A stretch of DNA of 23,843 nt, from IMG/VR virus record IMGVR_UViG_3300027881_000079, positions 1 to 23,843 of that record. One strand, written 5' to 3'. Below the pieces are notes generated by a model. The model was not told where the DNA came from and did not search any database. It worked only from the letters and a program-made list of their open reading frames with translations. Made by a program: the position numbers and the translations under genes. Below, piece after piece: positions 1 through 23,843 of this stretch. Position 1 is the stretch's first letter, and each line of letters starts with the position of its first letter. The stretch comes from a virus.

Positions 1-127
1 CAAGAAAGAAGTTAAGCACAAAGATAGGCCACTTATTGTGATGCCCGCGATAGAACGCAACCAAGCTTGGTATAAAATAAGCGAATGCTACAAATGCTAG
101 GGCTAAAAAGCCAAATACGATTTCCAA
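1..127 (-). CDS. Superinfection immunity (Imm-like) membrane protein, 3' end beyond window
   Basis: The first 42 residues of a small membrane protein are present; the C-terminus lies outside the window. A hydrophobic helix (about residues 3-19) is followed by PSLVAFYRGHHNKWPIF and then NFFL. This is the signature of the superinfection-immunity family (Imm_superinfect, PF14373), in which a second hydrophobic GW-rich segment normally follows. In T4, Imm sits in the inner membrane and blocks DNA entry by related phages; that role is inferred here. The start is TTG at 127, chosen because GGAGGAACAA lies just upstream and no ATG is in frame nearby. The family call rests on pattern recognition of a partial sequence. 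Confidence 0.7.
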   Translation of the reverse strand, partial: MEIVFGFLALAFVAFAYFIPSLVAFYRGHHNKWPIFVLNFFL

Positions 128-163
128 TTGTTCCTCCAATTAAATGCTATGTTAAGTGTTATA

Positions 164-183
164 GTGTCTGTGTACACCAACAC
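164..183. promoter_or_regulatory. Dyad symmetry GTGTnnnTGTACAnnnACAC, possible operator
   Basis: In the 101-bp gap between the Imm-like gene and the 64-aa gene lies a 20-bp interrupted palindrome with the form GTGT-3-TGTACA-3-ACAC. It abuts a TATAAC (minus strand, 158-163) that could be a -10 box, but no good -35 lies 17 bp upstream of it. It could be a repressor site for the Imm-like gene, or chance. No ligand or protein can be named. Confidence 0.3.
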
Positions 184-228
184 ACTAATATTATTTAGCA
201 CCTTCCCAAGAATCTACGGTCCTATGGT

Positions 229-423
229 TTATTTGTCGGGTAGGTCGAAACTATAGGGATCATCTGTCATCACAGCATTGTATGTTCGTGGAAACATTTT
301 AGCAAAATCTTCCCGTGTAACAGGATCGACCTCATCAAGTAATTCACTCAACGCTCTGAAATGACACAACATGTGTCTTTCTTGGTCAAGTGCTGTCGCG
401 TATAGTTTAGATCGTTTAGTCAT
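229..423 (-). CDS. Hypothetical protein, 64 aa
   Basis: This is a small soluble, acidic, probably helical protein with no family I recognise. The ATG at 423 has a good ribosome-binding site (GGAGAGAAAG about 1-10 nt upstream) and overlaps the stop of the preceding lipoprotein gene by 4 bp (ATGA), so it is translationally coupled to it. It is the last gene of the 229-1730 chain; downstream is a gap of about 100 bp before the Imm-like gene. Confidence 0.65.
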   Translation of the reverse strand: MTKRSKLYATALDQERHMLCHFRALSELLDEVDPVTREDFAKMFPRTYNAVMTDDPYSFDLPDK

Positions 424-638
424 TCTTTCTCTCCAACAATTACTTCAATGTCCCCTACTGTTTCAGCATATTTTCTGTTGTTTCTTTCACAGCCAATTAT
501 GATGCCATTGTTAACTTCACATCGTTGACCAGTACGTAGTGTAATGATTTCACTCTCGCCCTCAATTGGTTGAGATGCACAACCAGCTAGTGCGTAGAGC
601 ACTAACAAAAATAATGCTAAAAATTTAATTAGGGTCAT
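420..638 (-). CDS. Small lipoprotein, 72 aa
   Basis: An N-terminal hydrophobic segment (about residues 4-18) runs into the lipobox LAGC with the lipidated cysteine at residue 20, giving a mature protein of 53 residues probably anchored in the outer or inner membrane. Two further cysteines occur in the mature part (R-C-E and G-C-E). The start overlaps the end of the two-helix membrane gene by 14 bp. The gene sits among several tiny membrane proteins, which suggests an envelope-directed role such as exclusion or lysis, but nothing in the sequence settles this. An outer-membrane spanin was considered; the neighbour lacks the form of an inner spanin. Confidence 0.65.
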   Translation of the reverse strand: MTLIKFLALFLLVLYALAGCASQPIEGESEIITLRTGQRCEVNNGIIIGCERNNRKYAETVGDIEVIVGEKE

Positions 639-894
639 TATCTATTTTCTTTTTGTATTGAAATAATTTCTTTTCAACCCAAGCCATAAAACTCGCATAA
701 ATTCCAGCAAAGAAAACTAACGCACTTGCAAGTGACGTAAATAGAATTACCTCAGCAAGATTTTGATCTGTGATGTTTCCGTATTTTGCGATAAGACCAC
801 AGATTATAACGATAGCCCATGCGCCAACGATGATAGACCAAATACGAAATTGCCGACGACCGTGATCTTTATAGTCGAAATCGAAGTCACTCAT
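625..894 (-). CDS. Two-helix membrane protein, 89 aa
   Basis: The protein has a short acidic N-terminus, a first hydrophobic helix at about residues 18-37, a second at about 48-72, and a basic C-terminal tail (EKKLFQYKKKIDND). The topology is therefore probably both ends in the cytoplasm. I recognise no family. The start ATG at 894 overlaps the stop of the 51-aa gene by 8 bp (ATGAGTGA), and its 3' end overlaps the lipoprotein gene by 14 bp, so it is inside one co-translated chain. Confidence 0.65.
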   Translation of the reverse strand: MSDFDFDYKDHGRRQFRIWSIIVGAWAIVIICGLIAKYGNITDQNLAEVILFTSLASALVFFAGIYASFMAWVEKKLFQYKKKIDNDPN

Positions 895-1042
895 CGTCGT
901 CTGTAGTGTCTTCTTCGGCTTCCATTTCTTCTACAACCCTGTAGATGATATCCTGTATAACATGACTAGGTCGCTGGATTGAATAACGTTCGTCTCGCAT
1001 TTTGTCTGCGAATAGTTTTGCAAATTTTGTTAGTTCACTCAT
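887..1042 (-). CDS. Hypothetical acidic protein, 51 aa
   Basis: This short gene was read directly from the minus strand. It starts with MSELTKFAKLFADKMRDERY and ends in a very acidic tail (EEMEAEEDTTDDDE). It fills the space between its neighbours exactly: its start ATG overlaps the stop of the upstream 42-aa gene by 8 bp (ATGAGTGA), and its own stop overlaps the downstream start by the same eight bases. This end-to-end fit is the main evidence that it is real. No family is recognised. Confidence 0.6.
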   Translation of the reverse strand: MSELTKFAKLFADKMRDERYSIQRPSHVIQDIIYRVVEEMEAEEDTTDDDE

Positions 1043-1163
1043 TCTCTATTCTCTCTATTTCATCTAGCAGGTGCTGGAAAATATCCACATACTCACTGTC
1101 CTTTTGTTCTTGTGCGCGTTTAAGACCTCGTTCAGCGATGCGCCGTAGCACATCTTTATCCAC
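1035..1163 (-). CDS. Hypothetical helical protein, 42 aa
   Basis: This short gene starts at GTG (1163) and encodes a charged, probably wholly helical peptide beginning MDKDVLRRIAERGLKRAQEQ and ending IERIENE. Its start overlaps the stop of the 111-aa membrane gene by 8 bp (GTGGATAA), and its stop overlaps the next start by 8 bp (ATGAGTGA). The reading frame is supported by this coupling rather than by homology. A purine-rich GGATGG lies upstream of the GTG. Confidence 0.55.
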   Translation of the reverse strand: MDKDVLRRIAERGLKRAQEQKDSEYVDIFQHLLDEIERIENE

Positions 1164-1491
1164 GTTTATCCATCCAATCAAATATTACTTGTACTGTTTT
1201 TGAGAATATTGCGTGTACAATAAAGATAGCAAAAACAAACCACAACGGAAGGAACGATATAAACCAGCCTAGCCCTGAGTTCGGGTCAATGGTTGTTGTG
1301 CTATAGAAATCAATTGTACCATAGATACCGTAGTAGAACATTGTTACGAGTATCGCTAGCCAAATTGTTTCAGCAACCCATTCCCGCAAAGGAGCATTGC
1401 GCCAGTATGTATATACGCCACGACATCCGTTTGCTATATAGGCAGGCATTCCTTTGAACACTTCTTTCCAGCTTAGTGCGTCGTCGCTCAT
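1156..1491 (-). CDS. Two-helix membrane protein, 111 aa
   Basis: An amphipathic N-terminal 38 residues rich in aromatics precede a first hydrophobic helix (about 40-60), a short extracytoplasmic loop with STTTIDPNSG, and a second helix (about 76-97) followed by a basic tail. No known family is recognised. ATGA overlap at 1488-1491 couples it to the upstream 80-aa gene. It belongs to the same operon as the other small membrane proteins at 420-1491 and could act on the host envelope. Confidence 0.65.
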   Translation of the reverse strand: MSDDALSWKEVFKGMPAYIANGCRGVYTYWRNAPLREWVAETIWLAILVTMFYYGIYGTIDFYSTTTIDPNSGLGWFISFLPLWFVFAIFIVHAIFSKTVQVIFDWMDKRG

Positions 1492-1730
1492 GCGCCCTTC
1501 AGGACAGCAGTAAAGATTTTTCTCGGATCGAGTGTCATATTCACAGGAATGATGACAGTCGATTTAAGGTTGCCCTTCTTTATGCTGTCGGCAGCATCCT
1601 TGTGCATACCGAATAGGCGCGCATGTGCAAATTCTTCTGTAAAGTCTTTATTCTTGTTCTTAATAAAGCCTCGATTAGGAGAGTAGATTACAAACGCTTC
1701 GCGATCTTGCATATCAATAGTATCAGTCAT
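1488..1730 (-). CDS. Hypothetical protein, 80 aa, paralogue of the 87-aa protein at 6603
   Basis: The protein has an N-terminal strand AFVIYSPNRGFIKN, a central EEFAHARLFGMHKDAADSIK and a C-terminal PRKIFTAVLKG. The same order (strand, D/E-F-x2-A-x-LF, A-x6, then K-x-F-x-A-x-L near the end) appears in the 87-aa protein at 6603-6866 and more weakly in the 86-aa protein at 6863-7123. No function is known to me. Longer starts exist (1751), but the promoter at 1737-1765 covers them, so ATG 1730 (MTDTID) or ATG 1712 (MQDREAFV) is more likely. The predicted transcript would begin at or very near 1730, and no clear Shine-Dalgarno precedes either ATG, so the start is unsettled. Confidence 0.6.
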   Translation of the reverse strand: MTDTIDMQDREAFVIYSPNRGFIKNKNKDFTEEFAHARLFGMHKDAADSIKKGNLKSTVIIPVNMTLDPRKIFTAVLKGA

Positions 1731-1736
1731 AATACT

Positions 1737-1765
1737 ATTGTAGCATACCAACTAGTGAGAGTCAA
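1737..1765 (-). promoter_or_regulatory. Sigma70-type promoter with extended -10
   Basis: On the minus strand TTGACT (1760-1765) and TACAAT (1737-1742) are separated by 17 bp, with TG one base upstream of the -10 (TGCTACAAT). It would drive the chain of small genes from 1730 leftward. It begins directly after the stop of the upstream 1769-2098 gene. By homology to T4-like phages such host-type promoters serve early genes. Confidence 0.7.
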
Positions 1766-1768
1766 GTC

Positions 1769-2098
1769 TTACGGTATAACGAATCCGTTTTCTGGAGGGG
1801 TTGGAAAGGCTGGAAATGTCGAATCCACTATTGGTGAGGGATACGTAATACCTGACGGCCCCAGCAAAGCATCACTCATTAGGTTATGCGCAGCATATGG
1901 ATAGGTATAGGAGTTCTCTCCGATTGGTGTGCGTAGCGCAATACTGAAAGGAGTCCACTTGATAACGCCTCGGCTCCAGCCTGATACATCTAGTGAATAG
2001 CGTGTGTCGTTAAAATCCAAGATAGGATTTACGTCGCCATTGTTGATTAGTTCAACTGCTAGCCTGATTTTTGTATTAAATTTTATTTCGATTGCCAT
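1769..2098 (-). CDS. Hypothetical protein, 109 aa
   Basis: The protein is beta-rich, beginning MAIEIKFNTKIRLAVELINN, with a long proline- and glycine-rich C-terminal half (GPSGITYPSPIVDSTF, PTPPENG), which looks structural rather than enzymatic. No family is recognised. A longer version could start at 2140, but that ATG would overlap the divergent DHFR start; ATG 2098 leaves a shared 40-bp gap. A GATAAATA box lies only 5 bp upstream of this ATG, so the exact start or transcript end is uncertain. If the box is a late promoter, a virion-associated role is possible. Confidence 0.55.
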   Translation of the reverse strand: MAIEIKFNTKIRLAVELINNGDVNPILDFNDTRYSLDVSGWSRGVIKWTPFSIALRTPIGENSYTYPYAAHNLMSDALLGPSGITYPSPIVDSTFPAFPTPPENGFVIP

Positions 2099-2103
2099 AT
2101 ATG

Positions 2104-2111
2104 TATTTATC
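2104..2111 (-). promoter_or_regulatory. T4-type late promoter box GATAAATA
   Basis: GATAAATA on the minus strand lies upstream of the 109-aa gene, in the short intergenic gap facing DHFR. It resembles the T4 late promoter TATAAATA. The distance to the proposed ATG is short (5 bp), which weakens the call at this site. Confidence 0.4.
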
Positions 2112-2138
2112 TGAATTGGGGTCACGGTAAATACAAGC

Positions 2139-2654
2139 ATGATCTCAATAATTGTCGCTTATGCAAAGAACCGCGTTATAGGTAGTGAACAAGATATTCC
2201 GTGGTACATACGTGAGGACATGCAGTTCTTTAAAAAGAGAACTACAGGAAAAATTGTTATCATGGGGCGCAAAACATATGACTCTATTCCAGAGAAGCAT
2301 CGCCCATTTCCAGATCGTCAATCCTATATACTCACAAGAGATGAATCATATACAGTGGATCATCCTGATGTAACCGTGTTCACTAATTTCAAGAAGGCAT
2401 TAATGCTTGCTAAACTCACAGCAGGTGACGATGAAATTATGATTGCAGGCGGTGGTGAGATATATAAACTTGCCCTTCCATATGCTGATAGAATTTATGC
2501 AACAATACTTACAGAGGATTTTGTTGGTGATGCATACTTCCCAATTCTTTCTGAAGATGAGTGGCATGCTGTCGATAGCTTGGAGGAGTTCTGGGACGAG
2601 AACCTAGATTTATTTTATAGAAGGTTTACTTACCAAAGAAAAAGGACGCCTTAG
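2139..2654 (+). CDS. folA: Dihydrofolate reductase
   Basis: The 171-aa protein should reduce dihydrofolate to tetrahydrofolate with NADPH in the cytoplasm, supporting thymidylate and purine synthesis during phage replication. Family marks are MISIIVAYAKNRVIG at the N-terminus, DIPW with Trp22, the acidic substrate residue Asp27 (REDMQFF), KIVIMGRKTYDSIP (residues 38-51) and the nucleotide-binding MIAGGGEIYKLALP (101-114). Length and order are normal for bacterial or phage DHFR. It is the only plus-strand gene in the window and ends in its own hairpin terminator. No sigma70 promoter was found; a one-mismatch late-like box (GGTAAATA, 2126-2133) precedes the ATG. There is no strong Shine-Dalgarno. 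No thymidylate synthase is in the window. Confidence 0.95.
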   Translation: MISIIVAYAKNRVIGSEQDIPWYIREDMQFFKKRTTGKIVIMGRKTYDSIPEKHRPFPDRQSYILTRDESYTVDHPDVTVFTNFKKALMLAKLTAGDDEIMIAGGGEIYKLALPYADRIYATILTEDFVGDAYFPILSEDEWHAVDSLEEFWDENLDLFYRRFTYQRKRTP

Positions 2655-2666
2655 CGTCCTTTATCG
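2641..2666. terminator. Bidirectional rho-independent terminator
   Basis: A perfect 9-bp stem, AAAGGACGC (2641-2649) and GCGTCCTTT (2654-2662), encloses a CTTA loop. On the plus strand it is followed by TTTATCGTTTT; on the minus strand the stem continues into TTTTTCTTTGG. It overlaps the DHFR stop codon and lies between DHFR and the convergent 217-aa gene, so it can end transcription from both sides. Confidence 0.85.
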
Positions 2667-2692
2667 TTTTGCGCTTGCCTTGGAAGCTTGTA

Positions 2693-3346
2693 TTATTCTG
2701 CTTTTGCTTTCTTAACTTTCTTAGGACGTCCGCCTTTCTTTAGAGAAGGATCAAGAGCGTAAGCTTCTTCACGCATCTTCTTAGCATCCTCTTCCATCAA
2801 GCGAGCCTGTAGCAATTTGCTTTCGGCTGCTGCTTTTGTAGCGTCTCCACTATCGTCACCAACTGTAACAGGTTCGATAACAACAGGCTTAACGATGCCT
2901 GTTTCTGTATCAACTGCAACACCAGTGTCATTCGCTGTATCAGGTAGCTCTGCAACTGCTTCGCCGCCGCCTTCAGCTTGGATTTTACCTGTATTGATTT
3001 GCTCATTAATAATGCTTAGGGCAACTGGACGATTAGGCATTGGAACCATTTCGATTTGTTCGACAGGATACTTCTTAATAAATCCTCGTGTGTGTAGAGT
3101 GTTTAGCATTTGACCGCCATCACCGAAGCTACGACGTTGTAAAACCTCATAGAGGTTTACTGTGTCCTGTCCGTCACGACCATTAACTTCTTGCATCAAT
3201 TGTTCGCCATACATATCAGGTAGTGAGTCTGTCTCAACACATAGGCAATGAGTTTCGTCATCTGGGATTTCACGGAATACAACTACTACCCGTGTACCGA
3301 GATGATTACGGCCAATGTGCTTCTTAAAAGATTCTGGCATAACCAT
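2693..3346 (-). CDS. Conserved phage hypothetical protein, 217 aa, basic tail
   Basis: The N-terminal half (MPESFKKHIGRNHLGTRVVV, then FREIPDD and CVETDSLPDMY, about residues 3-46) resembles a hypothetical family I associate with T4-like marine phages; no function is known to me. The middle (about 115-180) is low-complexity and rich in Ala, Val, Thr and Gly. The C-terminus is strongly basic with KKGGRPKKVKKAK (about 203-215), close to an AT-hook GRP core, hinting at nucleic-acid contact. ATG 3346 has a near-ideal GGAGGT five bases upstream and overlaps the previous stop (TAATG). Co-transcription with the 96-aa gene and a late-type box upstream suggests late expression. Confidence 0.7.
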   Translation of the reverse strand: MVMPESFKKHIGRNHLGTRVVVVFREIPDDETHCLCVETDSLPDMYGEQLMQEVNGRDGQDTVNLYEVLQRRSFGDGGQMLNTLHTRGFIKKYPVEQIEMVPMPNRPVALSIINEQINTGKIQAEGGGEAVAELPDTANDTGVAVDTETGIVKPVVIEPVTVGDDSGDATKAAAESKLLQARLMEEDAKKMREEAYALDPSLKKGGRPKKVKKAKAE

Positions 3347-3636
3347 TATTGACCTCCCTCAGCCTCTTTAGTTTGGGCTGCGATAACTTGTAGAAAGGTT
3401 GCTAGCTTGCTGTAGATTGCGCCTACTTCGCTAACTTCACTTGCGCCAAATGCGCCACGGCGAACCGCCATGTCGATAACTTGTGCGATACCTTGTAAAT
3501 CAGCAATCGTCAATTGAGCACCGTCCTGTTCTGGACTCTCAACTGCTGGCTGCTCTACGACTTCAGGTACTTCCACTTTAGCTGCTTTTTTAGCTACTTT
3601 TTTAGTAGAAGTTTTCTTCTTTGCTGGTTTTGTCAT
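3346..3636 (-). CDS. Conserved phage hypothetical protein, 96 aa, lysine-rich N-terminus
   Basis: A lysine/alanine-rich N-terminus (KPAKKKTSTKKVAKKAAK, about residues 3-20) precedes an acidic linker and a compact helical domain (LTIADLQGIAQVIDMAVRRG, then EVSEVGAIYSKLATFL). The second half resembles a small protein I recall from T4-like phages. The start at ATG 3636 is chosen over 3669 because AAAGGAAAA precedes it and the upstream codons look noncoding. A GATAAATA box lies about 50 bp upstream. It forms a two-gene unit with the 217-aa protein. The function is unknown; the basic tail may bind nucleic acid. Confidence 0.7.
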   Translation of the reverse strand: MTKPAKKKTSTKKVAKKAAKVEVPEVVEQPAVESPEQDGAQLTIADLQGIAQVIDMAVRRGAFGASEVSEVGAIYSKLATFLQVIAAQTKEAEGGQ

Positions 3637-3687
3637 TATTCTGTTTTCCTTTATATGATAAATTAGCATGTACTTTATGTACGTACT

Positions 3688-3695
3688 TATTTATC
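3688..3695 (-). promoter_or_regulatory. T4-type late promoter box GATAAATA
   Basis: GATAAATAAGTAC on the minus strand lies in the 100-bp gap before the 96-aa/217-aa gene pair. A start site some 6-7 bp downstream would leave a leader of about 45 nt with a usable ribosome-binding site, which fits a late promoter well. Confidence 0.6.
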
Positions 3696-3737
3696 GCAGA
3701 TAAAGGAGGCACCATAAAAAACATGGTAGGTTTTTGA

Positions 3738-4196
3738 CTACCAGCTAATTTCCCACAGAACATTGTCAAAGTCGCCCTCGACCTCATTCTCGTACTCGTC
3801 AACGATCAACTGCATTAGCTCAAAGCCTTTGGTGTAGTCTTCGCTACCATCATAGGACATATATCGTCCATTTTCATCAGGATCGTCGCGCTCTTCCAAC
3901 CACATTTTAAAGCCAAGGGCAATATAGACATCATTGCTTATCCTCTCGCTGATAAGATTCCACAATGAATCTTTGTGACTTTCTAATCGGACGGGCTCCC
4001 GCCATGACGCCTGTGCTTCCTCGTCTGAAACAATAAGGTCTGGATACTTGCGCTCAATATGACGGACTACTTGCAAGAAGTTGAGAGTATACGTAGCCTT
4101 AGGCTCTGGGCGCTCGCACTTCGAGCACCAAGGCACGTAATACATCTCTTTCTGTCCACCACAAGTGTCGCAAACTTCATCGAGATATCTAGGCAT
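3738..4196 (-). CDS. Zinc-ribbon hypothetical protein, 152 aa
   Basis: Four cysteines near the N-terminus, CDTCGG (residues 9-14) and CSKC (24-27), form a probable zinc ribbon. The rest is acidic and helical (HIERKYPDLIVSDEEAQ, KMWLEERDDPDENG, LMQLIVDEYENEVEGDF). No catalytic motif is visible. The start ATG 4196 overlaps the end of the HNH gene by 8 bp, so both are expressed from the strong promoter at 4782-4810. Downstream a weak hairpin (GGTAG/CTACC) followed by TTTTTT at 3719-3742 may end the transcript. Confidence 0.65.
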   Translation of the reverse strand: MPRYLDEVCDTCGGQKEMYYVPWCSKCERPEPKATYTLNFLQVVRHIERKYPDLIVSDEEAQASWREPVRLESHKDSLWNLISERISNDVYIALGFKMWLEERDDPDENGRYMSYDGSEDYTKGFELMQLIVDEYENEVEGDFDNVLWEISW

Positions 4197-4755
4197 TATT
4201 CAGATTCCTTTTTGGAGGACGCATCTCAATGAGATGCTTAGGCCAAGAGATGTATGTCAACCAGCTCTCATCACGAATCGTGATAGGAAAACGTTGCCTC
4301 TTTGCCATTAGCTGGTAATAGTTAGGCTTGGTAGGAAGCTTCTTAGGACGAATGGTCTTGTTTGAACCCTTGCTGTGGTTGCACTTCTTACATGCAGCAA
4401 TAATGTTAGTCCAGTTCGTCTTACCACCGTGTACCCTAGGAACTACGTGGTCAAGCGTAAGTTGACTTGCGGGCGGCTTGGCACCGCAAAGCTGACAGGT
4501 AAAGAGGTCACGTAGCAGGACGTTGGTACGGTTGTACTTGACCTGCCTGTTCCACTTCACAAATTCGCTGCACATCACGATAGAAGGCACCTTCCAAGTC
4601 ACGCTAGGAGAATGTACTTCCCAGTTCTCGTACTCTTCAATTACTCGTACCTTGTCTTGATACGCAAGGCGAATCGCTGTTTCCCAGCTAACCGCTGATA
4701 GCGGCACAACTGACAATGGGTTGCCGTCTGCGTTCAAAATTAATGTGTCACTCAT
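4189..4755 (-). CDS. HNH endonuclease family protein, 188 aa
   Basis: An HNH fold with structural zinc is clear: CQLC (87-90), LDHVVPR with His103, HGGKTNWTN (109-117) and ACKKCNHSKG (121-130). The N-terminal part (LILNADGNPLSVVPLSAVSW, then VHSPSVTWKVPSIV) matches the stand-alone HNH family common in bacteria and phages, usually annotated simply as HNH endonuclease, so the domain order and length are normal. The activity would be nicking or cutting of DNA; whether it acts as a homing enzyme, in host DNA degradation or in packaging is not shown. ATG 4755 has AAGGA about 8 nt upstream and a consensus sigma70 promoter, suggesting early expression. Confidence 0.85.
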   Translation of the reverse strand: MSDTLILNADGNPLSVVPLSAVSWETAIRLAYQDKVRVIEEYENWEVHSPSVTWKVPSIVMCSEFVKWNRQVKYNRTNVLLRDLFTCQLCGAKPPASQLTLDHVVPRVHGGKTNWTNIIAACKKCNHSKGSNKTIRPKKLPTKPNYYQLMAKRQRFPITIRDESWLTYISWPKHLIEMRPPKRNLNNA

Positions 4756-4781
4756 TTTACTATTCCTTTATTTGCTTCAGT

Positions 4782-4810
4782 ATTATAGCAGGCACAAATC
4801 CTAATGTCAA
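4782..4810 (-). promoter_or_regulatory. Perfect-consensus sigma70 promoter of the HNH operon
   Basis: On the minus strand TTGACA (4805-4810) and TATAAT (4782-4787) are both exact consensus and separated by 17 bp. The HNH start lies 27 bp downstream of the -10. An ATCAAnnACTTA element is located 15 bp upstream of the -35. Confidence 0.85.
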
Positions 4811-4825
4811 GCTCTATGTTCGTGC

Positions 4826-4837
4826 ATCAACGACTTA
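4826..4837. promoter_or_regulatory. ATCAAnnACTTA element upstream of the HNH promoter
   Basis: ATCAACGACTTA followed by GCG is a copy of the 12-bp element also found before three other sigma70 promoters. Only one half-site is seen here, without an inverted partner. It shares the trailing GCG with the copy at 14569. Confidence 0.5.
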
Positions 4838-4869
4838 GCGGTAAAACATACGTTAAAACTACATTTAAC

Positions 4870-5008
4870 CAATAACCGCATAGGTATGCGGATACGTCTA
4901 AGGCTGAAACCCGCATAAACATTGGGTTCATTCCTAAACGGGCACGACAGGGCTCTACTTTTTAAGGTTGAGGGTACTGCTACTGCAAGGTCCCCTAAGG
5001 GCTTTCTA
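4870..5008. other. Noncoding structured stretch between GIY-YIG and HNH genes
   Basis: This stretch lies after the GIY-YIG stop and has no convincing ORF. It contains a hairpin CCGCATA/TATGCGG (4876-4891), a second stem GAAACCC/GGGTTC (4906-4912 with 4924-4929), and a small CCCCT/AGGG stem near 4992-5001. CCGCATA occurs twice (4876 and 4911). It may hold a terminator, a small RNA or a leftover of an intron-like element associated with the homing gene; no tRNA or group I core was recognised. Confidence 0.35.
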
Positions 5009-5010
5009 AT

Positions 5011-5571
5011 CTAGCTAAGGGAATTCTGGACAATTCTCTTGGAGGCTACATCGTATTTAGCTTCATATGCTGCGCGCCTTTTAGCACTCCATGGTCTACT
5101 TTTGTTACCACGAGCGTTAGTGTTGCCCAACTTTTTGATGCTCATTACTTCTTTTGTTTCTTCACTATGCGTCTTGCCTTTATTGCCAGCGCCGTTTGTG
5201 TTCCCGACCCTAGCATTTGCACGACACATATCTTCAGTATAAACTCTGTTTCTCAATGACTCTGTACGTTTGCGGTTTGTTTCTTCACTGTAGCAATTTG
5301 TACCAATCATATTTGTTCTATTGTAGGACTCGGGATTTGTTGCAGCCCCAGCCTCACTTAAATATTTGCCTTCAACAAGACGTATTTCGTCATTGTCATA
5401 GTCGCCAGTAAATAAAATTTCTCGGACAAAGTTCTCTTGCCCATACTTGGCTTCGGCGGCTTTTAATACTTCGCTTGAATGTTTATATCCGTCGTCAATT
5501 GTTCCTTTATGACTACCAATATACCACTTGCCGTTGACTAGGTTAGTCCACTTATAAACAAACCCAGTCAT
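5011..5571 (-). CDS. GIY-YIG homing-endonuclease-type protein with NUMOD3-like repeats
   Basis: The 186-aa protein opens with a GIY-YIG nuclease domain (about residues 1-90): FVYKWTNLVNGKWYIGSHKG, where VYK replaces GIY and YIG is intact. C-terminal to it are two repeats of the type GNTNGAGNKGKTHSEETK and GNTNARGNKSRPWSAK (about 123-168), typical of NUMOD3 DNA-binding modules of free-standing phage homing enzymes. It would cut a specific intron- or element-free site and spread by recombination. The start ATG overlaps the stop of the 54-aa gene by one base. Its last codons (IVQNSLS-stop) mirror the end of that gene (IVQDFPI-stop), a sign of insertion with end duplication. Confidence 0.85.
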   Translation of the reverse strand: MTGFVYKWTNLVNGKWYIGSHKGTIDDGYKHSSEVLKAAEAKYGQENFVREILFTGDYDNDEIRLVEGKYLSEAGAATNPESYNRTNMIGTNCYSEETNRKRTESLRNRVYTEDMCRANARVGNTNGAGNKGKTHSEETKEVMSIKKLGNTNARGNKSRPWSAKRRAAYEAKYDVASKRIVQNSLS

Positions 5572-5735
5572 TAGATAGGGAAATCCTGGACGATTTCAGC
5601 CGTATCTGGATCAATGCCATCCTCTATTTGCCTTGCTCGTTTCTTGAGCGCAAGTAGCTGAGGGTCAATCTGGTTTCCTGTAACGAAGTATTCTGCGTTA
5701 CCGAAATTTTCTGATATAATTTCTTTAATCTTCAC
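5571..5735 (-). CDS. Hypothetical protein, 54 aa, upstream of the homing gene
   Basis: This short gene starts at GTG (5735) and encodes MKIKEIISENFGNAEYFV, a lysine/arginine-rich middle (LALKKRARQIEDG) and ends EIVQDFPI. No family is recognised. It sits between the FN3-like lipoprotein gene and the GIY-YIG gene, whose 3' end copies about 25 bp of this gene's 3' end with 19 matches. A GATAAATAAATA box is only 5 bp before the GTG and there is no Shine-Dalgarno, so the true start is uncertain. Confidence 0.5.
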   Translation of the reverse strand: MKIKEIISENFGNAEYFVTGNQIDPQLLALKKRARQIEDGIDPDTAEIVQDFPI

Positions 5736-5740
5736 ATATT

Positions 5741-5748
5741 TATTTATC
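5741..5748 (-). promoter_or_regulatory. T4-type late promoter box GATAAATA(AATA)
   Basis: GATAAATAAATA on the minus strand overlaps the stop codon of the FN3-like lipoprotein gene (TAGATAAATA), an arrangement repeated at the glutaredoxin gene (15294). It lies immediately before the 54-aa gene. The close spacing to the start codon is unusual for a promoter. Confidence 0.4.
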
Positions 5749-6122
5749 TAACATGTTTTAGAAAGTTCATTAGAGTAGGCGCTCACCTCACCATTCGTAG
5801 CAGTAACGGTCATGTAAAACCAGTGAGTCCCTAGTGGAAGATCACGTACAGTCCATTGAATCAAGTATACGTCATTCAATTGCTCTACGCGAGTAATCGT
5901 GGCTTGTTCCATTCCTGATGCCTCATTAATGTAAATGGTAAGGCGTTGTAGATCAGTGTGTAATAGCTGGTCACCGTTTACAAAGGTGGAAGGAATTTCC
6001 CAATCAACTATGGCTGTGCAAGTGGCTGTTGGATTAGAAAAGTTGGGCGGCGACGAGGATTTATTCCCATCGCCACCACAACCTGCCAATAACAAAACTG
6101 CCGTTATTAGAATTTTCCTCAT
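5748..6122 (-). CDS. Lipoprotein with fibronectin type III-like domain, 124 aa
   Basis: The signal peptide MRKILITAVLLLAGC has a lipobox cysteine at residue 15, followed by a Gly/Ser/Pro linker and a beta-sandwich-like domain. The end of the domain (GTHWFYMTVTATNGEVSAYS, NELSKTC) strongly resembles a fibronectin type III repeat. The start ATG 6122 is chosen because it creates the lipobox and lies one base after the stop of the preceding secreted FN3-like gene; upstream codons to 6200 are an extension without support. The protein should be displayed on the envelope of the infected cell or attached to the virion. The function is unknown; FN3 domains in phage often mediate carbohydrate or surface contact. 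Confidence 0.75.
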   Translation of the reverse strand: MRKILITAVLLLAGCGGDGNKSSSPPNFSNPTATCTAIVDWEIPSTFVNGDQLLHTDLQRLTIYINEASGMEQATITRVEQLNDVYLIQWTVRDLPLGTHWFYMTVTATNGEVSAYSNELSKTC

Positions 6123-6123
6123 C

Positions 6124-6522
6124 TTAGTTAACCTGCAATAGTGTTGGCGGCAATGGAATCTTACCAAGATCACCAGCAGTATATGTACGTGTAGTCTCAT
6201 TACTGAAGGCTGATTCTTCGCCGTTAGTTGATATTGCTGTAGCTACCATATAATAAGATCCTGGAACACCAGCCACACAAAAAGCCATATCTTCTTGACT
6301 CGGTGATGGTGTACTGAATAGGATTGAATTATTATAAGGTCCGCCTGATGTGTCACCACAATATAGGCGGTAGGTGAGGACATCGCTCACAGGGATCATT
6401 GTCCCGTCCTCATACTGCGTAGGTGCCGTCCAAGTATATGTGGACGTAGGTGCTGCAATTGCCGTAGATACGGTAAAATTGAGCAGCACACAGGCTCCTA
6501 GACTCACTAGTATCGCTCTCAT
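6124..6522 (-). CDS. Secreted fibronectin type III-like protein, 132 aa
   Basis: A signal peptide (hydrophobic to about residue 20, probable cleavage after AIA at 23) leads to one FN3-like domain: STYTWTAPTQYEDGT, then LTYRLYCG and MVATAISTNGEESAFSNE. It has the same domain as the lipoprotein encoded next, one base away, so they appear to be a duplicated pair: one soluble in the periplasm, one lipid-anchored. The gene has its own sigma70 promoter (6571-6599) and a GGAG site before ATG 6522. Two cysteines in the domain may form a disulphide. No function can be assigned. Confidence 0.75.
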   Translation of the reverse strand: MRAILVSLGACVLLNFTVSTAIAAPTSTYTWTAPTQYEDGTMIPVSDVLTYRLYCGDTSGGPYNNSILFSTPSPSQEDMAFCVAGVPGSYYMVATAISTNGEESAFSNETTRTYTAGDLGKIPLPPTLLQVN

Positions 6523-6570
6523 CTTTTTTCTCCAACTTACATAAATGCTCGCTCTAGCATTTAAGCATTA

Positions 6571-6599
6571 AGTATAACATAAGTCGTAAAGAAAATCAA
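6571..6599 (-). promoter_or_regulatory. Sigma70-type promoter of the FN3-like gene pair
   Basis: On the minus strand TTGATT (6594-6599) and TATACT (6571-6576) are spaced by 17 bp, 48 bp upstream of the secreted FN3 gene start and directly after the stop of the 87-aa gene. Unlike four other sigma70 promoters here, it has no ATCAAnnACTTA element. Confidence 0.65.
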
Positions 6600-6602
6600 C
6601 AG

Positions 6603-6866
6603 TTATTTATGTGTGAGAATTGCCTTGAACATCTCTGCTTTTGTGAAGCCACCAGAGATTGGCATGAGATGCATTTGGTCTGAGACGGTTATGTTAATTA
6701 TGCCATCCCTATGTTTTAGCGCGGTCTCTTCAGAAGAGAATAGAGTTGCTTGGTCAAAGTTATCGTAGAAACTTCCAGAACGTTCACCTTTTAGAATGCG
6801 AGCATCAGCCCTCATACCGTAGTACTGGCCGTCCCTTGTTATAAAGACGTATGCTGTGAATTTCAT
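6603..6866 (-). CDS. Hypothetical protein, 87 aa, paralogue of the protein at 1488
   Basis: The sequence begins with a strand (FTAYVFITRDGQYYG) and continues with NFDQATLFSSEETALKHRDG and ends GGFTKAEMFKAILTHK. This layout matches the 80-aa protein at 1488-1730 (FAHARLFGMHKDAADSIK, KIFTAVLKG) and more loosely the 86-aa protein encoded just upstream. No function is recognised. ATGA overlap with the upstream gene at 6863-6866 shows translational coupling. It is the last gene of the 6603-8841 run before the FN3 promoter. Confidence 0.65.
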   Translation of the reverse strand: MKFTAYVFITRDGQYYGMRADARILKGERSGSFYDNFDQATLFSSEETALKHRDGIINITVSDQMHLMPISGGFTKAEMFKAILTHK

Positions 6867-7123
6867 TTTCGTTCTAGCCTGGCTATAAATAGGTCTTTAG
6901 TTTTGATTTGTAATATTCGAGGGAAAGGATTTATCTTATCCAATTTAGTATATACTACTTCCGCTTCTTCTATTGTATCGAATATAAATGCATCAGCAAG
7001 TAGGTTGGAGCTAGTTATTTCATGTGCCCCGATAACTTTTTGTTCTGAACAGAAATATTTCCAAACTATAGGCGCCTTTTCTTTCCTATAGGCAACCCTT
7101 CTCCAAGCAATAACGTATTTCAT
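6863..7123 (-). CDS. Hypothetical protein, 86 aa, distant paralogue of the 6603 protein
   Basis: Starting at ATG 7123 (KYVIAWRRVAYRKEKAPIVW), the protein has a central NLLADAFIFDTIEEAEVVYT and a C-terminal KTKDLFIARLERK. The pattern of an N-terminal strand, A-x-x-F then a helix EEAE, and F-x-A-x-L at the end parallels the neighbouring 87-aa protein. ATG 7123 is preferred over 7165 because it gives a 4-bp ATGA overlap with the previous stop, as elsewhere in the operon. No function is known. Confidence 0.6.
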   Translation of the reverse strand: MKYVIAWRRVAYRKEKAPIVWKYFCSEQKVIGAHEITSSNLLADAFIFDTIEEAEVVYTKLDKINPFPRILQIKTKDLFIARLERK

Positions 7124-7476
7124 TTTCGTTCGTATGGTTGGTGGCAAAATAAGCAACCATCCCAAGCTTGATCTATGTAGCTATCATAAACACAAGTCCC
7201 TATGGGAGAGGTAGGACAATCCCACGAAAAGTCACAATCACCTGTTTTGTGGAACAATGATGAATAGCTACGGTCATCATCTTCGCTTGGGAGTTTGCCA
7301 TCTAATGCTTCTCGTAATAGCCTAAATCGGAAGCTCTCTAGTATACGCTCGGCCTCTATCAACTCTTGATATGCTACTGCATGAGTATCCGATAGAGCAT
7401 TCTTAAAGATCTCTTTCTCATTGATCTCAATTGTGATCGTTTTAGACGTAACTGTATCGGGGGTCTTTGTGACCAT
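7120..7476 (-). CDS. Hypothetical protein, 118 aa, cysteine-rich C-terminus
   Basis: The first half is predicted to be strand then helix (KTITIEINEKEIF, QELIEAERILESFRFRLLRE). The second half has five cysteines (CDFSWDC, GTC, CLFC), possibly a zinc site, ending CLFCHQPYERK. No family is recognised. The start ATG 7476 is chosen because AGGTG lies about 6 nt upstream; GTG at 7485 is an alternative. The 5' part overlaps the preceding gene by about 35 bp, and the 3' end overlaps the next by 4 bp. Confidence 0.6.
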   Translation of the reverse strand: MVTKTPDTVTSKTITIEINEKEIFKNALSDTHAVAYQELIEAERILESFRFRLLREALDGKLPSEDDDRSYSSLFHKTGDCDFSWDCPTSPIGTCVYDSYIDQAWDGCLFCHQPYERK

Positions 7477-7909
7477 CACCTTCACCTAGTATTAATTGTG
7501 CTTTAAAAATTTCGTTCTCGTCTGTAACTAGTTTGAAGTTTCTGCAATACTTATTGCAGCTATATATACCTGGTTCAAATGAGCCTGAGGACAGAACAAC
7601 CTGTAATGCTTTGTCAAGTGTCGGATACCAACGCTCGTATATTTCCTGTTGTTCATCAGCAAACTGTTCTTCTTCCTCTTCGTCGTAATCATATATTTCA
7701 TTCTGGGGTCGAGGATCAAGGATTTCATATACATCACCTGGAACATGTGAATTTCCAAACGGACGTTTGCTATTTACGTAAGGTCCGCCTTCATATCCCA
7801 GACAGCTACCATCATCCATATTAATATGCATCTCACGGATTAATAGTACTTGTTCTTTAGTGAGCTTGTAATACTCTTGCTCACCACTTCGTCTTTGCTC
7901 AGTTCGCAC
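7442..7909 (-). CDS. Hypothetical acidic protein, 155 aa
   Basis: The protein has an N-terminal YYKLTKEQVLLIREMHI, a Gly/Tyr/Pro-rich section, a run of acidic residues (YDYDEEEEEQFADEQQ) and a cysteine pair near the end (CNKYC). The stretch YYKLTKEQVLLIR is similar to YYLTKDQMALLR in the membrane protein at 20588. The longest ORF would start at 7978, but a separate 49-aa gene occupies that region; GTG 7909 has AGAGG nine bases upstream and overlaps that gene's stop by 11 bp, so I prefer it. No function is recognised. Confidence 0.55.
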   Translation of the reverse strand: MRTEQRRSGEQEYYKLTKEQVLLIREMHINMDDGSCLGYEGGPYVNSKRPFGNSHVPGDVYEILDPRPQNEIYDYDEEEEEQFADEQQEIYERWYPTLDKALQVVLSSGSFEPGIYSCNKYCRNFKLVTDENEIFKAQLILGEGDGHKDPRYSYV

Positions 7910-8048
7910 GACCGATCCTCTTTTGAAGAACCTCAATCTCTGCCGCCTGTCGCTTGTTAGGTTCTTTAACCTGCTCAAGCGTATATAGTGCTTGTACGCG
8001 ACGACGTTTTAGTGCCGCAGCGCCTTTACTTACGTTTTGCCTAGCCAT
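7899..8048 (-). CDS. Hypothetical basic protein, 49 aa
   Basis: This short gene encodes MARQNVSKGAAALKRRRVQA followed by a helical charged segment ending IEVLQKRIGRAN. It is strongly basic at the N-terminus and probably a coiled helix, so nucleic-acid binding is possible but unproven. The ATG at 8048 overlaps the stop of the two-helix membrane gene by one base (TAATG). Its reading frame, not the longer overlapping one, fits the spacing of the operon. Confidence 0.55.
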   Translation of the reverse strand: MARQNVSKGAAALKRRRVQALYTLEQVKEPNKRQAAEIEVLQKRIGRAN

Positions 8049-8233
8049 TACGTTTTCCTGTTCCCATGAATGTAAATAACTCTACTTACTAGTGCCGCCA
8101 ACAATAGCCCACCTGAAATAAAATTGATCGTCGGTGCATCAGGTACGTGTACTCCAGCAATAAGTATAGCTGCAGGAATAAAGAATACCAGAAATCGCTT
8201 TGGCTCTTTTAAGCCATCATACCATTTATGCAT
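8048..8233 (-). CDS. Small two-helix membrane protein, 61 aa
   Basis: A charged N-terminus (HKWYDGLKEPKR) precedes helix one (about residues 13-28), a short turn with VPDAPT, and helix two (about 36-55) followed by a basic tail. No family is recognised. Its start overlaps the 69-aa gene by 8 bp and its stop overlaps the 49-aa gene by one base, so it is in the middle of the operon. Confidence 0.6.
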   Translation of the reverse strand: MHKWYDGLKEPKRFLVFFIPAAILIAGVHVPDAPTINFISGGLLLAALVSRVIYIHGNRKT

Positions 8234-8435
8234 TATCTTTCTCCATTATTTTAAAGAACTCAATGTGGTCTGCATCAATTGAGATTGTTCGCCTATCGCC
8301 AGGGCAACTATATAATGCACTTTGTCTATAAGTGAACCCCATCAGCCTATAACCCTCAGGGGCTAAAGCCTGCCAGTAGTCACGGTCAGCTAACGAACGC
8401 TCAATATCTTCCTGTTCATGTTTATTCCTGTTCAT
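8226..8435 (-). CDS. Hypothetical protein, 69 aa
   Basis: A charged soluble protein with WQALAPEGYRLMGFTYRQSA and a C-terminal FFKIMEKDNA; the middle looks like two or three short strands. No family is recognised. Overlaps of 14 bp upstream and 8 bp downstream place it in the same translation-coupled chain. Confidence 0.6.
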   Translation of the reverse strand: MNRNKHEQEDIERSLADRDYWQALAPEGYRLMGFTYRQSALYSCPGDRRTISIDADHIEFFKIMEKDNA

Positions 8436-8802
8436 TCTCTTCTCCTACCTGTGGCAACAGCCATCCTTTGTGTTCCCACACTTCGTCGATCTTCCAAAAT
8501 ACACGACGTGCATCGGGTTTTGGGCCGTCCTGTGACGGTGCTTCAATCATAGTCTTAGCTTCGAACATTTTCTCAGCCGCATAATATGTCTCATCGGAAA
8601 CATATGAGAGGTCACCAAAGCCACATAAGCTGTAGCCTATAAGCTGTGCAAACTGCTCTTGATCTTCCTGCGGGAAATCAATAACTGCTAGGTCATTCAT
8701 ATCAATACCGCCGTTGTCAAGTATATACCGAACTAAGGCATTCCCTTTAAACCGCAGAACGCCATGTTCGTCTAACCCCAATGGTTGGATAGGCTGTTTC
8801 AT
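8422..8802 (-). CDS. Conserved phage/bacterial hypothetical protein, 126 aa
   Basis: The sequence KQPIQPLGLDEHGVLRFKGN (from residue 2) and the middle EDQEQFAQLIGYSLCGFGDL, then SYVSDETYY, match a hypothetical family that I recall from many phage genomes and some prophages; no function is known to me. The start ATG 8802 is chosen because it forms an ATGA overlap with the previous stop and has AAGGAC upstream; the longer ORF to 8841 would run inside the previous gene. Confidence 0.7.
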   Translation of the reverse strand: MKQPIQPLGLDEHGVLRFKGNALVRYILDNGGIDMNDLAVIDFPQEDQEQFAQLIGYSLCGFGDLSYVSDETYYAAEKMFEAKTMIEAPSQDGPKPDARRVFWKIDEVWEHKGWLLPQVGEENEQE

Positions 8803-9191
8803 ATTTCGTCCTTGAGTTGAGCGATCATAACATCCATGCATTGGTCTTTTATGATGCCTGCAAGATAATACAACTTCTTGTCTGCACGAACGAGATTGCT
8901 GTTTATTTGTCTGCTAAATTTATCGACTGTGCGATACGCCATGTTCTTGCATCGTTTTACAGGTATACTGTCCGTATCGTCAACAACCAAAAACATCATC
9001 TCTGGAAGATAAATGTTAACTGGCGGTGTGTACGTTGTTGGACGGAGACTCTCAGGTACGTCTTCAATCGCACCTTGCTGAACCTCAACAGGCTGACTCT
9101 CAGGGAAAAAGTAATCGTGACCCCATAATCCCCACGTTACTTGACCTGCAACCAAACCAATAAATACTGCAATAAAAAATCCCGTCTTCAT
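8799..9191 (-). CDS. Membrane-anchored hypothetical protein, 130 aa
   Basis: From ATG 9191 a hydrophobic N-terminal helix (about residues 4-20, TGFFIAVFIGLVAGQVTWG) acts as a signal anchor or signal peptide. The remaining about 105 residues should be periplasmic: a proline-rich stretch (SLRPTTYTPPVNIYLPEM) then a helical region with two cysteines (KRCKN, KDQCMDV). No family is recognised. AAGGAC precedes the ATG and the gap to the RtcB stop is 8 bp, so it is likely co-transcribed with RtcB. Confidence 0.65.
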   Translation of the reverse strand: MKTGFFIAVFIGLVAGQVTWGLWGHDYFFPESQPVEVQQGAIEDVPESLRPTTYTPPVNIYLPEMMFLVVDDTDSIPVKRCKNMAYRTVDKFSRQINSNLVRADKKLYYLAGIIKDQCMDVMIAQLKDEI

Positions 9192-9199
9192 AATTGTCC

Positions 9200-10450
9200 T
9201 TATCCCTTTACGCAAACGACCTGACGAAGCGTATGTACAGCCTCAACCAAATCCTTCTGTGCGTCCATTACTGCGTCAATGTCCTTGTAAGCAGCAGGAG
9301 TCTCGTCAATCACTCCAGCATCCTTACGACACTCAATACCAGCCGTAGCCTTTTCGTGATCCTCGACTGTAAACAATCTCTTAGCCGCTGATCGTGAATG
9401 TGAACGACCTGCTCCGTGAGAGCAAGAGTTAAATGAATCAGCGTTACCCAATCCGCGCACGATGTACGAACGCGCACCCATTGATCCTGGGATGATTCCG
9501 TAGTCGCCTACGCGAGCCCGTACTGCGCCCTTGCGCGTAACGTGTACGTTAGCACCAAAATGATTTTCCATTGATACGTAGTTGTGATGGCAGTTGATAG
9601 CTTCCTTAGTAATCAAGAACGGAGGCAGCTTGCGAGTTAACGCAGCAATAACAAGCTCCATCATAACCTGACGGTTGCGGTACGCAAAGTCCTGCGCCCA
9701 GCCGACAGCCTCAACGTAATCGTCGTAGTAAGTTGAACCATCTACGAGATACGCAAGATCCTTGTCAGGTAAATGGATAAAGTGTCGCTCCATTTCCTTT
9801 TTAGCAATCTCAATAAAGTAACGACCAATGCAGTTGCCTGGGTTACGTGAACCTGAGTGTAGCATGATCCATACGTCGTCGTTCTCATCCAAGCAAAGCT
9901 CGATGAAGTGATTACCGCCACCTAATGTTCCAAGCTGACGATATGTACGCTCCTCAAGGTCACGCCCCATTGACTCAAGCTTAGGATGCTTTGCAACCAT
10001 AGACTTGTATCCCGTCTCGATCTGAGCGTGAGTATTCTTAAGTAACGTATTTGTCTTGTTGTGATACTTCATAGACAGGCGCTGTCGCGTATGCTGGTCG
10101 TGACCAACAGGAACAAAACGCTCGATCTCACCACGCACGTTTGTCAACGTATCAGGAAGATCGTTTGCCGTTAATGAAATGCGTACGGCATTCATGCCAC
10201 AGCCTATGTCTACACCGACTGCGGCAGGAATGATCGCACCCTTGGTCGCGATGACCGAACCAACCGTCGCACCTTTGCCCAAGTGAACGTCTGGCATTGC
10301 CGCTACATGCTTATGAATAAACGGTAGCGACGCAATGTTCTTAAGCTGATCCCGAGCCTGTGACTCAAAAGGAACGCCCTTTGTCCAAGACTTGATTAGA
10401 CCTTGTCCACCCAAGCCCTGCATTACTTCAAAATTATCTTTCTTAGCCAT
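9200..10450 (-). CDS. rtcB: RNA-splicing ligase RtcB
   Basis: The 416-aa protein joins RNA 2',3'-cyclic phosphate or 3'-phosphate ends to 5'-OH ends using GTP and manganese. All core motifs are present: AMPDVHLGKG (51-60), GVDIGCGMNAVR (79-90, metal ligands Asp81 and Cys84), LGGGNHFIE (176-184), LHSGSRNPG (197-205), CHHNYVSMENH (287-297), PGSMGARSY (321-329) and NSCSHGAGR (341-349), where His345 aligns with the histidine that carries GMP. Length is typical. No archease or RtcA is in the window. In phages it could repair tRNAs cut by host defence nucleases (inference). It follows the VWA-peptidase gene and two small genes in one minus-strand run. Confidence 0.97.
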   Translation of the reverse strand: MAKKDNFEVMQGLGGQGLIKSWTKGVPFESQARDQLKNIASLPFIHKHVAAMPDVHLGKGATVGSVIATKGAIIPAAVGVDIGCGMNAVRISLTANDLPDTLTNVRGEIERFVPVGHDQHTRQRLSMKYHNKTNTLLKNTHAQIETGYKSMVAKHPKLESMGRDLEERTYRQLGTLGGGNHFIELCLDENDDVWIMLHSGSRNPGNCIGRYFIEIAKKEMERHFIHLPDKDLAYLVDGSTYYDDYVEAVGWAQDFAYRNRQVMMELVIAALTRKLPPFLITKEAINCHHNYVSMENHFGANVHVTRKGAVRARVGDYGIIPGSMGARSYIVRGLGNADSFNSCSHGAGRSHSRSAAKRLFTVEDHEKATAGIECRKDAGVIDETPAAYKDIDAVMDAQKDLVEAVHTLRQVVCVKG

Positions 10451-10465
10451 TTGCTTCTTCTCTCT

Positions 10466-10882
10466 TTAATCTTCGTCTTCTGATTCTTCATATGCCTCTT
10501 GCACATAAAGATGTTCTTCCCATGCTTCCTCAATTTTTTGCAGCGGTACTTCTACTGCGTCGGGCATAGGTCTGTCTTGGTAATAAGCTGTGATGTAGGT
10601 TTCAGCTTTACCGTACTCTGCTATTTCAAGATCCTCGACAATGTGATCCAAAACATAATCGCCTGAATTCTCAAAGTCATCTCGAATCTCGTGGCACCAA
10701 TGTGCTACAGTGGAGCCAACTGATTTGATAAACTGCGCCTCGTCTACTCCAAACGTAATTTCGGGACCGAGGATTGCTTTACCTTTCGTAAACGTTACCG
10801 ATACATTCGCAGCTATGCCTTCGTAGACGCGTTCGTCGCCGCCCACGTCTGCCAAATATACTTGTCCGTTTACTGTAATCAT
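10466..10882 (-). CDS. Hypothetical acidic protein, 138 aa
   Basis: The N-terminal half looks like beta strands (MITVNGQVYLADVGGDERVY, VSVTFTKGKAILGPEITFGV), and the second half is acidic and helical, ending EAYEESEDED. No family is recognised. ATG 10882 gives a 4-bp overlap with the previous stop; TTG 10888 is an alternative. It lies between the coiled-coil gene and RtcB in the same operon; linkage to RtcB function is possible but unproven. Confidence 0.6.
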   Translation of the reverse strand: MITVNGQVYLADVGGDERVYEGIAANVSVTFTKGKAILGPEITFGVDEAQFIKSVGSTVAHWCHEIRDDFENSGDYVLDHIVEDLEIAEYGKAETYITAYYQDRPMPDAVEVPLQKIEEAWEEHLYVQEAYEESEDED

Positions 10883-11166
10883 TCCCAAGCTCTCTCTTCG
10901 TTAAGTCCTGATTGAAGGCAAAGTAGAAAAACTTTACCCTCAACATTTTCAATTTCACTCTGCCAATATTCACAACACTCGTTCTGACGGTGAATCATTA
11001 CAGGCTCTATTGTCCTGCTGTCACGTTGCATGTTGATTAATTCTTGAACATTAGCCTTGTACGTATGTTCAGCGTTATTCAATCTGCGCTGAAGATTCCG
11101 TATCTCAAGTTTCTTTGCATCTAGATCAGTTTGTGCTTGCGTTCTCATCGCATCAGCCCTCAACAT
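10879..11166 (-). CDS. Coiled-coil hypothetical protein, 95 aa
   Basis: Residues about 10-50 form a heptad-like helix (LDAKKLEIRNLQRRLNNAEH), followed by a region with four cysteines (ECCEYW, LLCLQ lacks a second one). The ATG at 11166 follows AAGGACTAGTAG, three bases after the VWA gene stop; ATG 11148 is a possible internal start. It is probably expressed with the VWA-peptidase gene. No function is recognised. Confidence 0.55.
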   Translation of the reverse strand: MLRADAMRTQAQTDLDAKKLEIRNLQRRLNNAEHTYKANVQELINMQRDSRTIEPVMIHRQNECCEYWQSEIENVEGKVFLLCLQSGLNEERAWE

Positions 11167-11169
11167 CTA

Positions 11170-12567
11170 CTAGTCCTTAGCAGCCTCTTCGTAATGTACG
11201 GTCTCGCCAAACGGTGCTTCAATCTCAGGGTACGTATGTACCAAAAATACCGTCGGGCACCAGTGCTCGTCACCCCAGCCACCACACGGGCAACCGTCAG
11301 TTGCTACGATGAGTTGGTCAGGAACCAAATCCTCTTCCTTCATCATCGCCCAGTTGCACTCAAAGTACGTGCCACCGCCGCCTTGCAGTTGAAAGTCGTC
11401 AACTTCGTCAATCGTGTCAGGGCCGTACTCGTGAATCTTGTACGTCTCTGTGTCAAAACACCAAGCCCGCAGCCTAAAGTCTGCAAACTGTTCCATAATG
11501 CCCTTGACCTCACCCATAATGTCTCGCAACATTTGATTGCTCATAGAGCCAGATGTGTCAATTGCAATATCAACGCTAACCATGTCGTCGTTGTCCATTG
11601 CAGGCAAGTAGTAATTGCTGCTCATGCTCTTACGCGACTGGCGCATCCAAGTATAATCTGACTTCAAAGTTGACTGTACAACATTGTTCAAATACTCGCG
11701 CCAGTCAATCTTGCTGTCTGTCCATTCGTCGATCAGTTGCTTAACGCCCATCGGAACGTTGCCTGCCTGACCGCTTGCAGTTTCAGCTACCTTTGCAGCG
11801 TCCATGACCGCTTTACGTATTTGGTCAGGGATACGGTCTAACTGTTCTTGAGAGATCGGGACAGGGCCAGTCTTGCCGCTGTGATCCTGTCCAGTGCCGC
11901 CACAAGATGTGCATTCGCCATCTTCGCCGTCACCTTTACCAGTGCCGCCACAATCTTCACATTCACCTGCTTCGCCGTCACCTTCACCTGGGCCTGAGTT
12001 CGGATCCATGTGCATGTCGTGTCCTGACTGACCGCTGTCTCCGTTTTCTTCCTTGTCCTTCTTCAGAAGCTCATAAACTTCCTCGGACGGCATGCCTCTG
12101 TACTTCTCTTCACAAAGTACACCTGGCTGGCCTGCAAATTCTTTCTTGAACTTCTTGTAGCCTGCTGGATTGATTTCCTTCAACAGTTCTTCAAACTTCG
12201 GATCCATCATCGTCTGACTAGACGGGAATGAACCAATGCTGAGGTCTTTCAGTTCAAGATTAATAACGTAGTCGCCTGCCATGTTGTGCAGCATTGGATC
12301 GCGACCGTCGCGTCGTGTTTGGTGGTCATAAACGTTATGCATCACTTCGTGAGCAATAACGAACTTTGTTTCATCAAGCGAACAGCGATCAATAAAATCC
12401 CTGTTGTAATACATGTGAACGAAATCGGTTGCAGCCGTCGGACACCATGCAGTTGCATCAATAAGTTTGAGGCGCATTGCGAGGACGCCGAGGAATACGC
12501 AGTCGTTATGGATAAAGTCAATACGGGCTTTAACCAACTTTTCTTCTGGGGTCCACTTCTGTGCCAT
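11170..12567 (-). CDS. Metallopeptidase-like and VWA domain protein (DUF2201 type), 465 aa
   Basis: The N-terminal domain (about 1-150) has a zinc HExxH motif, HEVMH at 73-77 with DH after it and GDYVINLEL downstream, as in the putative metallopeptidase domain of the DUF2201 family. A Gly-rich acidic linker holds two CxxCGGTG units (Cys203, 206, 219, 222), like half of a DnaJ zinc finger. The C-terminal VWA-like domain (about 328-465) keeps a MIDAS: DTSGSMS (337-343), Thr400 in GGGTYF, and Asp424 in VATDG. In bacteria such proteins pair with a MoxR AAA+ ATPase, and the next gene upstream encodes one. Start ATG 12567 is preferred to 12576 because GAGAGGA is too close to the latter. It has its own consensus promoter, so early expression is likely. 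Confidence 0.88.
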   Translation of the reverse strand: MAQKWTPEEKLVKARIDFIHNDCVFLGVLAMRLKLIDATAWCPTAATDFVHMYYNRDFIDRCSLDETKFVIAHEVMHNVYDHQTRRDGRDPMLHNMAGDYVINLELKDLSIGSFPSSQTMMDPKFEELLKEINPAGYKKFKKEFAGQPGVLCEEKYRGMPSEEVYELLKKDKEENGDSGQSGHDMHMDPNSGPGEGDGEAGECEDCGGTGKGDGEDGECTSCGGTGQDHSGKTGPVPISQEQLDRIPDQIRKAVMDAAKVAETASGQAGNVPMGVKQLIDEWTDSKIDWREYLNNVVQSTLKSDYTWMRQSRKSMSSNYYLPAMDNDDMVSVDIAIDTSGSMSNQMLRDIMGEVKGIMEQFADFRLRAWCFDTETYKIHEYGPDTIDEVDDFQLQGGGGTYFECNWAMMKEEDLVPDQLIVATDGCPCGGWGDEHWCPTVFLVHTYPEIEAPFGETVHYEEAAKD

Positions 12568-12596
12568 TTGTGCCATTCCTCTCAGTTTATATTCAT

Positions 12597-12625
12597 ATTA
12601 TACGTGTTTCTGGCCCTAACGTCAA
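12597..12625 (-). promoter_or_regulatory. Near-consensus sigma70 promoter of the VWA-peptidase/RtcB operon
   Basis: On the minus strand TTGACG (12620-12625) and TATAAT (12597-12602) are separated by 17 bp, about 30 bp upstream of ATG 12567. It can drive the VWA-peptidase gene and the run down to RtcB and beyond, since no terminator was seen between them. Confidence 0.8.
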
Positions 12626-12654
12626 TAGCTGACGCCACTTATATGCCTAAAGAT

Positions 12655-12720
12655 ATCAAACACTTACGATTAATTTGATGCTGTAGAATCAATGACTTAC
12701 AGGGCCTGTAAGTTGTTGAA
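12655..12720. repeat. Three ATCAAnnACTTA elements, two in inverted pair
   Basis: Copies are ATCAAACACTTA (12655-12666), ATCAATGACTTA (12688-12699) and the inverted TAAGTTGTTGAA (12709-12720, one mismatch). The last two form a dyad whose inner arms are extended by ACTTACAGG and CCTGTAAGT (12695-12713). The cluster lies between the MoxR terminator and the VWA-gene promoter. A regulatory protein site is the simplest reading. Confidence 0.6.
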
Positions 12721-12725
12721 AGTTT

Positions 12726-12765
12726 AAAAAAAGCCGCCCTCGGAGCATAAGTCCTTAGGCGGCTC
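12726..12765 (-). terminator. Rho-independent terminator after the MoxR gene
   Basis: Read on the minus strand, AGCCGCC pairs with GGCGGCT around a 19-nt loop, which has a possible inner GGA/TCC stem, and runs straight into seven T residues. It lies 31 bp past the MoxR stop codon, separating MoxR from the VWA-gene promoter so that the two partner genes are transcribed independently. Confidence 0.8.
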
Positions 12766-12795
12766 AGGGCGCAAGTCACATTGCACCATTAAACC

Positions 12796-13926
12796 TTAAG
12801 CCGTGCTGACGATCCACTTCTGATACTCTTTGTAGAACTTCGTAAACGTCGGAGTCTCAGAGTTGAATTCAATCGCATACTTGCGAAGGGCAACAACCGA
12901 TCCCATGATTACCATTTCTTTGGTAAAGTGAGGGTTAGCTGCAGGACCGCCCATCATGAAGGCGAGGAAAGTATCAGTAACCTTGTCCCAATCCTTCGAC
13001 GTCTTCTTGTCGTCACTCTTGTACTCATCCTGCATCTGCTCTAATACGTAGCACATGCCGATCACCAAAGAGTATTTAGCAGAGACATCCACATCCTTGT
13101 CTGCTTTCAGGGAAGTTACGCGACCCTCAAGAATGTCACGCGGATCAGGCAGCTTGCCCTTCAGGCGTCGATGCTGCATGAATTCACCTGCAAGACCGAG
13201 ACCGACTGTGCCAGCAACCATAGACTGGTTGAGGTTTTCAGGCAGGTTGTCGTCAAGCAGTTCGCCTACAAACGTCCAGGAGCGCGGCGTAGCAAATGCC
13301 TTGCCACTCTTGCGCGGGTTGAAGTCGAACAGTGCGTGATTGTGTGCGGTCAAGTAACCGATAACATCAGCGTTAACGCGGTGCTTGATTGCCCAATCCT
13401 GCCAGTCGTTAAAGTTCTCTTTCATTTCAAAGTGAACAAAACGGTTAGCAAGTGCGGAAGGCATGCGGAAAGTTACAGCCTTATCCGTTTCCCTGTTACC
13501 AGCAGCAACAATGCTGACGCCAGCAGGAAGATGATACTCGCCTACTCGGCGGTTCAGGATAAGCTGGTATGCAGCGGCCTGTACCGACTGAGGAGCGGCG
13601 TTGATTTCGTCGAGGAAGAGAATAGCATTGTCCATGCCACTGCCTTCTTGCGGAAGCTCACTCGGAGCCGCCCACTTCATCGTCTTGGATTCATGGTTGT
13701 AATAAGGGATGCCCTTAATGTCAGTCGGCTCCATGAGCAGGAGGCGAAGATCAATTACGGGACGTTCTTGGCGGTCACCGATCTGTTGGATGATGTCCGA
13801 TTTACCGATTCCTGGCGGTCCCCAAATCATGCACGGACGATCTACTTCCATGCAGCGTTCGATTACCTGGATTGCCTCGCTAGGGCGTACGGCGTTGAAT
13901 TCAGCGTTGAGGTCTGTTTGTGCCAT
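12796..13926 (-). CDS. MoxR-family AAA+ ATPase, 376 aa
   Basis: The AAA+ core shows Walker A GPPGIGKS (36-43), Walker B AILFLDEINAAP (101-112, Asp106 and Glu107), sensor 1 VAAGNRE (140-146) and an arginine-finger region LANRFVHFEM (159-168). The 'lid' and extra C-terminal helices follow to 376. MoxR ATPases use ATP to remodel or activate partner complexes and are usually encoded beside a VWA protein, as here. The partner is most likely the metallopeptidase/VWA protein at 11170. The gene is monocistronic, with a promoter at 13978-14006, a ribosome-binding site AAGGAACGCACC before ATG 13926, and a terminator after its stop. The target in phage infection is unknown. Confidence 0.92.
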   Translation of the reverse strand: MAQTDLNAEFNAVRPSEAIQVIERCMEVDRPCMIWGPPGIGKSDIIQQIGDRQERPVIDLRLLLMEPTDIKGIPYYNHESKTMKWAAPSELPQEGSGMDNAILFLDEINAAPQSVQAAAYQLILNRRVGEYHLPAGVSIVAAGNRETDKAVTFRMPSALANRFVHFEMKENFNDWQDWAIKHRVNADVIGYLTAHNHALFDFNPRKSGKAFATPRSWTFVGELLDDNLPENLNQSMVAGTVGLGLAGEFMQHRRLKGKLPDPRDILEGRVTSLKADKDVDVSAKYSLVIGMCYVLEQMQDEYKSDDKKTSKDWDKVTDTFLAFMMGGPAANPHFTKEMVIMGSVVALRKYAIEFNSETPTFTKFYKEYQKWIVSTA

Positions 13927-13977
13927 GGTGCGTTCCTTAGTAATGTGACTTGCTATGAATCATTTCTTAGTATGTGT

Positions 13978-14006
13978 ATTATACGAGCATTGCAACCAAA
14001 ATGCAA
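13978..14006 (-). promoter_or_regulatory. Sigma70-type promoter of the MoxR gene
   Basis: On the minus strand TTGCAT (14001-14006) and TATAAT (13978-13983) are separated by 17 bp. The leader to ATG 13926 is about 45 nt. The ATCAAnnACTTA dyad lies 47 bp upstream of the -35. Confidence 0.75.
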
Positions 14007-14053
14007 CCACTATATTCCTTTTAGAAACAAGTGGTTACGTGATCTCTAATAAT

Positions 14054-14077
14054 ATCAAGCACTTATAAGTTATTGAT
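14054..14077. repeat. Perfectly abutting inverted pair of ATCAAnnACTTA
   Basis: ATCAAGCACTTA (14054-14065) is followed without spacer by TAAGTTATTGAT (14066-14077), its inverted match at all defined positions. It sits between the MoxR promoter and the hairpin after the 106-aa gene. This is the cleanest of the dyads and best defines the 12-bp half-site. Confidence 0.65.
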
Positions 14078-14106
14078 CTATAAGGGAATAGAAAATTTTT
14101 CCATAA

Positions 14107-14130
14107 GAATGGCGCCGAGCGGCGCCATTC
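14107..14130 (-). terminator. Strong hairpin after the 106-aa gene, probable terminator
   Basis: GAATGGCGCC (14107-14116) and GGCGCCATTC (14121-14130) form a perfect 10-bp GC-rich stem with a GAGC loop, 20 bp past the stop codon at 14151. On the minus strand it is followed by TTATGG rather than a long T run, so it may be an inefficient terminator or an RNA-stabilising end. Confidence 0.55.
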
Positions 14131-14150
14131 ATGCAGAGGTTGTGACAGAA

Positions 14151-14471
14151 TTAGGCCGTAGCTTCTTCTTCTGTTGCGTCTTCAACAATCTCAAGGTTAG
14201 TGCCATCTTCGGCTGGGGTCGCTGTTGCAGCAACCAACTCTTCGTACAGTGCTGGAACAGCCTGTGCGATTGAGAAACCGCCTTCAATGTTGCGCGTAAT
14301 ACCGTTCACCGTCAAGGTGATATTCCACCTGCGCTGAGTAACGGTAGGACGTACTGCAAATGTCGTTCCGATAACCTCACCGTCAAGCAAAAGTTCCCAT
14401 ACTGGCATTGCATCGCCTGAGGTAGGACATACCCGCGTCTCTTCTGTTTTACGTCTTGTGATTTTCGCCAT
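14151..14471 (-). CDS. Hypothetical protein, 106 aa
   Basis: A basic N-terminus (AKITRRKTEETR), a beta-rich core (VWELLLDGEVIGTTF, RRWNITLTVNGITRNI) and a helix (FSIAQAVPALYEELVA) precede an acidic, Ala-rich tail (VEDATEEEATA). No family is recognised. The gene stands alone with its own consensus promoter at 14521-14549, a CAGGAG site before ATG 14471 and a hairpin after it, so it is likely strongly and early expressed. It shares its upstream element with the MoxR, VWA and HNH genes, which makes it a candidate member of the same pathway or regulon. Confidence 0.65.
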   Translation of the reverse strand: MAKITRRKTEETRVCPTSGDAMPVWELLLDGEVIGTTFAVRPTVTQRRWNITLTVNGITRNIEGGFSIAQAVPALYEELVAATATPAEDGTNLEIVEDATEEEATA

Positions 14472-14520
14472 TATGGTTCTCCTGTATATAATGGTACCAG
14501 TTTCTATACTGTTACTGCAT

Positions 14521-14549
14521 ACTATACAGCACTCAACAGTTTATGTCAA
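14521..14549 (-). promoter_or_regulatory. Near-consensus sigma70 promoter of the 106-aa gene
   Basis: On the minus strand an exact TTGACA (14544-14549) and TATAGT (14521-14526) are separated by 17 bp, about 50 bp upstream of ATG 14471. An ATCAAnnACTTA copy begins 20 bp upstream of the -35. Confidence 0.8.
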
Positions 14550-14568
14550 CCACAACATGTCTAATGGA

Positions 14569-14606
14569 ATCAACAACTTAGCGCAGGATGGCGGTAAGTG
14601 CTTGAA
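14569..14606. repeat. Inverted pair of ATCAAnnACTTA elements
   Basis: ATCAACAACTTA (14569-14580, followed by GCG as at 4826) is paired with the inverted TAAGTGCTTGAA (14595-14606, one mismatch) across a 14-bp spacer. The second half ends next to the stop codon of the 121-aa gene. It lies just upstream of the 106-aa gene promoter. Confidence 0.55.
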
Positions 14607-14972
14607 TTAGTTGGACTTCTTTTCGTAAATTTCACCAAGCCAGCGTTTCACATCCCCGCCCTGTAGCTTGAGCAGGAAGGATTGCTTCATTGTGAATAGA
14701 TATAAAGTAGATTGGTTGGATGGTAGGAAGTAAGGCCAAGCCACATGATTTTTTAAGGTCATCAATTCTCGGCCTGTTAGTTTTTCTTCTAGTGGAAATT
14801 CTTCGTGATCGTAGATATCACGACAGGCTCGGTATCCCGCCCAGCGCAAACGTAACGAACTGACTGATTGGAACATAGCAAAATCAAGTTCTTCGTCTGT
14901 CCCAACATGACCAGCTTCACGTAATTCATCTATTATGAATTTCTTAAGAGCTATGCCGTGTTCATCAAGCAT
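14607..14972 (-). CDS. Hypothetical protein, 121 aa
   Basis: A mostly helical soluble protein: LKKFIIDELREAGHVGTDEE, a central WAGYRACRDIYDHEEFP and a C-terminal LKLQGGDVKRWLGEIYEKK. No family is recognised. The start ATG 14972 overlaps the previous stop by 8 bp. It is the last gene of the run beginning at 15258, before the regulatory gap at 14472-14606. Confidence 0.6.
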   Translation of the reverse strand: MLDEHGIALKKFIIDELREAGHVGTDEELDFAMFQSVSSLRLRWAGYRACRDIYDHEEFPLEEKLTGRELMTLKNHVAWPYFLPSNQSTLYLFTMKQSFLLKLQGGDVKRWLGEIYEKKSN

Positions 14973-15258
14973 CTTCTTGAATTATCTCTCCGTCCTTGAG
15001 TTTCCAGACTTGGAATTGATCCGTTTTGAATAGTTTGTTTAGGCGCTCCGCTAGATTAAATGCGTGACCAGGCGCCGCAAACGCGGTCTTCTTGTATTTA
15101 GGTCCAGGATAGTTTACTAGTGAATTGAGTGTGCGCAGATTAATAGGTTCGCCTTCTAAGTAGACGGCGTAGATATGGCTGGCCTTCAAGACCTGTTCAC
15201 TTTTGTAGGTCTTAGGGTCAGTATATTCTAATTTAACTGTAGGGCGTGGCCTTGCCAT
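14965..15258 (-). CDS. Hypothetical protein, 97 aa
   Basis: The sequence MARPRPTVKLEYTDPKTYKS, then ASHIYAVYLEGEPINLRTLN, PGPKYKKTAFAAPGHAFNLA and FQVWKLKDGEII suggest a compact alpha/beta protein. I recognise no family. ATG 15258 has CAGGAG upstream, and a GATAAATA box lies about 28 bp before the ATG, so late expression is likely. An 8-bp overlap couples it to the 121-aa gene. Confidence 0.65.
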   Translation of the reverse strand: MARPRPTVKLEYTDPKTYKSEQVLKASHIYAVYLEGEPINLRTLNSLVNYPGPKYKKTAFAAPGHAFNLAERLNKLFKTDQFQVWKLKDGEIIQEDA

Positions 15259-15286
15259 GTGTATGCTCCTGTATGAATTATAATAG

Positions 15287-15294
15287 TATTTATC
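15287..15294 (-). promoter_or_regulatory. T4-type late promoter box GATAAATA
   Basis: TAGATAAATACTATTATAATTC on the minus strand, given here as two overlapping parts (TAGATAAATAC and ATTATAATTC), begins at the glutaredoxin stop codon and precedes the 97-aa gene. Spacing to the ATG is right for a late promoter; the second part could alternatively serve as a sigma70 -10. Confidence 0.55.
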
Positions 15295-15536
15295 TATTTC
15301 ATACTGGAGGTAGCAAGTTCTGATTCTATAAGTTCCGTAAATCCACCGATATGTTTGTCGCCTAGGAAGATTTGAGGGACAGTCCTTAGGTCTGGATTTT
15401 CGGTCATAAATTTGGTTAGGTCTTTGGCTATGTCGAGACTAACTTCGGTAAATGTGTAGTCTCTTTGTTTGAGCCATATCTTAGATGATGTACAATATGG
15501 GCAGCGTTTCTTGGTGTATACTATGATTTGATCCAT
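15294..15536 (-). CDS. Glutaredoxin
   Basis: The 80-aa protein is a small dithiol glutaredoxin, which would pass electrons to ribonucleotide reductase or reduce disulphides in the cytoplasm. The active site CPYC is at residues 12-15 after a typical first strand (QIIVYTKKR), the cis-proline loop RTVPQIF is at 51-57, and GGFTEL follows near the C-terminus. Its length suits phage glutaredoxins such as T4 NrdC. No ribonucleotide reductase gene is present in this window. A TATAAATA box is located upstream. Confidence 0.93.
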   Translation of the reverse strand: MDQIIVYTKKRCPYCTSSKIWLKQRDYTFTEVSLDIAKDLTKFMTENPDLRTVPQIFLGDKHIGGFTELIESELATSSMK

Positions 15537-15567
15537 TATAATCCTGCTGGTTGTAGTTCTACTGCAA

Positions 15568-15575
15568 TATTTATA
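15568..15575 (-). promoter_or_regulatory. T4-type late promoter box TATAAATA
   Basis: An exact TATAAATA on the minus strand sits about 32 bp before the glutaredoxin ATG, leaving a leader of about 25 nt. This is the copy that best matches the T4 consensus. Confidence 0.6.
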
Positions 15576-15603
15576 ATCTCACCATCTCAGTAAACTTATA
15601 TGT

Positions 15604-15804
15604 TTAAAAATCACGACCAACAATGTCAATTGACATTGTTTCTTTTTGTAGGAGTTCGATCTCTAGCTGGTCTATACGTTCTTCTAATTTAGCTATTTCT
15701 TTTTCTAATTCTCTACCCTCTGCAACGCTAAGTGTTAAGGTAGGTCTTTTGAGACGTATTGTGTTCCGTACTTTTGTTTTAAAGTTGTCGATTTCTTGCG
15801 CCAT
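15604..15804 (-). CDS. Coiled-coil hypothetical protein, 66 aa
   Basis: After a short basic N-terminus (KVRNTIRLKRPTL) the residues from about 26 to 56 form a strong heptad helix (ELEKEIAKLEERIDQLEIEL), ending IDIVGRDF. It is likely an oligomerising helix. AGGAAG precedes ATG 15804, with a GATAAATA box 20 bp upstream. No family is recognised; the late-type promoter would suit a virion or assembly role. Confidence 0.65.
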   Translation of the reverse strand: MAQEIDNFKTKVRNTIRLKRPTLTLSVAEGRELEKEIAKLEERIDQLEIELLQKETMSIDIVGRDF

Positions 15805-15823
15805 ATTCGCTTCCTACGTGTAC

Positions 15824-15831
15824 TATTTATC
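15824..15831 (-). promoter_or_regulatory. T4-type late promoter box GATAAATA
   Basis: GATAAATAGTAC on the minus strand overlaps the TAA stop of the 164-aa gene and precedes the coiled-coil gene by 20 bp. The overlap of the box with an upstream stop codon recurs at 5748 and 15294. Confidence 0.55.
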
Positions 15832-16321
15832 GCTTCTCTTTATTCTTGCATATGGTTAGGTGACCCTTAGCTTCTAATTCATCTTTGAATGGTCCGATGT
15901 GTTCGTACTTTTGTAGTGTAGAAAGTTTAGGAGAATATGCATCAGCCCAGCCCTTCGGAAACTTAATACAGTAATACCCTGCACAATGATAGACTTTACT
16001 TGTTTTAGTTTTAGTGTATAATGGTAGATCTGAAATCTCGTCCTCGGGATCAGCCTCAAACGGGGTATCAAAATCTACTGGGAAACCTTTTACTGTATGT
16101 TGTGTGTCGGTTGTCAGCGATGTGACGATAACATTATCGAACACAGGCTCAGCAAAGAATTCGCTTACTTCATCCTTATCAGAGAAGCCGACCTTGCCGC
16201 CCTTTGATAATAGCGTAAATGAACCATCTGTCTTGCCACTAAGTAGTCCGATCTTCTCCTGTTCTTTTTCTGTGATAACTAACCAACTGCTGTCTGTTAT
16301 TTCTTTTAATTGTATAATCAT
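15827..16321 (-). CDS. Conserved phage hypothetical protein, 164 aa
   Basis: The first part is strand-rich (MIIQLKEITDSSWLVITEKE), and a conserved-looking C-terminal block reads VYHCAGYYCIKFPKGWADAY, then SPKLSTLQKYEHIGPFKDEL. I recall similar proteins near the RNase H gene in T4-like marine phages, with no known function. The ATG at 16321 overlaps the RNase H stop by one base (TAATG), so it is coupled to it. The adjacency suggests a replication or repair accessory role, but nothing in the sequence proves it. Confidence 0.7.
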   Translation of the reverse strand: MIIQLKEITDSSWLVITEKEQEKIGLLSGKTDGSFTLLSKGGKVGFSDKDEVSEFFAEPVFDNVIVTSLTTDTQHTVKGFPVDFDTPFEADPEDEISDLPLYTKTKTSKVYHCAGYYCIKFPKGWADAYSPKLSTLQKYEHIGPFKDELEAKGHLTICKNKEKR

Positions 16322-17388
16322 TAGGCAATTTCCTTTTGCACCTCGATCAAGTAATCCCTATAAGGTGTGTTTAACATTATAGCATACTCGTCGGGATACT
16401 TACTAATATTTTTCAAGTCCCACATACTACAGAACTTCATAAAATTAATGCCAACGTTTGACCGTCGATCCTTAACTGTCTCATCTATAATAGACTGCAC
16501 TAGCATTTCTTTAACTTCTTCAGGCTGCATGTGCAAGTCGATAAGCGAACGATTGATATTGTAACGGTCTTTTACTGTATTCAGTTTGCCATCTACATCT
16601 GTCCATGTCTGTAGCATAAAGTTGTTCCAATCATATGCTCTAGCATTACGATCTGCAAATGCTTCTGTTATACCTGATTTGTTTTTGCTGCCCTTGATAC
16701 GAGCACCTGGGTAAGCAGGGAAGATGTTGTCTGATTTGTCGCCACGTATGCATTTAAGGAACATTGCAAACTCTGTCCAATCTTCTATTGGTTGTTCAAA
16801 GAATCCGTCGGGCTTGCCGACTTTAATCTTACCATCACTCTTTACTTCAAATTCAAGTTTGTAACCTTTGTCGTTGTATGCCGCATTATGCGTGAAACGA
16901 TTGTTAGTAACACCGTTGTATATTTCAACATTAGGCGCTAGTAGTTGAACAAAGTCTGAGTCTGAACTAATGATGATATGGTCATTGTCAGGATGTAAGT
17001 CAATCCATGTAGCAATGAGATCATCGGCCTCACCTATAGGACATTGCAATACTGTTGCATTTGTTTTCTCAAGTATGAATTTGTTTAGTTCGTTATATGC
17101 TTCAAAAAATAACTCGTCGTCGTCGCGCTCGCGCTGTGATTTAGCTAGTTGTGCGACTACACGGTTGGCCTTGTACTTCTCATATGCAGCCTTGCGCCAG
17201 CTATGTCCATCCAAGCAATATACAATATGCTGTCCGCCTAGATCGCGATAGCCTTTGCGTAGCGAGTTGAACATGATATGTAAGGCCATGCCAATGCGCG
17301 TATCAATGTCACCGTTATGAACGACATGTTTTGCGCGATGAAACATGTTCAATGCGTCTACAAGAATGTACTTTTGTTTTTCACTCAC
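16321..17388 (-). CDS. rnh: T4-type RNase H / 5'-3' flap exonuclease
   Basis: The 355-aa protein belongs to the FEN/PIN-like 5' nucleases that remove RNA primers from lagging-strand fragments. Metal-binding acidic residues are all visible: Asp11 (VDALNMFHR), Asp60 (YCLDGH), Glu120, Asp122 and Asp123 (GEADDLIATW), Asp143 and Asp145 (SSDSDFVQLL), Asp217 and Asp220 (RGDKSDNIFP), the last leading into the DNA-binding helix-hairpin region. Length is close to T4 RNase H with some extension. The start is GTG 17388, overlapping the previous stop by 8 bp (GTGAGTGA). No other replisome gene is in the window. Confidence 0.88.
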   Translation of the reverse strand: MSEKQKYILVDALNMFHRAKHVVHNGDIDTRIGMALHIMFNSLRKGYRDLGGQHIVYCLDGHSWRKAAYEKYKANRVVAQLAKSQRERDDDELFFEAYNELNKFILEKTNATVLQCPIGEADDLIATWIDLHPDNDHIIISSDSDFVQLLAPNVEIYNGVTNNRFTHNAAYNDKGYKLEFEVKSDGKIKVGKPDGFFEQPIEDWTEFAMFLKCIRGDKSDNIFPAYPGARIKGSKNKSGITEAFADRNARAYDWNNFMLQTWTDVDGKLNTVKDRYNINRSLIDLHMQPEEVKEMLVQSIIDETVKDRRSNVGINFMKFCSMWDLKNISKYPDEYAIMLNTPYRDYLIEVQKEIA

Positions 17389-18061
17389 TATCTACCTCTC
17401 CGTCATCTACTTCAGGCTTAGGTGCTGGCTTGATTATAACATCTTCATGCATGTGTGATGGCTTTGCTTCCTCTTCGGACTCAATACCCATTGCTTCCTC
17501 AAAGTCGCCAATGCCCGCATAAGCCTCTAGCGCAATGTTACGACATAACTCATTGAACCAATCGTTAACTGTGTCTTCTGAATCAGGGTTAGGGCCGTAG
17601 CCATGTTCCTCAAGCTTTTCTACAAACAAGTCATTCCAATCTAGCTCTACACCACCGTATTTAGGATTATCAGGATCAGTTTGTATCTTGCTAATGAAAA
17701 CCCAGGGCTCGCCCAATAATGTTGCGCGTTCCTTTTCATATTCTTGGTCGCTACGTTTCTTGTATTCTTTTTTAAGGTCTAGCAATGCTACTTTAACATC
17801 TGTCTTAGGCATGTTGTTGACGTTTACTTTTATAACGCCTTTTGCAAGTTCGTAATCATCAATCTTACCTTGCCTGTGATCGAGGTCTAAATGCGCAATC
17901 TTTTGCTCACCTTCACTTCGCTCATTAATATTAATGTCGATTTTCTTGCGTAAAAGTTCTGTGCCCTCAAGCTCAAACTCAGCTTGCGCCATCTCTAATG
18001 ATTTTCCCTTTAATCCCCAATGTGCTGGGTACCAACTAAATGGTATAATTCGTCTGCTCAT
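17381..18061 (-). CDS. Conserved phage hypothetical protein, 226 aa
   Basis: The N-terminus MSRRIIPFSWYPAHWGLKGK is distinctive and I associate it with T4-like phage hypotheticals. A long helical middle (ELEGTELLRKKIDININERS, then LDLKKEYKKRSDQEYEKERA) and an acidic C-terminus with PSHMHEDVIIKPAPKPEVDD follow. The region FISKIQTDPDNPKYGGVELD could be a strand-loop motif. No enzymatic signature is seen. It is encoded directly before RNase H with an 8-bp overlap and after a 59-aa gene. Confidence 0.7.
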   Translation of the reverse strand: MSRRIIPFSWYPAHWGLKGKSLEMAQAEFELEGTELLRKKIDININERSEGEQKIAHLDLDHRQGKIDDYELAKGVIKVNVNNMPKTDVKVALLDLKKEYKKRSDQEYEKERATLLGEPWVFISKIQTDPDNPKYGGVELDWNDLFVEKLEEHGYGPNPDSEDTVNDWFNELCRNIALEAYAGIGDFEEAMGIESEEEAKPSHMHEDVIIKPAPKPEVDDGEVDSE

Positions 18062-18070
18062 TTACTTTTC

Positions 18071-18250
18071 CTATGCTGTTCCGTCAAGTTTAAACTTGAA
18101 GTATTCTTTTTCTGTTATGTCTTCTCGTAATACGGTGTCTGTATACCTTCCATTTTTATAATAGATACGAAGGATCTGTGTGTACATGCCGCCCTCGCGT
18201 CGTTCCCACACATAATTGCCGCCATATGTTGTTCCAAATTCATCATTCAT
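18071..18250 (-). CDS. Hypothetical protein, 59 aa
   Basis: This short gene encodes MNDEFGTTYGGNYVWERREG, then GMYTQILRIYYKNGRYTDTV and a final EYFKFKLDGTA. It is Tyr-rich and probably all beta. The start overlaps the stop of the 57-aa gene by 8 bp (ATGAATGA), and the stop is 9 bp before the 226-aa gene, so it fits the operon. No family is recognised. Confidence 0.6.
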   Translation of the reverse strand: MNDEFGTTYGGNYVWERREGGMYTQILRIYYKNGRYTDTVLREDITEKEYFKFKLDGTA

Positions 18251-18416
18251 CTGTCTTTACTACCGTTAGCATTGGCCTATTACTAGCACCAAGCTTCTCC
18301 TCAATTCGTCTAATCATTCGTTCGTACTTCCACCAACGATCTGTGCCTTCTTCTTGATTGACTTGCTCCATCAATAATGCAAACCATATAACAAAAAGTT
18401 CGTTATCGGTAAACAT
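18243..18416 (-). CDS. Hypothetical helical protein, 57 aa
   Basis: The short gene reads MFTDNELFVIWFALLMEQVN, then WWKYERMIRRIEEKLGASNR and ends VVKTDE. It is amphipathic and helical. The ATG 18416 overlaps the first base of the QueE stop codon, and the 3' end overlaps the next gene by 8 bp. No family is recognised. Confidence 0.6.
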   Translation of the reverse strand: MFTDNELFVIWFALLMEQVNQEEGTDRWWKYERMIRRIEEKLGASNRPMLTVVKTDE

Positions 18417-19330
18417 TAAGTACCAATCTGATTACCCCATATGTACGCATGTACTCGCGCTGATACGTTATAACCTCTTCTGATTGTTTCTTCGACAACT
18501 TCAACTGCGTCAAAATCTTCTTGTGCTTCTACTGTAGCGCCAACGGGCATGATCCATATAGGCCAATGTACGCCAGCATTACGGAACAAGTCAACTGTCT
18601 CTTCAAGTTCTTCCCACGCCTCTGGTTGATTACATACAACAAACTTTAGTTGTCCGTGATCGCTAACATCCTGATAACGTTTTACAGTCATTGGGTGGAT
18701 AGCTTTTGCTGCTCGTTCTCCACTTGTAAGTCGTAGCTTAGGTGAACATGACCAGAACCAATCGCCACCACTACGCTTATACGACGCAACTAATTGTGCA
18801 AACTCATCTGTTATGATTTGTGTGCCATTTGTTTCAATAGTAATATTGATAGGCAAATTGCCACGCTTTTCAAATTCTTGTAACACTTCGATTTGTGCTA
18901 GTTGTGTTCGTTCAATCATTGGCTCGCCACCAGTCATACATAGGTGTACGTCTTTAAGTTCGCGGCCATTGTTTAATATGAATGAGCCGTCTTTGTTGCC
19001 CCTAAATGTTTTTAGTTCGTCTTCCAATGTGTCTACAATTTGCCCTGCTGTCTTGTCAGGGCATAAGTGTCTAAACTTCTTGCTCCAACTATAACTAGAG
19101 TCACAACCATATTCCCAAACAGGCAGGTCTTCAATACGCTTAACAGTAGATATATCAAAGTCTTTATAAGGTAAGATATGTGTGCTACGCTTTTCAGGAA
19201 TCTCTTGCCCGAATCCGCTGCATTGCAGATTACAGAGGAACCAGCGAAGCCATACAGTTGGCGAGCCCGTGAACTCGCCCTCGCCTTGAATTGACGTAAA
19301 TATTTCGCTATATTTGTATTTGTTACTCAT
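18416..19330 (-). CDS. queE: Radical SAM 7-carboxy-7-deazaguanine synthase (QueE-like)
   Basis: The 304-aa protein should convert 6-carboxytetrahydropterin to 7-carboxy-7-deazaguanine, a step toward queuosine and deazaguanine DNA bases. It has the QueE N-terminus (EIFTSIQGEGEFTGSPTVWL, 9-28), TGGEP (133-137), ETNGT (166-170) and SPKL (196-199). The cluster-binding cysteines are unusual: Cys33 and Cys37 (FLCNLQCSGF) are separated from Cys76 (GCDSSYSW) by 38 residues, where normal QueE has two. CDSSYSW aligns with the usual CDTxYSW, so all three ligands survive. The start at ATG 19330 gives an 8-bp overlap (ATGAGTAA). No queC, queD or preQ0 genes are in the window; another role, such as cell-division inhibition known for E. 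coli QueE, is possible. Confidence 0.88.
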   Translation of the reverse strand: MSNKYKYSEIFTSIQGEGEFTGSPTVWLRWFLCNLQCSGFGQEIPEKRSTHILPYKDFDISTVKRIEDLPVWEYGCDSSYSWSKKFRHLCPDKTAGQIVDTLEDELKTFRGNKDGSFILNNGRELKDVHLCMTGGEPMIERTQLAQIEVLQEFEKRGNLPINITIETNGTQIITDEFAQLVASYKRSGGDWFWSCSPKLRLTSGERAAKAIHPMTVKRYQDVSDHGQLKFVVCNQPEAWEELEETVDLFRNAGVHWPIWIMPVGATVEAQEDFDAVEVVEETIRRGYNVSARVHAYIWGNQIGT

Positions 19331-19469
19331 CATTTGTTTCCATTTTTTCCACTGTAATACATGACCCCGCAAAATTTAATTGATCCTCAATGAACTCTAC
19401 ACAAGCTGCGTCGTGTTCTTCTTCAGTCTCGTATCCATCAAGCCATAAATCAATTACAAATTTTGTCAT
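19323..19469 (-). CDS. Hypothetical acidic protein, 48 aa
   Basis: The short gene encodes MTKFVIDLWLDGYETEEEHD and ends ITVEKMETNDE, a strand-helix-strand outline typical of small regulatory folds. ATGA overlap (19466-19469) links it to the P-loop-like gene upstream, and its stop overlaps the QueE start by 8 bp, which fixes the QueE start. No family is recognised. Confidence 0.6.
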   Translation of the reverse strand: MTKFVIDLWLDGYETEEEHDAACVEFIEDQLNFAGSCITVEKMETNDE

Positions 19470-19705
19470 GTTCTTGCTGCTTGGACTTCGATAATGCGAA
19501 CATCAATCATAGATTTCCACGCATCCTTTGTTCCATCTTCAAGCATTTCTGTTATTCGTTCAAATTGATCTACGTCACAGTCAATAGACTCAAACGCTAC
19601 ATTATCAATTCCTGCTTTCTGTAATGCATTAAAGAGCAAGATGCCCATGCTTGTTCTGCCTGTGCCTGCTTTTCCTGTTATTGTTATTTGTAATTTGTGT
19701 TTCAT
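19466..19705 (-). CDS. Small P-loop-like protein, 79 aa, Arg in Walker A
   Basis: The N-terminus QITITGKAGTGRTSMGILLF (6-25) has the strand-loop-helix of a P-loop with GKAGTGRTS; the normal lysine of GK(S/T) is Arg17. The helix FNALQKAGIDNVAFESID and an acidic stretch follow, but there is no Walker B and the size is far below that of a full NTPase. It may bind a nucleotide weakly or be a degenerate NTPase fragment acting as a regulator. The neighbours are QueE and a DUF2061 membrane protein. Confidence 0.6.
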   Translation of the reverse strand: MKHKLQITITGKAGTGRTSMGILLFNALQKAGIDNVAFESIDCDVDQFERITEMLEDGTKDAWKSMIDVRIIEVQAART

Positions 19706-19711
19706 TTTCTT

Positions 19712-19942
19712 TTATCCTAATGCCTTTTTTTCTGCTTTTGCTTCTTTATATTTTCCGTGCCAAAAACGTTCATGTGCATAATATGTGCCCATCTTAATTG
19801 CTCGATCTATTAATCCAATCCCAAGCCCAATATAGATATTTCCAGTAATAGCCCAACCAACAAGTGTTGTGATTACAACGGATATTATAGTCCATGTAAT
19901 TACTTTTTTCAATTGTATTTTTTGGCTTGTCTTTAAATTCAT
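19712..19942 (-). CDS. DUF2061 family membrane protein, 76 aa
   Basis: The protein has a basic start, two hydrophobic segments (about 14-33 and 36-47) and the family ending KMGTYYAHERFWHG; the core KVITWTIISVVITTL and AITGNIYIGLGIG also match the DUF2061 pattern (K-x-x-TW, TG-N, K-x2-YY-x-HER-x-W). It should span the inner membrane twice. The function of DUF2061 is unknown. It has a 6-bp gap to the P-loop-like gene. Confidence 0.8.
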   Translation of the reverse strand: MNLKTSQKIQLKKVITWTIISVVITTLVGWAITGNIYIGLGIGLIDRAIKMGTYYAHERFWHGKYKEAKAEKKALG

Positions 19943-19948
19943 TTTACC

Positions 19949-20227
19949 TTAGCATATACATCTTCGCTCACGTTTTACACCTATGCCCAATACACTTAAA
20001 ACAGCACGGGCATAATCGCCCCGCTGATAATTGATTCCCTTACCAAGTAGAAATTCAAAGTCTTCTTTCTTTCCACTACACCAGCCATTGTCAGGGTTAC
20101 GCACCCATTCCAAAACATCGTAGTCGCATTCTACTTCACTAAAGGGCAACCATTGTACAGGCAACGGATGTACAGGATGTATTAGATTCTGTAACTGTTC
20201 TGTTGCTTGGGCTTCGGTCAATATCAT
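19949..20227 (-). CDS. Hypothetical protein, 92 aa
   Basis: This soluble protein has LTEAQATEQLQNLIHPVHPL, a central ECDYDVLEWVRNPDNGWCSG, and ends KRERRCIC. Four cysteines occur (C at DCD, WCSG and two at the end), but no clear zinc pattern. ATGA overlap at 20224-20227 couples it to the 123-aa gene. No family is recognised. Confidence 0.6.
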   Translation of the reverse strand: MILTEAQATEQLQNLIHPVHPLPVQWLPFSEVECDYDVLEWVRNPDNGWCSGKKEDFEFLLGKGINYQRGDYARAVLSVLGIGVKRERRCIC

Positions 20228-20595
20228 TTTATACCTTTAAGCTTATCTATCATTATACACTTTCTTACTACGTCTGTCAAGACTTCAGGAGTAAGTGGAG
20301 CATTTTCAGCTTCACTAATTAACGCTTTTAATATACGTGCTTCCCATTCTTCTCTGCTTTGTTTTATAGCAGCAATTTTCTCAACTGACCGAGTGATAGC
20401 CTGTGTAAACATTTCTGCTGCATCGTCAGCTTTATCCTCTTGATGCCAAGTTACCTGTCCGTTACTGGCGATAGATAATATTTCTTGACCGTTACTGTCT
20501 TGTATGCTCACGATGTCAGGTGGATTTTCAAAAGTTTGGATATAGTAGTCTGTGTTTTCTTTAATGTCCCACACGCCGTCAATTGGTTCAGACAT
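20224..20595 (-). CDS. Hypothetical protein, 123 aa
   Basis: A middle of strand type (PDIVSIQDSNGQEILSIASN, then GQVTWHQEDKADDAAEMFTQ) followed by a long helix (ITRSVEKIAAIKQSREEWEA) recalls short phage proteins that I have seen with an 'EIL-I-x-x-x-G-x-V' motif, of unknown function. The end VLTDVVRKCIMIDKLKGI is faintly similar to the C-terminal module shared by the proteins at 20914, 21769 and 23480. Overlap with the next gene is 8 bp. Confidence 0.6.
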   Translation of the reverse strand: MSEPIDGVWDIKENTDYYIQTFENPPDIVSIQDSNGQEILSIASNGQVTWHQEDKADDAAEMFTQAITRSVEKIAAIKQSREEWEARILKALISEAENAPLTPEVLTDVVRKCIMIDKLKGIK

Positions 20596-20917
20596 GATCC
20601 TCCCTAGGTCGCGTCTTTACTACGCCTTCAAATTCATCTTCATTTACATACCAACCTGGGCGATCTGGTTCGTGACCATTGTTGCGTAACAATGCCATTT
20701 GATCTTTTGTTAGGTAATACATGCGACCAAAATCCTCTGGATGAATTGTGGCTTGGCTTAGTAGACGTAATGCATTATTCATGTTGCTGTCATCACCAAT
20801 TGTTTTCATCATACGTGCAACAATATACATTATACAAGCTATGAAGCCTGCTATTAATAAAATAAATCCTATTACAATTAGTCCTGCTATTGTTAGTCCT
20901 GCTATAAATTCACTCAT
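20588..20917 (-). CDS. Membrane-anchored hypothetical protein, 109 aa
   Basis: One long hydrophobic segment at the N-terminus (about residues 4-35, rich in Ile, Gly and Ala, with two cysteine-like breaks) anchors a cytoplasmic or periplasmic domain: MNNALRLLSQATIHPEDFGR, then MYYLTKDQMALLRNNG and ends VVKTRPREDHV. The YYLTKDQMALLR stretch resembles YYKLTKEQVLLIR in the 155-aa protein at 7442. No family is recognised. A 4-bp overlap couples it to the upstream coiled-coil gene. Confidence 0.6.
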   Translation of the reverse strand: MSEFIAGLTIAGLIVIGFILLIAGFIACIMYIVARMMKTIGDDSNMNNALRLLSQATIHPEDFGRMYYLTKDQMALLRNNGHEPDRPGWYVNEDEFEGVVKTRPREDHV

Positions 20918-21183
20918 TTTTTATTTTCCTCTCCTAATGCTAGTTTACGTATGAAGTCATAACGATCATATGCTTCTCGTAATGTGGCGCTTTTCTCTAA
21001 GTCCTCTGTAGATGGCGACCTAGCTAGCGCCATTGCCTCTCCCAATTGTTGTGCTATATCTGTATTTATTTTTATAGCTTCAACTATGTCTGTTGTACAT
21101 GCAACAAACGTAGAAGTAAGTCTATCGACTTTACTTTCTAGTGCTGAGAGTTCATCTAAAATTTCTTGTTGTTCGTCGCTCAT
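20914..21183 (-). CDS. Coiled-coil protein with C-terminal TLREAY module, 89 aa
   Basis: An N-terminal coiled coil (EQQEILDELSALESKVDRLT) leads to a second helix and the C-terminal module DLEKSATLREAYDRYDFIRK, ending LALGEENKK. The last 30 residues match the proteins at 21769 and 23480, so it is one of three paralogues with different N-termini. ATG 21183 is preferred to 21195 because it forms an ATGA overlap with the stop of the HExxH gene. The function is unknown. Confidence 0.65.
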   Translation of the reverse strand: MSDEQQEILDELSALESKVDRLTSTFVACTTDIVEAIKINTDIAQQLGEAMALARSPSTEDLEKSATLREAYDRYDFIRKLALGEENKK

Positions 21184-21629
21184 CTCATTCCACAACTGTC
21201 ATAGTTTCTACGCAATAGTCGTTTTCTATTGTGTACATCTTCATTATACCTGTCTTGCACCACGTATGCTTCGCGTTGTCTATATGATCTTTCCTGACAA
21301 TACAAAATATCTGGCAGTTTATACAAGTCTTTCCATCGACCAGATTTGTCTTGTAGATAGTGGACTATCTCATGTACAATGATGCTTTTGAAATACGGGT
21401 CCTTACTATCTTTGAATTTTTCATCAACCTCAATAACGCCACTATTATAATCGTTATATGCGGCCCTTACATTACACGGCCTTTCAATTGTGTCTACACC
21501 TTTACACAAGATCGAGTCTACAAAATATTGATGTGTTACATATACAATTTCTGGCGGTTTGTCAGGCATTGGATAACCAGTATAAAATACTGCCCATGAA
21601 AGTAGATATATTATTAGTTCATTACTCAT
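21180..21629 (-). CDS. Small HExxH putative metalloprotein, 149 aa
   Basis: A hydrophobic N-terminus (about 5-18) suggests export or a signal anchor. The motif HEIVHYLQ (86-93) gives a zinc-type HExxH with His86, Glu87 and His90, and a downstream Glu in YRQREAYVVQ (Glu120) could be the third ligand. This layout resembles short DUF6647-like proteins that keep an H-E-x-x-H...E-A-Y core. Whether it is an active peptidase is unknown. ATG 21629 is fixed by an ATGA overlap with a 47-aa gene; the longer ORF to 21698 is out of step with that gene. A periplasmic action on host envelope proteins is a guess. Confidence 0.65.
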   Translation of the reverse strand: MSNELIIYLLSWAVFYTGYPMPDKPPEIVYVTHQYFVDSILCKGVDTIERPCNVRAAYNDYNSGVIEVDEKFKDSKDPYFKSIIVHEIVHYLQDKSGRWKDLYKLPDILYCQERSYRQREAYVVQDRYNEDVHNRKRLLRRNYDSCGMR

Positions 21630-21769
21630 AACATCCAGGTAAGCATTACCATTTGAAGACACAGTAGAAACCAAGGTTCCTGTAATGCCGTTGCCCATGT
21701 CTTTCCTAATTCTATTATAGGGTCTATTGGCTCACTATAGGGGTTGATAGGTATTGACATATCCGCCAT
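21626..21769 (-). CDS. Small protein with C-terminal membrane helix, 47 aa
   Basis: The short gene reads MADMSIPINPYSEPIDPIIE and ends with a hydrophobic run (PWFLLCLQMVMLTWML, about 32-47). Its start overlaps the previous stop by one base (TAATG) and its stop overlaps the HExxH gene by ATGA, so it fits the operon frame exactly. It may be a tail-anchored peptide or a partner of the HExxH protein. No family is recognised. Confidence 0.55.
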   Translation of the reverse strand: MADMSIPINPYSEPIDPIIELGKTWATALQEPWFLLCLQMVMLTWML

Positions 21770-22065
21770 TATTCTTTCTCTCCACAAAGCTTCTCTATAA
21801 ACTTGTATTTAGTATACGCATCTTGTAGCGTTTTAAATTGTGCAAGCTTTTCAGGATCAGGTTCTTCTAGTACAGCAAGACGATCAGCAATTTTTTCGAT
21901 CATCTTTTCCATATGCTCCATTCTATTCTCTTGTGTTGTTTGTATGTCTTCCCAGGAATTACCGTTAAAGTAAAGAGTTGTGTTGGAATCTGATGTTACC
22001 CATAGGTCACCAACATCGGCACTGTCGTTACTAACCGTAAGCTCGCTGATTTTATAATCAGCCAC
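21769..22065 (-). CDS. Protein with TLREAY-type module and tail-fibre-like N-terminus, 98 aa
   Basis: The N-terminal 42 residues (DYKISELTVSNDSADVGDLW, then TLYFNGNSWEDI) resemble short beta segments found in phage tail-associated proteins (G-D-L-W ... Y-x-N-G-x-x-W). A coiled coil (RMEHMEKMIEKIADRLAVLE) and the shared module EKLAQFKTLQDAYTKYKFIE, ending KLCGEKE, follow. The chimeric layout suggests the C-terminal module is a portable interaction unit. An 8-bp overlap couples it to the glycosyltransferase gene. The function is unknown; a virion role is inferred only from the N-terminus. Confidence 0.65.
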   Translation of the reverse strand: MADYKISELTVSNDSADVGDLWVTSDSNTTLYFNGNSWEDIQTTQENRMEHMEKMIEKIADRLAVLEEPDPEKLAQFKTLQDAYTKYKFIEKLCGEKE

Positions 22066-23176
22066 TGAATATTACCTCAACAGCATTATCGAAGTGAAAA
22101 TATTTTGGCACTTGATTCTTGTTAAAGTCGTTAAGGTCTTGCTTGTATAGTTCGTAGCCTTCCATCGTATCCTTAACATGTTCGATCATGTCTGTCTTGT
22201 GTGAATCATACCATGAAAAATCTTTTGTCCAGTTTGATGGATACAAGAATTGTGGATAGCCCTCGAAGATTTCTGTGTAGCTCAAACGATCAGGAGCCAT
22301 CGGAATTGCACCACTAAACGGACCCTCAATACATGTAGAGATGCCTAGTGTTTCCTGCAAGTTTGCAGAGAATATAATCTTAGCCTCGCCCAATAATGTG
22401 TGGAACTCATGCTTAGTTAGCTCTTGATCCTGACAAACAATCCACTCGTATTCGGGCATGTGTAATGCAAGGTCATTGAAGATGTCAACTTGCTTCTCTG
22501 GTGCAACACGGTGTGGGAACAAAATCAAATCACGTTTCTTTAGATTTGTATATGGTGCAAGTGTCTCAGCCATGTATTCCATAGGCCAACCTGTTTGACA
22601 ATACTTCTCTTCTTGTTCTTTTATAGTCAATTCTGATTCATATTTATTCCTTTGACTAATGCGGAACACGTTGATCTTGAATAGTTCAATATGGAATTCT
22701 GTTGCAAACCAATTGTAGTCTACTGCATGGAATACAGCCCTCTCAAAACAGTTTGTCCAACGCTTATCTTTAATCAGGCGACCTAAGAAATCCTGCGGAT
22801 CATAACTACCAGCATGCCACAGCGCATGTATAACAACAGGAATCTGTAACAACTCGCTCATGTACTTGAGTTGCATAATTCCAGGATGCCACGCATCTGC
22901 AAATATAAATTGGTCGCCTGGATTAACCTCGCCCTCAGAGAACATTTGAGACACTTGTGTTAATTGATTATTCTTATACACGTTTGTCTGCGCAAAGTTT
23001 AGGAAGGCTCCAGGCGTTGCCTTCAACTCTGCTTCTCCGCCAGAGATATTGATTATCTCAACATCGGGTCTATTCCTGTCGACGGCTGCTTTCTTAAGCA
23101 GGGTAGGAATATGTCCTTTCCATTGGCATGTGTAGCGTGTGGGAACGGACTCAAGGTCTATAATAAAAATTTTCAT
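22058..23176 (-). CDS. GT-B fold glycosyltransferase-like protein, 372 aa
   Basis: The C-terminal half carries the GT4-type pattern: LFPHRVAPEKQVDIFND (219-235, equivalent of the usual G-R-x-x-x-E-K-G), IIFSANLQETLGIS (267-280) with Glu275 and Glu284 (CIEGPFSGAIP) as the E-x-n-E donor-binding acids, then an unusual MAPDRLSYTEIF. The N-terminal half has the Rossmann-like strands (MKIFIIDLE, QFIFADAWHPG, PVVIHALWHAG). It would transfer a sugar from a nucleotide donor; the acceptor, whether DNA base, glycan or protein, is unknown. In T4-like phages glycosyltransferases often modify DNA. ATGA links it to the 108-aa gene. Confidence 0.75.
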   Translation of the reverse strand: MKIFIIDLESVPTRYTCQWKGHIPTLLKKAAVDRNRPDVEIINISGGEAELKATPGAFLNFAQTNVYKNNQLTQVSQMFSEGEVNPGDQFIFADAWHPGIMQLKYMSELLQIPVVIHALWHAGSYDPQDFLGRLIKDKRWTNCFERAVFHAVDYNWFATEFHIELFKINVFRISQRNKYESELTIKEQEEKYCQTGWPMEYMAETLAPYTNLKKRDLILFPHRVAPEKQVDIFNDLALHMPEYEWIVCQDQELTKHEFHTLLGEAKIIFSANLQETLGISTCIEGPFSGAIPMAPDRLSYTEIFEGYPQFLYPSNWTKDFSWYDSHKTDMIEHVKDTMEGYELYKQDLNDFNKNQVPKYFHFDNAVEVIFSG

Positions 23177-23499
23177 TCGTCATCTCTCCTACTTATGAAG
23201 TGGGAATTGCCATTATAATCAACTACCGTGCAAGATCCCTGAAAAAGCTCTTCAATTAATAGCTCACCAAGTTCTAGTGCTTGGTTTAACAATTCCCAGG
23301 GCTCCTTCGGGAACCTCGGATAGTTTATCAGATTTACTACTATGCCTGTTTCGTTGCCCATAGTATAAATGTATTCTTCGTCACTAATACTGATACACGC
23401 ACCTTCCATTACATATTCTTGCAGAACTTTCCTTGCATGGGTTTTGTCACCTGCAATGTAAATTTTAATTACGTGTGTTTTACTTTGTATTGTTTTCAT
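23173..23499 (-). CDS. Conserved phage hypothetical protein, 108 aa
   Basis: The sequence HVIKIYIAGDKTHARKVLQE, EYIYTMGNETGIVVNLINYP with RFPKEPWELLNQALELGELL and LFQGSCTVVD is a pattern I recall from a widespread phage and bacterial hypothetical family; no function is known to me. The fold is probably alpha/beta. ATG 23499 overlaps the next gene by 20 bp, and the stop overlaps the glycosyltransferase start by ATGA. Confidence 0.7.
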   Translation of the reverse strand: MKTIQSKTHVIKIYIAGDKTHARKVLQEYVMEGACISISDEEYIYTMGNETGIVVNLINYPRFPKEPWELLNQALELGELLIEELFQGSCTVVDYNGNSHFISRRDDE

Positions 23500-23843
23500 T
23501 TTGACCTAGTGTTAATGCTTCGATCATCTTATATTTCCTATAAGCTTCCCTCAACGTCTTGTGCTTCTCCAAATCTTCTCGACTTGGCTCGTCACTTTCA
23601 AGTAAAATCCCTAATGTATGTATTGCTTTTTTAATGTCTCTTATCTCGCGCATCATTTCATCACGCAAGCGTTCTACGTCACTTTTTGGTTTGAGTTTAT
23701 CTTGTTGCTGGTACTCCCTCATTATTTTTTCTAATTCTTTTCGTGCCTTTTCATTTGCTGCCTCTGTATTAATTTTTTCTTTCTCGTCAGGGGAAACCCA
23801 AATATCTTTTGGCCTCACGTTATCGTACCAATCGCGTTCCTGA
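23480..23843 (-). CDS. Coiled-coil protein with TLREAY module, 5' end beyond window
   Basis: The reading frame stays open to the window edge (QERDWYDNVRPKDIWVSPDE), and that upstream part looks coding, so the GTG at 23818 is probably not the start. A long charged helix (EKARKELEKIMREYQQQDKL, DVERLRDEMMREIRDIKK) ends in the module REDLEKHKTLREAYRKYKMI, then EALTLGQNENNTK, the same C-terminal unit seen at 20914 and 21769. No function is recognised. Confidence 0.6.
   Translation of the reverse strand, partial: QERDWYDNVRPKDIWVSPDEKEKINTEAANEKARKELEKIMREYQQQDKLKPKSDVERLRDEMMREIRDIKKAIHTLGILLESDEPSREDLEKHKTLREAYRKYKMIEALTLGQNENNTK

Follow-up and report, generated by a model that had tools for sequence, protein, structure and literature searches.

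What kind of element occupies the gaps before three neighbouring genes of an uncultured phage, and what might it do there? The DNA analysed (the window) is an entire IMG/VR virus record of 23,843 bases, whose likely genes lie nearly all on the minus strand. A first-pass annotation, made from the letters alone, had described the gaps before a MoxR gene, a VWA gene and, in part, a 106-aa gene as one repeated cassette of hairpin, dyad, promoter and single gene, and had suggested that these genes are independently acquired modules resembling those of T4-type phages.

The locus and its genes

Its proteins have their matches in Pseudomonas phage PA5oct and in other jumbo phages; judged by them, the window is a piece of an uncultured jumbo phage akin to PA5oct. 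Megablast with 12 kb of the window gave no match among known phages, and a scan of viral contigs with one single MoxR sequence found nothing; relatives of MoxR in viral contigs were searched with an alignment of five MoxR proteins. The three genes are as follows.

11170..12576, minus strand: VWA / DUF2201 metallopeptidase-like partner of MoxR (phrog_1314), 38.5% identical to PA5oct
12796..13926, minus strand: MoxR-type AAA+ ATPase (phrog_1297), 52.7% identity to the PA5oct ATPase
14151..14471, minus strand: 106-aa orphan gene, without Pfam, PHROG or phage relative

PA5oct carries a QueE-like gene, a structural protein, an exonuclease, small genes, MoxR and VWA in that order, and the order exo-P164-P97-MoxR-VWA recurs in dozens of related contigs, among at least 80 related viral loci found with the five-protein alignment, as well as in PA5oct. 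MoxR and VWA are therefore backbone genes, which removes the ground for calling them independently acquired modules; in this comparison of gene order the 106-aa gene is the exception. No relative of it was found in any library searched (Pfam, PHROG, phages) or at the related viral loci and, as far as these searches reach, it alone of the three is an orphan. Elsewhere the window encodes an RtcB RNA ligase (9200-10450), a QueE-like radical SAM protein (18416-19372), an HNH endonuclease (4189-4755) and a homing-endonuclease-like protein (5011-5571).

Layout of the three promoter gaps

All three gap layouts are read on the minus strand, and each contains a sigma-70 promoter with 17-bp spacing.

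12597..12625, minus strand: promoter of VWA, TTGACG-17-TATAAT, 11/12 consensus
13978..14006, minus strand: promoter of MoxR, TTGCAT-17-TATAAT, read from the sequence, with a weak -35 box (3/6)
14521..14549, minus strand: promoter of the 106-aa gene, TTGACA-17-TATAGT, 11/12 consensus
12726..12765, minus strand: intrinsic terminator after MoxR (VWA gap), -21.2 kcal/mol, then U7
14107..14130, minus strand: strong hairpin after the 106-aa gene (MoxR gap), perfect 11-bp arms, z -4.08, without a U run

Hairpins, motif copies and promoters could thus be located much as the annotation had drawn them, and the shared layout stands. The hairpin or terminator is present in the MoxR and VWA gaps, whereas the 106-aa gap has two inverted motif copies and a promoter without a terminator. 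The hairpins look like ordinary terminators. Nor do they belong to the element that recurs elsewhere: in the 60 nt upstream of 90 promoters carrying the motif the mean folding z was -0.41, with 6 of the 90 below -2. The description of each unit as a single gene fails for VWA because further genes start within 3 bp after it.

The motif itself is concentrated in these gaps. TCAAnnACTTA has eight copies in the 23.8 kb, all eight inside four promoter gaps, and ATCAAnnACTTA, allowing at most one mismatch, is found 8 times where 2.4 would be expected, a count reached by 1 of 100 shuffles. With a 29-bp profile trained on other phages, leaving out the window and its first-found MoxR kin, the seven best scores in the window (14.3-21.9 bits) lie without exception in the three gaps; the score that follows them is 5.3, and the maximum in shuffled windows is 8.2. 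The sites, with their profile scores and the weak copy beside them, are listed by position.

12639..12667, minus strand: IHF-like site C2 upstream of VWA (core TAAGTGTTTGAT, 12666-12655), score 21.8, 29 bp from the -35 box
12672..12700, minus strand: IHF-like site C1 upstream of VWA (core TAAGTCATTGAT, 12699-12688), score 21.9, 62 bp from the -35 box
12709..12720, plus strand: weak inverted motif copy TAAGTTGTTGAA, outside the top profile scores
14010..14038, minus strand: IHF-like site B3 upstream of MoxR (core TAACCACTTGTT, 14037-14026), score 14.3, 19 bp from the -35 box; picked up by the profile alone and missed in the first-pass annotation
14038..14066, minus strand: IHF-like site B2 upstream of MoxR (core TAAGTGCTTGAT, 14065-14054), score 18.2, 47 bp from the -35 box
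14065..14093, plus strand: IHF-like site B1, inverted, facing the end of the 106-aa gene (core TAAGTTATTGAT on plus), score 21.2
14553..14581, minus strand: IHF-like site A1 of the 106-aa gene (core TAAGTTGTTGAT, 14580-14569), score 20.8, 19 bp upstream of the -35 box
14594..14622, plus strand: IHF-like site A2, pointing away from the 106-aa gene (core TAAGTGCTTGAA on plus), score 16.1, overlapping the end of the 121-aa gene

Each gap has one in-register site (A1, B3 and C2, at 19, 19 and 29 bp). B1 and A2 face the opposite way, B2 and C1 lie further upstream, and each of these four is a full 29-bp match; the dyads are therefore paired sites. What had been taken for one dyad element, and what in the MoxR gap appears as a 24-bp palindrome (ATCAATAACTTA/TAAGTGCTTGAT), is a set of separate directional sites, seven in all, part inverted and part tandem.

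Two perfect 12/12 sigma-70 promoters with 17-bp spacing also lie on the minus strand, at 4782-4810 and 20252-20280. The former precedes the HNH endonuclease gene and has a degenerate motif copy 15 bp upstream. This copy in the fourth gap (4826-4837) lacks the W, stands at a gap of 15, scores 3.0 and is probably no site.

Recurrence in other phages and helical phasing

Scanning IMG/VR with TAAGTNNTTGAT followed at 12-42 bp by TTGAC-N18-TATAAT found at least 120 stretches with the site ahead of a sigma-70 promoter; counts from the viral scans are lower bounds, and the matches listed are not a random sample. In nearly all matches listed the motif lies 19-21, 29-30 or 39-41 bp from the -35 box, and among the matches listed, after removal of near-duplicates (n=91), the phasing is strong (Rayleigh R = 0.756, p ~3e-23, best period 10.4 bp). 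Distances thus differ by whole helical turns, and those in the window (19, 19 and 29) do likewise. A rearranged motif, TAGTTNNTGAAT, when combined with this promoter, matched 10 times in the whole viral collection, unphased. The original pattern gave 52 matches in 257 Gb of bacterial and archaeal genomes, also unphased (p = 0.91) and nearly all without the extended consensus. The viral phasing, set beside these poor and unphased controls, shows that the arrangement is real and characteristic of phages. We rejected the motif as a bacterial regulon, the matches in bacterial genomes being unphased chance.

Closer to the window, a site of at least 12 bits lies upstream of MoxR in 12 of 78 relatives, against 0 of 78 in a coding control, the sites lying at about -106 to -134 and 11 of the 12 sharing one orientation. 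What varies among these relatives is the site itself, which, when present, keeps one position and mostly one orientation. VWA relatives have it in 2 of 66 cases, and two loci (L216 and L218) carry inverted site pairs before both MoxR and VWA. Among other strong promoters at the same loci 9 of 97 have a site (shuffled, 0), and the site therefore marks a subset of promoters. No excess of the motif emerged in 16 named phages, among which were T4, PA5oct and two Pelagibacter phages; we count this against the assignment to IHF made below.

The annotation had also proposed to look for the same gap next to unrelated genes, and very similar elements indeed precede many unrelated genes in other phages. 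Among 71 downstream proteins scanned were 12 of phrog_249 (CobS/MoxR-type ATPase), 3 of phrog_459 (peptidase), 2 of phrog_1297 and 1 of phrog_1314; the rest were rIIA-like proteins, phosphoesterases, homing endonucleases and unknowns. We take the phrog_459 peptidase to be of the VWA/CobT type, an assignment also supported by its position adjoining CobS in Pelagibacter phages. Genes downstream of the element are thus often MoxR/CobS-type ATPases or their VWA/CobT-type partners, and the carriers span jumbo to T4-like phages.

The site matches the IHF consensus

IHF (Integration Host Factor), a DNA-bending protein of the host, recognises WATCARNNNNTTR, and most strong IHF sites have an A-tract on the WATCAR side, making a site of ~35 bp (PMC8421141). 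With the positions left free in the scans included, the core of the phage site reads TAA-N4-TTGAT-W, the reverse complement of WATCARNNNNTTR. Although the first scan had not imposed it, 95-100% of sites have A or T as the W that follows TTGAT. When four core positions were left free, GT stood there in 74 of the 104 matches listed; the remaining 30 non-GT sites were phased too, and for the newly found non-GT set p = 5e-5. When the first base was varied, TTA was far the commonest, a few TTG copies were in phase, and TTC and TTT resembled background. An AT-rich block begins 10 nt past the W, a fixed distance in all three spacing classes, and longer spacers have more AT tracts about every 10.5 bp until the -35 box. 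Both features expected of an IHF site, the core and the AT-rich arm on the WATCAR side, are thus present, and the motif looks like an IHF site. Within the window, A1, B2, C1 and C2 match the consensus core exactly, B1 lacks the W and B3 has TTGTT. Counting against this assignment, core positions 4-5 hold to G and T more strictly than the NNNN of the published IHF consensus would imply.

The 14-mer also occurs in Burkholderiales, where 7 of 29 loci with it have a tRNA, in 6 of these within ~30 bp of the motif. Some copies abut tRNA 3' ends and one adjoins a partial tRNA copy; this is the usual setting of integrase sites and speaks for IHF, though it is suggestive only. In one genome (G125, loci L372 and L376) a full tRNA-Met and a partial copy lie 5.3 kb apart with the motif after each, as though they marked both ends of an integrated element.

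Two further genomes carry many copies. In a 3.7-Mb Burkholderiales genome (G117; for example L276, L279 and L282) the 14-mer is dispersed in 114 copies, most of them TAAGTATTTGATTT with AT-rich sequence after it, against zero copies of the reversed control, a weak control in bacteria because it contains TAG, which coding sequence avoids. Another genome (G259; for example L274, L277 and L283) has ~50 copies within two kinds of dispersed repeat, many at contig ends. We rejected both as evidence for a regulon, the copies being these genomes' own dispersed repeats.

Proposed mechanism and alternatives

Computation shows here that the site exists, that it is phased, that other phages carry it too and that it is specific when set beside controls. 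We infer that IHF is the binder and activation its effect, and likewise the timing in infection. Host IHF probably bends the upstream DNA and, together with phased A-tracts, activates these promoters. Each gap would offer one to three host IHF sites ahead of its sigma-70 promoter. A sharp bend made by IHF at the in-register site, assisted by the AT-rich tracts between site and promoter, would turn the correct face of the upstream DNA towards RNA polymerase and so raise transcription. The extra inverted or tandem copies may give a tighter wrap or a second bend. A gene of the HU/IHF family was sought in 18 records, mostly fragments and including the window and PA5oct, and none was found, which fits the use of host IHF. 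Two features count against this mechanism: neither the inverted sites nor the copies lying 47 and 62 bp upstream have a place in the in-register scheme, and the in-phase site of MoxR is off consensus and paired with a weak -35 box.

A known precedent is the activation of glpFK by IS5 via an IHF site and phased A-tracts, which a 5-bp insertion abolishes and a 10-bp insertion leaves intact (PMC2753651). In both systems in-phase A-tracts come after an IHF-type site ahead of a sigma-70 promoter, and both are tied to helical phase. They differ in that the IS5 site is borne by a transposon ~215 bp upstream, whereas the phage site keeps a fixed register roughly 50-90 bp upstream and turns up in phage after phage.

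Alternatively, a phage-encoded activator might use the motif as its operator and, as CRP does at class I promoters, contact the alpha C-terminal domain of RNA polymerase, here from positions near -62, -72 or -82. At class I CRP-type promoters activator sites are centred at ~-62, -72 and -82, in one-turn steps, and the phage motif occupies the same registers; such an activator is also favoured by the pairing of motif and sigma-70 promoter in phages, a pairing no commoner than chance in bacterial genomes, and by the conservation of the core G and T beyond what the published IHF consensus requires. However, the motif is asymmetric, with no CRP palindrome, and fits the full IHF consensus down to the W and the AT-rich arm; the same 14-mer lies beside tRNA genes in bacteria, and an unsystematic look across carriers from jumbo to T4-like phages identified no shared regulator gene. 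We consider a dedicated phage activator unlikely.

The two remaining explanations make the hairpins the functional part. T4-type phages reportedly contain early-promoter stem-loop cassettes (Arbiol et al. 2010) that ferry accessory genes between phages; in such a cassette a conserved stem-loop lies beside an early promoter and the flanking genes are exchanged. Repeated promoter-containing gaps between phage genes, hairpin and promoter together in two of the three gaps and an element that precedes unrelated genes elsewhere all recall this arrangement. By this definition, however, the likeness breaks down on both counts, as the recurring element has no conserved stem-loop and no clear enrichment of upstream hairpins, and its neighbours MoxR and VWA belong to the backbone and keep their order among relatives, L216 and L218 having that order with the same sites in place. 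A gene-ferrying cassette is thus very unlikely here. It is also very unlikely that read-through transcripts use the inverted copies as RNA hairpins, whether for termination or for processing, even though folds of ~-11 kcal/mol (z ~-3.5) are predicted at two gaps. The inverted copies differ at their central dinucleotide, so in every gap a 2x2 mismatch would break the RNA stem, which no U run follows, at one and the same point; these unpaired dinucleotides speak for DNA sites, and against stem-loop cassettes as well. Moreover, the window pairs show no compensatory changes, and most carriers among other phages have a single motif copy.

Host IHF thus remains the binder we favour. A further proposal goes beyond the promoters themselves: that in distantly related uncultured phages, jumbo and T4-like, the MoxR/CobS-type ATPase and the VWA/CobT-type protein that partners it have repeatedly come under a switch worked by host IHF, stereotyped and helix-phased, such that expression of the pair follows the growth state of the host. 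We offer this tentatively, as possible though somewhat doubtful.

IHF-assisted promoters are already known, case by case. If the reading given here is correct, a stereotyped IHF-promoter form with three permitted helical registers would be common across many uncultured phages and would show a recurrent tie to the poorly understood pairing of MoxR/CobS with VWA/CobT. It would also supply a simple sequence rule for spotting such promoters and a hint to the hosts (IHF-bearing bacteria, possibly Burkholderiales), and would give a direct handle on the timing with which phages express this ATPase pair.
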